Shown piece after piece: positions 1 to 64,000 of a stretch of 64,000 nucleotides of DNA (position 1 is its first letter; each line of letters begins with the position of its first letter). This DNA is from Streptococcus sp. 116-D4 (GTDB lineage Bacteria > Bacillota > Bacilli > Lactobacillales > Streptococcaceae). Below the pieces are notes generated by a model, which worked only from the letters and a program-made list of their open reading frames with translations, was not told the DNA's origin and searched no databases. Both the position numbers and the translations under genes were made by a program. The stretch lies in assembly GCF_009731465.1 (NCBI RefSeq), contig NZ_AP021887.1, positions 1,048,001 to 1,112,000 of the forward strand, given 5' to 3'.

Positions 1-1508
1 TCATCGTGATCGTCATCATGAGCTGGATTTGGTGTTGCTGAACTTGCACCTTTCAAGTGGTCTTGCGCAGCCTTAATTTGCTCTGCCGTCAAGTCTTTCT
101 TGAAGAAATAATGATTATGGTCACCGTGTGACATGATAAATCCTGCTTCATCTTCCGCAATAATCCTGTTGGCATCAAAGCCATGACCACCTTCTTCATG
201 TTTCTCATGTGAAATTCCTGGATTGATTGGAAGAGATGGCGAAGGTGTTGTTAGACCATTATTTGGAAGAGTCGGTTGACCGATTTGATTCGACTTAGGA
301 ATGTAATGGAAATGATCACCATGTCTTACAATATAAGCTGTAGCAGTTTCTTCGACAATATCTTTAGGATTAAAGATATAACCATCAGATGTGGAAGGAA
401 GTTCCTTACTTGTCGTTGAAGAAGAAGGATTGCTTGAAAGATTTCCAAGACTAGGCGCTACTTTATGAGGTTTTTCATTTGTAGAATCTGTAGAAGCAGT
501 TCCACCGATAGGCACCATTCTAGCAATCTTTTCTTCTAAAGCAGAGAGCTTGCTGTAAGGAATAAAATGATAATGATCGCCATGCGGAATCGCAACTCCA
601 TTTGGTGTACGACTGACAATCTTAGCAGGGTCAAAGACCAGACCATCTGATTCACTGTAACGTTGGTCACTAGGTGAATCATAGAGTTCCTTCAATAGAC
701 TTTGGAGATTTTCAACTTTGCTTTCTGGCTTGCTAGTTGATTCTTTCTCTATAGCTTGATTAGTATGATCACTAACTGTTGAAGAATAACTTAGCTGACT
801 TGGTTGCGTATTTTTGCCAGCCAGATGAGCTTTAGCTGCTGCTAATTCACTGGCAGATAAATCACTTTTTGGAATGTAGTGATAGTGACCTCCATGAGGA
901 ACGATATAAGCATCACCAGTATCTTCGATAATATCAGCTGGATTAAAGACATAACCATCATCTGTCGTATAGCGTCCCTGAGACCTTGCTACAGCAACAT
1001 CTGAACTGACCTTCTCATTATCTTTGACATGCTCTTGTTTTTGACGATTGATTTCATCCTTGGTTCGAACATTATCAGCATGAGCTGCATCTTTCAGATA
1101 GACATAATATTTTCCATCGACCTTGATGATATAACCACCTTTGACCTCATTGACAATATCAGCGTCTTTAAGTTGATAGTTTGGATCCTTCATCAAGAGT
1201 TCTTCACTAAAGAGGGCATCATAAGGAACTTTCCCATTATAGTAATGATAGTGGTCACCATGTGACGTTACATATCCTTGATCTGTAATTTTGATGACAA
1301 TTTGCTCAGCCTGAATTCCTTCTTTTTGACTGACCTGATCTGGTGTCAGGTTTTCAGTTTTCTGACTAGACTGGCTACCATCCACATAAGAGACACGATT
1401 ATTGTCCTTATTTTCCTGCGAGCGATGCTGATTTAGCACATAAGCACAAAGACTCAAAGATACGATAACAGCTGATCCAGCTGCTATATATTTTTTACTG
1501 AATTTCAT
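1..1508 (-). CDS. phtE: PhtE-like histidine-triad surface protein, 5' part only
   Basis: The first 502 codons of a Pht protein; the 3' end lies beyond base 1. Reading from ATG at 1508 gives an N-terminal signal/anchor segment ending in LSLCAY, then repeated HxxHxH zinc-binding triads (HGDHYH three times, HGGHYH, HGDHFH, HGDHNH), which is the PhtE pattern in order and spacing. Pht proteins are surface-attached zinc scavengers that bind factor H and hand zinc to AdcAII. The gene has its own promoter with an AdcR-like operator and is separated from the upstream phtD-like gene by a terminator, so it is a separate transcription unit. The family assignment is firm. PhtE rather than another Pht rests on N-terminal similarity recalled from the family. 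Confidence 0.93.
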   Translation of the reverse strand, partial: MKFSKKYIAAGSAVIVSLSLCAYVLNQHRSQENKDNNRVSYVDGSQSSQKTENLTPDQVSQKEGIQAEQIVIKITDQGYVTSHGDHYHYYNGKVPYDALFSEELLMKDPNYQLKDADIVNEVKGGYIIKVDGKYYVYLKDAAHADNVRTKDEINRQKQEHVKDNEKVSSDVAVARSQGRYTTDDGYVFNPADIIEDTGDAYIVPHGGHYHYIPKSDLSASELAAAKAHLAGKNTQPSQLSYSSTVSDHTNQAIEKESTSKPESKVENLQSLLKELYDSPSDQRYSESDGLVFDPAKIVSRTPNGVAIPHGDHYHFIPYSKLSALEEKIARMVPIGGTASTDSTNEKPHKVAPSLGNLSSNPSSSTTSKELPSTSDGYIFNPKDIVEETATAYIVRHGDHFHYIPKSNQIGQPTLPNNGLTTPSPSLPINPGISHEKHEEGGHGFDANRIIAEDEAGFIMSHGDHNHYFFKKDLTAEQIKAAQDHLKGASSATPNPAHDDDHD

Positions 1509-1598
1509 AAATCCCTCATTTCAATAAATGATGAAGCTTTTCTTAACTTCTTTTTCTCGGTTAAACAGTTTTTCTAAACTGGTTATTTAACCAATTAA

Positions 1599-1640
1599 TT
1601 AACTAGTAAATAGTTTACCTTTTTTAAGTTTATCTGTCAA
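1599..1640 (-). promoter_or_regulatory. phtE promoter with AdcR-type zinc operator
   Basis: On the minus strand TTGACA (1640-1635), a 17-bp spacer and TAAACT (1617-1612) are followed by TTTACTAGTTAA (1610-1599), one mismatch from the AdcR palindrome TTAACYRGTTAA. An operator immediately after the -10 box fits repression when zinc is plentiful. Confidence 0.8.
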
Positions 1641-1660
1641 GATTTTTATTTCATTTTAAA

Positions 1661-1687
1661 AAATAAAAGCCAGTATTGCTACTGACT
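1661..1687 (-). terminator. Terminator after the phtD-like gene
   Basis: Minus-strand hairpin AGTCAGTA-GCAA-TACTGGCT followed by TTTTATTTTTT. It lies between the phtD-like stop and the phtE promoter. Confidence 0.75.
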
Positions 1688-1717
1688 CTTACATCATTTT
1701 GATTTAATGGGATAAAC

Positions 1718-4700
1718 TTATGCTTCTGGTTTTGTCGTAACTGACTCACTACCTTTTAACAAAGCAAGTAGTTTCTCTGCTTCTGCCATGATATCATTAT
1801 TATCCATGGTTTGGAGACTTAAATTATTTCGTAAACCAGCTAGGGTTTCTGTCGCATTGGCTTTCAGACTAGCATCCGCTACTTTAGAACGTAAAGTTTC
1901 TACTTCTTTGATCTTAGCTTCTACTTTTTCAGTCTCAACTTGAGGGACTTCAGCTTCGTCTGTTTTATCTTTAGATACTTCTTCTGTCTCGTCTTCATCA
2001 GTGCTCGGTTTATAAAGATTATCTACTGAAGGGGTTAAACCTGTATGATTTTCTTTATCCTCATCAGCTTTACTGTCTTGGTCTTCCTTATTTTTACGAA
2101 CATGGTCGCTGGCATTTCCCCAACCATTATCTGAGTGAGGACGTTCTTCAGGATGTTCAACATAATATTTTACAGTCGCAAAGAGATCCTCAAGACTATA
2201 ACCCTTAGGTGCTTCATAGAGTCCTTCGTCAAACCAACCAAATTTAATGTTATGGTAATGGTCGTAATGAGGTATAATTAAGCTACCATTTTTAACTTCA
2301 ACAGTATGTTGTAGATTGTAAGGAATATGATCAAGTGGGACCTTCTTAGCTGCTTTCACTTTATTATAGATTGATTCTACTCCTTTAACCTCAGTATTTT
2401 CTGAACTCTGATTCTCAGTTGAAGGAGGTGTCAAACCTTTCTCTTTAGCATAAGCCTGGGCTGCCACTCTTTCAGCTTCAGACAAGCTCTCTTTCTTAAT
2501 CCAATGACTATGGGTCATATGTGGAGTTACATAAGCATCTCCCTCATCACTAGTAATATCACGAGTGTCAAAGATATAGCCATCTTCTGTTGTGTACTTT
2601 CCTGCTAATTTCGCTAATTTAATTTCCTCTTCCGTATACTCAATCTGAGAATTTGGTTTACCAAGTCGCTCTGGATGGGTAATTGGTGCTAGGAATGCCA
2701 ATAAATCATCTACCAATTTTCCTTTATTAGTCGATTCATCATTCAAGCGTTCTGCTAATTTGTCCAAGGCTTGGAAATCAGAAGTACGCCCCTTATTTTC
2801 AGACAAGGCTTTATGAGCCTCGGCCAATAAATTATATGCTTTATCATAAAATTCTTGATCACGAGGAGCGACATTGTCTTTCTTCGCAACTAGATCGTGT
2901 GTTTCTTGGGTTTTCTTAGACAAGAGATTTTCAATAGCATCAATCTTATCCTTAGCCAAATCTTTAGCAAGAACATAACGACTAACGCCCTTATCCTCTA
3001 TAATATATCCGTCGCCAACTTTTCTAACAACCTGGTTGACATCAAATTCAGTCGGTTTATTTTCTGCTGGTACTTGAGGTTTGGTAGTAGGGCCTGGTTT
3101 CAGTGGTGTAACGCTTGGTAAAACACTGCAATTTTGTCCCTTGACAGCTATCATACGAGCCAATTTTTCTTCCAAAGGTGACATCAGTGAATAAGGGATA
3201 AAGTGATAGTGGTCTCCGTGAGGCACTGCGACACCATTTGCAGTACGTTTGATAATTTGTGCCGGATCAAAGACTAGACCATCCGATTCCACATGGCGTT
3301 CTGACAAAGGTTTGGCATACAATTCACGTAAAAGTGTTGGAATATCTTCCCCTTGGTCTTGATGATAAGTTGGGGGGACAGTCAGGTTTGGAGTCTCTGT
3401 CAAACTTGGGCGGGTTGGATTAGCATTGTCACTACTTGGTTTACTTGAATTTGTAGCAGAATGAGAAGCCTGTTTACTATTCCAATAAGCTTGGGCTGCG
3501 GCTAATTCTCCTGCAGACAAATCACTCTTAGGTATATAGTGGAAATGATTGCCGTGCGGTACAACAAAAGCATCACCTGTATCTTCAATTACATCTGTCG
3601 GACTAAAGACATACCCATCATCCGTTGTATAGGCTCCTCCAGTTCCTCTATTCTGTGCCGGCGTATTGAGATTAAAGTTTGGTTTAATGGTTGAACTTGG
3701 TGTTGAACTTGTTTTCTCAGAACTGCTTGGTTTCGGATTATCAGCATGGCTTTGAATTGGCTGACCTCCAATTGGTAGATTTCGAGCCAATTTTTCTTCC
3801 AAAGCGGACATTTGTGAATAAGGAATGAAATGGAAATGATCCCCGTGAGGTACTGCCACACCATTTGCAGTACGTTTTGTAATCTGTGCTGGATCAAACA
3901 CCAATCCATCAGACTCCACATGACGTTGGCTAAGTGGCAAAGCGTACAATTCTTCAAGAAGACTAGCTAAATCCTCATTTGGGCTCTCCGGAGCTGTTGC
4001 AGGATTTTGAGGTGTCTCAGATTGACTCGTTCTCACACTAGATCTTGTTTCAGCTCTGCTAGAACGATATTCAACCGTACTTAATTGACTACCTTTTCCA
4101 GATAAGAAGGCTTGGGCTGCAGCTAATTCACTGGCAGATAAATCACTCTTAGGAATATAGTGGAAGTGATTGCCATGAGGAACGATATAGGCATCACCTG
4201 TGTCCTCAATGATATCAGATGCATTAAAGATATAACCATCATCCGTTGTATAACGTCCTTGGGCCCTGGCTGCAACTACTGCCTGATCATTTGAACCGCC
4301 ACCGTGATTACTACTGTGTTCCTGCTTCTGACGTTTAATCTCTTCTTTTGTCCGAATATTATCCGCGTGGGCAGCATCCTTGAGGTAAACATAGTATTTC
4401 CCGTCTACCTTAATGACATAGCCACCCTTGATTTCATTGACAATGTCTGAATCCTTCAACTGATAATTCGGATCTTTCATCAGCAGTTCTTCACTGATGA
4501 TAGCATCATAAGGAACCTTACCATTATAGTAATGATAATGATCTCCATGAGAGGTCACATAACCTTGATCCGTAATCTTGATAACAATTTGTTCAGCGTT
4601 GATTCCCTCTCTCTTACTAACTTCATCTGGTGTCAAGTTCTCTGCCTTTTGACCAGCCTGATCACCGTCTATATAAGCAACTCGATTCGAATCTTTCTTA

Positions 4701-4795
4701 ACTTGACCAGCTTGGTAACGACCAAGTTCATAGGAACAAACGCTTAGGGCAAGAACTGCCACGGAACCCGCTACATATTTTTTATTGATTTTCAT
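1718..4795 (-). CDS. phtD: PhtD/PhtE-like protein with seven histidine triads
   Basis: 1025-residue surface protein with a signal segment (residues 1-30) and seven HxxHxH triads: HGDHYH near residue 83, two HGNHFH, HGDHFH, a second HGDHYH, a degenerate HMTHSH and HYDHYH. Pneumococcal PhtD has five and PhtE six. The extra pair comes from a duplicated block of about 200 residues: TTDDGY...HGNHFHYIPKSDL plus ELYA.PLS.RHVESDG...HGDH.HFIPYS occurs twice, near residues 180-345 and 385-600. The C-terminal 150 residues are acidic and coiled-coil-like. It starts 7 bp after the adcAII stop, so the two are cotranscribed under zinc control. The position beside adcAII suggests phtD, but the number of triads is unusual. 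Confidence 0.93.
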   Translation of the reverse strand: MKINKKYVAGSVAVLALSVCSYELGRYQAGQVKKDSNRVAYIDGDQAGQKAENLTPDEVSKREGINAEQIVIKITDQGYVTSHGDHYHYYNGKVPYDAIISEELLMKDPNYQLKDSDIVNEIKGGYVIKVDGKYYVYLKDAAHADNIRTKEEIKRQKQEHSSNHGGGSNDQAVVAARAQGRYTTDDGYIFNASDIIEDTGDAYIVPHGNHFHYIPKSDLSASELAAAQAFLSGKGSQLSTVEYRSSRAETRSSVRTSQSETPQNPATAPESPNEDLASLLEELYALPLSQRHVESDGLVFDPAQITKRTANGVAVPHGDHFHFIPYSQMSALEEKLARNLPIGGQPIQSHADNPKPSSSEKTSSTPSSTIKPNFNLNTPAQNRGTGGAYTTDDGYVFSPTDVIEDTGDAFVVPHGNHFHYIPKSDLSAGELAAAQAYWNSKQASHSATNSSKPSSDNANPTRPSLTETPNLTVPPTYHQDQGEDIPTLLRELYAKPLSERHVESDGLVFDPAQIIKRTANGVAVPHGDHYHFIPYSLMSPLEEKLARMIAVKGQNCSVLPSVTPLKPGPTTKPQVPAENKPTEFDVNQVVRKVGDGYIIEDKGVSRYVLAKDLAKDKIDAIENLLSKKTQETHDLVAKKDNVAPRDQEFYDKAYNLLAEAHKALSENKGRTSDFQALDKLAERLNDESTNKGKLVDDLLAFLAPITHPERLGKPNSQIEYTEEEIKLAKLAGKYTTEDGYIFDTRDITSDEGDAYVTPHMTHSHWIKKESLSEAERVAAQAYAKEKGLTPPSTENQSSENTEVKGVESIYNKVKAAKKVPLDHIPYNLQHTVEVKNGSLIIPHYDHYHNIKFGWFDEGLYEAPKGYSLEDLFATVKYYVEHPEERPHSDNGWGNASDHVRKNKEDQDSKADEDKENHTGLTPSVDNLYKPSTDEDETEEVSKDKTDEAEVPQVETEKVEAKIKEVETLRSKVADASLKANATETLAGLRNNLSLQTMDNNDIMAEAEKLLALLKGSESVTTKPEA

Positions 4796-4802
4796 TCTTT
4801 CC

Positions 4803-5720
4803 TCACTTTAATTCTTCTGCTAGAACACTCATATTTTCTTCAAGATTTTCTAAATAAGTCTTGTCATTTTGTGGGTCTGCCTCTAAAGGATTCAGAGTTT
4901 TAAGATCTACACCTGTTGATTTGACAAGAGTTTCAGCTACTTTTGAAGAAGCATTACTTTCTGTAAAAATCGTTTTAACCTTATAGGTCTTAACAAATTC
5001 CTGAATTTCTGTTAGTTGTCTTGGACTTGGTTCTTGTTCTGGAGAGATACCTGCAATTCCAAGTTGATTGAGTCCAAATCGCTTAGCTAGATAAGAAAAG
5101 GCTGTATGTTGTGTTACAAAAGTCTTCTGACTCACTTTTTCAAATTTAGGTTGGAATTTCTTAGTTAATTCTTGAGCTTTTTTGATAAAGGCTTGCGCAT
5201 TTTTTTGATAAGTTTCTTTGTGCTCACTATCAACCTCTGAAAGTTTATCAGCGATAATTTGGGCTTCTTCTCCAGCTTTTTCAGGATCTAGCCATGTGTG
5301 AGGATCATAAAGCGTTTTTTCATCAACTCCATCACCTGCTTCCACATCTTCTAGCCCAGGAACACGATCTAAAGTCATTCCCTCAGAAGCCTCTAAAACC
5401 TTAACTTTAGATTTTTTAAGATTGGGATCCAGACTTCCTGCCCAAGATTCGAGCGTATGAGAATGGTAGACAAAGACATCTGCATCATAGATGGCTGCAA
5501 TATCATTTGCTGAAGGTTCAAAGGAGTGAATTCCGCTACTTGACTGAATCATTCGAACATCATTCAAGTCACCAGATACTTCCTTGACCATAGCATAGAT
5601 AGGGTAAAAACTGGTTACTATTTTCATCCCTTTCCCTGTTTGACTTTCCTTCTGTCCACAAGCAGCTAAACACAAAAGAAAGACACTTAACAATACCAAA
5701 AATAAATTTTGTTTCTTCAT
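4803..5720 (-). CDS. adcAII: Zinc-binding lipoprotein AdcAII (Lmb family)
   Basis: Solute-binding lipoprotein of cluster A-I (ZnuA/Lmb) that captures zinc at the membrane for the AdcCB transporter. ATG at 5720 is chosen (305 aa) because AAGGAG lies 6 nt upstream; an in-frame TTG sits 6 nt earlier. The signal peptide ends in the lipobox LAACG (Cys21). Histidines in IHSFEPS and THTAFSY and the following acidic segment fit the zinc site. It is the first gene of the adcAII-phtD operon, with an AdcR-type operator in its promoter. Confidence 0.95.
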   Translation of the reverse strand: MKKQNLFLVLLSVFLLCLAACGQKESQTGKGMKIVTSFYPIYAMVKEVSGDLNDVRMIQSSSGIHSFEPSANDIAAIYDADVFVYHSHTLESWAGSLDPNLKKSKVKVLEASEGMTLDRVPGLEDVEAGDGVDEKTLYDPHTWLDPEKAGEEAQIIADKLSEVDSEHKETYQKNAQAFIKKAQELTKKFQPKFEKVSQKTFVTQHTAFSYLAKRFGLNQLGIAGISPEQEPSPRQLTEIQEFVKTYKVKTIFTESNASSKVAETLVKSTGVDLKTLNPLEADPQNDKTYLENLEENMSVLAEELK

Positions 5721-5742
5721 AGACAACTCCTTAACTATTTAA

Positions 5743-5784
5743 TTAACTGGTAAATATTCTACTCCTAATCATTTAATCTGTCAA
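5743..5784 (-). promoter_or_regulatory. adcAII promoter with AdcR-type zinc operator
   Basis: Minus strand: TTGACA (5784-5779), 17 bp, TAGAAT (5761-5756), then TTTACCAGTTAA (5754-5743), which matches TTAACYRGTTAA at 11 of 12 positions. The layout is identical to that of phtE. Confidence 0.83.
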
Positions 5785-5826
5785 GATATTTTTAGAAAAA
5801 ATTTGAAATTTCTTTCACATATAAAA

Positions 5827-5855
5827 ATCTGCTGAGTTTCAATAACTCAACAGAT
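5827..5855 (-). terminator. Terminator after the permease gene
   Basis: Eleven-base-pair stem ATCTGTTGAGT/ACTCAGCAGAT with a 7-nt loop, then TTTTTAT on the minus strand. It lies between the BOX element and the adcAII promoter. Confidence 0.75.
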
Positions 5856-5865
5856 TCTCACTTTA

Positions 5866-6016
5866 TATACTCAATGAAAATCAAAGAGCAAATTAGGAAG
5901 CTAGCCGTAGGTTGCTCAAAACACTGTTTTGAGGTTGTAGATAGAACTGACGAAGTCAGTCACATATATACGGCAAGGCGAAGCTGACGTGGTTTGTAGA
6001 GATTTTCGAAGAGTAT
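5866..6016 (-). repeat. BOX element (boxA-boxB-boxC, reversed)
   Basis: About 150 bp starting with the boxC end (ATACTCAATGAAAATC...) and finishing with the boxA end (...GATTTTCGAAGAGTAT). This is the dispersed BOX repeat of the pneumococcus/mitis group. It abuts the permease stop codon. A second copy lies at 57318-57469. Confidence 0.9.
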
Positions 6017-7407
6017 TATTCTTCTATAGTGGAATGTTTATAACCATAAGTAAAGTAAATAAGACTTCCTATTAACAAAGCAACTAGGAAAGCTATCCAA
6101 GTTTCCATATTATACTGCAACATAAAGGATAGACAAATGATGATTGATAGAATTGGTAATAAGGGTACCAATGGTGTTTTAAATTCTCCAGCTTTGGGCA
6201 TTCCTTTTTCTTTCCGTAAGCGAATCAGACCATAAGCAAGCATAATCAAGTAGGCCAAGGTACAAATATTTAAGAAGGCTGCGATACTAGCAAGAGGGAA
6301 CATTCCTGCTGCTACTGCAGAAGCTAGACCTGTCAAGATAGTAGCATTTTTTGGTACCTTACTTGTTTTGGTCAGTTCTTTAAGGGCAGCAGGCATCAAT
6401 CCGTCACGCGCTAAACTGTAAATCATACGCGATAGGGCATAGGTCATCGAGATACAAACCGTAATCAAGGTCAAGATAGCCACTAATGACACATAATTAG
6501 CTGCCCAACTGATCCCAACGCTGCGAAGAGCAAAGGCAACGGCATCATCGACATTTAGATGACTATAGTGAACCACACCAGTCAAGACAAGCGTCACCAA
6601 GGCATAAAGAATGGTTACTATAGAAAGCGATAAGACAATCCCTCTCGGAATATTTTTTTGAGGAGTTTTGACTTCATCTACAGCCATAGAGATGGATTCA
6701 AAGCCCAAAAAACCAAAGAACATCAAGGACGCACCAGCCATAATACCCGTACTGGCGCCATAGATTTGGCCAAAACCATAAGGAGCAAAATTACTCCAAT
6801 TATCAAGCTTGATATGCCAAATTCCTACTAAAACAAAGAGAGCTAAAGCAGAAAATTTCAAAATAACTAAAATAGAGTTAAAGCGTAAGGCTGCCTTAGC
6901 ATTAAGTAAAACAAGTGAGGTAACTAGAACCAAGACAAGAATAGGCAATAAATCAACAAATGTCCCTGCTTGAGGATTAAAAGTACCATTTAAAGCCTGA
7001 GGAAGGGCTATCTCGTATTGAGAGAGCAACCCTTTAAAATAAGCTGCCCAGCCCGAAGCCACACCAGATATGGCTGTCATGAATTCCATCATGGTTAACC
7101 AACCAGCCAACCAGGCTGGGAATTCTCCTAAAATAGCATAAAGATAACTGTAGGCACCACCTGTAGCAGGTACTCGTGAAGCAAATTCTGCAAAAAAGAG
7201 AGCTGATAATCCCACACACAAGGCAGAAATGACAATTGAAATCACTAGGGCTGGACCCGCTAGAGTTGCGGCTGCAGTACCTGTTATTGTAAAGACACCT
7301 GTCCCTACCATGGCTCCAATACCTAACAAAATCAAATCCCATAACTTCAAATGCCTATGCATCTCTGTTTTATCTAAGCTAACATTCTTTGTTCTAAATA
7401 TATTCAT
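6016..7407 (-). CDS. APC-family amino-acid permease
   Basis: Cytoplasmic-membrane transporter with about 12 hydrophobic segments and the N-terminal APC signature GIGAMVGTGVF near residues 30-45, as in cationic amino-acid/CAT-type permeases. ATG at 7407 is preferred because GGAG lies 6 nt upstream; an in-frame TTG at 7419 precedes it. The substrate cannot be read from sequence. The gene stands alone between etrx2 and the zinc operon, and its 3' end runs into a BOX repeat. In pneumococcus the same gene lies beside adcAII. Confidence 0.88.
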   Translation of the reverse strand: MNIFRTKNVSLDKTEMHRHLKLWDLILLGIGAMVGTGVFTITGTAAATLAGPALVISIVISALCVGLSALFFAEFASRVPATGGAYSYLYAILGEFPAWLAGWLTMMEFMTAISGVASGWAAYFKGLLSQYEIALPQALNGTFNPQAGTFVDLLPILVLVLVTSLVLLNAKAALRFNSILVILKFSALALFVLVGIWHIKLDNWSNFAPYGFGQIYGASTGIMAGASLMFFGFLGFESISMAVDEVKTPQKNIPRGIVLSLSIVTILYALVTLVLTGVVHYSHLNVDDAVAFALRSVGISWAANYVSLVAILTLITVCISMTYALSRMIYSLARDGLMPAALKELTKTSKVPKNATILTGLASAVAAGMFPLASIAAFLNICTLAYLIMLAYGLIRLRKEKGMPKAGEFKTPLVPLLPILSIIICLSFMLQYNMETWIAFLVALLIGSLIYFTYGYKHSTIEE

Positions 7408-7533
7408 TTTTAACTCCAAAATAAAATGATGATTCTATTTTACCATAAATATAGGGTTTTTGTGAATATTTATAAAATATTTTTCTAAAAAAATCTGACT
7501 ACTTTTATTGTAATCAGATTTTCTTTATCAATT

Positions 7534-8100
7534 CTAGTTCATTTCTTTAAAGGCTGCTTCTGCATCCGCATTACTGATAACACCAATTTGTATCTTTCCA
7601 ATCTTTCCTTGACTATCAATCAGGTATTCTGTAGGAATGCTTCGAATTTGATAAGCTTGGAATGTAGTTGCTTTTGTGTCATAAAGAACTGGGATATCCT
7701 TATAACCTTGATCTTGGAACCATTGTGGGAATTGCTCAGCAGTTTTTTCACCTTGAATTCCTGGTGCAATGACACTAAGAATTTCGAAATCACGATCTTC
7801 TTTTGCAGCTAATTCCATCAATTCAGGCATACTTTTTTTACATGGACCACACCATGAAGCCCAAAACTTCAAGTAGACTTTTTTACCCTTATAATCAGAT
7901 AACTTAACTTCTTTACCATCCATAGATTGCAAGGTGAAATCTGGAGCCTCTTTCCCAACAGCAATTTGTTGTACAGTCGTTTGTTGCTGTTGGTTTGGGG
8001 ATTGTTCTGGTGCTTGAGTCTTTTTAGTCTCTTCCTCACCACAGGCCATCAATACAACTACTGACAAAAGGCTTAATCCAGCAAACATTACTTTTTTCAT
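7534..8100 (-). CDS. etrx2: Surface thioredoxin-like lipoprotein Etrx2 (TlpA family)
   Basis: 188 aa. Lipoprotein signal ending VLMACG, a Gln/Pro-rich linker, then a TlpA/AhpC-TSA thioredoxin fold with the redox motif WASWCGPCKK near residues 81-90 and a cis-proline region RSIPTEYLID. It reduces oxidised extracytoplasmic partners such as methionine sulfoxide reductase, using electrons passed across the membrane by the adjacent CcdA, whose gene ends 12 bp upstream. In pneumococcus the pair is Etrx2-CcdA2. Confidence 0.88.
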   Translation of the reverse strand: MKKVMFAGLSLLSVVVLMACGEEETKKTQAPEQSPNQQQQTTVQQIAVGKEAPDFTLQSMDGKEVKLSDYKGKKVYLKFWASWCGPCKKSMPELMELAAKEDRDFEILSVIAPGIQGEKTAEQFPQWFQDQGYKDIPVLYDTKATTFQAYQIRSIPTEYLIDSQGKIGKIQIGVISNADAEAAFKEMN

Positions 8101-8111
8101 CTTTTTCTCCT

Positions 8112-8819
8112 TTATTCAAAAATTCCAGCTAGAACATTTACTTGTCCTAATAGTAACAAAATTCCCATTAAAATAATGAGGAAACCACCAATTTTCTTCA
8201 GTAGCATCATATGACGCTTCATTTTGCCAAAATAAGGCATTACTACACCTGAAGCTAGAGCCAAAACTAAGAAAGGAATGGCCATTCCTAGAGTGTAAAT
8301 CAAGGTATAGATAGCTCCTTGCCAAGCGCCATTGCCTCCAGAAGCCGCAAGTGCTAAAACAGAACTTAAAACTGGACCGATACAAGGCGTCCAACCAAAG
8401 CTAAAAGTAATACCGAGTAAAAAGGCTGACCAATAACGATTGGCTTCTGATTTCTTAAAAGTAAAGCTTTTTTGAACCTCTAATTTCTTAAAATGAAAAA
8501 TTTCCATCTGGTGTAAACCTAAAATGATAATAATTGTTCCCATGGTATAGCGAAACCAATTGGCATAGAAGATATTACCAAAGTAACCAGCACCAAATCC
8601 TAAGATAAAGAAAATGAGAGAGATACCTGCAATAAAGCACAATGTTCGAATCAAGCCCGACCAAAGAACCTTTCTCCCAAATAAAGAAAAGCTTTTTGCA
8701 CTTTCCTGATCATCCAATAAAATTCCAGTATAAACAGGTATCAGAGGAAATATACAAGGTGAAAAGAAGGACAAGATCCCTGCTAAAAAAACGGAGATTG
8801 AAAATACTATCGTTTCCAA
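8112..8819 (-). CDS. ccdA2: Cytochrome c biogenesis-type thiol-disulfide transporter CcdA2
   Basis: 235-aa polytopic membrane protein of the CcdA/DsbD family with six hydrophobic helices. The two conserved cysteines lie in FFSPCIFPLIP (helix 1) and FGWTPCIGP (helix 4), each beside prolines as in DsbD-beta. It passes electrons from cytoplasmic thioredoxin to the Etrx2 lipoprotein encoded just downstream. It starts a two-gene operon. Confidence 0.9.
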   Translation of the reverse strand: METIVFSISVFLAGILSFFSPCIFPLIPVYTGILLDDQESAKSFSLFGRKVLWSGLIRTLCFIAGISLIFFILGFGAGYFGNIFYANWFRYTMGTIIIILGLHQMEIFHFKKLEVQKSFTFKKSEANRYWSAFLLGITFSFGWTPCIGPVLSSVLALAASGGNGAWQGAIYTLIYTLGMAIPFLVLALASGVVMPYFGKMKRHMMLLKKIGGFLIILMGILLLLGQVNVLAGIFE

Positions 8820-8967
8820 TAAAGAACCAACTTTCTTAATAATTCTAATCCTATTTTACTATAATCAATTTCATTTGTATGATTTCTGCTACGCAATTTA
8901 AATCAGACTGTATTTGAAAGGTTTTCCGGTGCTAGTTCATTCAGATTCTGGCCTCAAAACCAAAAGA

Positions 8968-9010
8968 AAAGCCTGTCACACAAGCTCAAATGCTTGATAT
9001 GATAGGCTTT
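8968..9010 (-). terminator. Original host hup terminator, left behind at attL
   Basis: Outer stem AAAGCCT/AGGCTTT and inner CAAGC/GCTTG, followed by more pyrimidine. It matches in form the terminator now next to hup at 53947-53993, and its right arm merges into the att core. It marks where hup ended before integration. Confidence 0.7.
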
Positions 9011-9045
9011 TTAAAGGCTAATTATTTAACAGCGTCTTTAAGTGC
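9002..9045. repeat. attL core, 44 bp
   Basis: Identical to 53983-54026 in direct orientation. It contains the last seven codons and stop of hup plus the distal arm of its terminator. Confidence 0.93.
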
Positions 9046-9193
9046 AAATGATTTTAGATAAGAATCTGTAAGTAAAAACTATTGTAAAATAAGGGTTTAT
9101 ACGTCATAAACTACATATATTTTTTACCGTAAAAATACAAAAGTTTACACCTTATGCCCCTTTTTTGCCCCTTGTTTTTATTTTTAACAAAAT

Positions 9194-9366
9194 ACCGTTT
9201 TTGACAATAATCAAAAAATAAAAAGGATCTATTATTGACAAAATGGCATTTTTGACAATAATACACCACGATTTTCTCTTTCTATTCTTCAAGAAACCGC
9301 TTTTTTGAACAATAGGATTGTGATTTGGGTTTTTAAAGTTAAAAAATAAGCATTTTTGCAAAATAG
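9194..9366. repeat. Four spaced direct repeats near attL, possible integrase arm sites
   Basis: The motif ACCG/GGCA-TTTTTGACAATAAT begins at 9194 and 9245, with weaker copies at 9296 and 9349. Spacing is 51, 51 and 53 bp, close to five helical turns. They lie 150-320 bp from the att core in a stretch (9046-9528) without a convincing gene. Binding of integrase or an accessory protein is inference. Confidence 0.4.
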
Positions 9367-9368
9367 AA

Positions 9369-9390
9369 AACCGTGATGTTTGTCACGGTT
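9369..9390 (-). terminator. Distal terminator of the phage late strand
   Basis: Perfect 8-bp stem AACCGTGA/TCACGGTT with a 6-nt loop, followed on the minus strand by TTCTATTTT. Last hairpin before attL. Confidence 0.55.
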
Positions 9391-9528
9391 CCTGCTCGTA
9401 CCCAAATTTTATTTCGGCTTCACGTCACATTTTTAAATGGTATTCAAGCGAAAAAGAACGCTCCTAACCTTCTATCTATAAAGGTTTTTCAAGACTTTCA
9501 AGCGATTATCAAGCGTATTTCAGACAAA

Positions 9529-9558
9529 CAAAAAAACCGCAAGCCTGAGCCTGCGAAA
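9529..9558 (-). terminator. Terminator just after the PBECR4-like gene
   Basis: GC-rich imperfect hairpin CGCAGGC.TCA.GGCTTGCG followed by seven T on the minus strand, 7-35 nt past the stop codon at 9565. Confidence 0.5.
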
Positions 9559-9564
9559 AGTTTT

Positions 9565-10068
9565 TTATAACCATTTAATTTCTTTCACATCTGTTTTACG
9601 AACTTTAGCATATTTCTTAGCGCTTGTAAAATGTAGAGTAACCGGTTTAAACACTCCACTTTTATCTTTTCGTAAACCTAAAATTGCGGATCTTTTATTT
9701 CTATCTTCAAAAAATATGACATCCAATTTCATGGTGTTTTTAGATAAATCCTTGGCTACAATACAACAACTTGTTATCTTAGAATAGAAGATAACACCGA
9801 TAAAACTATACAAAGATATCCTTTCTATAACATCGTTATACATGGGATTATCTTTATATTCTTCCAAAACAAAAACACCAGCTTGAATAGCAGGTATTGT
9901 TTGACTAGCATAATCTCGTGTGATTTTGTGCAAGCCAAATAAGTGATGTAAATCAGTCAAGCAAAAATCTACTTTGAAAGTTTCTAAATGCTTATAATTC
10001 GTTGATACTTGACATGTTTTTCCATCGAACTTTTCTTGATAATCTATAACACAATCAAGTAATTTCAA
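9565..10068 (-). CDS. PBECR4-like predicted nuclease (phage accessory gene)
   Basis: 167 aa from TTG at 10068, chosen because GGAG lies 7 nt upstream; the TTG at 10074 leaves only 1 nt. The N-terminus MKLLDCVIDYQEK followed by the signature DLHHLFGLHK near residues 40-50 is what I associate with PBECR4, a phage barnase-EndoU-ColicinE5/D-RelE-like domain, and the C-terminal half ends in beta strands (KPVTLHFTS). Family members are predicted RNases; the activity here is inference. It is the last phage gene before attL, outside the lysis cassette, and starts about 25 nt after the terminator of a structured RNA, so it may depend on read-through or on that RNA. It could be a defence or toxin-type lysogenic gene. 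Confidence 0.6.
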   Translation of the reverse strand: MKLLDCVIDYQEKFDGKTCQVSTNYKHLETFKVDFCLTDLHHLFGLHKITRDYASQTIPAIQAGVFVLEEYKDNPMYNDVIERISLYSFIGVIFYSKITSCCIVAKDLSKNTMKLDVIFFEDRNKRSAILGLRKDKSGVFKPVTLHFTSAKKYAKVRKTDVKEIKWL

Positions 10069-10094
10069 CGACAAACTCCATATTTTCTCAAAAT

Positions 10095-10324
10095 AAAAAG
10101 CACGGGGCAGTTCTCACTACTGCCCAAAGTGGATGATTAGAGTCGGCTTCTCTAACTCCCTATGTTGTGCTTATTAGGCTTATCGCAAGGGAACAGTTTT
10201 TAGCTCTGCCAAGCCACATAGCGTGCTTACTACTATGTGTCCATGTCACCATGGATTGCCGAGCGGTTTAACGACATTTTGGAAGTCGGGATAACGAGAA
10301 AAGCGGTACTTTTACGTTTTTTCC
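10095..10324 (-). ncRNA. Putative structured RNA of about 230 nt between lysin and nuclease gene
   Basis: It has its own sigma-A promoter and ends at a terminator hairpin GGGCAGT-agtgaga-ACTGCCC (10125-10105) followed by TTTTTATTTT. Internal helices visible in order: CGAC/GUCG; CCAUG-GUGA-CAUGG with a GNRA-type tetraloop; CACAUAG/CUAUGUG; GGCUU/AAGCC; and UUAGAG-AAGCCGA-CUCUAA. No open reading frame fits. The sequence is richer in G+C than its flanks. I do not recognise a known RNA family. It sits directly upstream of the PBECR4-like gene, in the same direction. Confidence 0.65.
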
Positions 10325-10330
10325 ATCTCA

Positions 10331-10359
10331 ATTATGACATCTTTTTTTAAAAAAGTCAA
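10331..10359 (-). promoter_or_regulatory. Strong promoter for the structured RNA
   Basis: TTGACT (10359-10354), 17-bp A/T spacer, CATAAT (10336-10331) on the minus strand. It starts after the lysin terminator, so the RNA can be made independently of the late operon. Confidence 0.75.
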
Positions 10360-10380
10360 TGTTTATTACTCTTTTTAACA

Positions 10381-10413
10381 AAAAAATCCCCACAAGAACG
10401 AGTCCTGTGGGGT
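10381..10413 (-). terminator. Late operon terminator after the lysin
   Basis: CCCCACA/TGTGGGG stem with an 11-nt loop, then ATTTTTTTG on the minus strand, 46 nt after the lysin stop. Confidence 0.85.
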
Positions 10414-10458
10414 AGATAAACATTTTAGAAAAGTTTTCCTTTCATTTTATTTTTAAGA

Positions 10459-11409
10459 TTATTTAACTGTAATCAAGCCTTCTGGCTCTACTGTGAACTC
10501 TGGCTTATCTGCCATAGTTCCGTCTGGTTTGATGTAGTACCAACCTTGACCTGCTCTGACGAATTCATTAGATACCATGTTTCCACCTTTACTATCAAAG
10601 TAGTACCATGTATCCTTGTACTTGACCCATCCTGTCTTCATGACACCTTCTACGTCGAAATAGTACCACTTCTCAGCGATTTTCTTCCAACCTGTCGCCA
10701 TTTCTCCTGAGTTATCAAACCAGTACCAGTTGCCGTCTGAGTGCTTCTTCCAACGGTCTGCAAGCATGTAGCCTGAACCGTCGAAGTAATACCAGGTTCC
10801 GTTGATTTTCTCAAACTTGTCTTTTGGATAAGAGCCGTCTGAGTGTACATACCAATAGCCTGTATCGTTCTTCTGCCAGCCTGTTTCGGTGCCTAAGCCG
10901 TTCTCAATATCTCGCCTAAACTGTTCACGGCTAACACCCCATTTAGCAAGATAAGGATACGGGTCAACGTGGTCGCTACTGTTATCCGGTTGGTTATTGG
11001 TACAGTATTCATGAGTTTTGATACCTGCCAAATCGTCTGTATCAAGAGTTTTCGGTAAACCTGCTTCATCTGCTAGATTGCGTAACAATTCGATATAAAG
11101 GCGATAGTCTGTCATGAACTCTTCTTTAGTTGAATGGCTTTCTATCAATTCAACTGCTGCATAAGTCTCAGCATTCCAACCGCCCCCAACATCCCACATT
11201 CCCTTGTTTACAGGACCTACCTGCATAACACGGCCATTTCCAACGACATGAGAAAAGAACCCAAGTCCAGGGTCCTTTCTATAGTGGTAGTCCGCCTCAT
11301 TTTGAGCAGTTGAATTGCGGTTGCCTGTTGAGTGGGCATGTACTTGACGGAAAGGCTCAAACCCAACAATCGGCAAGTCTGTACGTAGTCTGCTTGTATC
11401 GATTTCCAT
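10459..11409 (-). CDS. lytA: LytA-type phage endolysin (N-acetylmuramoyl-L-alanine amidase, choline-binding)
   Basis: 316 aa. The N-terminal Amidase_2 domain (about 1-175) has His26, Glu87 and His133 at exactly the positions of LytA, followed by about six choline-binding repeats ([29 protein letters not shown]) and the LytA tail [15 protein letters not shown]. It cleaves the amide bond between muramic acid and the stem peptide in choline-containing walls. Typical pneumococcal LytA has 318 residues; the two residues missing before GWYYIKPDG give the shorter form seen in prophage and mitis-group atypical alleles. AGGAG lies 6 nt before the ATG. It is the last gene of the late operon, directly after the holin. 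Confidence 0.95.
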
Positions 11410-11411
11410 AC

Positions 11412-11642
11412 TTACTCCTCACTTGGTTTCTTGTATTCTAGCGCTCGTGTGCTGTCTGTGATTCCGCTTGTCGTCGGGTCGTTCACGACACCCATTAAAA
11501 CAAGAATATAGACAAATGTATTCACACCGTCCTGGATATTTTTCGGAATCTCCAATCCAAGTTGTTGAAGCATTAAGAAGAATGCTCCAATAAGAGCAAC
11601 GAGTGTTACTTTGTTCTTAAAACGTAATTTCCAATTAATCAT
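11412..11642 (-). CDS. Phage holin, phi-LC3 family
   Basis: 76 aa from ATG at 11642 (AAAGGA upstream). [10 protein letters not shown] is followed by a hydrophobic helix [38 protein letters not shown] with a second helix, the family motif [14 protein letters not shown] and a charged tail. It forms the membrane lesion that releases the amidase at lysis. It lies 2 bp upstream of the lysin. Confidence 0.92.
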
Positions 11643-11659
11643 TTGTTTTTTCCTTTCTA

Positions 11660-12388
11660 TTATGGCAACGTTGCCGGCCATGATTCTTCTGTGAAGTAGC
11701 TGATTGTGCTAACGCGGATATCATCGATATCCTTATCGACTGGAATATCTTCGTTAAATGTGAAATGCATATAATTTGAATCCGATCTACCGCCAAGATA
11801 CCAAATACCGTAAGCTAATCCTACATCATTAAAGATATTTCCTATTAACGAATTTCTGCTTCGAAACCCCTCAGGAATGCCTTTAGGCATGATAATCCTA
11901 ACACCTTTATTTTCATTTTGACCGATGAAACCATCACCATTTCGTCTAATAATCCCAAAGCGGTCTCTCTCTAAGCCACCGAACGCAAAACTAACTAAAT
12001 TGTTAACACGTCTGATTCTTACAGTCGAAGCTTTACGACCAACGTTCAAAGTAGATACCGTAGCTAAATTCCTCCAACCTGTATCTCCCCAGAACACCTG
12101 CCAGCCGGTACTTCCATTACCTTGCTTTTTTATCCAAACAAGAGCACCGTTAGTGGCATTGACATCTACATAAGTTGTTCCTACTTCAGCAGTTATTCGC
12201 CCTTCTGGCGAGCCTATACCACTAATTTCATGACTTACGTTTTCAGGTAGTGGAAGCGTGACATTATTCCCCCCGACAATACCAAGGGTATTGCCTGTCA
12301 AGGTCAGCCTTGGTTCAGGCCTTTGGTTCAGCACCTTCACATCACGGCCAACCGCCTGAGCAAATTCCTCTAAATTGCTCATAGCCAT
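11660..12388 (-). CDS. Phage tail fibre / receptor-binding-region protein, unrecognised
   Basis: About 242 aa, beta-rich, with no signal or membrane segment. The N-terminus NLEEFAQAVGRDVK repeats the theme FAHAVGVDIK of the next upstream gene, so the two share a small N-terminal module that may assemble them on the same particle part. Position after the baseplate genes and before the holin suggests a fibre-tip protein. ATG at 12388 overlaps the upstream stop. No enzymatic motif seen. Confidence 0.65.
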   Translation of the reverse strand: MAMSNLEEFAQAVGRDVKVLNQRPEPRLTLTGNTLGIVGGNNVTLPLPENVSHEISGIGSPEGRITAEVGTTYVDVNATNGALVWIKKQGNGSTGWQVFWGDTGWRNLATVSTLNVGRKASTVRIRRVNNLVSFAFGGLERDRFGIIRRNGDGFIGQNENKGVRIIMPKGIPEGFRSRNSLIGNIFNDVGLAYGIWYLGGRSDSNYMHFTFNEDIPVDKDIDDIRVSTISYFTEESWPATLP

Positions 12389-12708
12389 CACGCTTTCGCA
12401 GCGTTATAGGTTGCGACCAAGTCAAGGTTTGCAAACTCGTCAATACGATTGCCGAGATCAGCAATCTTCTGAACCACTGCTCCACCAGTGTCACCACTCA
12501 GATTAGCGATATAATCAGCGATTTCTTTGAGGGTATCAAATTGTTCAGATACACCTTCGCCCAAAATATCGTTCTTGACCGCTGTCTTAGCTTGCTCAAT
12601 TAGTTGGTTGACAGTGGTATTGTCAACCTTGCCATTGAGCAGTTGTTTCAGTTCTTTGATATCAACTCCGACTGCGTGAGCGAATGCTGTTAATTTTGTT
12701 GTGTCCAT
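12388..12708 (-). CDS. Small phage fibre-associated protein
   Basis: 106 aa, mostly helical, with an N-terminal module (TAFAHAVGVDIKELKQLL) related to that of the downstream gene and a region FDTLKEIADYIANL typical of helical fibre stalks or fibre assembly factors in streptococcal and lactococcal phages. The function is not established. Start 4 bp after the BppU-like stop. Confidence 0.6.
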   Translation of the reverse strand: MDTTKLTAFAHAVGVDIKELKQLLNGKVDNTTVNQLIEQAKTAVKNDILGEGVSEQFDTLKEIADYIANLSGDTGGAVVQKIADLGNRIDEFANLDLVATYNAAKA

Positions 12709-12711
12709 GTT

Positions 12712-13182
12712 TTACACCTTTCCTAGATTGTAATGAAAAAGCAGGTCTGGAAATTCCGGACATGCTCCACCTTCACTAAGTTGTTTTTTTACTTCTTTTT
12801 CAATGTCTAACTCCTTCAAAGTGTAGACATCTTCCGTAACCAGCTCTTTATCTGAGTCTTCAATTTCAATATAAGTATCTCTGTCGCTTGGGAAGATATA
12901 CCCTCCAACCGAGATTTCCACTCGGTATTTTCCGCTTGGTAGAATACTATCTAAATTAAAATTGACAGAATGGCTAGTGACGAGAGCAGTTGTCTTCCAC
13001 CTACGTTGTCCCTTCGTTAGAGTAACAACCGCATCTTGACCCTCAAACGAGGTCATGACTTGGTAATTTTCATCTAACAATTCAAATCCAAAAGTAGAAG
13101 ACAAATCCCCTTGTTTAATAAGGTCGCCACCATCAATTCGAGCCAAATTGGTTGTGTTAACTCTACGTTTGTTACAACCCAT
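12712..13182 (-). CDS. BppU-like baseplate upper protein, N-terminal domain type
   Basis: 156 aa from ATG at 13182 (GGAG 6 nt upstream; it overlaps the previous gene by 11 bp). Immunoglobulin-like beta pattern: FGFELLDENYQVMTSFEGQ, VTLTKGQRRW, then LPSGKYRVEISVGGYIFPSDRDTYIEIED, which resembles the N-terminal domain of BppU baseplate proteins. It probably connects fibres to the baseplate. Family placement is from pattern only. Confidence 0.6.
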   Translation of the reverse strand: MGCNKRRVNTTNLARIDGGDLIKQGDLSSTFGFELLDENYQVMTSFEGQDAVVTLTKGQRRWKTTALVTSHSVNFNLDSILPSGKYRVEISVGGYIFPSDRDTYIEIEDSDKELVTEDVYTLKELDIEKEVKKQLSEGGACPEFPDLLFHYNLGKV

Positions 13183-13633
13183 TCTGCGCTCCTTTCTCAT
13201 CTTCAATTAAGATGTCATCTCTAATCTGCAACGCTTCAAAATTGTTGTACAAGTGGTCTATGTAGCCATTACCACCCAAAGCCTTGTAGCTATTGTGCAT
13301 GTTCTCGACTACGTAGAACTCATCCTTGGTTGTAAAACCACGACGGATTGCCCTGCGAATATCACGATCGAGGCGCATCCTCATCGTGACAAGGTGCGCA
13401 TCGTCGTGAAGTTTTAGCTTTGCTTGTACTTCATCAATTTTGAGATTGTTCTCGTCAGCGGTAATCTGGACATCTTTGATTTGTTTCTTGACATCATTCA
13501 ATTCAGAAATGATTTGGTCTGTCAGTTCCTTTGATTTCTTCGGCATTTTATAGCCTAACCAAGCCACGACGATTGGTGTCGCTACTGGTAGCACGTTCAT
13601 GAAGAAATGTTCTGTTGATTGTAAGACGTCCAT
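13172..13633 (-). CDS. Small membrane-anchored coiled-coil phage protein
   Basis: 153 aa from ATG at 13633 (AGAGG 5 nt upstream). A single hydrophobic segment near residues 14-28 (VLPVATPIVVAWLGY) is followed by a coiled coil of about 50 residues and a basic helical part RRAIRRGFTTKDEF. Such proteins are common next to the lysis genes of streptococcal phages. Possibly an auxiliary holin or antiholin; the function is unknown. Confidence 0.6.
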   Translation of the reverse strand: MDVLQSTEHFFMNVLPVATPIVVAWLGYKMPKKSKELTDQIISELNDVKKQIKDVQITADENNLKIDEVQAKLKLHDDAHLVTMRMRLDRDIRRAIRRGFTTKDEFYVVENMHNSYKALGGNGYIDHLYNNFEALQIRDDILIEDEKGAQNGL

Positions 13634-13644
13634 AAACACCTCTA

Positions 13645-14364
13645 TTATTGGTTAGGTGTAGCTGCTGTAGCAGAAGGTTCTGGAACTGCAGGGGTTACGG
13701 TAGTTGTCGTAGAAACTGCAGCTGCTGGTGCAACAGTCGTTTCTTGAGGTTCGTACTTCCATGCTGCCCCTGTTCCGTCCATTTCAAGACGTCCGTTACG
13801 ATCAAAGTCACTGACAGGTTCGCCGTTATAAGTAAATTCCTTGTTCAACTGAACCAAGATGCGCTTGCCTTCGCCGTCCACTTCAACGTGCGTAGGATCT
13901 TCAAGAGTAATCAAATCATGTGCCATGTAGCGTTTCCCAACTTCGGCAAGTGGAATGAGTTCAACCAATTCCTTGTAGTTGGTTCCATAGGCGATTGTCT
14001 TGCCTGCTACGGCATTTAAAACGACCGCATGGATAATCTTTCCATAACGGTCTGTTTCTGCTTGATTGTACTTAACAGCTTGGTCTGTAGCCGTCTGTTT
14101 AGCTTCTGTCTCAGCCAGTTTATACTCTGCTTGCTCCAATTTAGCTTGAGTTTCTTGCAATTTAGCTTGCGCTTGTACAATTGCACTTGTTGGGTCTAGC
14201 TCAGTACGTAGAATCTCTTTGACTGCTTCGATGAGCGTTTCATCCGTGTCACCTAAATGATCACCCTCTAACTCACGAGTGAAAAAAGTAAACGGCTTGT
14301 CACATTGAATAGAGACTTCCGTCTTGCCAACTCTAAAAAATTTATTTACTAATACGAATTCCAT
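13645..14364 (-). CDS. DUF1366 phage structural protein
   Basis: 239 aa. The N-terminal domain (FVLVNKFFRVGKTEVSIQ...) is typical of the DUF1366 family found beside the lysis genes of streptococcal phages. The middle is an Ala/Gln/Lys coiled coil (residues 55-95) and the end a low-complexity Thr/Ala/Pro tail. Probably a virion or fibre component; role unknown. Confidence 0.7.
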   Translation of the reverse strand: MEFVLVNKFFRVGKTEVSIQCDKPFTFFTRELEGDHLGDTDETLIEAVKEILRTELDPTSAIVQAQAKLQETQAKLEQAEYKLAETEAKQTATDQAVKYNQAETDRYGKIIHAVVLNAVAGKTIAYGTNYKELVELIPLAEVGKRYMAHDLITLEDPTHVEVDGEGKRILVQLNKEFTYNGEPVSDFDRNGRLEMDGTGAAWKYEPQETTVAPAAAVSTTTTVTPAVPEPSATAATPNQ

Positions 14365-14370
14365 ATTTAA

Positions 14371-14757
14371 TTACCTCTTTTTTCTATAAAATGACGTGCC
14401 CCCTGATTTTGAGAGAAAACTACCCGCGTCTGATGCTGTTTTGAAGATTATTTTAAAATAACCATCTTTTTCACCAAAAGTACCAACTCGCTCACTTATT
14501 TGAATTGAATTTATTATATAAGTAGCACCACCTCTTTTGACAGCATAACTTGGTCTGAATCTTTCTAAATCTCCTGTACTGTAGATTCCGTTTGCATTGC
14601 TAAGATTAAATACTACGGAATTTCCTCCTTCTGAAACAAATGGATAGGAAGCACTCCCAATCAATATAAGTCTATTTTTCTCCCAAACCAGCCTACTACC
14701 CACGTATCTTTGGACAATTTCATGTCCTCCAACATAAATTCCTTCTCTTGTAGCCAT
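14371..14757 (-). CDS. Phage baseplate/tail protein, unrecognised
   Basis: 128 aa, beta-rich and basic. The N-terminus (ATREGIYVGGHEIVQRYVGSRLVWEKN) is of a type often seen in small streptococcal phage proteins that follow upper fibre proteins. No enzymatic motif. Coexpressed with the fibre genes. Confidence 0.55.
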   Translation of the reverse strand: MATREGIYVGGHEIVQRYVGSRLVWEKNRLILIGSASYPFVSEGGNSVVFNLSNANGIYSTGDLERFRPSYAVKRGGATYIINSIQISERVGTFGEKDGYFKIIFKTASDAGSFLSKSGGTSFYRKKR

Positions 14758-14765
14758 AGCATCAC

Positions 14766-15254
14766 CTACTCATACACATCATAGATTGTGTTGGGGTCTC
14801 TGGTTGAGAGTGCATCGTATTGATATTTAGACCCATACCAATACTTCATATGCTGATTCCCGTTTTGGTTAATCAGCTTATTAGCGACTACTTCGGACGG
14901 TGTACTTGGAATCCCAAGCGCTGACCTGTTTACTCGCAAAACACCCGAACTATCGACTGTAATCGTTGAGTTATCCGGTCGCACCACACCAGCCTGTCCA
15001 CTAGTTGCAGTCTTTGCTTTCATCACACCATTTGAAACCTCGGTCGTTTGATTATCCGGCCTGACAATCCCGTTTGAGTTTGATGTAGCCACTGATATAG
15101 CCGATTGCGGTGTTGTAAATGTTCGTTTTAAAGTGGATACAGGTACTTTTTTCAATCCTGCCCCACTGTGAACTAGCACCACATCTCCGTCTGAGACGTT
15201 GGATAACGTGGGCAAATCAGTAGCTTTCCTAACTTGGTTGCTCATAATTACCAT
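14766..15254 (-). CDS. Upper tail fibre protein
   Basis: 162 aa. Low-complexity repeats (SNGIVRPDNQTTEVSNG; AGVVRPDNSTITVDSSG) form a beta-helical shaft. The C-terminus (KYWYGSKYQYDAL.TRDPNTIYDVYE) is the hallmark end of upper fibre proteins in many Firmicute phages. AGGGAGG lies 9 nt before the ATG, inside the preceding gene's end. Confidence 0.7.
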   Translation of the reverse strand: MVIMSNQVRKATDLPTLSNVSDGDVVLVHSGAGLKKVPVSTLKRTFTTPQSAISVATSNSNGIVRPDNQTTEVSNGVMKAKTATSGQAGVVRPDNSTITVDSSGVLRVNRSALGIPSTPSEVVANKLINQNGNQHMKYWYGSKYQYDALSTRDPNTIYDVYE

Positions 15255-15258
15255 TCAT

Positions 15259-15708
15259 CTATTCCTCCCTTTCTACTATTTGGTATTTCCAATCAGCTAC
15301 GACTAGATTGTTGTTTTCGTCACCTAGCAATACATTAGCATTATCTTCGGCCTTGATTGGTATATAGAATGCATTCTGCAATACCATTTCTTCTAGTAAT
15401 GACAATCGTTGTTCTTGCTCATTAACTTCTCTTTTAGTCGCTTCATGGTCTGTATAACTGGCTTGCCTTACGTTGTCTACATTCCCTAGTCCCACTTGTT
15501 GCTTAGTGACACCGTGTGGGTTGTTGCGGTTGTTGATGTGACCAGTTAGGTCAACTTTCTCAGCCTTACTTCTGGTGAACTCGTCAATCTTTTCAGGCAG
15601 ACCGTCGATGTCTGCAACCTTGTGCCTGTGACTTGCGTCGGCTTTGTTTTCCCAACGTTGCGCATCTTCAGCGCCAATGATATCTCTTGACCGCCAAATT
15701 TTAACCAT
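15259..15708 (-). CDS. Tail fibre / baseplate connector with phage fibre repeat
   Basis: 149 aa. It contains the widespread fibre motif NNPHGVTKQQVGLGNVDN (about residues 63-80) and a short coiled coil. The N-terminal ENKADASHRH region is typical of fibre shafts. It overlaps the next upstream gene by 8 bp, in the baseplate operon. Confidence 0.75.
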   Translation of the reverse strand: MVKIWRSRDIIGAEDAQRWENKADASHRHKVADIDGLPEKIDEFTRSKAEKVDLTGHINNRNNPHGVTKQQVGLGNVDNVRQASYTDHEATKREVNEQEQRLSLLEEMVLQNAFYIPIKAEDNANVLLGDENNNLVVADWKYQIVEREE

Positions 15709-15976
15709 CTGTTAGCACCTCCAGTCTATATTTGAATCGTGTTGTTGTTTCAATCGGAACGTATACATCAATGACAGACTGAGGCACATCTGAACTGTCT
15801 AACAATTCAATCTTATTGATTTCTTTGATTGAGTCTGGTATCAAGAATTCAATCAAGACAAAACGTTGTTCTCGTTGTTTCTGTATCGTAACGATTTGAT
15901 TATTGTTCAACCTTGCTTTGTTGATTTTAGCTAGTACGGTTTCTGTAACTGTATTTAGTAACGTTTCTTTAATCAT
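15701..15976 (-). CDS. Small baseplate-associated phage protein
   Basis: 91 aa from ATG at 15976, preceded by AGGAGG with 9-nt spacing inside the 3' end of the upstream gene. Beta-rich C-terminal half. Its position between the YmfQ-like protein and the fibre genes points to the baseplate. Not otherwise recognised. Confidence 0.6.
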   Translation of the reverse strand: MIKETLLNTVTETVLAKINKARLNNNQIVTIQKQREQRFVLIEFLIPDSIKEINKIELLDSSDVPQSVIDVYVPIETTTRFKYRLEVLTDG

Positions 15977-16562
15977 TGAATAAAACCTCCTCTTGTGGCC
16001 CTTCATACTCAAAAGGTGTCACTCCTACAACCGCATAGCCTGCTCTAGCAAAATCTACTGAAGTCTTGAATAACCGTTCTTTCAGTTTGACACGCTCTGT
16101 TACTGTTGGGATATGCGTATACCCCATATTTGCTGGTTTGATTGCATTGACAAAAATAACCGACTCTCTGAAAAGTCCGCTCGTCTCTGCACCAGACTCA
16201 ATCAGCAAGACCTGATTAGCGAAATCTACTGAAGCCTTGTACTTTCCTTTGCCAAAAAGGTCGTCCAATTTGCGAATTAAAAACCACCATGAAAATGGTG
16301 GTCTCATATTGATACGCAACAAAACACGCTCTCTTCTCCAGTCCAACGTATCGTCGGCGTGAGCAACAATACCGTAGACTTCTTCAAATTTTGTTAACGT
16401 AGGAACATCGCAGAGCATAATAAACTGATTCTTGATGAACTGCTCTAACGAGACAGTCCCGTCTTTAAACAGAGTGTTTTCCACCCGAACCAGTTCTTTC
16501 ATATCCTTGACGCCCTCGTAGTAGTCTGGAACGTATTCAGATAAGTTTACTTCTTTTACCAT
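15969..16562 (-). CDS. YmfQ/DUF2313-like baseplate protein
   Basis: 197 aa. Position directly after the baseplate J gene and the segment DTLDWRRERVLLRINMRPPFSWWFLIRKLDDLFG match XkdU/YmfQ (gp48-like) proteins, which close the baseplate wedge in contractile-tail phages. Start 1 bp into the J stop. Confidence 0.75.
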   Translation of the reverse strand: MVKEVNLSEYVPDYYEGVKDMKELVRVENTLFKDGTVSLEQFIKNQFIMLCDVPTLTKFEEVYGIVAHADDTLDWRRERVLLRINMRPPFSWWFLIRKLDDLFGKGKYKASVDFANQVLLIESGAETSGLFRESVIFVNAIKPANMGYTHIPTVTERVKLKERLFKTSVDFARAGYAVVGVTPFEYEGPQEEVLFND

Positions 16563-17689
16563 TAAACCATCCTCACTGTTCCTTTATACGGCAATTGTTG
16601 TAATTGTCCTGTGAAAACAAGCGACAAATCAGCTTCACGGTTGTTCAGTTTCATCTTATCAACGTTTGCAATACCAGTAATGGTCAGCAACTTGGCCATT
16701 AACTGCGAGCGATAGATTTTCATGCTATAAGTGTTGACATCTGAGTATTGCGCCCAGTTCTTTCTCAAGTCTAAAAAATACTGGTCTAGAGCCTTGTCTA
16801 CCAGTTCTTTTACTTGATTTAGCTGATATCCTGTCATCAACTCAAGTTTAAACTCAATATCAATCGGGAAGCGTGTCGCGGTCGTAACCGTCACACGATG
16901 ATTGATAGGAGCTAGTCCAACTCCTTTTCCAGTATATTCTAGTGGATCCAGAACATTTTGCACCTTCTTGATTGTCTCGGTAGATGCCAAGTTTAAGTCG
17001 TTGTCTAAAACAACCACTTTAACCGTTCCTGAGCCATTCCAAACTGGATAAACCTGAACTGCGCCAACACCGTCAATTTCACGAACACGCTGAACGTACT
17101 CAATGAAGTTACCGCCAAACGGTTTCTCATTGACGTAAATCAAGAAACGCTTCCGCAATTCATCGTCAGTTTCTTCATCTTGCCCAGATGTAACGATTTC
17201 CCCTAAGACTGCAGTGGCGAGGTTCCTGTAGTTCTCTAAGGGTAAGATATTGCCGTAGTAGCGATTTCCGACAACACCAGTTGTCTCACACTCTACTTCG
17301 TACTTGCCGGCTACATTAGTTGCACGAACTACCTTGAAGATGAGTGCAGCATCGTCAATCGTCGCAAAACGAGAACCCAAAGCGATTTGCACACCTTCTT
17401 TTTTCTCGTTTTTAAACTCCGCAAAGCGTACCGCTTTTTTTGACGGATAACGATGTAGACCGAACTCTTCCACCTTGTAGTCTAGGTATTGGCCAATAGC
17501 AGTCTGTGGAAATGTATCTAGCAGTAGATTTTTCAACTGTAAATAAAAACCAGCTAACTCATAACAAGCAGGCGCCAATGCGTCATAGATGATAGAACCT
17601 TCCCGTGTATCAATATTTTCATTGACACGAGAAAGAGCGTCATTCATCAGATAATCAAATGTGTATTTTTCTAAGAAATCACCTATCAT
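16562..17689 (-). CDS. Baseplate J-like protein (XkdT)
   Basis: 375 aa, the usual length. The family features FLEKYTFDYLMNDALSRV, DTREGSIIYDALAPACYEL and the central SGQDEETDDELRKRFL are clear. It forms the baseplate wedge of contractile tails and overlaps the upstream XkdS-like gene by 11 bp. Confidence 0.92.
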   Translation of the reverse strand: MIGDFLEKYTFDYLMNDALSRVNENIDTREGSIIYDALAPACYELAGFYLQLKNLLLDTFPQTAIGQYLDYKVEEFGLHRYPSKKAVRFAEFKNEKKEGVQIALGSRFATIDDAALIFKVVRATNVAGKYEVECETTGVVGNRYYGNILPLENYRNLATAVLGEIVTSGQDEETDDELRKRFLIYVNEKPFGGNFIEYVQRVREIDGVGAVQVYPVWNGSGTVKVVVLDNDLNLASTETIKKVQNVLDPLEYTGKGVGLAPINHRVTVTTATRFPIDIEFKLELMTGYQLNQVKELVDKALDQYFLDLRKNWAQYSDVNTYSMKIYRSQLMAKLLTITGIANVDKMKLNNREADLSLVFTGQLQQLPYKGTVRMV

Positions 17690-18071
17690 TAATCAGCGTC
17701 ACCTCCTTTTCAACTTTAAATAAACCAGATATGGTATGGACTTCAAAGACACAAAGCAAGCTGTCCTTGGTTTGTTGCTCGATGAAGAAATTTTGGACAC
17801 TTTTAATTCTTGTATCAACTAACAAGGCTTGAGAAATTGTTCTCTCAAGGTCGGCTTTTACAAAATCATAAGGCTTTCCAATCAATCGCTCCAATTCCAC
17901 TCCGTAGTTCGAAGAGTAAATAACCCACTCAAACCGTTCTGTGAGCAGAATCTTTTCAACTGCTTGCCTCATGGCTTCTAAGCCGTCAATATATCCGTGT
18001 ATTCTGCCATTTTTCACTTGATAAGTGTAGGATGGCAAAACAACTTCTTCAATGTTTCGTATATCTACCAT
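17679..18071 (-). CDS. DUF2634 baseplate protein (XkdS)
   Basis: 130 aa from ATG at 18071 (GGAG 5 nt upstream; an in-frame GTG is 6 nt earlier). It has the gp25-like wedge signature ...IDGLEAMRQAVEKILLTERFEWVIYSSNYGVELERLIG. Part of the conserved XkdR-S-T order. Confidence 0.85.
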   Translation of the reverse strand: MVDIRNIEEVVLPSYTYQVKNGRIHGYIDGLEAMRQAVEKILLTERFEWVIYSSNYGVELERLIGKPYDFVKADLERTISQALLVDTRIKSVQNFFIEQQTKDSLLCVFEVHTISGLFKVEKEVTLINDR

Positions 18072-18073
18072 CT

Positions 18074-18376
18074 TCACTCCATCCTTTGTAAAACGTAGTA
18101 TAATTGCCCGTTCTGGGCTTTAATCATTAAGACTTTGTCTCCTGCTTCAAGATCACGAAAAACAATCCACCTCTTGTTGTCCCCTTCAGTATCTCCAGTA
18201 CGTAGTTCTTTAACCATCGGACTTAGAACTAAAAAGGACTCAGGGATTTCAAGTTTATTATTAACCTTGATTGTTAAAGGAGAAACAGATGTGACAGAAC
18301 CAAAAACAATATCTGTTCTGTCTGTCCCATCATCTACTCCTTGCGCCAAAAGGCGTGCTAACAACTCTCCTGCCAT
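18074..18376 (-). CDS. DUF2577 phage protein (XkdR)
   Basis: 100 aa from ATG at 18376, overlapping the XkdQ stop. SVSPLTIKVNNKLEIPESFLVLS and LEAGDKVLMIKAQNGQLYYVLQR are typical of the DUF2577 OB-like tail protein. A longer in-frame start at 18436 would lie wholly inside the previous gene. Confidence 0.8.
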   Translation of the reverse strand: MAGELLARLLAQGVDDGTDRTDIVFGSVTSVSPLTIKVNNKLEIPESFLVLSPMVKELRTGDTEGDNKRWIVFRDLEAGDKVLMIKAQNGQLYYVLQRME

Positions 18377-19344
18377 TATTCCAACGTCCTCAATTCTAAA
18401 TCCATTGTATGCACCTTGTCCCACTTGTGGGTACATTTAGAGATGATGCCAAGACTGTTCTTCTTAATCCCTTCAGACTCTAAATCAGCAAAATCCAGCA
18501 CAACACTGTGGCCTGCACTGATCCCAAGATGTCCTAAACAAGGAACTTTAAAAGTCTTTTTAGGATGATTCTTAGCTTTTAATAAGAGCTCAGCCTTTTG
18601 TTGAATCTGACTCTCATTCATCTTTTCATCCACTTTTTCGTGGTACTGCAACTTGCCCCAAAGAGCAACATTTTTAGAGTCTTTCACGACGTAAACTTCA
18701 CGCTTCTTACTCTCTTTGTTGTCTTTAGTCAGCTTTACATAGTTGAAACTATCATCGATAGAGCCTTCATAGTCAAAGTCTGTAGCTACACTATCATCAC
18801 CAATCACTAAGTCAGTAATCAGCGAATTCAAGGCTATATGCTCGACTGTACCAAAGTTATCTCTGATAATGTACCACATGCCACCATGAATCAACGTTAA
18901 GTCTAAAGCGTTTTGGATCATAGCAAAATAGGTTTTCTTATCTTCGATTTTCTCAGGACACGTCCAGTTTCCTTCATCAACAACCTTGTACTCAAGTTCT
19001 GATATTTCGCAAATCTTACTAAAGATTTCATGACTCTTAGAGGCCTCAAACACGATTGTGTCAGTGTTTTTCAGATATCTCATTCTGTCATAAGCAGTAA
19101 CTGACCATTTCTTGGCTGATTTCCGTTTTTTCTTGAAAACCTTGCCGTAAAAGATGCCCTTATCATCTACCTTGAAGCGAATAACATCCCCAAAGTTACA
19201 AGCAACCTGCGAGTCTATGATCATATCAAACTCAAGTTTTCCCGGCTGAAAATCAATACTGGTTTCCCATTTGACGCCACCTACCAACTCCGTGATATCA
19301 AAGACTTTACCGTCATTCACATCTTGAATTAGAAATTCCATCAT
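18376..19344 (-). CDS. XkdQ/YqbQ-like tail protein (gpD family)
   Basis: 322 aa. The N-terminal pattern DITELVGGVKWETSIDFQPGK and the middle domain with repeated beta strands match XkdQ/late control gene D proteins, the hub that ties the tail tube to the baseplate. It overlaps both neighbours by a few bases. Confidence 0.85.
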   Translation of the reverse strand: MMEFLIQDVNDGKVFDITELVGGVKWETSIDFQPGKLEFDMIIDSQVACNFGDVIRFKVDDKGIFYGKVFKKKRKSAKKWSVTAYDRMRYLKNTDTIVFEASKSHEIFSKICEISELEYKVVDEGNWTCPEKIEDKKTYFAMIQNALDLTLIHGGMWYIIRDNFGTVEHIALNSLITDLVIGDDSVATDFDYEGSIDDSFNYVKLTKDNKESKKREVYVVKDSKNVALWGKLQYHEKVDEKMNESQIQQKAELLLKAKNHPKKTFKVPCLGHLGISAGHSVVLDFADLESEGIKKNSLGIISKCTHKWDKVHTMDLELRTLE

Positions 19345-20033
19345 AGGACTTGCACCGAATCAGCAGTAACCCAACCACGCCAACCGCCATCAAGCATAGT
19401 AACGTGATAAGGATGCGACCCTTTCATATTGATATAATTGACAAGCCTAGTTGCGTTTGACTCAGTTTGACCTGGCCCTTCTCCGTAACTATCCCTATGC
19501 AGTTGCCCATTAACAAGCACCTTTGCACCGATAGTCACTTCTTTTTTAGTTGAGGGAGCTTGTTCTTTCTGAGGCTGACTAGCTTTCTTCTCCTCTGATA
19601 CCTTCTTTTCGATTTTTACAAACCGAGCCTTGGCCATCTTGTACTCTTTGAAAGTGATGTCGTAGTAAACATCCTCATGAATACCAGCTTTTCTTTGTTG
19701 CTCAAAACTCTCAACTGTCGCAAGCATATTGATACCCACGCCAGATATAATCAAGCGACAAGGTTCTTTCCCATCCATGATTTTCTTTAAGAGTCGAACA
19801 TAGGTTTCAGGCGTTCCTGATTTATTCAGGACATAAGAGCGGAAAGTGTCTCTAGGGAAGAATGAAGTGAAAGTAACCTCAGAGAGTTTGGGGAAACTCA
19901 TCTGGGTTATTTCTCCTAGCGCAATACTCGTTGTTGACTCATTATTGGCGCTATTCTTCGTTTTTAGTTCTTCTGGATTGACAGGAAGTTGTGTGACCTG
20001 ACCTTTGTACTCTACGAAAATACCAATCGCCAT
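19341..20033 (-). CDS. XkdP/YqbP-like tail hub protein with C-terminal SH3-like domain
   Basis: 230 aa. The N-terminal half (about 1-135) is the XkdP fold (VEYKGQVTQLPVNPEEL, FPRDTFRSYVLN). A basic Lys/Glu/Gln linker follows, then about 60 residues of SH3-like sequence ending GGWRGWVTADSVQVL where LysM is usual in XkdP. The tail domain may bind cell wall. Confidence 0.8.
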   Translation of the reverse strand: MAIGIFVEYKGQVTQLPVNPEELKTKNSANNESTTSIALGEITQMSFPKLSEVTFTSFFPRDTFRSYVLNKSGTPETYVRLLKKIMDGKEPCRLIISGVGINMLATVESFEQQRKAGIHEDVYYDITFKEYKMAKARFVKIEKKVSEEKKASQPQKEQAPSTKKEVTIGAKVLVNGQLHRDSYGEGPGQTESNATRLVNYINMKGSHPYHVTMLDGGWRGWVTADSVQVL

Positions 20034-20046
20034 TTCTTTCTACCTC

Positions 20047-22278
20047 CTACGCAATTCCTAAGTCACTATCGACCAAACCGACAATCTTTTCTTCAATTCT
20101 GTCAACCAAATCGTCGATATCCTGTTCAGTAGCGCTATTTTTAGACTCATATTTAACACTAACTTGAGGTGTTAAAACTTGGTAATCAATGATGTACTTA
20201 CGTTCTGCAACATCACGCATCATCTTGATATCTTCGTCTTTCAGCTTGACTTCATCTTCAATCTTACCGACGTTACCAATGTTTTTGCCTTTGCCTAGCT
20301 TGTCACCAAGACCTTTGCCACCTCCACCACCACCTTCCGGAGCACCTGCTCCAGCTGGTGTTTGGTTCATTTGGTCAAATTTAGAAGCAAGTTCGTCTTG
20401 AGCTTTCATCTTATCAGCGAAACCTTGCATAGCATCACCAATACCTTGGCCAAAAGCCTTAGTACCACTAAAAGCATTGCCAGCAGTTGAGAAAGGATTT
20501 TTCATACCATCCCACAAATCACCTGGAGTTATCATGTTAGCACGCATGCCATCAAAAGATTCATAATCATCAGGAGCCTCTCCCGGATTAAACATCTCTC
20601 CCATAGCACGAATACCATTGGCAAAACTACCGTCATTGGACATGTAACCCATTTCGCCAACATTGCCTAACCCTAAACCTAGTGTATTCAAAGCGTCAAT
20701 GATCCAGTTGATAGCTTTAATAGCTATATTGGCGCCTGCTATAAAAGCATTACCGATAGATTGCGCCACATTGACTACCCCATCAACAAACGTAGCAAAA
20801 TAATCTAATACAGTTCGAACAAGATTATAAAATAACTTTCTGATGGAATATACCGGGTGCTTAAAGACATTTCTCAAAAATTCTGCAACTGCTAAACCAA
20901 TGTTGTAAATACCTATGAAGAGATTCACAATCGGTGCAATCATATACACGACAAGATTAATAACAAACATAATGATGTCATAAACTACCGTTCCGACAAA
21001 GACAAATGCAGCTACTATAATCGCTGCTACTTCGATAAATGAAACACCAAGAGCATCCAATATAGAGGCTATTGCCAAGATAATGCTAATCATTAAAACT
21101 AATGGCCAATTGGCAACCATCCAAGCTATTGCCATTGCTATAGCTACTGCAGTTACAACTGCTGCTAACATTTCTAGCGCAGTAATTACAAAGTTAATGT
21201 TCTCAGTCACCCAGTTCCAGCCTGCAACAAAGAGATTAAAGAGCCATAAAGCTATCTGGCCAATCGCAAACATAGCAGTTTCTAAACCTGCCATGAAGTT
21301 TTGTCCAGCGGTACTATTAATAAACTCTTGCCATGCTTGAATTAAAGGCTGAAATGCGTATGAAGCTACGTTACCAATCTGAGTCATCATATCAGCAAAG
21401 GTCATCGGCATTTTCGCAAATTCAGCGTTTGTTTCAACTGCTGAACCGAGCAAGGCATTCTTAAGAGTATCTCCTGTTAGTTGGCCATCTTTAGCCATTG
21501 CCCTCAATTGACCAACGCTAACGCCAAGGTGCCTAGCTAGTTTTTGGGCAACAAGTGGAGCGTTCTCCATCATAGAGTTAAACTCATCGCCACGAAGAAC
21601 CCCTGAAGCAAGCGCCTGTGTGATTTGAAGCGTCCCTGCTTTTTGTTGTTCTAAACTTGCACCACCGATTTTATACAGCTTGTTCAACTGTTCAGCGAAT
21701 GCAATAGCTTCATCATTGCTTTTAAAGGCTTCTCCAGCTTGCGAGCGTAGTTTAGCCACTGAGTCTGCCATGATACCGAAGCCAGTCCTTGAGCGTTGTG
21801 CTGCTGCCATGATACTATCTTGAAGTTCTTGGCCTGTCTTTGATCCATCTTCTATCGTCTTAAGCCTTGCCATGGTCTGAATATAATCATCGCCTGACTT
21901 AATCAGACCACTCATTAAATTAGCCATTTGCCTCAAGGCTTGAATAGCAACCATGAAATTCAAAGCACGAGAAATAGAAGTCATACGTCCAAGCATGGAT
22001 GTAGCAACACCTAAGCCACCAACAAGTGGCCCAGTTGAAGGAAGTTTAGGAGCGATAGGTGTCGCCATTTTAGACGCTACAGGGCTAGCAGCTTTAGGTG
22101 CAGTAAAATTCTTAGGCATATCTGCTTTGACTTTAATCGTCGCAGTTTGCGTCATCTTCTTGACACGTCTGTCCAACTCTCCGAACTTAGCAATAGTCCT
22201 GTTGATTGTGCTATTAATTCGATTTAAAGGGCTTGAAAAATTATCTCTAAGCGCCAGTGTTTGCATTAATGTAGTCAT
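20047..22278 (-). CDS. Tape measure protein
   Basis: 743 aa. The N-terminal region has a tape-measure-type segment (MARLKTIEDGSKTGQ, EEFNSMMENAPLVAQKLA-like DEFNSMMENAPLVAQ), a middle stretch of long hydrophobic helices (about 330-530), a Gly-rich linker, then a short basic end. It sets tail length; at 743 residues it predicts a relatively short myovirus tail. It lies directly after the frameshifted chaperone, as expected. Confidence 0.93.
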   Translation of the reverse strand: MTTLMQTLALRDNFSSPLNRINSTINRTIAKFGELDRRVKKMTQTATIKVKADMPKNFTAPKAASPVASKMATPIAPKLPSTGPLVGGLGVATSMLGRMTSISRALNFMVAIQALRQMANLMSGLIKSGDDYIQTMARLKTIEDGSKTGQELQDSIMAAAQRSRTGFGIMADSVAKLRSQAGEAFKSNDEAIAFAEQLNKLYKIGGASLEQQKAGTLQITQALASGVLRGDEFNSMMENAPLVAQKLARHLGVSVGQLRAMAKDGQLTGDTLKNALLGSAVETNAEFAKMPMTFADMMTQIGNVASYAFQPLIQAWQEFINSTAGQNFMAGLETAMFAIGQIALWLFNLFVAGWNWVTENINFVITALEMLAAVVTAVAIAMAIAWMVANWPLVLMISIILAIASILDALGVSFIEVAAIIVAAFVFVGTVVYDIIMFVINLVVYMIAPIVNLFIGIYNIGLAVAEFLRNVFKHPVYSIRKLFYNLVRTVLDYFATFVDGVVNVAQSIGNAFIAGANIAIKAINWIIDALNTLGLGLGNVGEMGYMSNDGSFANGIRAMGEMFNPGEAPDDYESFDGMRANMITPGDLWDGMKNPFSTAGNAFSGTKAFGQGIGDAMQGFADKMKAQDELASKFDQMNQTPAGAGAPEGGGGGGKGLGDKLGKGKNIGNVGKIEDEVKLKDEDIKMMRDVAERKYIIDYQVLTPQVSVKYESKNSATEQDIDDLVDRIEEKIVGLVDSDLGIA

Positions 22279-22281
22279 CTT

Positions 22282-22485
22282 CTACCGTCTCCTCCTTCCT
22301 CTGCTTTTTCTTTCCATTTCTTTGTGTTCCTTTTCTTCTGCTTCTACTCGGATATCGATAAAGGCAAAAATTAAGGCTTTTTCACGCTTGGATAAGCTAT
22401 CCAAAAAGGACGGAGTCCAGTTGAATTGATGCAAACAGTAGTAAGCATAACTCAACTCTGCATCCCCGTCCTCTAGTCGTTTTTT
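22282..22485 (-). CDS. -1 frameshift extension of the tail assembly chaperone (T part)
   Basis: The XkdN-like frame contains GCA AAA AAC (heptamer A AAA AAC, 22485-22479) two codons before its TAG stop. A -1 slip reads 65 further codons (RLEDGDAELSYAYYCLHQFN..., rich in Glu/Lys/Arg at the end) to TAG at 22284-22282, giving a 198-residue fusion. The extension stops 4 bp before the tape measure start, exactly where tail chaperone T products end in other phages. Confidence 0.85.
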   Translation of the reverse strand, partial: KKRLEDGDAELSYAYYCLHQFNWTPSFLDSLSKREKALIFAFIDIRVEAEEKEHKEMERKSRGRRRR

Positions 22486-22877
22486 GCTTCTTCGACAAGA
22501 TCATTGATATCTTCATCAAATCCGTTCAGCGACTGGATTTCTTGCATCAGGGTAGCATATTCCCCAATCTTCAACATAGCTTTCAAGGTTGCTGCTTCAT
22601 CCCCAACAGTACGATAAGACTCTTGTAGTTGAGCGTCTTTCAAGTCTGGCGTAATAACGCAGGCAGACATCAAAGAGTCAATGTACTTATCGTTGTTGAA
22701 CTCAGGAATAGCAACACCTTGACGATTTTTCTTCTTGATTGTCGCACGTTTCTTCAACGTATCGTTTAGACTTTCGTCAATACTTCGAATGACAAAAGGA
22801 GATTTGAAACGTTTAAGGTGTACTTCCTTCGTTTCTTCCTGCTGAACGTTTTCTAGTAAAAAGTCTGAAATTGCCAT
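22473..22877 (-). CDS. XkdN-like tail assembly chaperone (G part)
   Basis: 134 aa; FLLENVQ, FVIRSIDESLNDTLKKRATIKKKNRQG and FNNDKYIDSLMSACVITPDLKDAQLQ are the XkdN pattern. It keeps the tape measure protein soluble while the tube assembles. The 3' end holds a slippery heptamer for a longer -1 product. Confidence 0.88.
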   Translation of the reverse strand: MAISDFLLENVQQEETKEVHLKRFKSPFVIRSIDESLNDTLKKRATIKKKNRQGVAIPEFNNDKYIDSLMSACVITPDLKDAQLQESYRTVGDEAATLKAMLKIGEYATLMQEIQSLNGFDEDINDLVEEAKND

Positions 22878-22892
22878 TTATTTATCCTCTTT

Positions 22893-23357
22893 CTAACCTA
22901 ATTTAGGCGCACCGAATTTTTCTAAAATATCCACATCTTCAAAAGTAAAGTTAACTTCTTCTTCCAAGAAATCTTCCTCAACTTTTAGTTGACCCATCAC
23001 AACTTCATCAAGGTTACATTCACGCAAGATGGTTGTTTGACGACCGATTGAACTTGTCGCATCGTCATTGGTCACTTGGATATCAAAGAATGTATCACGA
23101 CCATTCTTCATGTAGTCCAACATCATTTCCTTGAATGTTGAAGTGACACCGTAGATGGTCATCTTACCTTCACCTTTGAAACCAGTCGCTTTTACCTGCG
23201 TACCACGTTTGTTAAGGGTGCGGACTTCTTCTTTGTTTTTCTTAACTGTCGCTTCAAGTTCCTTGATATAGAACATGAACTCATTTCTTCCGTCGATGTG
23301 AATAAAAGCGGTACCTTCCTGACCGCTGATTACGTCACGACCTTTTAAAAAAGCCAT
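22893..23357 (-). CDS. Tail tube protein (XkdM)
   Basis: 154 aa, the usual length. FLKGRDVISGQEGTAFIHIDG and KATGFKGEGKMTIYGVTS are characteristic of XkdM-like tubes of contractile tails. It follows the sheath gene. Confidence 0.92.
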   Translation of the reverse strand: MAFLKGRDVISGQEGTAFIHIDGRNEFMFYIKELEATVKKNKEEVRTLNKRGTQVKATGFKGEGKMTIYGVTSTFKEMMLDYMKNGRDTFFDIQVTNDDATSSIGRQTTILRECNLDEVVMGQLKVEEDFLEEEVNFTFEDVDILEKFGAPKLG

Positions 23358-23370
23358 ACTATCTCCTTTC

Positions 23371-24684
23371 CTACTCTACTGTAACTGTCATGTACAGTTT
23401 TTCCATGCTGTCCACTGGTTTCACTTTGACATTAACCACTACAGACTCTTTCAACTCACCACGTAGTACCTCAATGTCTTCCACTTTGAAGTCTTCAATA
23501 GCACCACGAGCTTCAAGGTCTTTGAAGTAGCGAATACGGTTCGCTTTGAACGCTTGACGTCCATCTTCGTTGTTGCTCACCTTTCCAAGGAAATACTCAG
23601 AGAAAGCATAACGAGTATCATTCACGATATCGTCCAAGGTGCGCAAGATACGGTTCTTACGGAAGTCTTGGTTCTTCTCAATCGTGAAGCTGACGTGTGA
23701 GTTGATATCTTGTTCAACTACCGCACGGCCACGACGAGCAGTAAAGACAAACTGCCCTTTAAAAAGCGCATCTTCTGTCTCTGTATGGCTCAAGCGACCT
23801 ACAACATCAACAGAGTCTTCGTATTTCTCATAAGTTAATGATTTCTCAACGCCAGCATTTGCACTTGCTGCTGCAACCCATACAGTCGCTTTCGTCTTAT
23901 CAATAACTGTCTTGTCAGACAAGATAACACCGTTTTTAACATTGATTACCGCTTCACTGTCAGCGTCAGAGTCCGCAACAACCAATTGAGCACCAAGTCC
24001 TTCGTCTTCACGCATACGTTTGATGAAGTTGATAGCCGCCTTCTTGATAGAAGCATCTTCTACTGGCAAAGCCATATAGTTAAACTCAACTGTTTCAAGC
24101 GCCTTGAAGTATTCTGAGTAGTCTTGAGTTGATACTGTTCCGTCAGTACCGCCAGTCAATTTAGCACCAGCCACTGCCTGCAGTTCGCCTGTTCCTGAAA
24201 ACTCAACTAGATCATTGTTTTTCAAATCAGCCAAGACTTTTACAGTTTGCGAGTCCATAACAACAGTATCAAGGAATGTGACAACATCAAATGAACTTGG
24301 GTCGTCTACGTTTGTTTTGACCGTTACTGTAATGTCATTCCCACGGACACCGCTATATTTAGCTTGAGCCGTTACGTTGTCTGAAAGGCTTACGTTTGCC
24401 TTTTCTCCCGTATTCAGACGATAAAGCAAGACTTCACTCACACGTTTGAATGCCTCGTTCAGCAACAAAAGCTGTGGGCTTTCTTGCTCATAACCTAGCT
24501 TCTTAAATAGGTCTTCACCACGTCGAATTTTCATCAATTTCTTTGATTGACCGAAACTGAGTGCCAATGGTACTGTTACGACTCCGTCACCGCCAAGGCG
24601 AGTCATTGCGATGTCTTTTGATTTGACGTTGATGTAAGCACCTGGTCTTACTTTATTTTGGCGTTTCCAAATTCCACCTGCCAT
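23371..24684 (-). CDS. Tail sheath protein (XkdK)
   Basis: 437 aa. It begins GGIWKRQNKVRPGAYINVKS and has the sheath domains with DINSHVSFTIEKNQDFRKNRILRTLDDIVNDTRYAFSEYFLGK in the conserved C-terminal part. It shows that the tail is contractile. Start overlaps the stop of the small upstream gene by one base. Confidence 0.95.
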   Translation of the reverse strand: MAGGIWKRQNKVRPGAYINVKSKDIAMTRLGGDGVVTVPLALSFGQSKKLMKIRRGEDLFKKLGYEQESPQLLLLNEAFKRVSEVLLYRLNTGEKANVSLSDNVTAQAKYSGVRGNDITVTVKTNVDDPSSFDVVTFLDTVVMDSQTVKVLADLKNNDLVEFSGTGELQAVAGAKLTGGTDGTVSTQDYSEYFKALETVEFNYMALPVEDASIKKAAINFIKRMREDEGLGAQLVVADSDADSEAVINVKNGVILSDKTVIDKTKATVWVAAASANAGVEKSLTYEKYEDSVDVVGRLSHTETEDALFKGQFVFTARRGRAVVEQDINSHVSFTIEKNQDFRKNRILRTLDDIVNDTRYAFSEYFLGKVSNNEDGRQAFKANRIRYFKDLEARGAIEDFKVEDIEVLRGELKESVVVNVKVKPVDSMEKLYMTVTVE

Positions 24685-24854
24685 TAGTTAATCTTCCTTC
24701 CTAGTTCGTATTCTAGTTTTGCTCGAGCTTCTTCCAAACTATAAGACTCTTCTGGATCTAAAATAGCTCCCAAGATGTCTTTTTCTCCGTTGGTAAAAGC
24801 GCTACTTTCCAAAATGTCCGCAGTAGGGAACACAATTCCGTCTACATTATCCAT
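24684..24854 (-). CDS. Small acidic phage protein before the sheath gene
   Basis: 56 aa from ATG at 24854 (begins MDNVDGIVFPTADILESS, ends LEYELGRKIN). It overlaps the stop of the tail terminator gene and its TAA overlaps the sheath ATG (TAATG), showing translational coupling on both sides. A small protein of this kind sits at this place in PBSX-like operons. Function unknown. Confidence 0.75.
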   Translation of the reverse strand: MDNVDGIVFPTADILESSAFTNGEKDILGAILDPEESYSLEEARAKLEYELGRKIN

Positions 24855-25263
24855 CTTTTACCTCTTCTTTCACTTTCAATTCACGTTGTTTGATATCTTC
24901 CTCTTCTAACTTCAAGCGTGTGCTTGCGTTAAAAATACAATGCAGAACGTTGTCAACCACTTGATACTGACGGTCAAATAAATGAATCGTCGGCAAGTGT
25001 AAGAGTTTATAACTCAATTCTTCCTGCATTGCTAAACACTCGCTACGCTTTTTCTTAGGAGGAAAATAAGACAAATCCACTTTAGAACGTACTTTCACAT
25101 ACTTATTGACCTCTGTAGTGTACTTAGTATCAACCACATGGATAAAAAAACAAGGCTCTTTAAAACCTTGCTCTACTTCATCCAGATAAATCCTGATGTC
25201 AGGATATAAACCCTTGATATGACTAACCAACTCCTCAACCAACCGAAAGCCTTTATTTGCCAT
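24847..25263 (-). CDS. Tail terminator-like protein (XkdJ position)
   Basis: 138 aa; LVEELVSHIKGLYPDIRIYLDEVEQGFKEPCFFIHV is the pattern of the phage tail terminator family (DUF6838-like) in contractile phages, which stops tube growth and joins tail to head. Overlaps the HK97 gp10-like gene by 11 bp. Confidence 0.75.
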   Translation of the reverse strand: MANKGFRLVEELVSHIKGLYPDIRIYLDEVEQGFKEPCFFIHVVDTKYTTEVNKYVKVRSKVDLSYFPPKKKRSECLAMQEELSYKLLHLPTIHLFDRQYQVVDNVLHCIFNASTRLKLEEEDIKQRELKVKEEVKDG

Positions 25264-25744
25264 TTCCTAATACTACCTTTCTCATAAAGCCATCATACTT
25301 ATCACGGACACGCTTCTCCATATCGCTTTTAGTATCTTCAACCGTTTTATGAAGGAAAAATTGCCCTGGAACAAAGCCGCCATTGACTGTCTTATGTCCG
25401 TACTCAACGTGTGGGCCATAGTAGACCTTGTTATAAACTTTCTGCTTATAAGTCCGTCCAGATACTTTAATATGGCTTTTAGACCAGCCTTTTTGCAAGG
25501 TTCCGCCTTGTTTTCCATGAGCACTTGCCCAAAATTTGACATGTTTGCCATCTTTGGTAGTGAACTCAACCCAATGATCCGTATAAACACCGACAGGCGT
25601 TCTCTCCTTCACATTAGATTTTAGTTCTGTACCTTCGTAATTCAAGGTTTGTCTCATAAATCGGTCTACTTTCGCATGATTCGCATTCCTGTTGAAGTTG
25701 TCAGCAAACTTAGCGAAACTACGATAATCAAAACTGCCACTCAT
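25253..25744 (-). CDS. HK97 gp10-like head-tail protein
   Basis: 163 aa from ATG at 25744 (GAGG 7 nt upstream; ATGA overlap with the previous gene). LKSNVKERTPVGVYTDHWVEF and HVEYGHKTVNGGFVPGQFFLHKTVEDTKSDMEKRV are typical of the gp10-like/XkdI family acting at the head-tail joint. Confidence 0.82.
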   Translation of the reverse strand: MSGSFDYRSFAKFADNFNRNANHAKVDRFMRQTLNYEGTELKSNVKERTPVGVYTDHWVEFTTKDGKHVKFWASAHGKQGGTLQKGWSKSHIKVSGRTYKQKVYNKVYYGPHVEYGHKTVNGGFVPGQFFLHKTVEDTKSDMEKRVRDKYDGFMRKVVLGNGK

Positions 25745-26097
25745 GACTTGCCCTCTAGCTTTATAGCAATTTCTTGATGTGACCAATACTGATCAATAGG
25801 CACATTAGACCGTGTAAACACTTTAACGTGCCCATTTCTATCAGTCACCTCAATCTTGCAACCTGCAGGGATATCATAGACAACAGAGCAAAAGAGTTTC
25901 ATATCATAGCCGTTAGCTTGATAGTCGCTCCCGTTCGTTGAACTATTGCTCATTTGTGAAATCCTACAGGGAATGTCCTCTAATAGCACGCTTTCTGACA
26001 TACTGGTCAAACCGTCTATCTCTTGCTCTGTATAACCTTTAACCGTCATTTTACAGTCATACAAGCAATCAAAGACTGTCTTAGCATATTCGGTCAT
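25741..26097 (-). CDS. Head-tail connector protein (XkdH-like)
   Basis: 118 aa, beta-rich; position between the adaptor and gp10-like genes and the segment DIPAGCKIEVTDRNGHVKVFTRSNVPIDQYWSHQEIAI fit XkdH-like minor head-completion proteins. Coupled to both neighbours by 4-bp overlaps. Confidence 0.7.
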   Translation of the reverse strand: MTEYAKTVFDCLYDCKMTVKGYTEQEIDGLTSMSESVLLEDIPCRISQMSNSSTNGSDYQANGYDMKLFCSVVYDIPAGCKIEVTDRNGHVKVFTRSNVPIDQYWSHQEIAIKLEGKS

Positions 26098-26489
26098 AGT
26101 AACTTCCTAAAACGATTCAACTGACGCTTGTAGCGCTCAAGTGATGACGGCACTTGTTTCATTCGTTGAATCATTTCGTAAGGACTAACCTTTCCGATTG
26201 TCGTATCACCCATTTTGATACTCTTGACCGAAAAGTCGTCTGCGTCAGCTTTTTTAGCAAGAACGCTTTGCTCCTTGACCTTGTCCAGTAAGTCGTTGGT
26301 CATGTCTATCCATACGTTCTCTAAACGTCCAGGCACACTGTCTTGGTGAATATAATTCAAAATCTCGTTTTCTGCTTGGGTCAAAGCGTAGTGGAGAACT
26401 TCCATGTCATTGAAATAATTATCCTGACGCATTTTACGAACGCATGAGATCAAGTACATTGTGTTGTCTTGTTTCAATTCTTGAATCAT
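26094..26489 (-). CDS. Head-tail adaptor (YqbG/connector-like)
   Basis: 131 aa, all-helical, with YLISCVRKMRQDNYFNDMEVLHYALTQAENEILNYI followed by NVWIDMTNDLLD, the layout of gp6/gp15-type adaptor proteins encoded directly after the major capsid gene. Confidence 0.72.
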   Translation of the reverse strand: MIQELKQDNTMYLISCVRKMRQDNYFNDMEVLHYALTQAENEILNYIHQDSVPGRLENVWIDMTNDLLDKVKEQSVLAKKADADDFSVKSIKMGDTTIGKVSPYEMIQRMKQVPSSLERYKRQLNRFRKLL

Positions 26490-26504
26490 ATTCTGTCACC
26501 CAAT

Positions 26505-27497
26505 CTATTTGCCAATTTTGTGTTTCAAAGCGATAATACCGATGTTCTTAGGCTCGTAAACACGTTGCCAGTTCTTGAATTTAGCCAAGTCAGCGTTTGA
26601 TGGAGTGATGTTTCCAGCTTCCACTTCTGCGCCAGTCCATTTCACGCCGTACGGGTGCATCACAAGGGCACGACGAGTGTAAATCATGTCGTTACCTTTA
26701 GCAGCTTCACGAGAAGTCTCAAATGTAGTCAATCCTGATGGATTTCCTGTATTAAGACCGATTGAACCTGTGCGGAAAAGATATGAAGTATAGATATCTC
26801 CTGTTGGTGCAATACCATCATCGATAATGACACGGTAACCAAGGTAGGTTGGAATGTTGATGGTCGCAGTTGTTGGCTGGATGTATTGAATCAAGTTGTC
26901 TTTTTGTAGTTTAGTGTAAACCGCTGAGTGCATAGCAATCGCAGTAACTTGATCAGCAGAATCCCCAAGCAATTGTTTAGCGTCCAGTACCATAGCTGCA
27001 TCGATACCAGTAGATGCTTTGGATTGGTCTGATACGTGAGTTTCTTCAAGAGCACCTTTCTCACCACCTGTTCCAGAAGCAAAGATACCATTCAAGGTAG
27101 CAATCAAGGCTTTTTGGTCTTCACGCAACCAATAAGCGCCAATACGATTCAAGATAGCACGGACTGGGTCAGAACCAGCTACAATACCAGTCAATTCGTT
27201 TGCAGCCCAACCACGTCCACGATAAAGAACGCAGGCAATGTCTGCTCCAGCAGTAATTTTACCAGTTTCTAGGGCTTTGTCGCCATTTCCGAGAACTTCA
27301 GAATCGCCAGTAAGGTCGTTCCAGAAAGGCATGTTGACCAACAGACCACCAGATGTAATATTTTCAGAGACACGTTCGTCTGATACTGCGATACCACTTT
27401 GAACGAAAGCAGATTTAGCAGCTGTGTACTGTTGCATGTAGGCATTGTACTGTTGAGGTGTAATTGTGTCTATAATTTTTGTAAGTTCATTAGCCAT
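26505..27497 (-). CDS. Major capsid protein
   Basis: 330 aa. ITPQQYNAYMQQYTAAKSAFVQSGIAVSDERVSENITSGGLLVNMPFWNDLTG and the motif YLGYRVIIDDGIAPTGD mark the XkdG-like/SPP1 gp13-like capsid family. It follows the scaffold gene with a one-base overlap. Confidence 0.92.
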   Translation of the reverse strand: MANELTKIIDTITPQQYNAYMQQYTAAKSAFVQSGIAVSDERVSENITSGGLLVNMPFWNDLTGDSEVLGNGDKALETGKITAGADIACVLYRGRGWAANELTGIVAGSDPVRAILNRIGAYWLREDQKALIATLNGIFASGTGGEKGALEETHVSDQSKASTGIDAAMVLDAKQLLGDSADQVTAIAMHSAVYTKLQKDNLIQYIQPTTATINIPTYLGYRVIIDDGIAPTGDIYTSYLFRTGSIGLNTGNPSGLTTFETSREAAKGNDMIYTRRALVMHPYGVKWTGAEVEAGNITPSNADLAKFKNWQRVYEPKNIGIIALKHKIGK

Positions 27498-28078
27498 TAG
27501 TTATTTTCTCCTTGTTGTTGTAAAAATTGAGTTAGATTGAAGTCAGGATTGCTCATAGCAGTTTCCCAATTCCCTAAATTAGCACCTTGCCCATCGCCTT
27601 GATTTGGCGTGTATTGGGCTTGTTTCTCCCCGTTAAAGAGATATGGACTCTTAGCACGCTGAGCCTCGATTTGCTCAGTCAAGCCAATCAATTTGCCATC
27701 TTTTACAGAGATTTCGTCTTTGTTTAAGATTTTTCCAAAAATTTCTGCGTCTCGAACGCCAGCTTTTGTCAATTCAGCATCGATTAAGCGAGATTTGTTC
27801 TCATCTGCTAGTTTCGTCTCAAGCGCTTCTGTATCTTGTTTGTACTTAGCCTGTAAGTCCTCTAGCTTTTGCTGAATATCTTCAACATCTGCGCCTTTTT
27901 TCTTTAGATCATTCAAATCTTTGTCACGTTGTGTCAGCTGTCCACGCACGCTCTCCAATTCGCTTTCTTTACTTGCCACATCATCCTTAAATTTTTGGAC
28001 AGAAGCACCATACAAAGCGAAGACTTGAGAAATTTGGTCTTCAGTTAAGCCGATGTTTGCCAGTTGTTCTTTTTTCAT
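27497..28078 (-). CDS. Capsid scaffolding protein (GP20-like minor structural protein)
   Basis: 193 aa. Central coiled coil (about 30-110: EL.SVRGQLTQRDKDLNDLKKK...), a helical region KNRLIDAELTKAGVRDAEIFGKIL-like, and the family position upstream of capsid. It guides procapsid assembly. Confidence 0.88.
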   Translation of the reverse strand: MKKEQLANIGLTEDQISQVFALYGASVQKFKDDVASKESELESVRGQLTQRDKDLNDLKKKGADVEDIQQKLEDLQAKYKQDTEALETKLADENKSRLIDAELTKAGVRDAEIFGKILNKDEISVKDGKLIGLTEQIEAQRAKSPYLFNGEKQAQYTPNQGDGQGANLGNWETAMSNPDFNLTQFLQQQGENN

Positions 28079-28202
28079 TTTGAAAATCCTTTCCTCTACG
28101 CTAGGCTTTTTAGGTGTTCTCCATCACCAGTCGCTCCGCTTTTGTTAGGACTACGGACTTGTCCAATAGTTGAACCTTTTAACGCCATGTTCAGGGCATA
28201 AG

Positions 28203-28228
28203 AAAACCGTACGGGATTCCATACGGTT
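28203..28228 (-). terminator. Hairpin after the antirepressor gene
   Basis: AACCGTA/TACGGTT stem with a 12-nt loop followed by TTCTTATG on the minus strand, about 10 nt past the antirepressor stop. The T run is weak, so it may attenuate rather than end transcription into the scaffold-capsid genes. Confidence 0.5.
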
Positions 28229-28237
28229 AGAGCATAA

Positions 28238-28993
28238 TTAGATAAATAGTAGTCTAAAGGTTTCACGGCCTTTAGGTGTGATGAGAGTCTGTGTGCCAGA
28301 CCATTGTGTTTTTTCGTTGAGTGTTTCCTTGACCTCAAACAAACCATCGTTTTTATTGGCTGTTGGTTGGAGCTTACCTTTCTTATCTCGGTAGATGTAT
28401 TTTTTCTCCATCAAGAAGTCAATAAACTTACGTTCTTTGATTTTTAATTGTTTTGCTGTTTCTCTGAAGCTGGTCAGTAAGTTTCTATCTACTAGTTCAT
28501 CGAAATAGTCTGCTTTCGGTTTCATTATGGTATTTTCAACGGAAAGTACAGCTTTTTCAGCTTCCAAGTGTTTAATGACTGCTTCTTTTTCTTTCAGTTG
28601 ATTACCAGCCATAAGGAGCAAGTCTGCTAAGGCTTGTTTGTTGTGCGTGATATTATAGGCCACTTGGTCGGTCATATAAGCGCCATGCTTACGAATAGAA
28701 GGCAACACTTCGCTAGTGACCCAATCAGCAAATTTCTCTGCTTCTGGTTTGCGAGATTGAAAAACAAGTTTATAGAAATTCGCTTCGTTGATGAAGTTGG
28801 CTTGTTGGACTCCTCCATTTGTAAGGATGTCACTACTAGTTACACCCTTTGGATTGAGTCTTTCTAGTGTTTTTCGTGGATTGCTTAAATCCAGAATTTG
28901 ACAACAATCATTCAAATTAAAGAATGGCTCGCCTTTAACTTCTGCCGTTCTTACTTCTCCGAATTGTTCATTTTTAAAAATTTGTAGTTCCAT
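28238..28993 (-). CDS. Phage antirepressor (Bro-N plus ANT/KilA-C domains)
   Basis: 251 aa. Residues 1-105 are a Bro-N domain (FGEVRTAEVKGEPFFNLNDCC, NFINEANFYKLVFQSRKPEAEKFADWVTSEVLPSIRKHGAYM). Residues 140-250 are a KilA-C/ANT-type DNA-binding domain (LKIKERKFIDFLMEKKYIYRD, TLITPKGRETF). Such proteins inactivate prophage repressors. It lies inside the head operon between scaffold and minor capsid genes, far from the lysogeny module, together with an RHH repressor and an antisense RNA. Confidence 0.9.
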   Translation of the reverse strand: MELQIFKNEQFGEVRTAEVKGEPFFNLNDCCQILDLSNPRKTLERLNPKGVTSSDILTNGGVQQANFINEANFYKLVFQSRKPEAEKFADWVTSEVLPSIRKHGAYMTDQVAYNITHNKQALADLLLMAGNQLKEKEAVIKHLEAEKAVLSVENTIMKPKADYFDELVDRNLLTSFRETAKQLKIKERKFIDFLMEKKYIYRDKKGKLQPTANKNDGLFEVKETLNEKTQWSGTQTLITPKGRETFRLLFI

Positions 28994-29004
28994 TTTTTAT
29001 GCTC

Positions 29005-29280
29005 CTAGTTAAAAATTTTACTTCCTAAGATTTCTGTTTTATCTGTTGAGTTCATCAAAATAAAAGCAATTTCATCTAGTGTTGAATGAAGTAAACCGAA
29101 TTGTTCATTAAAAGTATCAAAAAATTTTTTAGACATCTCTTTAAAAGCTGTCTCATCCTTAAGTTGAACCCAAGCCAAGGTTTCTGTCATATTTGTTGCC
29201 ATTTCAACCGTTCTTCGAATATCTGCAAGCTCGTAGCCTAGATGAGTCAATTGTTCTTCTGTTAATTCAATTTTTGCCAT
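29005..29280 (-). CDS. Small helical protein upstream of the antirepressor
   Basis: 91 aa from ATG at 29280 (GGAG about 10 nt upstream). Helical throughout (MAKIELTEEQLTHLGYELADIRRTVEMATNMTETLAWVQ...). No DNA-binding motif evident. It sits between the antisense RNA and the antirepressor, 11 bp before the latter, so it is probably cotranslated and part of the same switch. Function unknown. Confidence 0.72.
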   Translation of the reverse strand: MAKIELTEEQLTHLGYELADIRRTVEMATNMTETLAWVQLKDETAFKEMSKKFFDTFNEQFGLLHSTLDEIAFILMNSTDKTEILGSKIFN

Positions 29281-29304
29281 AATAAAAACACTCCTTCGTG
29301 TACC

Positions 29305-29333
29305 TTGAAAAGAGCGTCTCAGCATGATATAAT
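29305..29333 (+). promoter_or_regulatory. Promoter of the antisense small RNA
   Basis: TTGAAA (29305-29310), 17 bp, TATAAT (29328-29333) with an extended -10 TG at 29325. It reads rightward against all surrounding structural genes. Confidence 0.8.
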
Positions 29334-29339
29334 ATTTCA

Positions 29340-29408
29340 TGCAGAAACACTTCTGTGGTGATAGCTTAGAACCGACTGTTTGGCGATAGGGGTTCTAGGC
29401 TATTTTTG
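29340..29408 (+). ncRNA. Putative 69-nt antisense small RNA (sar-like)
   Basis: The predicted start is 7 nt after the -10 box. It ends at a terminator with a 13-bp stem ATAGCTTAGAACC/GGTTCTAGGCTAT (one G-U pair) followed by TTTTTG. A small hairpin CAGAA-ACAC-TTCTG lies at its 5' end. It is complementary to the leader upstream of the 91-aa gene and to the last codons and stop of the RHH repressor gene, so it is convergent to the repressor-antirepressor transcript. No reading frame. Position and length match Sar RNA of Salmonella phage P22. Confidence 0.7.
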
Positions 29409-29579
29409 TTTATTTAATTCTTGATATAACTTGTCAATACCCTTTCGGATAACACTAGATTTCGTGCTATCCGTTTTTTTTGCAATTTCTTCAAGTTTAT
29501 CAACCGTTTCGTCGTCAACTCGAACTCGCAACATGGTATTTTTAGGCTTATCTTTGAATTGTTCTTTTCGTGCAAGCAA
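29400..29579 (-). CDS. Ribbon-helix-helix repressor (Arc/CopG type)
   Basis: 59 aa from TTG at 29579, chosen because AGGAGG lies 8 nt upstream. TMLRVRVDDETVDKLEEIAKKTDSTKSSVIRKGIDKLYQEL is a clean RHH fold: a beta strand, then two helices separated by the ST-K-SSVI turn. It has its own strong promoter flanked by a perfect inverted repeat, so it is probably autoregulated and expressed in the lysogen. By analogy with P22 Arc/Mnt it may hold the downstream antirepressor silent. Confidence 0.85.
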   Translation of the reverse strand: MLARKEQFKDKPKNTMLRVRVDDETVDKLEEIAKKTDSTKSSVIRKGIDKLYQELNKQK

Positions 29580-29596
29580 CTTGCTCACCTCCTTTT

Positions 29597-29641
29597 TTGT
29601 TGCTACAATGTCATTATATAACTTCGTAGCAACAAAGTCAA
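29597..29641 (-). promoter_or_regulatory. RHH repressor promoter with 10-bp inverted-repeat operator
   Basis: Minus strand: TTGACT (29641-29636), 17 bp, TATAAT (29618-29613). Arms TTGTTGCTAC (29635-29626 read on the minus strand) and GTAGCAACAA (29606-29597) are perfect inverted repeats on either side of the -10 box, with a 19-bp spacer. Confidence 0.82.
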
Positions 29642-29689
29642 GAGGTTTTTTGAAAAAAATTAAAAATAAGAAAAGCACCCTTACGAGTG

Positions 29690-29887
29690 CTACATTAATT
29701 CTATTGACTTGATTTCAGATTCATTAAATCCAACATATGGATGTTTATCTGTTCTTATTGTAATTTCATCATAGAGTTCATCTTCCGTATCTTGCTTTCC
29801 AGTAAAAGTATTACAATGACCTTCAAGAATTTGACCATCAACAAAAGTAACTCTAATATCTTTTCCTAAATATTGCTCTAAATTCAT
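29690..29887 (-). CDS. Small Sm-like beta-barrel phage protein, possible partner of the toxin-like minor capsid C-terminus
   Basis: 65 aa: YLGKDIRVTFVDGQILEGHCNTF...YDEITIRTDKHPYVGFNESEIKSIELM. The strand-turn pattern and the DGQ.LEG element recall Sm-like folds. The start overlaps the minor capsid stop by one base, so it is translationally coupled. Genes in this place are conserved in related phages. An immunity role for the upstream C-terminal domain is possible but unproven. Confidence 0.65.
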   Translation of the reverse strand: MNLEQYLGKDIRVTFVDGQILEGHCNTFTGKQDTEDELYDEITIRTDKHPYVGFNESEIKSIELM

Positions 29888-31443
29888 TACTGATCTCCTT
29901 TCTTAGGTACAATGTGAGTTCTCTTTTCAGAATGATGGATTTTAATAGATGTCACTTCTGAGCCATCTGAACCATTGATTCCGATTGGGTAGCCTAACTC
30001 TATTATTTCTTTGTTCGTTCTTCTTCCGTGTCTGTCAAGCTCAATACGACCAGTTCCGTGATGTTTATTAAACAATTCCTGAACATCAACTGAATCATAG
30101 ATATAAGATTTCCCTGCTTTATGTGTTGATTCCATATGTGGCGACTGCTTATCAGGGTTTATTTTTTTACCCCATTCTCCAGTTTGGATTTTCTGATAAA
30201 TAAATACTTTATCTTTTAGTCGCTCATATTCTTCACCTCCATTATACTTCAAATCATAGAAGCCTGCAAATGTTTTGGGCATATTTTGAGGGCCTAAAAG
30301 CTGCCTATAAGCTATGAACTGTTCCTTGGTTCTGCGGACTCTGTCCTTTTCCAAACGTTCAGCTTGTAGCTTGTCTTTGATAGCAGTCTGGCCATATTTA
30401 TCAAGTTGCTGCTTTCGCCAATCCTTGAAGGTCTGACTGCTCTCTACCTCATAGCCTTTTCCTGTTTCGATATCTCTTGCATAGCGTTTCCCACCTTTTT
30501 CTAAGGCAGGAACCGTTGTGCATCGACAGTGAGGGTGCATAGTAGGGTAATTTACGCCTTTCTCTGCATCCTTAACAAGAAATACCTTCCCGTCCAACTC
30601 GCCACAAATAGGGCATGTGTGAACCTCTAAGGTCGCTAGATACCTATACTTCTTGATGTTGTCGTCTTGGTATTCATCTAACGTTGCCTGAGCCTGAATA
30701 CCGTTCGTTTCCGTCTGCAAAACAGTCACTGCACGATTACGAGCACGGTCGAACTCAATTGCTAGAAGTTTACTGGACTGGTCTATCGGATAACCTCGGT
30801 TTAAATCATTGGTTACAAGCGATTCTACTCTACTAACCAATTCATCCATATTGCTGCCCCAAACACGCTCAGAGAACCGCTTACCTTTGAAGTTTTCGTT
30901 GATTGCCTTTTGAAGATACTCTTCTTCTAGACGCTCAGGCTTGAAATTCGGTTCTCTTTTGGTCTGTTTATGGTAGTTGTAAGCACGATTTAAGTAGGTT
31001 TCTTGGTAAGTTTGTTTGAGATGTGTTTCTATTCGCTTGTTGATTTTACCAGTCATTTCAGCGATATCCATCTCAACACCAGCAAACAAGGCATCTGCAT
31101 TTGTTTTGACCTTTATTGACCTTGACCACTCTGTTAAATCAGGATGTTTCTTAACAAAACCAGCAATCTCTTGCTTGGTTTTTAATTGGTCAGCCTTAGT
31201 CAGGGATAACAAATAAAATGGTAATGAGTCACTACGATTTTTAGATACCCTCTCGAACGACTCTAAACGACCTGCAATGCGTTTTAGTGTTCTGCGGTAT
31301 AAATTATCGATGTAGTCTATTATCTCGCTAAGGTCGTCAACCTGAGCCAGCTCATATAGTAATCTGTCTTTCTCTTCTCGGCTGAGGTCGTCAAGAGATT
31401 CGATAAAGGCTATTTTCTCTTCTTTATTCAGTTTCCGACTCAT
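29887..31443 (-). CDS. Minor capsid / head morphogenesis protein fused to a polymorphic-toxin type 50-like domain
   Basis: 518 aa. Residues about 150-310 are the phage head morphogenesis (SPP1 gp7) domain with HTCPICGELDGKVF and HPHCRCTTVPAL. The last 95 residues (SPHMESTHKAGKSYI..., VQELFNKHHGTGRIEL, IKIHHSEKRTHIVPKKGD) resemble the polymorphic toxin type 50 (Ntox50-like) domain, a predicted RNase fold. The head domain places the protein at the portal; the toxin-like domain may enter the cell with the DNA or be a virion-borne effector. Overlaps the portal gene by 20 bp. Confidence 0.85.
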   Translation of the reverse strand: MSRKLNKEEKIAFIESLDDLSREEKDRLLYELAQVDDLSEIIDYIDNLYRRTLKRIAGRLESFERVSKNRSDSLPFYLLSLTKADQLKTKQEIAGFVKKHPDLTEWSRSIKVKTNADALFAGVEMDIAEMTGKINKRIETHLKQTYQETYLNRAYNYHKQTKREPNFKPERLEEEYLQKAINENFKGKRFSERVWGSNMDELVSRVESLVTNDLNRGYPIDQSSKLLAIEFDRARNRAVTVLQTETNGIQAQATLDEYQDDNIKKYRYLATLEVHTCPICGELDGKVFLVKDAEKGVNYPTMHPHCRCTTVPALEKGGKRYARDIETGKGYEVESSQTFKDWRKQQLDKYGQTAIKDKLQAERLEKDRVRRTKEQFIAYRQLLGPQNMPKTFAGFYDLKYNGGEEYERLKDKVFIYQKIQTGEWGKKINPDKQSPHMESTHKAGKSYIYDSVDVQELFNKHHGTGRIELDRHGRRTNKEIIELGYPIGINGSDGSEVTSIKIHHSEKRTHIVPKKGDQ

Positions 31444-32839
31444 GCTCTAACTCTTCCATATCGTAGGCTTTTTCAGGGCGTTCCTCTTGTTCAGCTTTCT
31501 GCAAGCGTAGTTCATCCTGCCAATCTTCTACAATTGGATTTGATTTAGCTACGTTCTCTCTTGATGTGATAGTTGCAAGAGTAGAAACTACTTGAGCCAT
31601 TTCTGTGTCGTTATTGATTGAGTTCCGTGTCCATGTTTGCTTGATTTTGAGTTTGTCGGACAGTCCTAGATGTCTCAAAATCATCTTAACAAGTGTGGCA
31701 TATCCACTTCTAAACTGAGTTTCCATGTTGCCAGCTTTTAACTCTAAAAGAGAGTAAAGGAACTTCAAAGCAACGCCTGAACTGTTCCCTAGTTTATCTG
31801 TTTCAGGGTTGACACCTTGGCCACTGATAAAGATTTGTTTCTTAGTTCGCTCTAAAATCAGATTTCTAGCTTCGGTTGGGATGTCAATCGCAATAGTTGT
31901 AACTCCTGACTGGTCTCCCATACCGTCGTTGTCCATCTTAATCATCTTGTAGCGTTTCAAATCTTCAAGAAACTCTTGCTTGTCCTGCCCGCCGTAGTTT
32001 GTAAGAACAAAGATAACCTCTTGGACATCGTCTGTATCATTGACAAATCCACTAAAGACCTTGTCGTAAACATCAACTAGGTCTTTGATTGGTTTCAAGT
32101 CATTGGTCTCAATTTCATTGTTTTTAAACGGAATAAAAGGCACAAGACCAAAATCATGTTTGAAACTATTGTCGCTTGAGTGGTCGCCATTCATGGTATC
32201 AACCAAAGAGATTGCTTGGAATGTCTCCAATCCTTCCAGTGACTTTTCTTTTTCATGACGATAGAAAGAGCACTCTTTATCGTTCCAATATTCGTAAACA
32301 GTGTAATTTTTACCATCTGTTTCATCTATGCTAGAGTAAACTCGCAGTACCCCAATCAACTTTTTATCCAAGGACTTTGAGTAAATTGGAATCACTTCTT
32401 TTGAGTCCACGCAAGCATATCTAAACGAATTATCACTAGCATCTTTCCAAACATGAAGCCAAGCGATGCCAGCGTTTCCTGCATTCACACAAAGCTGCTT
32501 GCTGATACGTTCATAATCGTCTCCTAAGACATCCACGATCATATCATTTACCTTTTTATCGTCCACATCGAATGTAGGTGGATAGGTCAACGCATAAGCC
32601 TTTTTCTGGTCAAGTAATAACTGGTGCCAGTTATGACTAATACGGTTGTCAGCATTACGAAACGCATTATCTTCTGCTTTCGCTTCATTCTCTACGCCTT
32701 TCTTGTCTGCAGGCTTACGCTTCCGTTTAATATCATTCTCGTTGCGATAATATTTTTCAGCATCAGCTGCTTGTGAGACAAACTCTCTGTGCTTAACCAT
32801 CTGCGACGAGATTATTTTTTTAATTACTTCTATTTCCAA
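31424..32839 (-). CDS. Portal protein, SPP1 gp6-like
   Basis: 471 aa. It has the SPP1-type portal pattern: EKYYRNENDIKRK near the N-terminus, NRISHNWHQLLLDQKKAY, then GVNPETDKLGNSSGVALKFLYSLLELKAG. It forms the DNA entry ring. Overlaps terL by 10 bp. Confidence 0.92.
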   Translation of the reverse strand: MEIEVIKKIISSQMVKHREFVSQAADAEKYYRNENDIKRKRKPADKKGVENEAKAEDNAFRNADNRISHNWHQLLLDQKKAYALTYPPTFDVDDKKVNDMIVDVLGDDYERISKQLCVNAGNAGIAWLHVWKDASDNSFRYACVDSKEVIPIYSKSLDKKLIGVLRVYSSIDETDGKNYTVYEYWNDKECSFYRHEKEKSLEGLETFQAISLVDTMNGDHSSDNSFKHDFGLVPFIPFKNNEIETNDLKPIKDLVDVYDKVFSGFVNDTDDVQEVIFVLTNYGGQDKQEFLEDLKRYKMIKMDNDGMGDQSGVTTIAIDIPTEARNLILERTKKQIFISGQGVNPETDKLGNSSGVALKFLYSLLELKAGNMETQFRSGYATLVKMILRHLGLSDKLKIKQTWTRNSINNDTEMAQVVSTLATITSRENVAKSNPIVEDWQDELRLQKAEQEERPEKAYDMEELEHESETE

Positions 32840-34110
32840 ACAGTCATACCTCCTGACTTGAATAATACTGTATAGCAGAAATAACGCAAAGCGTCCATTG
32901 CGTGGTCAAATTGCTTGATAGGTTTGTCCTCGCCGTTTGCTGAAGCTTTCTCGTCCCAAACATAAGCATGGAACTCTTTCAGCGTATTCACACAACTCTC
33001 ATGTACTGCTATTTTCTCTTGGCCCAGCATAGAACCAACAAAACGAATGCCTTCAAGGACATTATTTCTAGCTTTTTTGATTTTATATCCTCGTTTCTTC
33101 AATTCAGCAATGAATGAAGCAGCAGACGGGTCAATAATAATACGTTCGATGTTCGTATCTCCTAACCAAGCAGTTAAATCATCAGCGTACTCGGCATTGG
33201 TCTTCTGTACGTTCTCGTCACGACCTGAGTAATAATATTCTCTTGTCAAGTAATACTTGCCATTGATATCTTTTTCCCACAAAAGAAAAACGGTCGCATT
33301 TTGCGTACCGTAGTCAACCGAAACATATTTGCCCAGCTTACTCATCTCTGGCAAAGTTGATACAACATGCTTATTCTTACTGAACATATCGTAGACAATA
33401 CCTTCTGCAACCGTCCAAAGACCTTGGATATATCGCTGATAGAAAACACCTTGATATTGACTTCTATAACGCTTTTTGATGTTCTCTGAAAGAGAAAGGT
33501 TATCGTCCATGTCAAAATGCAGATAAAGCATGTTCTTTGTTTCTGCTTTGTCTATCCAGTTAACTTTAAACCAATGATAAGGCCCGTCTGGGTTGCAGTT
33601 GAACCACCACTTCGAACCTGTCACAGAGCAACGCCCTGTGCCCTGATTAACAAAGGACTCGGGCATAAGCGCTACTTCATCGAAAAAGATACCTGCCAAC
33701 GTTAAACCTTGAATAAGATCCTGTGAACTTTCGTCCTTACCACCAAAGATATAAAAATCATTTGACACGTCGCCTTTTGTGATTTCTATCAAGTTATCCG
33801 TCCGGTGATAGACATAGCTAAAACCTCTTGACTGTATCATGACCAATAACAGTTTCAGGACGTTACGATTAAAAGAGCCGATTGTCTTTCCGCACATCGC
33901 AAAGTTCTGATGGTTGAATGATGTCATCGCCCAGATGACAAACGCTAGGCTCATAGAAACAGTCTTACCAGAACGGATAGCGCCATCAGCAATAATGCCT
34001 TCTGACTCATGAACTGGAGAGTTCCAAAGCCACCAAGTCAGCACTTTCTTCTGCTTTTTGCTAAAAGGTTGAAATTTGAATGTATTGGTCTTTATTTTTC
34101 TTCTCGCCAC
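32830..34110 (-). CDS. terL: Terminase large subunit, PBSX family
   Basis: 426 aa. ATPase Walker A-like DGAIRSGKTVSMSLAFV (about 42-58), Walker B GIFFDEVALMPES, and a C-terminal nuclease domain with SVDYGTQNATVFLLWE and the conserved KQFDHAMDALRYFC near the end. It packages DNA into the prohead. Confidence 0.95.
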   Translation of the reverse strand: MARRKIKTNTFKFQPFSKKQKKVLTWWLWNSPVHESEGIIADGAIRSGKTVSMSLAFVIWAMTSFNHQNFAMCGKTIGSFNRNVLKLLLVMIQSRGFSYVYHRTDNLIEITKGDVSNDFYIFGGKDESSQDLIQGLTLAGIFFDEVALMPESFVNQGTGRCSVTGSKWWFNCNPDGPYHWFKVNWIDKAETKNMLYLHFDMDDNLSLSENIKKRYRSQYQGVFYQRYIQGLWTVAEGIVYDMFSKNKHVVSTLPEMSKLGKYVSVDYGTQNATVFLLWEKDINGKYYLTREYYYSGRDENVQKTNAEYADDLTAWLGDTNIERIIIDPSAASFIAELKKRGYKIKKARNNVLEGIRFVGSMLGQEKIAVHESCVNTLKEFHAYVWDEKASANGEDKPIKQFDHAMDALRYFCYTVLFKSGGMTVWK

Positions 34111-34775
34111 GTTTCTTCGACTATCCCTTCTAATGCTTTGATAAAACCATCATCATGAACGTTCTCAGGTTCATTGTCAGGTAGTTTAGATTTCAGAATT
34201 TCAATTCTCAATCTCTGCTCCTCTGTAGCAAGGCTTGAGCGAGTCAATTCATCATATGTTTTAATCATATTTCTAAGTTCTGACTGTATTCTTGCAATTG
34301 CAGCTAACGCCTTACCCTGCTTATCCCAAGCAGTGTGAACTTCATAGCTTTCTCCGCCTTTTGCTGTGCTTGCAATAAGCATAGTGGTTGTATCATCAAC
34401 GTCCTGAACGTACAGAATGCGCTGGGCGTGCAAAAGATTAGCATAGGTCAACGTGATGTTTTCCCAAAGAATGTCGATAGGCTGTTTTCCTGAAAGCTCT
34501 TGCGCTATCTCATGCACTCCTTGAGGTAGATACTTAGCAAACAGGCCGTGTTTAAGGGCGTTTTGCGAGCCTTTAGGCGCTCCATGACCAACTGCGTTCT
34601 TATTCCCTTTGGGTGCACCTCTTGGATTTTTGGGCGCACCCTTTTTTATACGAGTCCAATTATGCCTACGTTGCCATGATTTGACTGTGTTGATTGAGAC
34701 ATCATGTTTAGTAGCAATGTCTTTGTACTTCATTCCTGCCTCATAGTCTTTGCGTGCTAGTTCGCTTTTTTCCAT
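34092..34775 (-). CDS. terS: Terminase small subunit
   Basis: 227 aa from ATG at 34775 (GGAGGAGGGC just upstream); an in-frame earlier start at 34820 lacks a ribosome site. N-terminal HTH (KYKDIATKHDVSINTVKSWQRRHNW), then the PBSX-type repeat GAPKNPRGAPKGNKNAVGHGAPKGSQNALKHG. It recognises the packaging site. Confidence 0.92.
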   Translation of the reverse strand: MEKSELARKDYEAGMKYKDIATKHDVSINTVKSWQRRHNWTRIKKGAPKNPRGAPKGNKNAVGHGAPKGSQNALKHGLFAKYLPQGVHEIAQELSGKQPIDILWENITLTYANLLHAQRILYVQDVDDTTTMLIASTAKGGESYEVHTAWDKQGKALAAIARIQSELRNMIKTYDELTRSSLATEEQRLRIEILKSKLPDNEPENVHDDGFIKALEGIVEETWREEK

Positions 34776-34808
34776 GCCCTCCTCCCTGATTTGTTTATTT
34801 TGTAAATC

Positions 34809-34833
34809 AAAAAAAGCCACTCAAAGAGTGACT
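34809..34833 (-). terminator. Terminator upstream of terS
   Basis: AGTCACTC-TTT-GAGTGGCT (one G-U pair) followed by TTTTTTTG on the minus strand. It closes the tRNA transcript before the packaging genes, which therefore need another promoter or ArpU-dependent read-through. Confidence 0.72.
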
Positions 34834-34966
34834 GTATGCGGTAAGTGGGTGCCTCCCCCACCAGAGCCTTATATAGCGCTACTTTATCTCTGTCCTACAG
34901 GTTAATCAGCCTAAATCTAATTACCGCCCTGTACCCCTATTGTGATAGCTACTCACAGAGATACAA

Positions 34967-35045
34967 TTGGAACGACAGGACTCGAACCTGCCTACGTTTC
35001 AGACCCTTTATAGTCATATCGCTCCACCAACTGAGCTACGTTCCA
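34967..35045 (-). tRNA. Phage tRNA or tRNA-like gene with abnormal anticodon arm
   Basis: Acceptor TGGAACG/CGTTCCA (7 bp), D arm GCTC..AGTTGGTG..GAGC and T arm GCAGG-TTCGAGT-CCTGT are all canonical, total 79 nt. The 28 nt between D and T arms (22 expected) do not fold into a normal 5-bp anticodon stem with U33. Candidates GACT/GGTC with a 6-nt loop, or a GAA triplet in CUGAAAC, both need mismatches. No CCA is encoded. The identity is therefore not called; it may be a non-decoding mimic. Confidence 0.65.
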
Positions 35046-35125
35046 ACTGCAAGTAGACTACAGACTTGCATGTTAATTAGTAATCAATTTGAAAGTTTTC
35101 CTTTTTTTATTTTTTTGTAGTCATT

Positions 35126-35188
35126 AACGGTGATGTCCGGAATCGAACCGAAGGAAACATAGGAGAGAAACCACTTACCTGTCACCGC
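35126..35188 (-). tRNA. Short tRNA-like element
   Basis: 63 nt. Acceptor GCGGTGA/TCACCGT (7 bp with one G-U) and T arm TTCGG-TTCGATT-CCGGA are intact, but the middle 29 nt (containing TTTCTCT) are too short for both D and anticodon arms. A truncated or mimic tRNA, or half of a cleaved cassette. Between it and ArpU (35189-35298) I see no gene. Confidence 0.45.
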
Positions 35189-35298
35189 CATGTGAAGCCG
35201 AAGCCTCGAAAATAAAATGAAAAAATAAAGGAGATGTCAATTGACCTATCACTTGACAATACTATTTTACCATGTGAAATAAGCCATTTCCTAGCAAT

Positions 35299-35745
35299 TT
35301 ACTTGCAAATATCTCCCAAAATTTTACGATAGACAATCAATTTACCTTTTCGATAGGCTTCCGCAAATTCCAACGCACCTCTACTAAGCATGCGGTAGAA
35401 CTCACTCTCAGAATATCCTAAATCCATATAAATAGCCTTGTCTGATAATTGGATTTTCATATCCATGTACTTCTTTGCAATAACCTGCCGAACGTATGGA
35501 TCCATGATACAATTGACTGCTCTCTCAATCTCCAAAACTTCTGCTTCTGCATCCACATGTTCCATAACCATATTCTCTGTTGCTGTGTTCTTACCAGTAA
35601 ACGTCTTTGGTTCAAATGAGTAGGTCGTTGTGATTTTAGGCAAATACTCAGCACCTGCCATTCGGACATACGAGCGATAACTCTCTAGAACGTCATAGAC
35701 ATTTTTCTTGGTGAATTGCACGTCAACTTTTTTTAATAACCTCAC
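35299..35745 (-). CDS. ArpU-family late transcription regulator
   Basis: 148 aa from GTG at 35745 with AAAGGAG 7 nt upstream. The C-terminal half is a sigma-like HTH (VRQVIAKKYMDMKIQLSDKAIYMDLGYSESEFYRMLSRGALEFAEAYRKG), the ArpU/RinA-type hallmark. Located at the early-late border, it probably turns on terminase and structural genes. Confidence 0.88.
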   Translation of the reverse strand: MRLLKKVDVQFTKKNVYDVLESYRSYVRMAGAEYLPKITTTYSFEPKTFTGKNTATENMVMEHVDAEAEVLEIERAVNCIMDPYVRQVIAKKYMDMKIQLSDKAIYMDLGYSESEFYRMLSRGALEFAEAYRKGKLIVYRKILGDICK

Positions 35746-35763
35746 AACATAGCTCCTTTATGA

Positions 35764-35817
35764 TATAATATTTTTATCGGGTATATCACAAAGGAGTCAG
35801 CTGTGCTGGCTTTTTTC
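35764..35817 (+). ncRNA. Very short rightward transcription unit (extended -10 promoter to terminator)
   Basis: TGATATAAT (TATAAT at 35764-35769), then about 40 nt to a terminator AGTCAGC-TGT-GCTGGCT with six T. It would make an RNA of about 42 nt directed away from ArpU. The same stretch carries AAAGGAG 6 nt before a GTG in frame with the antitoxin gene, so it could instead be a leader/attenuator for the toxin-antitoxin operon. Confidence 0.5.
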
Positions 35818-35857
35818 TTGCCTTACTCAGGTTTTAGGTGTATACTATATGTATACA
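35818..35857 (+). promoter_or_regulatory. Toxin-antitoxin promoter with palindromic operator
   Basis: TTGCCT (35818-35823), 17 bp, TATACT (35841-35846); the palindrome TGTATAC-TATAT-GTATACA (35839-35857) covers the -10 box, as expected for autorepression by the antitoxin. Confidence 0.75.
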
Positions 35858-35874
35858 AAATAAAGGAGAAACAA

Positions 35875-36090
35875 ATGAACACTGTTAAAACTCGTAAGGT
35901 TGGGAACTCTGTCACTGTGACCATTCCCAAAACACTCAACGTTCCAGAAGGGCAGGAGATGTTTGTCTACAAGGGTGTAGATAATGTCATTGTCCTGGCT
36001 CCAAAAATTCCAGACCCATTTAGTGGTGACGCGGACCTACGCATGGAAGATGACTTCGAGGGGGTAAAATTCCTTGACAGCGAAATATGA
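35875..36090 (+). CDS. MazE/PemI-type antitoxin (AbrB fold)
   Basis: 71 aa from ATG at 35875 (AAAGGAG upstream). RKVGNSVTVTIPKTLNVPEGQE is the swapped-hairpin AbrB/MazE DNA-binding fold; the acidic C-terminus (EDDFEGVKFLD) is the usual toxin-binding tail. A GTG at 35803 with a good ribosome site would add 24 residues in frame. Rightward in a leftward region, with its own promoter. Confidence 0.88.
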   Translation: MNTVKTRKVGNSVTVTIPKTLNVPEGQEMFVYKGVDNVIVLAPKIPDPFSGDADLRMEDDFEGVKFLDSEI

Positions 36091-36427
36091 TTACATCCCA
36101 GAAAAACAGGACATCATCTGGATTGACTTTGACCCGTCTGTTGGACGTGAGATTCAGAAGCGCCGTCCTGCTATTGTCGTCTCTCGTAGAGAGTATTCGG
36201 AGCGGACAGGATTTGTTGCTGTATGCCCTATTACACACGGTCAAAGCAGACTTGAAGAACAAGGTCTGCTCGTCCCAGTGCGTTCCAATAAGATAGATGG
36301 CTCTGTCAATCCACTCCAACTCTATACTTTTGACTTTAGAGAGCGCAAGGCTCAAAAAATCACAACCATGGATACAACCAGCTTTCAGAAGGTTGTCCAA
36401 CTCTACAACTTCATCTTCGAAGCCTAG
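36074..36427 (+). CDS. MazF/PemK-type endoribonuclease toxin
   Basis: 117 aa from TTG at 36074 (GAGGGGG 9 nt upstream), overlapping the antitoxin by 17 bp. PEKQDIIWIDFDPSVGREIQKRRPAIVVSRREYSERTGFVAVCPIT is the PemK/MazF SH3-like barrel with the conserved R-x-x-x-RPA-V-V. Cleaves mRNA when free of antitoxin. Stabilises the prophage or limits other phages (inference). Confidence 0.9.
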   Translation: MTAKYDYIPEKQDIIWIDFDPSVGREIQKRRPAIVVSRREYSERTGFVAVCPITHGQSRLEEQGLLVPVRSNKIDGSVNPLQLYTFDFRERKAQKITTMDTTSFQKVVQLYNFIFEA

Positions 36428-36519
36428 TTCTTATGGATTGGGTTTTTTTATTTTATTCTTTATTCGTGATCACACTACCTGCACCGTTAACAGTGACCCA
36501 GCCATGCTTCTCTCTGGCT

Positions 36520-36924
36520 TCATTCCTTATCCTCCAAAAGCTCCGGATTTTCGTAGATATTACCGATGATTTCTTCATGCTCAGTCCACGCATATCCTTC
36601 TCCCAAGTCTTTTAGATATATAGCTGGCATTCCTCCAAAATACGTACCGCCATATTCTTTTTCTATATAGACTTCGTGCAGGCATCCTCTTGTGCATTTG
36701 ATAATATCTCCGACAAAGACCTCCTTGCCGTTCTTATCTTTGAGTCCTGTTGATTGCATGAGGATAACGTCTTCCCCGTTTCGCTCATCTTCAAATTTTA
36801 ACGGAACAGATGTAGAACCATTTCTGAACTTTCCTATGATTTCCTTTCTGACAAATGAAATCATCAGTATCTCGTCAATCATTTCTTCTGCTAACACATC
36901 CCACGCTCTATATTTCGGTATCAT
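36520..36924 (-). CDS. YopX-family phage protein
   Basis: 134 aa; PKYRAWDVLAEEMI at the start and STGLKDKNGKEVFVGDIIKC and EIIGNIYENPELL later are the YopX signature. Function unknown; common in early regions. Overlaps the MazG-like gene by 4 bp. Last gene of the early operon. Confidence 0.9.
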   Translation of the reverse strand: MIPKYRAWDVLAEEMIDEILMISFVRKEIIGKFRNGSTSVPLKFEDERNGEDVILMQSTGLKDKNGKEVFVGDIIKCTRGCLHEVYIEKEYGGTYFGGMPAIYLKDLGEGYAWTEHEEIIGNIYENPELLEDKE

Positions 36925-37412
36925 CCCAAATCCTCCTCTTTGACGAAAGTACCATCAATCCAACGACCTTTGCGGTCTTTGATTTCTTGGTAAGCCATTT
37001 CAAAACATTCATCGAAGTTATGACCGAGAGCATTGCTGATTGATTTTAGATAGCCGATTGAATGCGTTAAATTATATCGACACATTTTCTTGTTGGTTAA
37101 ATCCTTATTCAATTGAAAATTACTAATGTTAGCACTTAACCATTTAAAGGGAAGCATCACATCTTTATTTTCGATGAAACTTACTTCCTCAAAAATCTCC
37201 TGCACATCCTCTTTTATCAGCAACGCCAGACCGACAATCACAACTGCACAGTCTCCGATGCTGTCCTTGGTTAGCTTCTCATTCTTCTTAAGATAGCCTG
37301 CGCATAACTCACCGAACTCTTCGCTTAGTTTCAAAGACTGCTTGTCTAGTCGTCCACCATTTTCTAAATCACGGTCTATAAACCATCGTTTTACATTTTC
37401 TAGTGTGTTCAT
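36921..37412 (-). CDS. MazG-like NTP pyrophosphohydrolase
   Basis: 163 aa. The all-alpha NTP-PPase core is visible: SLKLSEEFGELCAGYLK (EExxE-like) and SIGDCAVVIVGLAL (ExxD partner), with an insertion of about 40 residues before a second helical pair. It may remove (d)NTPs or ppGpp-like alarmones during infection. Substrate unknown. Confidence 0.75.
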   Translation of the reverse strand: MNTLENVKRWFIDRDLENGGRLDKQSLKLSEEFGELCAGYLKKNEKLTKDSIGDCAVVIVGLALLIKEDVQEIFEEVSFIENKDVMLPFKWLSANISNFQLNKDLTNKKMCRYNLTHSIGYLKSISNALGHNFDECFEMAYQEIKDRKGRWIDGTFVKEEDLG

Positions 37413-37420
37413 AGTAAATC

Positions 37421-37822
37421 CTACAATCCTTCCAACTCAAAATAATCTGTTAGCTCATTTTTCAATTCTTCCAGAGTTTCACATCGTCCAATCAAATCCG
37501 ACACATCTAGCATTGTGTCCTCTTTATTCAGCGTGTTCTCTGCTACTGCATCAGCTACCCATTTTGGATGTGTGCCAACGTAAGAGAATTGATCTTGAGG
37601 TAATAGCTCAAGCAATGCTTTATATCGCTCCTCAAGAGCAATTAGAGCGCCAAATACATCAATGTAGTCAGTATCTGCTTTCTTACTTTCAAAGACTTCT
37701 GGCTGATTTTGTTTCACGATTTCCGCATAAATAGCAGACCACTCTTTTTCTGAAAAACGTGATTTTTCAACCAATGCTCCGTATTCGATTTCCTTACCAT
37801 CGACTGTTACTTTATAGTTCAT
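37421..37822 (-). CDS. Unrecognised early phage protein
   Basis: 133 aa, acidic and helical. It begins NYKVTVDGKEIEYGALVEKSRFSEKEWSAIYAEI. No motif recognised. 4-bp overlap with the DUF1372 gene upstream. Confidence 0.65.
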   Translation of the reverse strand: MNYKVTVDGKEIEYGALVEKSRFSEKEWSAIYAEIVKQNQPEVFESKKADTDYIDVFGALIALEERYKALLELLPQDQFSYVGTHPKWVADAVAENTLNKEDTMLDVSDLIGRCETLEELKNELTDYFELEGL

Positions 37823-38079
37823 ATTTTTACCTCATCTCCAACTTTTACCTTGTCCCACTGCTCTTTCGTAACTACAAACACCCCGTAATCACGAATTGTG
37901 ACAGTATACAACTTCCCATGTCGTCCTTTTTCAATTACTTTGCCATGGATTTCAGCGCCTGCGTTATCCGCCTTATAGACAACCATAGGGCGCTTTTCTT
38001 CTAGTTTTTTAATGTGGATGCTCTGCCAGATATTCAATCCAGCTGACAATAAAATCCAGATAGCTATGAATCGTTTCAA
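37819..38079 (-). CDS. DUF1372 phage protein (membrane-anchored)
   Basis: 86 aa from TTG at 38079, with AAGGAGG 7 nt upstream. N-terminal hydrophobic helix (FIAIWILLSAGLNIWQ), then an OB/SH3-like domain (AEIHGKVIEKGRHGKLYTVTIRDYGVFVVTKEQWDKVKVGD) typical of DUF1372. Confidence 0.82.
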   Translation of the reverse strand: MKRFIAIWILLSAGLNIWQSIHIKKLEEKRPMVVYKADNAGAEIHGKVIEKGRHGKLYTVTIRDYGVFVVTKEQWDKVKVGDEVKI

Positions 38080-38244
38080 TCTGTTACCTCCTTCTCAACT
38101 GTGATAGTAAAATCCCGACCATTTATATTTAAAGGCAAAACTGCCCCTGCTTTTGAGTCACTTTTTTAGCAGATCAAATACAATTTCTAAAACTTGCTTG
38201 CCTAAAATCAATTGTGTCTCTAAAATATTTTGCTCATCTATCAT
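38076..38244 (-). pseudogene. Small early gene, apparently frameshifted in an A6 run
   Basis: ATG at 38244 gives 28 codons (MIDEQNILETQLILGKQVL...) ending at TGA 38160-38158, right after AAAAAA (38167-38162). In the +1 frame a coding-like tail (SDSKAGAVLPLNINGRD...VEKEVTD) continues to TGA at 38076, overlapping the DUF1372 start. Removing one A restores a single protein of about 55 aa. Could be mutation, sequencing error or slippage. Confidence 0.5.
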
Positions 38245-38375
38245 CACTCAATCTCCTTTGTTTTAAATGTAAGATTATTTAATAAGTACGGTTCTCTCTG
38301 ACGGGTTTCATGGTTAAATTTATAAAGAACTCGCCACTGACTTCGTGTGTAAGGGTATCTGTTTGGTCGTTTCAT
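38244..38375 (-). CDS. Small basic phage protein
   Basis: 43 aa: MKRPNRYPYTRSQWRVLYKFN... The ribosome site GAGGTGGTAAC is just upstream and its TGA overlaps the next ATG. Function unknown. The family is frequent in streptococcal phage early operons. Confidence 0.7.
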   Translation of the reverse strand: MKRPNRYPYTRSQWRVLYKFNHETRQREPYLLNNLTFKTKEIE

Positions 38376-38376
38376 G

Positions 38377-38718
38377 TTACCACCTCATATATAAATATTT
38401 CGTATCAATATCTTGTTCTAAAATACACTCTTTCAATGACTTTAAAACTTCTAAGGCATTGCTGACTGTTCCCCATTTATTTGCAGGTTCATATTGTACA
38501 TATTTTTCAGGTTGCCTTTCCAATTCAGTTATGCCACGTTGAATATTTTCAAAAATATCAGCAACATTATAAATTATGCCTTGGTCAAAATCCCAATCCA
38601 TAGCCACCCTAAACATCTTCCCTAGATTGTAGGTCGGAGAACTGTATTTAGGTTCATCAATACAGATATATTGTCCGTTTTCTATTTTCGCTAAGATTTC
38701 CAAATCATAACTCATCAC
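38377..38718 (-). CDS. Unrecognised early phage protein
   Basis: 113 aa, acidic. YDLEILAKIENGQYICIDEPKYSSPTYNLGKMFRVAMDWDF is followed by a helical half. Known to me only as a phage protein of unknown role. 4-bp overlap with the DUF1642 gene. Confidence 0.65.
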   Translation of the reverse strand: MMSYDLEILAKIENGQYICIDEPKYSSPTYNLGKMFRVAMDWDFDQGIIYNVADIFENIQRGITELERQPEKYVQYEPANKWGTVSNALEVLKSLKECILEQDIDTKYLYMRW

Positions 38719-39260
38719 TCCACCTCCTCAATCTCAATCCCTTCACAATTGAAAACCCATCCGAAACCAGCCTCTTCTAGTTGTTTGCGGGTGTGGTGCA
38801 AGCGAAATTCTTCGCACTCTTCGAAATTGCTTAGCATCCACGTATGGCCAAATCTAAATGTCAGATATGTATTCTCTTCGGACATACCTTTCATCTTCAC
38901 CAAATACCGCTTCTCTTCCTCGACCTCGTAGCCGTCAAGCCAAGCTCGGGCGAAGAGGTCTCTGTTGGATTTCTTTTGATACCATTCTGTAAATTCCTGG
39001 CTTCCATTGCTACAAGCATAATGCAACGCATCCTCTAGTTCTGGGCTTTGTTCTCTTGCTCCTTCAATCACATCCGCCACACACTGCGGGACTTTGACTG
39101 GTTGCGGTTCGTCTAGTTGTTGCAAGTTTTCAATATATAGTTTAGGAAACTCAGTTTCACATCCGTTTGGTAAAGTTACTAAATAGTATGGAAATCCGTA
39201 TTCCCCATAAGTTACACCTTTTATAGTTCCGCGTAAAACAACACTGTTACCTATTTTCAT
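38715..39260 (-). CDS. DUF1642 phage protein
   Basis: 181 aa. N-terminal SH3-like strand pattern (VVLRGTIKGVTYGEYGFPYYLVTLPNG), then the DUF1642 core with QFARAWLDGYEVEEEKRYLVK-type sequence and the C-terminal FGWVFNCEGIEIEEVE. Common in Streptococcus and Lactococcus phages; role unknown. Confidence 0.85.
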   Translation of the reverse strand: MKIGNSVVLRGTIKGVTYGEYGFPYYLVTLPNGCETEFPKLYIENLQQLDEPQPVKVPQCVADVIEGAREQSPELEDALHYACSNGSQEFTEWYQKKSNRDLFARAWLDGYEVEEEKRYLVKMKGMSEENTYLTFRFGHTWMLSNFEECEEFRLHHTRKQLEEAGFGWVFNCEGIEIEEVE

Positions 39261-39420
39261 CTTCCAACTCCTTTTTTCTCTTCTTCCATCCTTTCACTTT
39301 CTTTTTAAGCAAGTCGCGTTCCTCAGACCTGCTAAAAGCAAGCGATTTGACACACGGCTCAGATAGTTCAACTATCCTTGCCTCCGTCTGATCGATTGTC
39401 CGTTGATAACCTTTTATCAA
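39247..39420 (-). CDS. Small coiled-coil phage protein
   Basis: 57 aa from TTG at 39420 (MIKGYQRTIDQTEARIVEL..., basic C-terminus KKKVKGWKKRKKELEDENR). It fills the gap between RusA and DUF1642 and overlaps the latter by 14 bp. The ribosome site is weak, so expression would be by coupling. Similar small Glu/Lys-rich proteins sit here in related phages. Confidence 0.45.
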   Translation of the reverse strand: MIKGYQRTIDQTEARIVELSEPCVKSLAFSRSEERDLLKKKVKGWKKRKKELEDENR

Positions 39421-39430
39421 TTCTTATTTG

Positions 39431-39859
39431 TCAAATCCCATCCACTATCCTTTGCAATATCTCGTGATACTCGTAAATCTCCAGTTCAATTCTATAATTC
39501 TTATTCCCAGACTTGCCACCGTGCATAAACTCAGTCGATATTATCACATTGTAGTTATCATCTGTCCAAATCTCAGCGTCTGTCAAACCATCAAACAAAG
39601 CCTTGCTTGTGGGTGACCAGTTCGGAGGATCATACTTCCGATTTGTCGGAGGATATATCCGAACCTTAGCCTTGCAAGGCTTATCCTCGCTGTAAGGCAA
39701 ACCAAAGTAATCTCTCAGTACATTCTTGCCCTCATATTCGGCCAACTGCCGTAAAAACTTAGTGATTTTAGCCTTTTGATGAAAATGTGGTCTGTCATTT
39801 GCGTTAATCATCTGCTTCCTGCTCAACTCAAACTTCAAAATCAATCGTTCTTTCATCAA
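39431..39859 (-). CDS. rusA: RusA-family Holliday junction resolvase
   Basis: 142 aa. RYPPTNRKYDPPNWSPTSKALFDGLTDAEIWTDDNYN-like sequence gives the RusA core with its conserved aspartates (KYDPPNW and the later DDNYN). Resolves recombination intermediates before packaging. 4-bp overlap with the XRE gene upstream. Confidence 0.9.
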   Translation of the reverse strand: MMKERLILKFELSRKQMINANDRPHFHQKAKITKFLRQLAEYEGKNVLRDYFGLPYSEDKPCKAKVRIYPPTNRKYDPPNWSPTSKALFDGLTDAEIWTDDNYNVIISTEFMHGGKSGNKNYRIELEIYEYHEILQRIVDGI

Positions 39860-40188
39860 TACCCCTCAAGCGTCGCTTCGATTAGTTCCATACATACTTC
39901 ACGGATTGCCACACGGTCATCGTGATTAGGATTTTCAGATTTCACTCTAAGTAATGCTGAATGAACTTCTTCATAGATTGACCTCTTCAGCATACCTTTT
40001 GGTTCATATCCCAGTAGATAACCTACGTTTACTCCAAAATATTCAGCCAATTGTTGGGCTTTATCCGGTTTGATTTGGCTTTCTCCGTTTTCCCAACGTT
40101 GAATAGTTCTTAAATTTATATCAAGTTCTTGTGAGAATTTATCTCGAGTTAGCTTTTTTTCTCGTCTTAGCTCTTTCAATCTATTCAT
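39856..40188 (-). CDS. XRE-family transcriptional regulator
   Basis: 110 aa. Residues 1-60 are a Cro/CI HTH (LKELRREKKLTRDKFSQELDINLRTIQRWENGESQIKPDKAQQLAEYFGVNVGYLLG). Third XRE protein of the early region; its target is not evident. Confidence 0.88.
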   Translation of the reverse strand: MNRLKELRREKKLTRDKFSQELDINLRTIQRWENGESQIKPDKAQQLAEYFGVNVGYLLGYEPKGMLKRSIYEEVHSALLRVKSENPNHDDRVAIREVCMELIEATLEGY

Positions 40189-40415
40189 CTAAACACCTCA
40201 TTCAGTTCCATAATCTCCTCGTTGTGAATAAATGGTTCATACGCCAATCGACCAAAACCACGCTCGTCAATTGCTTCTGGATCATCATCAATGTATTTTA
40301 GAAACAAAACCATATCACACACATAACACTTCAACCGACTTTGTGTAGGAAACACATATCTAGTAGCGCATTCTCCACAAAACGGGCATTGCATATCTGT
40401 TTTTATTTTGTTCAT
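40185..40415 (-). CDS. Zinc-ribbon phage protein
   Basis: 76 aa from ATG at 40415. CPFCGECATRYVF...LKCYVCDM is a four-cysteine zinc ribbon. Related in plan to the protein at 40597-41100 (CPFCGCAKRW...CPDC, then a shared DE.GF tail), so the pair may be paralogues. Probably nucleic-acid binding. Confidence 0.7.
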   Translation of the reverse strand: MNKIKTDMQCPFCGECATRYVFPTQSRLKCYVCDMVLFLKYIDDDPEAIDERGFGRLAYEPFIHNEEIMELNEVFR

Positions 40416-40596
40416 ACTTTCCACCAAAATCCCACGCCTGCCAATTTGTGAGCGAGGCAAGCGTGAGTGAAATTCTTTGCGTCGTTCGTCCAAAAGTCAC
40501 ATGACCTTTACTGACGTTTTCTAGTTCGCAGTTTTACAAGAATGCCCGGCTTGTTTCTTTTTGAGTTGTTTCCAAAATGGAAATAGTTGTTTTTGG

Positions 40597-41100
40597 TTAT
40601 TTTGATTCTTCAATAGCAAACATATCCTCGAATTCATCTGTCTGCTCTTTAAATTTCATCGGGCTGTCCCCTCTGAAATAAAATCCATTTTCATCCAATT
40701 CCCCTTTAACTCCTGTCGCCCAAGACAATAAAATTGAGCCTTGGCAGTCAGGACAGTTCATGAATTTAAAGTAAGGCGGGACTTTCCACCGCTTCGCACA
40801 TCCGCAAAATGGGCATTGTAAATCGACATCTACCTTCTCACTTGGTTTCTGCGAAACCGCTGGACTTCCGCTAAATTTTGCTGAAAACCTGTCTGTGACT
40901 TCTTTGATATTGACATGATCGATTTCAGCATCATTTTTTAAAACGGTCTTTGTATTCCCAGGCTCTTTCTGACTTAAATCCTCAAGAATTTCATCAGACC
41001 CTGTAACCATTTGATAGGCTTTGAATAAGGTTTGATAGTCAAGTTCTTGTGCTCTCTCAAAACTCAATTTTACGTCATCTTGTTCAATATAGATTTTCAT
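40597..41100 (-). CDS. Zinc-ribbon protein of the replication module
   Basis: 167 aa. Acidic, helical N-terminal half; C-terminal zinc ribbon LQCPFCGCAKRWKVPPYFKFMNCPDCQG (about 105-132), then DENGFYFRGDSPMKFKE. It directly follows ssb. Role unknown. About 100 bp without a gene separates it from the smaller zinc-ribbon gene. Confidence 0.72.
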   Translation of the reverse strand: MKIYIEQDDVKLSFERAQELDYQTLFKAYQMVTGSDEILEDLSQKEPGNTKTVLKNDAEIDHVNIKEVTDRFSAKFSGSPAVSQKPSEKVDVDLQCPFCGCAKRWKVPPYFKFMNCPDCQGSILLSWATGVKGELDENGFYFRGDSPMKFKEQTDEFEDMFAIEESK

Positions 41101-41142
41101 TCTTTCCTCGCTTTTTCAAATTTAACAATCACTTTCAATCAC

Positions 41143-41718
41143 CTAGAACGGCAAATCATCATCACTGATATCCAATGGATTTGTGGGTCTGCCAAATGGA
41201 TTATTGTCTCGGGTGAAATCAGGAACTGGATTTGTTGTGTTCCCCTCAAAGAAACTACCTTGTTGCCCGTAACTATTTCCATTTTGGAAATTGTTCCCTG
41301 TGTTATTTCCGTTTTGGAAAGAACTGCCCTGGTTGCTGTAACCTTGTTGCTGATAACCGCCATGATGATCTTGATGGCCTTGATTATTTTGCTGACTGTT
41401 ACGGCTTTCCAACAGTTGAAAATTACTAGCAACAACCTCTGTAACATAAACACGTTGGCCTTGTTGATTATCATAGCTACGTGTTTGAATTACTCCTGTA
41501 ATACCAATCAATGAGCCTTTTTTAGCCCAATTAGCAAGATTTTCAGCTGACTGTCTCCAGATAACGCAATTGATAAAATCAGCATCACGCTCTCCAGCCT
41601 CGTTCTTAAACGGACGATTTACAGCAAGAGTAAATGTAGCAACCGCAATATTAGATTGCGTGTATCTCAGTTCGGCATCTCTTGTAAGTCGCCCTACTAA
41701 AACAACGTTATTTATCAT
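41143..41718 (-). CDS. ssb: Single-stranded DNA-binding protein
   Basis: 191 aa. OB domain ([37 protein letters not shown]), Gln/Asn/Gly-rich linker and the acidic tip DISDDDLPF that recruits partners. Supports phage replication and ERF-mediated annealing. Confidence 0.95.
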
Positions 41719-41860
41719 TGATTGTACCTCTCTTAGTTTTTAAGTCGGTTGATGCAATCAAAACAAGAAGCATCCACCATCCAGAATTAAAATGAATAGT
41801 AAGGTATAAGGAGGTAGCAAGTACCGATAGATTATAGATTAGCCATGCTAAAACTGTCAT
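41708..41860 (-). CDS. Small membrane protein upstream of ssb
   Basis: 50 aa ([20 protein letters not shown]...), two short hydrophobic stretches. Its ATG overlaps the upstream TGA and its end overlaps the ssb start. AGGAGG lies about 9 nt before the ATG. Function unknown. Confidence 0.6.
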
Positions 41861-42027
41861 GCTGAAACCTCCTCTACTTCTGATACCTTAATTTCATTTG
41901 AACCAAACTTTAATAAGCCGGTGTATCGTTTCACAAACTCAATAGCGGCCATAAAAGAATTTTCTGCATTGATTTCTGACCCCAAATCAAGATCTGCAAT
42001 TTTACCACTGACATAAAAACATCTCAT
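41857..42027 (-). CDS. Small phage protein
   Basis: 56 aa from ATG at 42027 with AAGGAG 8 nt upstream (MRCFYVSGKIADLDLGSEIN..., ends VSEVEEVSA). Not recognised. Coupled to the small membrane protein. Confidence 0.65.
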   Translation of the reverse strand: MRCFYVSGKIADLDLGSEINAENSFMAAIEFVKRYTGLLKFGSNEIKVSEVEEVSA

Positions 42028-42088
42028 GGATCTGACTCCTTGCTGTTGACCAACCTTTTACATTTTCAATCAGTTCATTAAATTTCAT
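42002..42088 (-). pseudogene. 28-codon remnant resembling the start of a MazG-like protein
   Basis: MKFNELIENVKGWSTARSQ... begins like small phage MazG-like pyrophosphohydrolases (helix FNELIEKVKQW), then stops. Its ATG overlaps the upstream TGA. Probably the scar of a deleted gene; a small real peptide is also possible. Confidence 0.35.
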
Positions 42089-42246
42089 CGAGCATACCTC
42101 TCACTGAAATATTCACGTTCTAAGCTATCTAGCCCCGCTTTTAAATACTCGATAGAGTAAATAGCAAGGCTTTTCTTTTCAATTTGTGTGAGAGGCCTAT
42201 TAGCCTCCTCAAACTCTAAAATAAGTTGATACTTTCTAAATTCCAC
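42085..42246 (-). CDS. Small helical phage protein
   Basis: 53 aa from GTG at 42246, with GGAGGG upstream formed by the end of the DUF1351 gene (MEFRKYQLILEFEEANRPLTQIEKKSL...). Helical and charged; unknown role. Confidence 0.65.
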   Translation of the reverse strand: MEFRKYQLILEFEEANRPLTQIEKKSLAIYSIEYLKAGLDSLEREYFSERYAR

Positions 42247-43236
42247 CTAACCCTCCAAAGTTTCAAAGCTGATAAAGTTATCCTCAAGCCATTCTTTCAA
42301 CTGATCAAACTGAGATTTCCCACCATGCAATGTCAAACGCAAGTCAATTGTTAAAGGCTCGCTAGGTTCAAATTTTGCCACCTCTCGCGCATTGTTTTGA
42401 GGTTCTGATGTAATTGTACCCTGCCCCAAAATCTCGCCTGTTTCAGCATCGTAAGCCTTGATATGCGCATTTGCATTTTCTTTGGCCAATTGTTCAATCT
42501 CTGCAAGTCGTTCAGCTTCTGCTTTTTCTTGAGCCTCTTTCTGCTCTTTGCGTGCAATCTCAGCATCACGATCAGTTTTCATCATCTTGAAAATATCAAC
42601 AAGACTCTTACCATCTTCAAGATGTCTGATATAGCTATCAGCTGGCAAATTGTACTCTTGAGCTTGCTCTTGGATAGCATGCTTGTTAGCCTTATGTTCT
42701 TCCAGGGCATCAAATTCTGAAAGCACTAAAGCATCCATTTCATCAAGTGTTGTCTTTTTCAGCTCATACTTGCCTGTTTTAAAATGTTTCTTAAGGCTGT
42801 ACTCATCGTATTTGTCAGCAAATGTGGATTTTTCAATCCCTGCGACCATACACTTATCCTCAAATGTGGCACGCACGACATCCACGCGCATCAATCGTTC
42901 ATGCTCATCAATCGCATTAAGTCCTGCTGTGATGTTTGAGATAACATTATCCAATGGCTCAACTGTTTTCTTGTACCACTTCTCAAATTCCTTGTATGGA
43001 TTATTGATGTTATTTTTGATTTCCTTACGCCGAGTTTCCAACGCCTCTTTTAATTTATTAAGGCGTGTACGCTCATCATAATCAATCTTATAAGTGGATG
43101 CTGTCACCTCATAATCTGTGTACTGTGCAACGATTGCTGCAAGTTGTTTCTCCACACTATCATAATCAACATTGATTACTGCAGGTTGGAAATCTACCTT
43201 AATTTCTGTCAAGCTATTAGTTACATCTTTTACCAC
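42247..43236 (-). CDS. DUF1351 phage protein
   Basis: 329 aa. The DUF1351 N-terminal region (QPAVINVDYDSVEKQLAAIVAQYTDY, DERTRLNKLKEALETRRKEIKNNIN, PLDNVISNITAGLNAIDEHER) is followed by a Glu/Ala coiled coil (about 225-255) and a small C-terminal domain. These proteins accompany phage recombinases (Sak/ERF/RecT) in early operons. Confidence 0.88.
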   Translation of the reverse strand: MVKDVTNSLTEIKVDFQPAVINVDYDSVEKQLAAIVAQYTDYEVTASTYKIDYDERTRLNKLKEALETRRKEIKNNINNPYKEFEKWYKKTVEPLDNVISNITAGLNAIDEHERLMRVDVVRATFEDKCMVAGIEKSTFADKYDEYSLKKHFKTGKYELKKTTLDEMDALVLSEFDALEEHKANKHAIQEQAQEYNLPADSYIRHLEDGKSLVDIFKMMKTDRDAEIARKEQKEAQEKAEAERLAEIEQLAKENANAHIKAYDAETGEILGQGTITSEPQNNAREVAKFEPSEPLTIDLRLTLHGGKSQFDQLKEWLEDNFISFETLEG

Positions 43237-43248
43237 GTCTTTGTTCTC

Positions 43249-43575
43249 CTAGTCTGTGAAAATTTTGATTTTACTACCTGATGATGAATGCCCAAAACAT
43301 AAATTGCCATTATCACAAATTAAGGCAAGTTCTGTTTTTGATAAATTAGGGGTATTCTTATAAATTTCATAAAGTGAATTCCCGTAACTGCCACCAACCC
43401 GACCATATACAACATCAACAATTCCTTGTTCTTGTTCATTCATTTTGTCGTAATTCCACTTGTCCTTGATGATATATTTCTCTTTTAACTCTTTTAAAGC
43501 TGAAAGATTAGATTTCTGTTTTTGGCTTTCGTTTTCTGTGAAAGCCCATGGCGAATAAATTTTATTTTCTGTCAT
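43249..43575 (-). CDS. Unrecognised phage protein next to ERF
   Basis: 108 aa, hydrophilic (SPWAFTENESQKQKSNLSALKELKEKYIIKDKWNYDKMN...). It sits between erf and the DUF1351 gene and is presumably an accessory of the annealing module. No motif recognised. Confidence 0.65.
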   Translation of the reverse strand: MTENKIYSPWAFTENESQKQKSNLSALKELKEKYIIKDKWNYDKMNEQEQGIVDVVYGRVGGSYGNSLYEIYKNTPNLSKTELALICDNGNLCFGHSSSGSKIKIFTD

Positions 43576-43578
43576 GTC

Positions 43579-44271
43579 TTATACTCCTTGTTTTTCGTAT
43601 GCTTTTTGAATTTGTTTAGTGAGATAGTCCATCACTATGTTATAGCCATCAACTGGCACTTTGTGGAAATCGTCTATTTGATACTTGCTCAATACAAAAT
43701 TTGCAACTGTATCAAATGGCGCTCCCTTAATCGTCGCAATTTCTTCAACGTTCTTGATGATTTCTTGATACTGAATATTGTCAATGTACCTTACTTGATT
43801 TTGTTCTTGAGCTTGCTGGTTGTTTGGTTTCTGTCGCTGATTATTCTGCCCTTGTTCTTGGCTTTCTTCTACTGGATACTCATCAATATCTTTTTCACCA
43901 ATCGCAAACAACCCCTGTAAGGCATATTTTCGAGCGTATGAGCTGACTGCACCTGTCCATTGTGGTTCTTGCATTTGTTTAATCTGGCCTTTTTGAGTAT
44001 TAAATACTTGAACTGGACTCATTTCAGCGTACGCTGTTGATTGGTACCTCTCGTCTCTCTTGTCATTAAAAGCTACGGCTGTTGCTTTTACAAAGATTTT
44101 TCCAACAAGCTCAACGAGTTCATCAGTTACGATTACAGACCAATCGCTTTTTAGCTCTTTGAAAGTTGTATAGATGTCCTCGGCATTTCTAAATGCGTAC
44201 TTTACATCTTTTGATTTCTTTTTTTCTAATTGCATTTTTTGTTGCAACTCTGGGAAAGTTAAACTTGCCAT
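43579..44271 (-). CDS. erf: ERF-family single-strand annealing protein
   Basis: 230 aa. ERF core: SFPELQQKMQLEKKKSK-like start, VKYAFRNAEDIYTTFKEL, then QWTGAVSSYARKYALQGLFAIGEKD, followed by a Gln/Asn linker and C-terminal helices. It pairs complementary single strands in phage recombination, with SSB, DUF1351 and RusA encoded downstream. Confidence 0.9.
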   Translation of the reverse strand: MASLTFPELQQKMQLEKKKSKDVKYAFRNAEDIYTTFKELKSDWSVIVTDELVELVGKIFVKATAVAFNDKRDERYQSTAYAEMSPVQVFNTQKGQIKQMQEPQWTGAVSSYARKYALQGLFAIGEKDIDEYPVEESQEQGQNNQRQKPNNQQAQEQNQVRYIDNIQYQEIIKNVEEIATIKGAPFDTVANFVLSKYQIDDFHKVPVDGYNIVMDYLTKQIQKAYEKQGV

Positions 44272-44379
44272 TTTCCTCCTCCTTTAAAAATTCTGTAATT
44301 CCCTTGTTTTTTATAAGGATGATTTTGTTGTTTATTTAGTAGTTATTATTCTGCTATCGTGTCATCTTAACGGTTTTTG

Positions 44380-44559
44380 TCATTTCTTTCTACCTTTCGT
44401 CTTCTTCAAATTCCAATTTTCACGCTTTAAGCGTCTATTTTCGTTTTGCAATTTCAAAATAATATCCTGTTGGTCGTTGATGATTTCTCCGAGTTCTCTG
44501 CCAAGATGCATATACTCAGCTTGCCAGTTTTCGATTTCTTCGTGTAGCTCCTGAATCAT
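44380..44559 (-). CDS. Small coiled-coil phage protein
   Basis: 59 aa (MIQELHEEIENWQAEYMHLG..., end NLKKTKGRKK). A leucine-heptad coiled coil with a basic tail. ATGA overlap with the next upstream gene. About 110 bp between it and erf hold no gene. Confidence 0.68.
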   Translation of the reverse strand: MIQELHEEIENWQAEYMHLGRELGEIINDQQDIILKLQNENRRLKRENWNLKKTKGRKK

Positions 44560-44672
44560 ACTTCATCACCCACGTATCGATACTGCCCACATCCAACATA
44601 GATGTACTGGATTGGGTCAAGTTCTTCTCGTTCCTCAGGCGGTTGCATTATATCTCTGTCGTAATCAAACAT
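44556..44672 (-). CDS. Small acidic phage protein
   Basis: 38 aa (MFDYDRDIMQPPEEREELDP...YIYVGCGQYRYVGDEV). Overlaps both neighbours by 4-8 bp in a compact small-gene array. Function unknown. Confidence 0.6.
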   Translation of the reverse strand: MFDYDRDIMQPPEEREELDPIQYIYVGCGQYRYVGDEV

Positions 44673-44808
44673 GCGCATACACCTTTCCAAGTTCAAGCAC
44701 TCGTTTCACATATCTGGCCTTGGATGTTAGCCCAAGATCAAGCAATTCGTTTTTTTCTTCATGATTGGCCAAAAGCCATACACGGTTTTCAAGTTCAATT
44801 CTAGTCAT
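44665..44808 (-). CDS. Small phage protein
   Basis: 47 aa (MTRIELENRVWLLANHEEKN..., LTSKARYVKRVLELGKVYAHV). Helical; the C-terminal part recalls short RHH-like or helper proteins, but that is not certain. Confidence 0.6.
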   Translation of the reverse strand: MTRIELENRVWLLANHEEKNELLDLGLTSKARYVKRVLELGKVYAHV

Positions 44809-44818
44809 TATCTGATCC

Positions 44819-45142
44819 TCAGCGTAGCACTTTCATAATCTTCTTCTTAGGTTCTGGCAAAGCCAACGGCTCAGGACGCAATCCTTCAGGCGGTTCGTTA
44901 TCAAATGTGAAACCCGGAAACTCTCTGCGGACATTCTTGCGTATTTGCTCTCTCTCAATCTCTCGACCGATTTCAACTGCTTCATTTAAGGCTTGATTAA
45001 TCTTCGTGTCAAGCTCTTCTAACTTGCGTTGTTTTTCAAGTTCGTGCAGTTCCATTTGTCGTGCTAAAATTCCTGCTCCAATAAATCCCAAAACCAAAAA
45101 AACTGTTCCTAGCAATTGGCTTATTAATGGTGGTTCGTACAT
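44819..45142 (-). CDS. Membrane-anchored coiled-coil protein
   Basis: 107 aa. One N-terminal hydrophobic helix (LLGTVFLVLGFIGAGILA), then a coiled coil (about 35-75) and a Pro-rich basic end (EPLALPEPKKKIMKVLR). Unknown role in the early region. Confidence 0.65.
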   Translation of the reverse strand: MYEPPLISQLLGTVFLVLGFIGAGILARQMELHELEKQRKLEELDTKINQALNEAVEIGREIEREQIRKNVRREFPGFTFDNEPPEGLRPEPLALPEPKKKIMKVLR

Positions 45143-45154
45143 TTCTTTTCTCTC

Positions 45155-45466
45155 CTATACTCCAAATTGTTTTTCTTTCTTGATATTCTCAAGCATTTCT
45201 GATAAAGTTTCTTTCTTCGTACGATAGCGATTACGACTTTTCCATTTGACGAACATGCGAAATCCTTCGTAATCGATAAATACAATCTTATGAGTTGGGT
45301 TATCGATGAACTGCTTAAAGTCTGGATGTTCTCGCATTTCACCTGCCCAGACTTTTGCAGTCCCTGGAGTCAACCCTTCCCACCTCTGACAAAGATGTTT
45401 GTAATCACCATGCGTAGCTTTTTCGTCCACATCAACTGGCTTATAAGTAATTTCTGTTTTCGGCAT
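45155..45466 (-). CDS. Excisionase-like phage protein
   Basis: 103 aa. WEGLTPGTAKVWAGEMREHPDFKQFIDNPTHKIVFIDYEGFRMFVKWKSRNRY has the winged-helix plan of DUF771/excisionase-like proteins encoded near the Cro side of the switch. A role in excision is inference; no other Xis candidate is evident. Confidence 0.5.
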   Translation of the reverse strand: MPKTEITYKPVDVDEKATHGDYKHLCQRWEGLTPGTAKVWAGEMREHPDFKQFIDNPTHKIVFIDYEGFRMFVKWKSRNRYRTKKETLSEMLENIKKEKQFGV

Positions 45467-45487
45467 GCAATTTCCCCTCTTTCGTGT

Positions 45488-45541
45488 TATAATTCAATTA
45501 GTAATTTTTGATTAGCGCCTGATTGCCGTCAGGTGCTTTTT
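45488..45541 (+). ncRNA. Second very short rightward transcription unit
   Basis: Extended -10 TGTTATAAT (TATAAT 45488-45493), then about 42 nt to the terminator GCGCCTGA-TTGCCG-TCAGGTGC followed by TTTTTG. The same plan as 35764-35817. It lies between the XRE gene and the excisionase-like gene, antisense to their transcript. Confidence 0.5.
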
Positions 45542-45544
45542 GTT

Positions 45545-45733
45545 TTATCTTAGTTCATCTGTGCTGATTTCTAATGCATCAGCGATTTTCTTAACTGTGT
45601 CAAAATATAAATCTTTTACCACTCCATCCCTTAAACGATAGATCCCAGCTGTACCAACACCAGCTTTTAAACAAAGTTTATAAACTGTCCAATTTTTCTC
45701 TGAAAGTTTTTCAGATATTTTTTCCCAGAGCAT
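45545..45733 (-). CDS. Small XRE regulator, module 1
   Basis: 62 aa from ATG at 45733 (AGGAGG 8 nt upstream). HTH WTVYKLCLKAGVGTAGIYRLRDGVVKDLYFDTVKKIADALEISTDELR. The C-terminal ALxISTDELR is shared with the regulator at 48711-48908. Divergent from a small rightward gene that has a conserved hairpin leader. Confidence 0.82.
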   Translation of the reverse strand: MLWEKISEKLSEKNWTVYKLCLKAGVGTAGIYRLRDGVVKDLYFDTVKKIADALEISTDELR

Positions 45734-45793
45734 GGTTGTTTCCTCCTTATCTGAATTTATTTTTATAGTTTTTATTTCTTTGCATGTCTTTTT

Positions 45794-45926
45794 ACAACAT
45801 ATTGTGCCTTTTGCGACCTTATCTTTCCAAAAAACACCATATATTGACAAACATTGTTTTTTATCATACAATGAAAGTGTGACTAGGACCTCTCACCGTT
45901 TTAGTCAAAATTCCAATAGAAAGGAG
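45794..45926 (+). promoter_or_regulatory. Module 1 operator, promoter and conserved hairpin leader
   Basis: ACAACATATTGT (45794-45805); promoter TTGACA (45844-45849), 17 bp, TACAAT (45867-45872); leader hairpin GACTAGGAC/GTTTTAGTC (45881-45906); AAAGGAG (45920-45926). The hairpin-to-ribosome-site segment is almost the same as at 49000-49045. Confidence 0.75.
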
Positions 45927-45934
45927 AATTAATC

Positions 45935-46159
45935 ATGGGTAAAAATCAACATGTTGTCCCTGCCAAAAATGGTGGTTGGAACGTGAAAGGTGCTGGCAAT
46001 TCAAGAGCAACTGTTCATACTACTACAAAGAGTGAAGCTACAAATATTGCTAGACAGATTTCACGAAATCAAGGTTCCGAACTAATCATTCATGGCAAAG
46101 ATGGGAAAATTCAAAGCCGTGACAGCCACGGTAAAGACCCATTCCCTCCTAAAGGCTAG
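45935..46159 (+). CDS. DUF2188 protein, module 1
   Basis: 74 aa (KNQHVVPAKNGGWNVKGAGNSRA..., end DPFPPKG). The DUF2188 pattern: two short beta-alpha units around HVVP..GGW.VK and ELIIHGKDGKIQSRDSHG. Reads right, against the early operon, from its own promoter, and probably is made in the lysogen or very early. Function unknown. Confidence 0.85.
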   Translation: MGKNQHVVPAKNGGWNVKGAGNSRATVHTTTKSEATNIARQISRNQGSELIIHGKDGKIQSRDSHGKDPFPPKG

Positions 46160-46338
46160 TCAGAATTTGGTCTTAGCCTTACAACATATCCTGTAGCAGA
46201 AGTTACATCATCTAGTGTGACTTCTGCTATTTTTTTCGCTCCATCCTCTGTTTCAACAATTAGCCGTGTATAGAAGCGACTATCTAAAATGTTCATCAGA
46301 TTTGGTTTGAAACTATACGGATATCGTCTTGGTCTCAT
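46156..46338 (-). CDS. Small phage protein
   Basis: 60 aa with AGGAG 6 nt before the ATG. Beta-rich: NILDSRFYTRLIVETEDGAKKIAEVTLDDVTSATGYVVRLRPNSD. Its end overlaps the DUF2188 stop by 4 bp, tail to tail. Unknown function. Confidence 0.65.
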   Translation of the reverse strand: MRPRRYPYSFKPNLMNILDSRFYTRLIVETEDGAKKIAEVTLDDVTSATGYVVRLRPNSD

Positions 46339-46420
46339 TTCTTTCTCCTTTGTATTTATTTTTTCTACCCTCTCTTTTATTTATTTAGAGAAGTAGGATT
46401 TGTTGTCTTTTAATATTTAT

Positions 46421-46546
46421 TGTTAGTTAATACTTGTTGTTAGTTAATACTTATTAGTGCCTTATTTTACTGATTTGTAAAATACAGATTTGTAAAATAC
46501 AGATTTGTAAAATACAGATTTGTAAAAGTCGGAAATGTAAATATCA
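46421..46546. repeat. Iteron arrays, candidate phage replication origin
   Basis: Two copies of TGTTAGTTAATACTT (46421, 46438; 17-bp period), then GATTTGTAAAATACA at 46472, 46487 and 46502 and diverged copies at 46517 and 46532 (exact 15-bp period), all in a very A/T-rich stretch beside a winged-helix gene. Binding of an initiator and an origin role are inference. Confidence 0.6.
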
Positions 46547-46931
46547 AACTGTGGATAACTTTTGTAAGGAATCCTCCAATCCCTGCAACATAATCTCAAA
46601 TTGAAAATCAGTTATCTTTGTATCTGAGAAAAATCTGAAAGTCTGAACTCCTCGACCTCTACCTAGAGATTTTTTTACAACCCTCATATAACCAGCCTTT
46701 TCTAGTTTCTTGAGGTGTCTATCAATCATATCCCGGCTCACGTTCATCCGCCGTGCTATCTCCTCTGGATAGACTAGCCAATCTTCTTTGTTTGAAAGTA
46801 TAACCATTAAAATTCCGATTGTAGCCGGCTCAAGCTCTGGATCTCTCAGAAAATCATTTTTAACTGCCGTATAATCTTCAGTTGCATTTCTGAAAGATAA
46901 ATTGACAATCTAAATTTTTAAAGTCTGTCAT
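46544..46931 (-). pseudogene. Winged-helix replication-type protein, frameshifted
   Basis: ATG at 46931 with a perfect AAGGAGG reads MTDFKNLDCQFIFQKC and stops after 17 codons. The next frame carries a coherent winged-helix protein (RNATEDYTAVKNDFL, ELEPATIGILMVILSNKEDWL, VYPEEIARRMNVSRDMIDRHLKKLEKAGYM, GRGRGVQTFRFFSDTKIT) to 46544. Dropping one T near 46890 joins them into about 128 aa. The in-frame ATG at 46807 has no ribosome site. It adjoins the iterons, so it may be the origin-binding or replication-initiation protein. Confidence 0.65.
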
Positions 46932-46991
46932 AACTCCTCCTTTTTAAATCTGTTATAATCGACTTATCCACAACGAAAGGAGGATAAGTGT

Positions 46992-47261
46992 ATGGCTTTA
47001 ATGACCACCGCTGAGTTGAAGTGCCTTCACTGTGGGAATACTTTCCCAATCAGTATGTACGACAAACCAAAGAGCATTAGTTGCATCTTCTGTCTCGCTA
47101 AAGTTGAAGATGATATGATTGACAAAATCTATAATGCTGCTTTAACGGTAGCTGACTTAAACTCTCATTTCATCAAGTATCATGATGAAAGAAATGAAGA
47201 TTTGTTTCAGCTACACCTTACAACTCAGGAAGTAGCCTTACGGCACTGTGATACTCTGTAA
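46992..47261 (+). CDS. Small zinc-ribbon protein, rightward
   Basis: 89 aa. AAAGGAGG 8 nt before the ATG and an extended -10 TGTTATAAT at about 46952-46960. N-terminal ribbon LKCLHCGNTFPI...SISCIFCLAKVEDD, then a helical part. Divergent from the winged-helix gene, so the two share a control region. Function unknown. Confidence 0.75.
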   Translation: MALMTTAELKCLHCGNTFPISMYDKPKSISCIFCLAKVEDDMIDKIYNAALTVADLNSHFIKYHDERNEDLFQLHLTTQEVALRHCDTL

Positions 47262-47403
47262 TACTAACTAGTAAACTAGGTAACAATTTCTGAGTATCTA
47301 CAATCTCATCTAAGGCTTTCATTGTTTCAGATAAGCGCTCCTCGCCTATTTGAGAAATAATGAAAGCTCTTTTTTTGTTCAAAGAGTTCAGTTTTTCCTC
47401 CAT
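47218..47403 (-). CDS. Small helical phage protein
   Basis: 61 aa with AAGGAG 4-5 nt before the ATG (MEEKLNSLNKKRAFIISQIG...). Its 3' end overlaps the rightward zinc-ribbon gene by 44 bp. Role unknown. Confidence 0.65.
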   Translation of the reverse strand: MEEKLNSLNKKRAFIISQIGEERLSETMKALDEIVDTQKLLPSLLVSITEYHSAVRLLPEL

Positions 47404-47431
47404 GTTTCTCCTTCTCTAAATTGCTTAGCAT

Positions 47432-47842
47432 TTACCCATTCATGGTCTTGATTTCCATCTTGGTATTATGTGATGGTTCCCATGACTTCCAGTAATCAAA
47501 AGCCCTCTCTTCGTCTTTTTTCTTCAGCAGGTCATACCGTGGAATCCTAAAGTATTCTTTAAAGTCTTTAGCAGCCTGACGAAAGACTTTGCTGGCAAAA
47601 GAGCGGTCTTTATAAGCTTGACTATCCTTACCGCCAAGAGCCTTTATGACTTTCACTTTTCTTAAATTTTCAAGTTCTAAACAAATTGATGGATTGACAG
47701 GTTGCTCATTTTTTAGATAATCAACATCCCCTGCTAAAACTTCCTGATTTTGCTTTAATTCTTTTTGAGTTTGTAGAACTTGAATCAAGATATCTTCTTG
47801 AGTCAGTTCGTTTGGTTGACTTTTAACTACTTCATGCGTCAT
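47432..47842 (-). CDS. ORF6C-domain phage protein
   Basis: 136 aa. The C-terminal half (LRKVKVIKALGGKDSQAYKDRSFASKVFRQAAKDFKEYFRIPRYDLLKKKDEERAFDYWKSW) is a clear ORF6C domain, usually found with antirepressor-type proteins. Probably a regulator or DNA-binding partner. Overlaps the DUF3102 gene by 4 bp. Confidence 0.82.
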   Translation of the reverse strand: MTHEVVKSQPNELTQEDILIQVLQTQKELKQNQEVLAGDVDYLKNEQPVNPSICLELENLRKVKVIKALGGKDSQAYKDRSFASKVFRQAAKDFKEYFRIPRYDLLKKKDEERAFDYWKSWEPSHNTKMEIKTMNG

Positions 47843-48714
47843 AAAATTTCTCCTTCCAAAATTTGATTGTCTTTATTTCTGATTTTTTGTAAATCCGTAA
47901 AAAATCGGATACCTCGATTGACGAAACTATCGAACTCCTGACCAGCGACACCGTCCGTATGCAGGACTTTTTCTTCATCTGCGTAGATGAGACCGCCCAT
48001 ATTGGCAAGAAAATCATTCCCTTTCTGGATAAGGCTAAGGATATTCTTGTAGGAAGCAATTCTTTTCTGGTAGTCGTTCAACTGCCCTTGGGATTGCTGG
48101 ATGGCTTTTGTCAATTCATCGTACTTGTTCGATTTTTCATCCACTTCTGCGCGTTGAGCGTAGAGGTCTTTTAATTGCGCTTCAAGAAAAGCATTCCTTT
48201 CCTCTGCCGACTTGGCACGCTCTTCTAGTTTTTGACGATTCTGGAGAGCTTCTTGGTAGTCTGCTGGCATAACAGGGACTTCTTTCACGATTTCCTTAGT
48301 CGATTCTTGCCCCTTTTGCAGTTCCATTATTTTTCTTTTAGCTGCAGAAAATTTTAACTTCAAATCTTGCAATTCTCTGACCGTTGGGTTATCTCCTTGC
48401 TCAATCCTGTTTAGTTGAGCTTGCTTCTCCTCTGCTGGAAGGGTTGCGATGAGATAAAGGGCTGTACTACCTAAATTACTCAACGTTGGGTAATTTGGTA
48501 ATTCTTTAGCAACCTTCATCATGCGATTTGCTTCCGACCAACTCAAATCAACTTTTTTCAGCCACGCCATAAACTGCCCATGAGTCAAATTATGCTCCTT
48601 AACATGATTTAGTCGTCTTCCGATTTCCCAAATTGACTGACCTGCAATTTGTTTGTGATGATTGATTTCTAGTTCAATCTGATTGAGATTGTTTGATAAA
48701 GATATTTCATTCAT
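47839..48714 (-). CDS. DUF3102 phage protein
   Basis: 291 aa. N-terminal DUF3102 (IELEINHHKQIAGQSIWEIGRRLNHVKEHNLTHGQFMAWLKKVDLSWSEANRMMKVAKEL), then a long coiled coil (about 120-230) and a small C-terminal domain. Phage-borne, thought to bind DNA or the host replication machinery; not proven. Overlaps the XRE gene by 4 bp. Confidence 0.85.
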   Translation of the reverse strand: MNEISLSNNLNQIELEINHHKQIAGQSIWEIGRRLNHVKEHNLTHGQFMAWLKKVDLSWSEANRMMKVAKELPNYPTLSNLGSTALYLIATLPAEEKQAQLNRIEQGDNPTVRELQDLKLKFSAAKRKIMELQKGQESTKEIVKEVPVMPADYQEALQNRQKLEERAKSAEERNAFLEAQLKDLYAQRAEVDEKSNKYDELTKAIQQSQGQLNDYQKRIASYKNILSLIQKGNDFLANMGGLIYADEEKVLHTDGVAGQEFDSFVNRGIRFFTDLQKIRNKDNQILEGEIL

Positions 48715-48908
48715 TCGTTCTCCTCTCTTAATTCATCTGTGCTGATTCCTAATGCATCAGCGATTTTACATATATTAGGCCAAGAAAGGTACTTCACCTT
48801 TCCACTTTTCAAGTCAGAAAAGAAACTTCGATTAACTCCAGCCATCTTTGATAATTGATTACCGTTCAAATTTCTTTCCTGCATTATTCTGTTTAATTGT
48901 TCCCACAT
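48711..48908 (-). CDS. Small XRE regulator, module 2
   Basis: 65 aa: a minimal HTH (RIMQERNLNGNQLSKMAGVNRSFFSDLKSGKVKYLSWPNICKIADALGISTDELREENE). Shares ADALxISTDELR with module 1. Divergent from the small rightward gene at 49053. Confidence 0.85.
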   Translation of the reverse strand: MWEQLNRIMQERNLNGNQLSKMAGVNRSFFSDLKSGKVKYLSWPNICKIADALGISTDELREENE

Positions 48909-48955
48909 TTTACACCTCTAACCACTATATGTTGTTTAGCATATATATTCGAACA

Positions 48956-49045
48956 ACAATATGTTGTGTTTTTCTGCTAACTATGTTATAATCATTATTG
49001 ACTAAGACCTCTCACGTTTTAGTCAATAATTCAATAGAAAGGAGG
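48956..49045 (+). promoter_or_regulatory. Module 2 operator, promoter and conserved hairpin leader
   Basis: ACAATATGTTGT (48956-48967), the exact reverse complement of the module 1 site, overlaps the -35 TTGTGT (48964-48969); 17 bp; TATAAT (48987-48992) with extended TG; hairpin GACTAAGAC/GTTTTAGTC (49000-49024); AAAGGAGG (49038-49045). Confidence 0.78.
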
Positions 49046-49052
49046 TAATGTT

Positions 49053-49265
49053 ATGACTCATTATTGGTATAACGATTGCGTTGATACTAACAATAATCAC
49101 GAAGTACATAAACTTTCTTGTAAGTATCTACCTGATACAATTCATTCCACGTATCTAGGAAAATTCGACTACAATTTTCAAGCCATGGAATATGCTAGGC
49201 AAACCGAACCCTACAAGCAGTTTGACGGTTGCTACTTTTGCATGCCTAGCGAACATAACGGCTAA
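49053..49265 (+). CDS. Small Cys/His-rich protein, module 2
   Basis: 70 aa. HEVHKLSCKYLPDTIHST...GCYFCMPSEHNG gives three cysteines and several histidines that could bind a metal. Rightward, from its own promoter and hairpin leader. I know similar small phage proteins only as hypothetical. Confidence 0.75.
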   Translation: MTHYWYNDCVDTNNNHEVHKLSCKYLPDTIHSTYLGKFDYNFQAMEYARQTEPYKQFDGCYFCMPSEHNG

Positions 49266-49516
49266 TTTGACTGAATTGCTTTCTGCAATTCTTTTTTATG
49301 CTCTCGATTGCTAGCAATTGTTGAACGATACTCTTGAATAAAATGGTACTTCATTGTCTCAATAAAGAACTCCCGTTCATCAATCAACATTTTCCTCAAA
49401 AATTCGCATTCTTTTCTTAGTGCAATCAGTTCTTGCATTCCTTCTGCTGCTGTTTGAGTTACTTCTGCTAATTTTTCCATACCAGAAGTATCAACATTAA
49501 CATGTGGCTGTTCCAT
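49262..49516 (-). CDS. Small coiled-coil phage protein
   Basis: 84 aa (VDTSGMEKLAEVTQTAAEGMQELIALRKECEFLRKMLIDEREFFI...). Helical. Tail-to-tail 4-bp overlap with the module 2 gene. Function unknown. Confidence 0.65.
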   Translation of the reverse strand: MEQPHVNVDTSGMEKLAEVTQTAAEGMQELIALRKECEFLRKMLIDEREFFIETMKYHFIQEYRSTIASNREHKKELQKAIQSN

Positions 49517-49559
49517 TATCGTTCATTCTTCCTCCTTTCTATTTCTAATCTCATTATCT

Positions 49560-49590
49560 TAATTCATCTGCGCTGATTCCTAATGCTTCG
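49560..49590 (-). pseudogene. Relic of a third XRE regulator (C-terminal codons only)
   Basis: About 28 bp reading ALGISADELR and a TAA on the minus strand, almost identical to the ends of the regulators at 48711 and 45545. Nothing of the HTH remains upstream. Confidence 0.5.
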
Positions 49591-49621
49591 TACTACTTCC
49601 TCCATGGCTATCTCCTTAATC

Positions 49622-49849
49622 CTAAGATGGTAATTTCAGAAAATCCGAAACGTTGTCTAAAAAAATATCGTCTACTGAAACATCTAGCGCACTAGCTAGT
49701 TTTTTTATATTTTCATAACTAGCTCTACGCAATTTTTTGACATCATTTTCATAACTCATTATAGTACGCGATGTTATGCCAGTTTCCTTCGCTAATTCTT
49801 CTTGAGTCATCCCACGAAAGCGTCGCAAAGTTTTTAATGTGTTTGCCAT
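49622..49849 (-). CDS. cro: Cro-like repressor
   Basis: 75 aa. LKTLRRFRGMTQEELAKETGITSRTIMSYENDVKKLRRASYENIKKLASALDVSVDDIF is an XRE HTH. First gene of the leftward early operon, divergent from cI, with an operator palindrome inside its promoter. Confidence 0.88.
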   Translation of the reverse strand: MANTLKTLRRFRGMTQEELAKETGITSRTIMSYENDVKKLRRASYENIKKLASALDVSVDDIFLDNVSDFLKLPS

Positions 49850-49877
49850 CGATTGCTCCTTTCTTGATTATGTCTTA

Positions 49878-49906
49878 ATTATACACTTCGGTTTTTCCGA
49901 AGTCAA
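49878..49906 (-). promoter_or_regulatory. Early leftward promoter with operator
   Basis: TTGACT (49906-49901), 17 bp, TATAAT (49883-49878). The palindrome ACTTCGG-AAAAA-CCGAAGT (49885-49903) fills the space between the boxes. Related TTCG/CGAA elements occur at 49926-49930 and 49957-49962. Confidence 0.85.
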
Positions 49907-49948
49907 GCATTTTACTTCATTTTTTTCGAAATTTTTTTCTCTTTTTGT

Positions 49949-49977
49949 TTGTAACGTTTCGGATAAAGTGATATTAT
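49949..49977 (+). promoter_or_regulatory. Lysogeny (cI) promoter
   Basis: TTGTAA (49949-49954), 17 bp, TATTAT (49972-49977); the spacer begins CGTTTCGG, a half-site like that in the early promoter. Confidence 0.7.
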
Positions 49978-50012
49978 ATAGTAAAAGAAAAATACGAAAG
50001 GTATTTCACGTC

Positions 50013-50384
50013 ATGGAGAACCAAAACAATTATTTTGCTTCTAATCTTAAATTTCTACGTCAAAAATACCAAATGGAACAAATTGACTTAGCTAATAAAT
50101 TAGGAAGAAAAAGTTCCTCTTCAGTAAGCGAATGGGAGAGAGGGAAGTATACTCCCAAAGCGGGCGTTTTAAATGATATTTCTAGAATATTCAATGTTTC
50201 GTTATCGGAACTGATGACCAAAGACTTATCTGACACTTCCTCTCCACGGACAGATAACCCAGCAGATGATATAGATAAAATCATAGACCATGCTATGTTC
50301 TTCGATGGAAAACCTCTAACAGATGATGATCGTCGAGCTCTCCGTGGAATAATCTCAGGGTATATGAATAGCAAAGGAGATTGA
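50013..50384 (+). CDS. cI: CI-like prophage repressor, short form
   Basis: 123 aa from ATG at 50013 (AAAGG about 10 nt upstream). N-terminal XRE HTH (FASNLKFLRQKYQMEQIDLANKLGRKSSSSVSEWERGKYTPKAGVL). The C-terminal half (DKIIDHAMFFDGKPLTDDDRRALRGIISGYM) is the tail seen in ImmR-like repressors. There is no S24 peptidase domain, so RecA-driven self-cleavage is unlikely. An ImmA-like protease is encoded two genes on. Confidence 0.88.
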   Translation: MENQNNYFASNLKFLRQKYQMEQIDLANKLGRKSSSSVSEWERGKYTPKAGVLNDISRIFNVSLSELMTKDLSDTSSPRTDNPADDIDKIIDHAMFFDGKPLTDDDRRALRGIISGYMNSKGD

Positions 50385-50385
50385 A

Positions 50386-51489
50386 ATGTCTCACAAAAAT
50401 CAAATTGAAATCTATCAATTTAACAGTCGTGCAAAATACTGGCTAGTTCGAGCAGAGGGCGGAAAGTATTACGATGATTTCAAATACAACCACTTCATCT
50501 CTATTCATCACAACCAGGTCACGCTTGCAGATTTGCAAACAACCGACTTACTCCTCACAACAGAAAAAACTATAGAGCACTACAAGCAACAAATAGCAAG
50601 AGTGTATCAAGACAAAAGTCTATCAAAACACCAAATTACATTTACTGCTAAACGACTCTATAGCTTTGTAGAAGATATGAGTGTAGGAGATTACGTCGTA
50701 GTTCCATCGTTTAAGTCGAACTATTTCTTGATTGGACAAATTACAAGTGAAGTCTATGAAAAAGATATACCAGACGGACAAGTCACCCTAAATCATGGTT
50801 ATGAACAATCTGATGATATCAAACGTCGAAACGTCAAATGGATTAATGAAGTTCCACGTAGGAAAGTAAACCCAAAATTTCTGTATAGCACACTGACTGT
50901 CCATCACACTATCTTTAATATCACAGATTTATCTAAATATATCGATGGTTTAGTCTCGCCACTTTACTTTAAAGACGGAAAATTAAACCTTTGGTTGAGA
51001 GTTAATACTACACAATCCATTACCTCTAGTATGTGGAAATCTCTTTATTCTATTATCGATGAATATAAGAACCCAGAAATTGATGAAGAGATTACCGCGA
51101 GATCAAACGTAGAAAGCCCTGGCGGAATCAGCCTACAATCAATCGGTCAGTTCATATCAGAAAACCATTGGATGTTAGACTCGGGCTTGATTGGATTAGG
51201 TCTCTTGTTTGGAGATATTGATATAAAAGGTATCAAAGTTAAAGGAGTTTTTCCTTACTTGCAACAAAGAAAAACAGCCAGCTTGGAAGAACGCAAACTG
51301 ACCGTCGAAGTTGAGACTATGGAAAAAGATGCCGAGCTGAAAGATGTACAGCGAGATGTTGAAATAGAAAAAGCTCGCCAAGAATTAGAATTACTAAGAG
51401 ATGTAAGGGCTTTTGAAATAACCATTGACTCTCCTAATGTCTCTTACGAAAACGTAGCCCAAACGCAAATGGATTCCGATGAGAATTAG
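50386..51489 (+). CDS. Lysogeny-module protein of unknown function, possible exclusion factor
   Basis: 367 aa, 1 bp after cI. The N-terminal 130 residues (FNSRAKYWLVRAEGGKYYDDFKYNHFISIHHN..., FVEDMSVGDYVVVPSFKSNYFLIGQI) resemble PUA/EVE-like recognition domains seen in prophage and restriction-type proteins. The middle has a hydrophobic Gly/Leu stretch (LIGLGLLFGDIDI), and the end is a charged coiled coil (about 290-345). Position between repressor and ImmA is where superinfection-immunity genes are often found. Function is inference. Confidence 0.7.
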   Translation: MSHKNQIEIYQFNSRAKYWLVRAEGGKYYDDFKYNHFISIHHNQVTLADLQTTDLLLTTEKTIEHYKQQIARVYQDKSLSKHQITFTAKRLYSFVEDMSVGDYVVVPSFKSNYFLIGQITSEVYEKDIPDGQVTLNHGYEQSDDIKRRNVKWINEVPRRKVNPKFLYSTLTVHHTIFNITDLSKYIDGLVSPLYFKDGKLNLWLRVNTTQSITSSMWKSLYSIIDEYKNPEIDEEITARSNVESPGGISLQSIGQFISENHWMLDSGLIGLGLLFGDIDIKGIKVKGVFPYLQQRKTASLEERKLTVEVETMEKDAELKDVQRDVEIEKARQELELLRDVRAFEITIDSPNVSYENVAQTQMDSDEN

Positions 51490-51625
51490 GGTGAGGGATG
51501 ATTTTTACAACTAGAATAAAAATCACAAAAGTTATTAAAACAATACCCCTATCTAAAAAGAAAAGAGTGAGAGAAAAAATAGAATACAACAATAAATATC
51601 CCCAAAGGATTTGAATGTTTTTCAT
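51434..51625 (-). CDS. Small two-helix membrane protein, antisense to the lysogeny operon
   Basis: 63 aa with a very strong AGGAGG 7 nt before the ATG. Two hydrophobic helices (ILWGYLLLYSIFSLTLFFL and IVLITFVIFILVVKII), then a basic tail. A plausible promoter TTTACT-17-TGCTAAAAT precedes it. It overlaps the end of the upstream convergent gene by 56 bp. Could be a membrane superinfection-exclusion peptide or a toxin-like peptide. Confidence 0.6.
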   Translation of the reverse strand: MKNIQILWGYLLLYSIFSLTLFFLDRGIVLITFVIFILVVKIIPHPNSHRNPFAFGLRFRKRH

Positions 51626-51690
51626 ACCAACTCCTCCTCTTTGGTTTTTAACTTGATTTTAGCAAAAACAAACTGTTTAGTAAAGGAATT

Positions 51691-52086
51691 TTGCGAGAAA
51701 AAATGACAGAAAAAGAATTATTAGATCTCCATAAGGTTACTTTGCGCGAGTTTACCAGCCAACAATGGTCAAGAAATGGATTCTATGACGATATAAATAG
51801 AATCATCTACATCAATGCCGATTTAAGCTCAGACGAAAGGCGAAAAGTTCTTTTTCATGAACTCGGTCATCTAGACCACTTCCGCAGCCTATATCAAAAC
51901 GCTCCTTTACTATGTGAGAATGAAGCGAATCGTTACATGATTCAAAATCTGGTAGCAGAAGAGATAGCTGAATATGGAGTCGAAAGTTTTAATAGCGTCC
52001 GATTTATGGAGCGCTATCAATTAAAAACAGTTACTGATGAAGTTATGATTCAAGACGAATTCTATAAACAAGTTAGTAACATGTAA
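51691..52086 (+). CDS. immA: ImmA/IrrE-family metallopeptidase
   Basis: 131 aa; VLFHELGHLDH holds the HExxH zinc motif and CENEANRYM supplies the third ligand. Cleaves ImmR/CI-type repressors on induction. TTG at 51691 or ATG at 51703; neither has ideal ribosome spacing. Pairs functionally with the short CI. Confidence 0.88.
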   Translation: MREKMTEKELLDLHKVTLREFTSQQWSRNGFYDDINRIIYINADLSSDERRKVLFHELGHLDHFRSLYQNAPLLCENEANRYMIQNLVAEEIAEYGVESFNSVRFMERYQLKTVTDEVMIQDEFYKQVSNM

Positions 52087-52130
52087 AAAAATCCCCACAC
52101 TCAAATTTTGATCGATGAGAGTGTGAGGTA
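52086..52130 (-). terminator. Leftward terminator after immA
   Basis: Stem CCTCACACTC/GAGTGTGGGG (one mismatch) followed by ATTTTTTTAC on the minus strand. The T run serves leftward transcripts, although the flanking genes read right. Confidence 0.5.
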
Positions 52131-52201
52131 ATCTGTAGCTGACGAAACAATGGTCAAGGAAGAATACTTGGCAATAGTAAATTAAAAAAAGGAGAATATC
52201 C

Positions 52202-52651
52202 ATGAAAAAAACACTTATAACATCAACTCTTTTGCTTGCTGCTACTTTTACTCTAGCGGCTTGCTCTAGTAACCAATCTGCTACAAAAGGTAGTTCTGAA
52301 GAACCAAAAACGGAGCAAACCAAAGCAACCGAAAAACCAGCCTCTAAAAAGGCTACTAGCTTAGATGATTTTAAAAAAGCACTAGAAAGCAACGGCTTCA
52401 CAATCAAAGAAGAAATAAAAAAATCAGCTAGTCTCATTCAAGCTGAATCAGGAAAAGGATTTATCTTAGAGGATGATACTGCCGTAGAGGTTTACGAATA
52501 TTACGATAAAAACCCAATGTTTGAAGAAGCTAAGAAAGAAAAAGAGTTAATCGGACACCCTGCTTATATCTACGGGAATTATGTTGTTTTAGTGCTTAAT
52601 GCTACAGACTCAAAAGATAAGATTTTAGAAAGCTTCAAAGGTTTTGAATAA
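52202..52651 (+). CDS. Prophage lipoprotein, lysogenic conversion candidate
   Basis: 149 aa. Lipoprotein signal TLAACSS (Cys20 or so), a Ser/Thr/Lys/Glu linker, and a small domain (SLDDFKKALESNGFTIKEEIKKSASLIQAESGKGFIL..., VLNATDSKDKILESFKGFE). AAAAGGAG upstream. Its place between immA and int is that of Ltp in phage TP-J34, a superinfection-exclusion lipoprotein; sequence similarity to Ltp is not evident. Confidence 0.75.
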   Translation: MKKTLITSTLLLAATFTLAACSSNQSATKGSSEEPKTEQTKATEKPASKKATSLDDFKKALESNGFTIKEEIKKSASLIQAESGKGFILEDDTAVEVYEYYDKNPMFEEAKKEKELIGHPAYIYGNYVVLVLNATDSKDKILESFKGFE

Positions 52652-52654
52652 TTT

Positions 52655-52703
52655 AAAAATCCCCACGCTCTCAAACTTTGGCGAGTCTGAGCGTGAGGAT
52701 ATC
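52655..52703 (-). terminator. Leftward terminator before the lipoprotein 3' end
   Basis: CTCACGCTCAGACTCG.../TTTGAGAGCGTGGGG stem followed by ATTTTTAAAT on the minus strand; sequence related to the hairpin at 52086-52130, so the lipoprotein gene is bracketed by two similar elements. Confidence 0.45.
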
Positions 52704-52773
52704 CTGAATAGTAAAAGGCATTAAAAAGCCCTCTTTACTATACCTATTTTATCAAGAAATGAGGTGAAAATCA

Positions 52774-53916
52774 ATGTGGATGGAAGAACTTCCTAACGGA
52801 AAATACAAATTTTTTGAGCGATACAAAGATCCTTATACCGAGAAATGGAAAAGGGTGTCTGTAACCCTTGACTCTGGATCAAGCAGGGCAAAAAAAGAAG
52901 CTCAGAAGCTTCTGGACGAGCGATTGGAAGAAACACTAAAGAAGCTACAAACGACTGATATCGTCTATGAGCACGTTTTAAATGAGTGGTGGGCGTTTTA
53001 TCAAAAGGAACTCAAGGGGAGCTCTATCAGCTCTCTTACCAGCAACGTGAATGATTTTAAAGAGACTTTTGATTTATCTGTGAAAGTGAGCAACATCGAT
53101 ACAAAATACATTCAGCGTTTTCTAAACAACCTTGACCTATCCCGTTCAAAAATGGAACGATATAAGTTAATCTTAAACCTGTCTCTTGATTACGCAGTCA
53201 ATCTTGAGTACATTGAAGACAATCCTGCAAGACGTGCGAAACTTCCCAAACTCGTAAAGACTATCGAAGATTTAGAAAAGACAGAAAAGAAATTCCTTGA
53301 AGAAGATGAGTTAAAAAGATTGCTTTCTGAGCTATATAGAACAGATAAAACGTATAGACTAGGATTGCTTGCTGAATTTATGGCTTACAATGGTTGTCGT
53401 ATAGGTGAAGCTATAGCGCTTAGAGAAGAGAACGTTGATTTTGATAGCAAGACTGTCAAAATACATGGAACGCTAGATAAGACTGTAGGCTATTCTAAAG
53501 GATTAAAAACAACAACAAAAACAGCTGCAAGCTTCAGGACAGTTTCCTTGTCAAAGAGAGAACTTGAAATATTAAAAGAATTCATCTCAATAAATGAACT
53601 TTCGAAAAATACAAGAGAAACCTTTAATGATCTCGGATTTATTTTTGTTACCAAGAACGGAATACCTATCCAAAATAACTCGTTTAATTTAGCGATTCAA
53701 AAAGCAAACAACCGACTTAAAAACCCCATTGATAAGCATCTGACTTCTCATATCTTTAGACATACCCTAGTAAGCCGACTATCAGAAAACAACGTGCCTC
53801 TAAAAGCAATTATGGCTAGAGTAGGGCATTCTGACTCTCGTACGACAAATAAAATCTATACACACGTTACAAAGAAGATGGATGACAATATCCTCGACCT
53901 ACTAGATAATTTATAG
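52774..53916 (+). CDS. int: Tyrosine-type site-specific integrase
   Basis: 380 aa. N-terminal arm-binding domain (GKYKFFERYKDPYTEKWKRVSVTL), SAM-like core-binding domain, and a catalytic domain with Arg in NGCRIGEA, HIFRHT, the GHSD box and the tyrosine in TNKIYTHVTKKM. It lies 66 bp from the att core, as usual. Inserts and, with an excisionase, removes the prophage at hup. Confidence 0.96.
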   Translation: MWMEELPNGKYKFFERYKDPYTEKWKRVSVTLDSGSSRAKKEAQKLLDERLEETLKKLQTTDIVYEHVLNEWWAFYQKELKGSSISSLTSNVNDFKETFDLSVKVSNIDTKYIQRFLNNLDLSRSKMERYKLILNLSLDYAVNLEYIEDNPARRAKLPKLVKTIEDLEKTEKKFLEEDELKRLLSELYRTDKTYRLGLLAEFMAYNGCRIGEAIALREENVDFDSKTVKIHGTLDKTVGYSKGLKTTTKTAASFRTVSLSKRELEILKEFISINELSKNTRETFNDLGFIFVTKNGIPIQNNSFNLAIQKANNRLKNPIDKHLTSHIFRHTLVSRLSENNVPLKAIMARVGHSDSRTTNKIYTHVTKKMDDNILDLLDNL

Positions 53917-53946
53917 TTTTGCCCCTTTTTTGCCCCCTATACACAA

Positions 53947-53993
53947 AAAAAGCCTACTGACCAAGCTAGGAAGCTTGATACAATAGGCTTTTT
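53947..53993 (-). terminator. Phage-borne replacement hup terminator
   Basis: AAAAAGCCTA/TAGGCTTTTT outer stem and CAAGCT/AGCTTG inner stem. It supplies hup with a terminator after integration. Confidence 0.7.
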
Positions 53994-54026
53994 AAAGGCT
54001 AATTATTTAACAGCGTCTTTAAGTGC
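53983..54026. repeat. attR core, 44 bp
   Basis: Direct repeat of 9002-9045. It covers the 3' end of hup and the terminator arm. Confidence 0.93.
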
Positions 54027-54278
54027 TTTACCAGCTTTGAATGCTGGAACTTTAGAAGCTGCAATTTTGATTTCTTTACCAGTTTGTGGGTTACGACCTT
54101 TACGTTCAGCACGCTCACGAACTTCAAAGTTACCAAAACCGATCAATTGAACTTTTTCACCAGCTGCAAGGTACTCAGTTACTGCTGCGAATACAGCTTC
54201 AACTGCTGCCGCTGAGTCTTTCTTAGTCAATTCTGTAGCTTCTGCTACTTTAGCGATCAAATCTTGTTTGTTTGCCAT
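54003..54278 (-). CDS. hup: Histone-like DNA-binding protein HU
   Basis: 91 aa, the standard length: [28 protein letters not shown], then [24 protein letters not shown] and [13 protein letters not shown]. Bends and compacts DNA and is essential. Its 3' end is the phage attachment site, and integration rebuilds the coding end exactly. Confidence 0.97.
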
Positions 54279-54318
54279 GTTAATGATTCCTCCAATTAAT
54301 TTCTAATTAACAAATATA

Positions 54319-54347
54319 ATCATATCCTAAAATCCCTTTTAGGTCAA
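54319..54347 (-). promoter_or_regulatory. hup promoter
   Basis: TTGACC (54347-54342), 17 bp, TATGAT (54324-54319) on the minus strand; GGAGG near the start codon. Confidence 0.75.
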
Positions 54348-54383
54348 GTTAAAAACGCTATTTCTTCCCATTTTATTTATTTT

Positions 54384-55223
54384 TTAAGAGTTGTAACGAA
54401 CTAAAATAGCCCAAGCATTTTCACCCGTATGAGTTTGAATAATAGAACCCGTTTCCAAAACTGAAATTGGTTTTTCAACATATCCTTGTAAGGTCTCTTT
54501 CATCTCTTTTGCCCAATCAGCGCTACCAGAATATGAAATTCCAATCTCTGCTACAGAACGTTCAGAGAGCGATGTTATTAAGTCATCCAACCATTTTTTA
54601 AAGGTTTTAGCTCCACGACCTTTAACGATTGGCTGCAATTCATGGTCTTTCATTTGCATAACAACACGGATATTGAGAAGTGAGCTCAACAATCCAGTTA
54701 CACGACCAATTCGTCCACCTTTAACAAGATTTTCCAAAGTCGAAACGCCAATATAGAGTTCTGTGTGGTTTTTAACATCTTCTACATGAGATAAAATTTC
54801 CTCCAACTCTTTGCCTTCTTGTGCCAACTTCGCAGCCTCAACAACTTGGAATTTCAGAGCTTGGTCAGTGAAGGAACTATCAAGAACCGTCACATCTGCA
54901 GTAGATAAACTAGCACCTTGACGTGCGGCTTCTACAGTACCTGAAAGGGCATGGGACATATGAATAGCAAGGATTTGGCTACCGTCTTTGCTTAGGTCTT
55001 CAAAGGTTTCAGCAAAGACACCTACAGGCGGCTGACTGGTTTTCGGAAGATTCTTACTTTCTTGCATCAACTGAAGAAATTTACCTTCTTCTTTTAAATC
55101 CGCATCAGAATAAACAACGTTATCAATCATTACAGATAATGGAACAACAGTGATATCTAATTGTTTTACTAGTTCTGGTTCAATAGTAACAGATGAGTCG
55201 GTTACAATCTTAATTTTTGTCAT
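54384..55223 (-). CDS. degV: DegV-family fatty-acid-binding protein
   Basis: 279 aa. [28 protein letters not shown] and [15 protein letters not shown], then the Gly-rich [22 protein letters not shown] region mark the DegV/FakB type. FakB proteins carry acyl chains to FakA for phosphorylation of exogenous fatty acids. Lies just upstream of hup; ligand specificity unknown. Confidence 0.9.
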
Positions 55224-55363
55224 GGTATCAATCTTTCTATTTTAGGATTCAGATTGGCTTTCTTACTTTTAATTATATCAAAAAAAAATTAAAAATCCTA
55301 ATGGAGTCAATCAAATTTTCCTTAAAAATTTGATATAATCTACTTATAAGAAAAGAGGTCCCT

Positions 55364-56212
55364 ATGATAAAAAAAATTTATCCCATTTTAACCATTTTAC
55401 TAGGTGCTGCTATTTATGCTTTTGGTCTTACTTATTTTGTAGTTCCCAATCATCTATTTGAAGGAGGGGCGACAGGTGTTACCCTTATCACCTTTTATCT
55501 TTTTAAAATCCCTATTTCTCTCATGAACCTGCTGATTAATATTCCCCTTTTCATACTAGCTTGGAAAATATTTGGAGCAAAGTCCCTCTATTCTAGTTTA
55601 CTAGGAACCTTAGCTTTATCCGCCTGGTTGGCTTTTTTTGAGCGAATTCCTCTTCATATTAATCTGGAAGGTGATTTACTAATCACTGCTCTTATAGCTG
55701 GGATTCTATTGGGAATTGGGCTCGGAATTATCTTCAATGCTGGTGGAACAACTGGAGGTACGGATATTCTAGCTCGTATTCTCAATAAATACACTCATAT
55801 ATCCATGGGTAAGTTGCTCTTTATCTTAGATTTTTGTATTCTCATGCTTATTCTCGTAATCTTCAAGGATCTGAGATTGGTTACCTACACGCTCTTGTTT
55901 GATTTTATCGTTTCGCGTGTTATTGATGTGATTGGTGAAGGAGGCTATGCTGGCAAAGGCTTTATGATTATCACAAAATGTCCTGATCAACTTGCTAAGG
56001 CGATTAATGATGACCTAGGAAGAGGTGTTACTTTCATCTCAGGTCAAGGTTATTATAGTCGAGAAGATTTGAAAATCATCTACTGTATTGTCGGAAGAAA
56101 TGAAATTGTTAAAATGAAGGAAATGATTCACCGAATCGATCCTCAAGCCTTTATCACTATTACAGAAGCTCACGAAATCCTTGGAGAAGGATTTACCTTT
56201 GAAAAAGAATAA
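55364..56212 (+). CDS. YitT-family membrane protein (DUF2179)
   Basis: 282 aa. Five to six hydrophobic helices with the family signatures VPNHLFEGGATGVTL and FNAGGTTGGTDILARIL, then a C-terminal cytoplasmic DUF2179 domain (CPDQLAKAINDDLGRGVTFISGQGYYS). Extended -10 TGATATAAT about 30 bp upstream. Function unknown in Firmicutes. Confidence 0.9.
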   Translation: MIKKIYPILTILLGAAIYAFGLTYFVVPNHLFEGGATGVTLITFYLFKIPISLMNLLINIPLFILAWKIFGAKSLYSSLLGTLALSAWLAFFERIPLHINLEGDLLITALIAGILLGIGLGIIFNAGGTTGGTDILARILNKYTHISMGKLLFILDFCILMLILVIFKDLRLVTYTLLFDFIVSRVIDVIGEGGYAGKGFMIITKCPDQLAKAINDDLGRGVTFISGQGYYSREDLKIIYCIVGRNEIVKMKEMIHRIDPQAFITITEAHEILGEGFTFEKE

Positions 56213-56299
56213 AAAGAGGTCTTGTAGTGACCTCAAAAGTTAGAATAAATCATCTATCTTTTGGGGTACAGACAACCTCTTTTTTGTTTACCCAAGCTC

Positions 56300-57217
56300 T
56301 TAAGACCAATTTCGAGCTATTTCTTCATCAGTCTTTAACTGATCCACTAATTGGTCGACTGAGTCAAATTTGGTCATATCTCGAATACGATCAAGCCAAT
56401 AAACCATGACGGTTTCCCCATAAATATCTTGATTAAAATCAAAAATATTGACTTCAAAACGTGCTTCTTCTCCATCAAAGGTCACATTTTTTCCAACACT
56501 AGCCATGGCACGATACTTCTGTCTTTGAATCTCAACCTCAACGACATAAACGCCATCTGCAGGCATATAAGTACGGTCTAAAAGCACCAAATTTGCAGTT
56601 GGATAACCAATTGTACGACCACGAGCATTACCATGAACCACCATCCCTCTTGATGGAAGCGGTGCCCCCAAAAGTTCTCCTGCTTCTTTCACATTTCCAT
56701 CTAAGATAGCTTGACGGATACGTGTTGAACTAATCTTTCCTTTCTCATCCTCTACAGGTGGGACAATAATGACTTCTCCATCAAAGTAATCCTTTAAATC
56801 TTCTGCTGTTTTTTTGTCAGAACCAAATGTATAATCAAAACCTGCAACAATAATTTTGGCATTCATAGCCTTGATATACGTCGCAAAAAATTCTTCTGCA
56901 GTGAGACTAGCGAATTGACTACTAAAATCAAGGAGATATAATTCTTCTACACCTTCTCGTTTTAATTTTCTTTCACGTTCAGCAGGGTTTAAAATATGTA
57001 GAAACAAATCCGGATGATAAGGCTCTAAAGCGATTTTTGGTGATTCATTAAACGTCATAACGACGATAGGCAATAAATCCTTTCTCGCAGCCTTATTGGC
57101 AACACGAAACAATTCTTGATGCCCCTTATGTATACCATCAAAATAGCCAAGAACAACGACTGAATCAGATGGTGTGCCAATATCTTTATGGTTTTTTATA
57201 GGAATAGTAATAATCAT
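56300..57217 (-). CDS. ribF: Bifunctional riboflavin kinase / FAD synthetase
   Basis: 305 aa. FAD synthetase domain with GYFDGIHKGHQELF (nucleotidyltransferase HxGH-like) and ISSTRIRQAI; riboflavin kinase domain with RGMVVHGNARGRTIGYPTANL. Converts riboflavin to FMN and FAD. A minus-strand hairpin GAGGTCAC/GACCTC with TTTTT at 56213-56236 probably ends the transcript. Confidence 0.95.
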   Translation of the reverse strand: MIITIPIKNHKDIGTPSDSVVVLGYFDGIHKGHQELFRVANKAARKDLLPIVVMTFNESPKIALEPYHPDLFLHILNPAERERKLKREGVEELYLLDFSSQFASLTAEEFFATYIKAMNAKIIVAGFDYTFGSDKKTAEDLKDYFDGEVIIVPPVEDEKGKISSTRIRQAILDGNVKEAGELLGAPLPSRGMVVHGNARGRTIGYPTANLVLLDRTYMPADGVYVVEVEIQRQKYRAMASVGKNVTFDGEEARFEVNIFDFNQDIYGETVMVYWLDRIRDMTKFDSVDQLVDQLKTDEEIARNWS

Positions 57218-57317
57218 AAAATAATTATATCATAGTGATAGTTATTTCTGAACCAGAAAATCTGAAATGCCATTTTTTTAACCTGAAGTGTACCATTTTA
57301 GAAGAATTTTGTTTTTG

Positions 57318-57469
57318 ATACTCTTCGAAAATCTCTTCAAACCATGTCAGCGTAGCCTTACCGTAGATATAGGTAACTGACTTCGTCAGTCTTATCCACA
57401 ACCTCAAAGCAGTGCTTTGAGCAACCTGCGGCTAGCTTCCTAGTTTGCTCATTGATTTTCATTGAGTAT
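57318..57469 (+). repeat. BOX element (boxA-boxB-boxC)
   Basis: Starts ATACTCTTCGAAAATCTCTTC and ends GATTTTCATTGAGTAT; about 80-85% identical by eye to the copy at 5866-6016 in inverse orientation. It fills much of the 57218-57630 gap, where no gene is seen. Confidence 0.9.
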
Positions 57470-57514
57470 GAAATCATAATAAAGACCAAGAGATTGAATT
57501 AAGAATCTTAAAAT

Positions 57515-57565
57515 CAAAAAAACGCATCATATCAGCTACCTAAAACTTGATACAATACGTTTATT
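57515..57565 (-). terminator. Terminator between map and the BOX element
   Basis: Stem ACGTATTGTATCA/TGATATGATGCGT with G-U pairs followed by TTTTTTTG on the minus strand. Confidence 0.6.
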
Positions 57566-57570
57566 TAATA

Positions 57571-57618
57571 TTAAAAAGATCTACTGAATTTTTTATCAAA
57601 ATAAACTTTCAGTAGCCT
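57571..57618 (-). terminator. map terminator
   Basis: CTACTGAA/TTCAGTAG stem followed by ATCTTTTT on the minus strand, right after the map stop codon. A second hairpin follows at 57515-57565. Confidence 0.7.
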
Positions 57619-57630
57619 TTTCACTTTTTA

Positions 57631-58491
57631 TTAATAAGTTCCTTCTTCACCTTGGCTAGTCAAGATAACAGGCCCATCTTTCGTAATCACGAATTGGTGT
57701 TCATATTGACAAGATAAGCCACCGTCAATAGTCTTATGAGCCCAGCCAGTTTTCATATCTGTATCGATTTCCCAGTCACCTGTGTTAATCATTGGTTCAA
57801 TGGTCAACACCATTCCTTCACGGAGACGAAGTCCACGACCAGCAATACCATAGTTAGGAACCATTGGTTCTTCGTGCATAGTTGGGCCAACACCATGACC
57901 AACCAAATCACGCACTACACCGTAACCACGACTTTCAGCGTATTCTTGAATCGCCGCACCGATATCACCGATACGATTTCCAACAACAGCTTGCTCGATC
58001 CCCTTGTACATAGCTTCTTTGGTGACATCCATCAAGTTTTTTACTTCTTCAGACGGTGTACCAACAGCATAAGCCCAACATGAGTCTGCTAGACCACCAG
58101 AGTAGCTCTGAGTGTATTTTTTCATTTGCTCCACATTATTGAAGTTTAATTTTGAGACATTCAGGTCAGATTTAGCAATAGGACCTCCCAAAACCATATC
58201 AACTTTGAGCAAATCTCCATCTTTCAAGATATAGTGACGGGGGAAAGCATGAGCTACTTCATCATTAAGAGAGCAACAGGTAGCATAAGGATAGTCCATC
58301 ATAGCACCGTCAACTCCAATCTGAAGCGGAAGGAAATTTTCTTCCTTACAACGACGGCGAACATATTCTTCAACTTCCCACATATCTACGCCAGGCTTAA
58401 TCAAATCACGCAAGCCGATATGAATACTTGCTAGAAAATCACCTGCCTTATCCATAGCTTCAATTTCACGAGCTGATTTTAATGTTATCAT
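57631..58491 (-). CDS. map: Type I methionine aminopeptidase
   Basis: 286 aa, the streptococcal length with a small insertion. Metal-binding residues are visible in DGDLLKVDMVLGG-KSDLN (the two aspartates), GHGVGPTMHEEP (histidine) and the C-terminal Glu pair region TIEPM and QYEHQFV. Removes N-terminal Met from nascent proteins. Ends the spxR-map transcript. Confidence 0.95.
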   Translation of the reverse strand: MITLKSAREIEAMDKAGDFLASIHIGLRDLIKPGVDMWEVEEYVRRRCKEENFLPLQIGVDGAMMDYPYATCCSLNDEVAHAFPRHYILKDGDLLKVDMVLGGPIAKSDLNVSKLNFNNVEQMKKYTQSYSGGLADSCWAYAVGTPSEEVKNLMDVTKEAMYKGIEQAVVGNRIGDIGAAIQEYAESRGYGVVRDLVGHGVGPTMHEEPMVPNYGIAGRGLRLREGMVLTIEPMINTGDWEIDTDMKTGWAHKTIDGGLSCQYEHQFVITKDGPVILTSQGEEGTY

Positions 58492-58506
58492 TTTTTCTCC
58501 TAGTTT

Positions 58507-59784
58507 CTAATTAATTTTAACGGTCACATTTGCCTTTGAAACAATCTGATGACCATGATAAATATCGTAGTCAATAATAGCTGATCGTCTAGTATGGTGG
58601 ATAATGCGTGCCTGAATGCGCAATATATCATCAATCTGAACAGCCTGCAAAAAGTAGATTAGCATCTGCTCGATAATGAGATTGCGACCACTATTAAGAA
58701 CTAAATCTTGAGTCATATGGGTCAAGATTTCTGCCAATACACCATTAGCCAAAACACCGTTCTTCTCAAGCATAAAGGGTTCCACTGTAATGACTACTTC
58801 ATCATGGTGATAAGAAAGTTTCTGACCAATTTGCTCAGAAAAAGTTGGTAGAGCCGAAACTTGAGAACGACTCATTTTCTCCATAACATCTCGTCTGGTT
58901 ACAACCCCAAGCAAGGTTTGATTACTTCTAACAACCGGTACCATTTCAAAGTCTTCAGCAATCATTCGTTGACTCACATTGGCAATATTTGTCGATAATC
59001 CAACTAAAAATAGACTGCGAGACATGACCTTATCAATTGTCGTGCTTGGTGACTTATCACCAGCGTCTCTCATGGTTACAACACCTACAACAACTTGATG
59101 TTGATTGATAACAGGGAAACGGCTACTACGATTCTTACGTACCAAGTCCAAATAATCTTTGACTGTGTCAGTCTCTCTCAAAAAACCATATTCATGACTC
59201 GGACGGTAAAGTTTCTCAACTGTCAAAATATCTGTTTTTATTTGAACATTTGACAAGGCTTTATTGATCATGGTTGCAACGGTAAAGGTATCATGCTTAC
59301 TTCTTAGAACAGGAATTCCTTTTTGATTGGCCAGTTTTAGTACATCATCATGGACATGAAATCCACCTGTAACCAGGACGGCATTTTCATTTTCCAAGGC
59401 TAACAACTGAATACGGGTTCGGTCTCCGACAATCAAGAGTCCCCCATCATGAAGATAAGATAAGATATTTTGCTCAGTCATAGCACCGATTGAGAACTTA
59501 CTAAATTCTCTCTCTAAACCTTCTTGCCCAGCCAGAACCTCAGAAGAAGTCACTTCTGCAATTTCTGCAAATGTTAATCTTTCGATAGCAACTTTCTGAG
59601 ATTTAACACGGATAGTACCACTTCTTGGACGAGTCTCTACAATTCCACGATTTTCAGCTTCCTTGATAGCGCGATAGGCCGTTCCATCACTGACTCCCAG
59701 ATGGTTGGAAATACTACGAACACTAACCCTCTTTCCGACAGGCAATTCTTCCAAATAGCTTAGAATTTCCTGATGCTTACTCAT
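58507..59784 (-). CDS. spxR: CBS-HotDog regulator SpxR
   Basis: 425 aa. N-terminal HTH (VRSISNHLGVSDGTAYRAIKEAENRGIV), a DRTGG domain (about 70-190, GDRTRIQLLALENENAVLVTGGF), two CBS motifs (SSRFPVINQHQVVVGVVTMRDAG; FEMVPVVRSNQTLLGVVTRRDVM) and a C-terminal hot-dog thioesterase-like domain (QAVQIDDILRIQARIIHHTRRSAIIDYDIYHG). In pneumococcus this architecture is SpxR, an activator of spxB (pyruvate oxidase). It probably senses an adenine nucleotide or acyl-CoA. Confidence 0.82.
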   Translation of the reverse strand: MSKHQEILSYLEELPVGKRVSVRSISNHLGVSDGTAYRAIKEAENRGIVETRPRSGTIRVKSQKVAIERLTFAEIAEVTSSEVLAGQEGLEREFSKFSIGAMTEQNILSYLHDGGLLIVGDRTRIQLLALENENAVLVTGGFHVHDDVLKLANQKGIPVLRSKHDTFTVATMINKALSNVQIKTDILTVEKLYRPSHEYGFLRETDTVKDYLDLVRKNRSSRFPVINQHQVVVGVVTMRDAGDKSPSTTIDKVMSRSLFLVGLSTNIANVSQRMIAEDFEMVPVVRSNQTLLGVVTRRDVMEKMSRSQVSALPTFSEQIGQKLSYHHDEVVITVEPFMLEKNGVLANGVLAEILTHMTQDLVLNSGRNLIIEQMLIYFLQAVQIDDILRIQARIIHHTRRSAIIDYDIYHGHQIVSKANVTVKIN

Positions 59785-60328
59785 TGAATTCTCCTTTTAC
59801 ATACCGAAATTCAAGATAATCCCGCATTTTTCTTGTGTAGCGATCACTTCCCTTAAACTGACGAATCAAACGGAATCCAGACTTAAGGGCAACCTTTTGA
59901 CTTGCTTCATTTTCGAGGTGGGTAATAATGGTTAATTGTTTTAAAGCAAATTCCTCAAAAGAAAGCTGACAAATTTTTTTAACAACTTCTGTCATGAAAC
60001 CTTGACACCATGCATCTTTTCTCAAAAAATAACCAAGTTCTGCTTCTTTTTTAATTTCATCTAGCTTCTCAAATTTAATTGAACCAATCATTTTTTCAGT
60101 TTTCTTGTCACAAATAGCCCATACACCTAAAGGAGCCTTCATAAAATAATTGGCCAATGCATATTGACTCTCTTCCGGACTAGCTTGACTTGGAAAAATG
60201 AATTGCAAATTTTCTGGATTTGAAGCTATCTCATGGAAATTCTGACTATCACTAAAAAAGAAAGGACGCAAATACAAGCGATCCGTTTCAAAAAAAGAAA
60301 ACATTGCTAATTTGGTCCAAACATTCAT
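59777..60328 (-). CDS. GNAT acetyltransferase (RimJ/RimL-like)
   Basis: 183 aa from ATG at 60328 with AGAGG upstream (GTG at 60334 also in frame). TDRLYLRPFFFSDSQNFHEIASNPEN, GSIKFEKLDEIKKEAELGYFLRKDAWCQGFMTEV (acetyl-CoA loop) and NEASQKVALKSGFRLIRQ fit the RimJ/L type. Substrate unknown. Overlaps spxR by 8 bp and follows murA by 15 bp. Confidence 0.88.
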   Translation of the reverse strand: MNVWTKLAMFSFFETDRLYLRPFFFSDSQNFHEIASNPENLQFIFPSQASPEESQYALANYFMKAPLGVWAICDKKTEKMIGSIKFEKLDEIKKEAELGYFLRKDAWCQGFMTEVVKKICQLSFEEFALKQLTIITHLENEASQKVALKSGFRLIRQFKGSDRYTRKMRDYLEFRYVKGEFNE

Positions 60329-60343
60329 AAACACCTCTACGGT

Positions 60344-61603
60344 TTATTCTTCAACAAGTGTAATATCCGCTCCTAGATTACGTAATTTTTCAATAATATC
60401 TGAATAACCACGTAAGATAAACTCAATATTTGTAATTTCAGTTTTACCTTCAGCCATCAAACCAGCAATGACAAGTGCAGCCCCGGCTCTAAGATCAGTA
60501 GCTTTTACATTTGCACCACGTAAACTACGTCCACCGGTATATAAGATATGGTCGTTTGTAGTCGTAATATCCGCATCCATCTTTGCTAGTTCAAAAACAT
60601 GATTTATACGTTTTTCATAAATGGTATCAATAATGGTACCACGCCCTTCCGCTGTTAACAAGAGAGGAGTAATTGGTTGTTGCAAGTCAGTAGCAAAACC
60701 CGGATAAGGAGCTGTTTTGATATTGATTGCTTTTAAATTAGACTGTTCCTCGACAAAAATGCTGTCTTCAGATACAGTCATTCGAACTCCCATTTCTTCC
60801 AACTTGGCAATGAAACCTTCTAAGTGTTCGTAAAGTACATTATTGATACGAATTCCTTTACCAACTGCAGCAGCTAAGGAAATATATGTTCCCGCTTCAA
60901 TACGGTCTGGAATCACCTGATGACGCGTTCCATGTAGTCTCTCAACACCATCAATAATGATAATATTAGTTCCTGCCCCACGGATATGGGCACCCATATT
61001 ATTCAAGAGAGTAGCTACATCAATAATCTCAGGTTCACGGGCTGCATTTTCAATAATGGTACGCCCCTTTGCTTTAACCGCAGCAATCATCGTATTAATC
61101 GTCGCACCCACACTAACCGTATCCATGTAGATACTTGCACCGTGAAGTCCTGTATCTTTAGCAGATAACTTCATGTTATCACCCTCGTAGCTAACAGTGG
61201 CTCCCATAGCTTCAAAAGCCTTTAGATGTAAGTCGATAGGACGTGGTCCCAAATCACATCCACCAGGCAAACCAACAGTGGCTTCACCAAAGCGACCTAA
61301 AAGACTTCCGTAAAAATAATAAGATGCACGAAGACTATTGATTATCCCATAGGGCATTGGAATATTTTGAACACCTCGTGGATCAATCTCTAATACATCA
61401 TCATAACGCTTAACGGTAGCCCCCATTAACTCTATGATTTCGACAAGACTAGAAACATCAGAAATATCTGGTACACAATCCAAAGTTACAATATCATCTG
61501 CTAAAATAATAGCCGGAATCAAAGCTACTACACTATTTTTTGCGCCACTAATGGTAATCTCACCTCGCAGAGGTAAGCCACCATTGATAACAATTTTTCT
61601 CAT
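60344..61603 (-). CDS. murA: UDP-GlcNAc 1-carboxyvinyltransferase (MurZ-type MurA)
   Basis: 419 aa from ATG at 61603 (MRKIVINGG), the usual length; an in-frame TTG at 61627 would add eight residues. Active-site cysteine in [15 protein letters not shown], substrate loop and [11 protein letters not shown] are all present. Adds enolpyruvate to UDP-GlcNAc, the first peptidoglycan step and fosfomycin target. Streptococci have two paralogues; this one matches the pneumococcal MurZ-type sequence. Confidence 0.94.
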
Positions 61604-61737
61604 TTTAAATTTTTTATACTCTTTCAAAATTTCTAAAAAGGTCCTACGTTAAAGTATATCATAAATTCACCCTTTTTTCCATCATTTTCAATTATATTAG
61701 CTGAGTCGTATTTGTATTAACTGACATTTTTAAAAAG

Positions 61738-61800
61738 TTTTGTCCCCTTTTTGCCCCCTAAATACAAAAATAGCCCATCGGATAAAACCCGAGGGGCTAG
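61738..61800 (-). terminator. eno terminator beside an integrase-end-like sequence
   Basis: Stem TAGCCCcTCGG-GTTTTAT-CCGAtGGGCTA then TTTTTG on the minus strand. Just beyond it TTTTGTCCCCTTTTTGCCCCCTA (61738-61760) nearly repeats the sequence after the integrase stop at 53915-53940. Confidence 0.65.
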
Positions 61801-61870
61801 AAACGTTGTTAAATCAACGGCCGAACTTTTGAGTTTCAAGGTTCGGGATAAAATAGTTCACTGAACTATT

Positions 61871-63178
<1,308 letters not shown>

Positions 63179-63338
63179 TTACTCTCCTTTGAGTTAAATT
63201 ATTTTACACCTCTATGATACATCAAAAACCCTTCTTTTTCAAGAAAAAACGTTATCTTTGTGCAAATTTTCCTTAACTTTATAAAGTAATCGCTTTCTTT
63301 TACCTGTTTTATTCTAACTTTTATGATATACTGTTTTC

Positions 63339-63785
63339 ATGACAGATTTATCAAAACAATTACTTGAAAAAGCTCATGGTGGGCCAAAATTAAATCCGGA
63401 TGAGCAAAGACGCTATCTTGGTACCTTTGAGGAAAGAGTTCTTGGATATGCAGATATCGACACAGCAAATAGCCCTCAACTAGAAAAAGGATTTTTATCT
63501 ATTTTAGAAAACCTTCAGGAAAAAGCAGAGCCACTATTTGTGAAGATTTCACCAACTATCGAATTCGATAAGCAAGTTTTCTACTTAAAAGAAGCTAAAG
63601 AAACTGATAGTCAAGCTACCATTGTATCTGAAGAGCATACTTCTTCTCCTTTTGGCCTGATTATCCACACTAATACACCAGTTCAAGTAGAAGAAAAGGA
63701 TCTTCGACTTGCTTTTGCAAAACTTTGGGAAGGTAAAAAGGAAGAACCAGCCAAAACATCCTTGTGGAAGAAATGGTTTGGCTAA
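63339..63785 (+). CDS. YueI-family protein (DUF1694)
   Basis: 148 aa. [27 protein letters not shown] and the later [27 protein letters not shown] are typical of DUF1694/YueI, a small cytoplasmic family of unknown role common in Firmicutes. Divergent from eno, convergent with the glycerate kinase gene (3-4 bp overlap). Confidence 0.85.
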
Positions 63786-64000
63786 ATCTTGCGCATATTT
63801 AATAAATGTCCAATATTGGCGGCTATGTGTTCCAAATAAAGACCGGCATTTTTTAAACTATCTTCTAAAGGTTCACTTTTCTCTAAAATAGAAAAGGCGG
63901 CTTGGATATTTTCAAATGGTAGGGGAGGTAAATCTTCAGCAAGACTACCACAGATAGCAATGACAGGAACTCCGACAGGGGTTCTTTTTGCAACACCGAT
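63782..64000 (-). CDS. Glycerate kinase, C-terminal 72 residues
   Basis: The frame open at base 64000 reads [20 protein letters not shown], then [39 protein letters not shown] and stops at TAG 63784-63782. This is the conserved end of GlxK/GarK-type glycerate kinases, which phosphorylate glycerate to a phosphoglycerate feeding the eno step. Confidence 0.85.

Follow-up and report, generated by a model that had tools for sequence, protein, structure and literature searches.

A mobile phage cassette that probably silences its antirepressor at two levels, with an RHH autorepressor and an antisense RNA

Introduction

To our knowledge, the way in which antirepressors are silenced in Gram-positive lysogens is mostly unexplained. 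The question is raised by a locus within the 64,000-nucleotide stretch of DNA from Streptococcus sp. 116-D4 that was analysed here (the window), where a contractile-tailed streptococcal phage (tail sheath gene at 23371-24684, PHROG E 9.6e-137) carries on the minus strand, in this order, genes for an RHH protein, a 91-aa protein and a Bro-N/ANT antirepressor, and where a plus-strand antisense RNA unit is located between the first two. Among the open-licence matches listed, no account of an RHH-antisense RNA-antirepressor unit in Gram-positive phages was found, and an earlier description elsewhere is possible; in the available text of PMC2701414, Bro antirepressors and Xre repressors are treated as a two-gene module. 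Which brakes would act on the antirepressor of this locus, how widely they are distributed and which known systems they resemble are the subjects of the present analysis.

Architecture of the locus

After rechecking of the coordinates, the RHH gene, the convergent RNA of about 69 nt, the 91-aa gene and the Bro-N/ANT gene were each found where the initial annotation had placed them (Table 1). The perfect TTGACT-17-TATAAT promoter and the 10-bp inverted repeat described there are both present; the promoter matches at 11 of 12 positions, and the repeat, which flanks the -10 element of the cassette promoter, is a perfect one of 11 bp (TTTGTTGCTAC/GTAGCAACAAA). The RHH gene is likely to start at the TTG at 29579, in agreement with the annotation of Javan336, and a longer GTG frame extending to 29678 is possible. 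Promoter-like sites in the examined stretch are not above chance (8 vs 7.7 +/- 2.9 in shuffles), so that the credibility of both cassette promoters rests on their conservation in relatives, and terminator-like sites are in slight excess only (5 vs 2.4 +/- 1.9).

The hairpin after the antirepressor, which had been described together with the cassette, is indeed present but looks like phage backbone, because the 35-nt block that contains it (28203-28237) is identical in at least 20 pneumococcal phages having no other match to the query at the sensitivity of distant blastn; it was ruled out as a cassette part. A terminator-like hairpin ahead of the cassette promoter was rejected as a general feature of the cassettes, since it accompanies 20 of 52 cluster representatives vs 25 of 52 reversed controls.

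Table 1. Positions of the cassette elements and their neighbours in the window
Feature	Position	Strand	Remarks
Scaffold gene	27497-28078	-	Bounds the cassette on the other side
Terminator-like hairpin after antirepressor	28205-28228	-	Probably phage backbone, not cassette
Antirepressor, Bro-N + ANT (KilAC)	28238-28993	-	Bro-N E 1.4e-20, ANT E 2.2e-23; phrog_130 E 2.7e-75
Small variable gene, 91 aa	29005-29280	-	Predicted two-helix hairpin, AlphaFold2 mean pLDDT 79.5
Leader segment 3, Shine-Dalgarno of the small gene + U-run	29284-29296	-	Probability of being unpaired 0.89 in the free leader, 0.01 once segment 1 is covered
Leader segment 2	29307-29327	-	Predicted partners: segment 1 or, alternatively, the Shine-Dalgarno
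Leader segment 1 (pre-emptor)	29337-29353	-	Under the antisense RNA except for its last 3 nt
Antisense RNA promoter TTGAAA-17-TATAAT, extended -10	29305-29333	+	11/12 matches; position conserved in relatives
Predicted antisense RNA, ~69 nt, loop UUGGCG	~29340-29408	+	Stem sequence changes but stays paired in relatives
RHH autorepressor gene (predicted), 59 aa, TTG start	29400-29579	-	RHH_1 E 7.5e-6; stop at 29400
Putative operator half-site, arm TTTGTTGCTAC	29596-29606	no strand	Half-sites track RHH beta-strand residues
Cassette promoter TTGACT-17-TATAAT	29613-29641	-	11/12 matches; block AAAACCTCTTGACTTT recurs in relatives
Putative operator half-site, arm GTAGCAACAAA	29626-29636	no strand	Half-sites track RHH beta-strand residues
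Terminator-like hairpin before cassette promoter	29674-29691	-	Not a general feature
Minor head gene	29887-31443	-	With a 65-aa gene, bounds the cassette on one side

Occurrence and mosaicism

The initial annotation would have been contradicted if its three parts never stood together in related prophages, where they were in fact found side by side: all 11 relatives examined (L001-L011) possess an RHH-type gene, a paired leader hairpin, a small gene and an antirepressor, and 10 of them pass a promoter-plus-terminator finder, the remaining one (L007) failing on a weaker -35 element. This finder looks for a convergent promoter, a hairpin with a T-run 45-105 nt after the -10 of that promoter, a downstream gene and, upstream, any gene of 36-95 aa ending near the hairpin, with no requirement of RHH similarity; the presence of a hairpin in its matches is by construction, a terminator hairpin being required. 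Applied to 279 sources (1.82 Mb), it returned 117 distinct leaders, against none when the sequences were reversed. An upstream match to the RHH profile was obtained for 106 of the 117, and among the other 11, L140/L150 and L151 look by eye like divergent RHH proteins. Since the sources had been enriched by prior searches for the antirepressor, the small genes, the promoter block or RHH, these numbers are not an estimate of prevalence, and since the sequences are related, they do not count independent events.

When loci were picked by the RHH protein alone, 65 of the best 80 among 111 confirmed viral contigs had the unit, as did 14 of 18 genome contigs, those with the unit including contigs titled Ruminococcus, Roseburia and Eubacterium; in at least two of the misses (L204 and L264) the contig ends within 135 nt of RHH. 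Another 11 named records (L268-L278) were put through the finder, of which L268, L272, L276 and L277 fail. The seven that pass are the S. agalactiae phage Javan52, the S. mitis phage MissE1, the S. suis phage Javan549, the S. pneumoniae satellite Javan751 and a human faecal phage record, as well as Fusobacterium phage Funu2, where RHH is followed by Rha, and the C. difficile phage phiCDIF1296T, where it is followed by Bro-N/ANT. An exact promoter pattern proved too strict for whole genomes (2 of 197 of the nearest genus covered and 0 of 299 of its class), and among plasmids 2 of 72,556 records, both from C. difficile, match the one RHH protein tried. The RHH-antisense RNA-antirepressor cassette is almost certainly a real conserved unit.

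Its location inside a head operon, as first reported, is true for this phage but represents just one among several insertion sites. Distant blastn led to named phages with the cassette at different places. It occupies the site of the window in Javan336 and MismyG, and lies between terminase and portal genes in Javan362 and Javan367, before a scaffold gene in Javan326 and Javan166, between hyaluronidase-type genes in Javan197, Javan190 and Javan119, and downstream of a recT gene of the early region in Javan570 and phiJH1301-1. In EJ-1 the site of the window holds other small genes and an annotated terminator. In 23 streptococcal cassettes, 10 RHH, 14 hairpin, 3 leader, 7 small-gene and 9 antirepressor N-terminal types were distinguished, and the combination of parts is distinct in every one of the 23. 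Such free reassortment of specificity parts would be expected of immunity modules under diversifying selection.

The RHH protein and its operator

Throughout the cassettes, the putative RHH operators consist of inverted or direct half-sites that flank the -10 element. The relation between protein and operator was assessed with the beta-strand residues at RHH profile columns 16, 18 and 20, which we take, from Arc and CopG, to face DNA; 6 of the 106 cassettes were left out for want of a TTGA promoter. In RHH pairs that are less than 60% identical and have the same three residues, the operator words shared by both members had a mean length of 7.87, vs 5.66 in other pairs. Words of at least 7 were obtained for 71 of 119 residue-sharing pairs and 895 of 4627 others, and none of 1000 permutations was as good. 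For example, the residues N-R-R go with the operator word GGTAACAC, M-R-R with GTTGCTAC (the window and the gut contig L157), E-R-R with GTGTCACC and S-R-R with GTATCCAC. This correlation makes it likely that the RHH protein binds the inverted repeat of the window, and autorepression at that operator can, on the strength of the sequence comparisons, be regarded as very likely. In a search of the PDB with the RHH profile A2, CopG was weakly matched (E 0.018) and was outranked by three designed helical proteins, by ORF56-type proteins and by a ribosomal protein.

The antisense RNA and the leader switch

The predicted antisense RNA ends in a terminator with a 13-bp stem (29361-29373/29391-29403) followed by T5, which overlaps the RHH stop, and its folding z of -5.9 was equalled by none of 200 shuffles. 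Rfam gave no family match at the antisense RNA in the window and the 12 relatives searched. Its UUGGCG loop is striking in the streptococcal set, yet was discarded as a general feature, being found in 4 of 52 cluster representatives; TTGG occurs in the loops of 24 and YTNR in those of 23. The RNA stops short of the Shine-Dalgarno that precedes the 91-aa gene (29290-29296), and its 5' end lies 29-98 nt ahead of the start codon when all 106 cassettes are considered, some of whose start codons are doubtful.

In the leader of the small gene, segment 2, located between the -10 of the antisense promoter and the ribosome site, could pair either with segment 1, which the antisense RNA covers, or with segment 3, the ribosome site; the first of these pairings would leave the ribosome site free. 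Both pairings were evaluated by a swap test on 52 cluster representatives, in which segment partners were exchanged between leaders of different clusters and from which 6 of 58 clusters were left out because their segment 2 is short; it supersedes a first-pass test that contained near-identical sequences and left out 7 of 46 leaders. For segments 1 and 2, own energies averaged -19.6 vs -8.6 for swapped partners, and at least 95% of the swaps were beaten in 44 of 52 leaders. The corresponding energies for segments 2 and 3 were -12.4 vs -7.7, with at least 95% of the swaps beaten in 25 of 52 leaders; compared with shuffled sequences, 35 of 52 had a z below -2. The control pairing of segments 1 and 3 beat at least 95% of the swaps in just 4 of 52 and had a z below -2 in 2 of 52.

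Folding of the window leader indicated that the ribosome site would pass from largely open to almost fully paired once the stretch covered by the antisense RNA is unavailable (Table 1, segment 3). Over the 52 leaders the mean openness of this site falls from 0.37 in the free leader to 0.18 with segment 1 covered, and the latter value compares with 0.47 when segment 2 is shuffled, the real one being lower in 47 of 52. A drop of more than 0.1 upon covering is seen in only 26 of 52 leaders and a rise of the same size in 2, which is due in part to the many leaders whose site appears closed already in the fold of the entire leader. The two elements of a pT181-type attenuator, a pre-emptor and an alternative hairpin holding the ribosome site, were thus both found, with strong pairing of segments 1 and 2 and moderate pairing of segments 2 and 3. 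A run of four or more T close before the start codon is present in 21 of 52 representatives, so that some leaders may combine translational masking with termination of transcription. These features of the leaders argue that an attenuator is probably the main mechanism of the antisense RNA.

The small gene and the antirepressor

Neither a PHROG match at E 0.1 nor a Pfam match was obtained for the 91-aa gene. Across the cassettes the small genes form many clusters that share no detectable similarity, and the two small proteins that were modelled are both predicted to be two-helix hairpins (pLDDT 79.5 and 73.0), a shape with widespread matches among protein folds. A gene of the antirepressor clusters is among the first three genes in 79 of 106 cassettes (first in 27, second in 48 and third in 4). 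From the main antirepressor cluster 14 members were drawn at random and 11 scanned, all 11 of which carry Bro-N, AntA or Rha, and L203, a member of the second antirepressor cluster, is ORF6N. In the other 27 of 106 cassettes, of which two come from stretches shorter than 1 kb, the first three genes include none of this kind, and the output of the cassette may therefore not always be an antirepressor. Antirepressor starts were sought from -25 to +150 nt around the stop of the first gene; where the antirepressor is the second gene, it starts no more than 17 nt from that stop in 46 of 48 cassettes, most commonly with a 4-nt overlap (18 of 48), which makes translational coupling of the antirepressor to the small gene likely. 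Antirepressors are common in phages: a tblastn search with that of the window matched 1,215 of 50,697 phage records.

Relation to known systems

The initial annotation had likened the locus to immI of phage P22, and this likeness is upheld for the layout, namely gene order, RNA length and terminator position, but not for the mechanism or the protein family. As far as gene order and domains go, both have an RHH autorepressor co-oriented with and upstream of an antirepressor, and the 70-nt P22 sar, whose terminator lies over the arc stop, corresponds at the sequence level to the unit of about 69 nt whose terminator lies over the RHH stop. P22 Arc and Ant belong to PF03869 and P22_AR_N/P22_AR_C, whereas RHH_1 and Bro-N/ANT are found here, and BLASTP of P22 Ant against the cassette antirepressor gave an E of 0.45. 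Furthermore, sar of P22 lies directly against the start codon of ant and overlies the ribosome site there, so that attenuator segments have no space, whereas in the window the 5' end of the antisense RNA is 59 nt upstream of the start codon and the leader, unlike that of P22, has a switch in addition. A counterpart of Mnt was not seen beside the promoter, where the co-oriented 65-aa gene and two plus-strand frames are without a Pfam match, in a Pfam search that a small RHH can escape. We take the likeness to P22 immI to be convergent or very ancient, and not a sign of membership. According to the available text of PMC11016777, P22 immI also sits among structural genes and its deletion lowers lysogenisation, the latter effect providing, by analogy, a hint at the outcome of cassette removal.

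The closest mechanisms appear, by analogy, to be those of plasmids, with pMV158 combining RHH and antisense RNA and with pT181 and pIP501 employing attenuation. In the RNAI/repC system of pT181, as the available part of PMC5703833 describes it, binding of the antisense RNA permits the formation of a terminator-like hairpin that holds the ribosome site, the 5' arm of which is otherwise paired with a pre-emptor. The cassette leader would follow the same pre-emptor logic. It differs in that pT181 controls plasmid replication, with no RHH repressor mentioned in that part of the source, and in that a T-run before the start codon is confined to the 21 cassette representatives given above. The copG-rnaII-repB operon of pMV158 similarly begins with an RHH repressor and has a short antisense RNA before the target gene; this target is a replication gene, and RNAII inhibits translation without an attenuator and without a U-turn loop, as stated in the accessible portions of PMC4485353 and PMC5703833. 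The CopR/RNAIII pair of pIP501 shares the two-tier control by a small repressor and antisense RNA attenuation, whereas CopR is an HTH protein without autoregulation that is transcribed apart from the target gene (PMC5703833, in the part available). On its predicted features, the cassette combines countertranscript attenuation of the pT181 type with an autorepressor resembling CopG and Arc.

Proposed mechanism and alternative explanations

The locus is probably a mobile phage cassette that would keep its antirepressor silent at two levels, as judged from comparative sequence evidence. The RHH protein would bind the half-sites on either side of the -10 and repress its own promoter, hence the whole operon. 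The antisense RNA would cover segment 1 ahead of the small gene: left uncovered, segment 1 would pair with segment 2 and the ribosome site would be open, and once it is covered, segment 2 would pair with the ribosome site and shut translation, possibly terminating transcription as well where a U-run follows. Translational coupling, suggested by the short gaps, would tie the antirepressor to the fate of the small gene. Both brakes would hold in the lysogen, where leaky or read-through mRNA would be neutralised. Upon entry into a cell without the cognate RHH protein and antisense RNA, a burst of antirepressor could precede the build-up of the brakes and attack a resident CI-type repressor, so that the cassette would act as an anti-immunity module. 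The window contains a gene for a putative repressor of the HTH type (49839-50384). The chances that the cassette serves such an anti-immunity role, or tunes induction, are judged to be about even.

A brake of the P22 Sar type, in which the antisense RNA blocks the ribosome site directly or through RNase III cleavage and no leader switch exists, would account for the P22-like gene order, RNA length and terminator position, and by its position the RNA is fully complementary to the leader. In every one of the 52 representatives, however, 48-98 nt separate its 5' end from the start codon downstream, so that the ribosome site is not covered and direct occlusion was rejected on this geometry; moreover, the pairings of segments 1 with 2 and 2 with 3 co-vary. 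Such a brake is consequently held to be unlikely, and duplex cleavage could still add to the effect of the antisense RNA. The inverted repeat formed by segments 1 and 2 might instead be a DNA operator at the antisense promoter, bound by a regulator, with RNA pairing being incidental, an explanation in keeping with the position of its arms on both sides of the -10 of that promoter. The pairs nevertheless include G-U (in the window, AGTGTTTC with GAGACGCT), which a DNA operator would not favour, and segment 2 fits the ribosome site of the leader to which it belongs better than it fits swapped ones, a property for which an operator would have no use; this explanation appears quite improbable.

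The cassette might also be a type I toxin-antitoxin system, in which the small gene is a toxin held by the antisense RNA and the antirepressor is a passenger. The RNA is encoded in cis, and another gene precedes the antirepressor in 52 of 79 cassettes (48 with the antirepressor second and 4 with it third). In 27 cassettes, however, the antirepressor comes directly first, the small genes belong to the many dissimilar clusters noted above, with two-helix hairpins for the two modelled, and the commonest partner is the antirepressor rather than any single small gene, which renders the toxin-antitoxin interpretation very improbable.

Biological significance

If correct, the proposal offers a specific, testable two-level silencing mechanism for a large set of phage antirepressors and ties phage immunity to plasmid copy control. 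It would also provide two natural libraries, one in which RHH proteins are matched to operators, amounting to a recognition code, and one of antisense RNA switches. The mechanism, if right, also predicts which prophages are able to cross-induce each other, and it could account for cases in streptococci and gut Clostridia where heteroimmune phages cause induction. A broader view, which is advanced tentatively and given somewhat less than an even chance, is that the cassette constitutes a second modular immunity layer common to temperate phages of Firmicutes and Fusobacteria, in which the logic of plasmid copy control holds a ready-to-fire antirepressor. Three swappable specificities, between RHH protein and operator, between antisense RNA and leader, and in the antirepressor domain, would then decide cross-induction, that is, which incoming phage induces or overcomes which lysogen, and the RHH code would make cross-immunity groups readable from sequence.

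Putative insertion site and structured RNAs of the window

The site immediately 3' of the window antirepressor looks like an insertion hotspot, because a 35-nt block there (28203-28237), which includes a hairpin, is identical in at least 20 pneumococcal phages among the distant blastn matches listed, and constitutes the sole match of these phages to the query at the sensitivity used. Some carry the annotation 'scaffold 2'. The GP20-b match is situated immediately 5' of the scaffold gene, and this RNA was also recognized by Rfam in L001, one of the phage relatives carrying the cassette. The Spy779816 match is antisense to the leader of the integrase gene (52774-53916, forward strand), and a hairpin with a promoter-like site at the same position was also picked up by the first-pass finder, which suggests from sequence that the window integrase may be under antisense control as well.

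Features outside the window cassette
Feature	Location	Strand	Remark
GP20-b cis-regulatory RNA	window 28102-28164	-	Rfam 52.8 bits, gathering 36.2
Spy779816 small RNA	window 52655-52738	-	Rfam 73 bits, gathering 67
Bacilli-1 RNA (Rfam)	window 10192-10256	-	within/adjoining prophage
SpF36 sRNA (Rfam)	window 7477-7526	-	within/adjoining prophage
tRNA (Rfam)	window 34967-35045	-	within/adjoining prophage
ORF6C-domain gene	window 47432-47842	-	early region
RHH-asRNA unit	L274 2489-3221		S. pneumoniae phage satellite
RHH-asRNA unit, 146-aa gene, DnaC-type replication genes	L269 2501-5158

Related cassettes and alternative downstream genes

Besides the Bro-N/ANT gene, the window phage harbors a second antirepressor-type gene, encoding an ORF6C domain. 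Two paralogous cassettes, both on the reverse strand, are present in the gut contig L157; in one of them, the Bro-N-like gene is preceded by a gene in which an ImmA-like HExxH motif was recognized by eye. In the satellite Javan751 (L274), the RHH-asRNA unit is followed by a 135-aa gene without a Pfam match, and no antirepressor-cluster gene was found among the first three genes. Judging from the gene order in S. agalactiae phage Javan52 (L269), the RHH-asRNA module may drive outputs other than an antirepressor.
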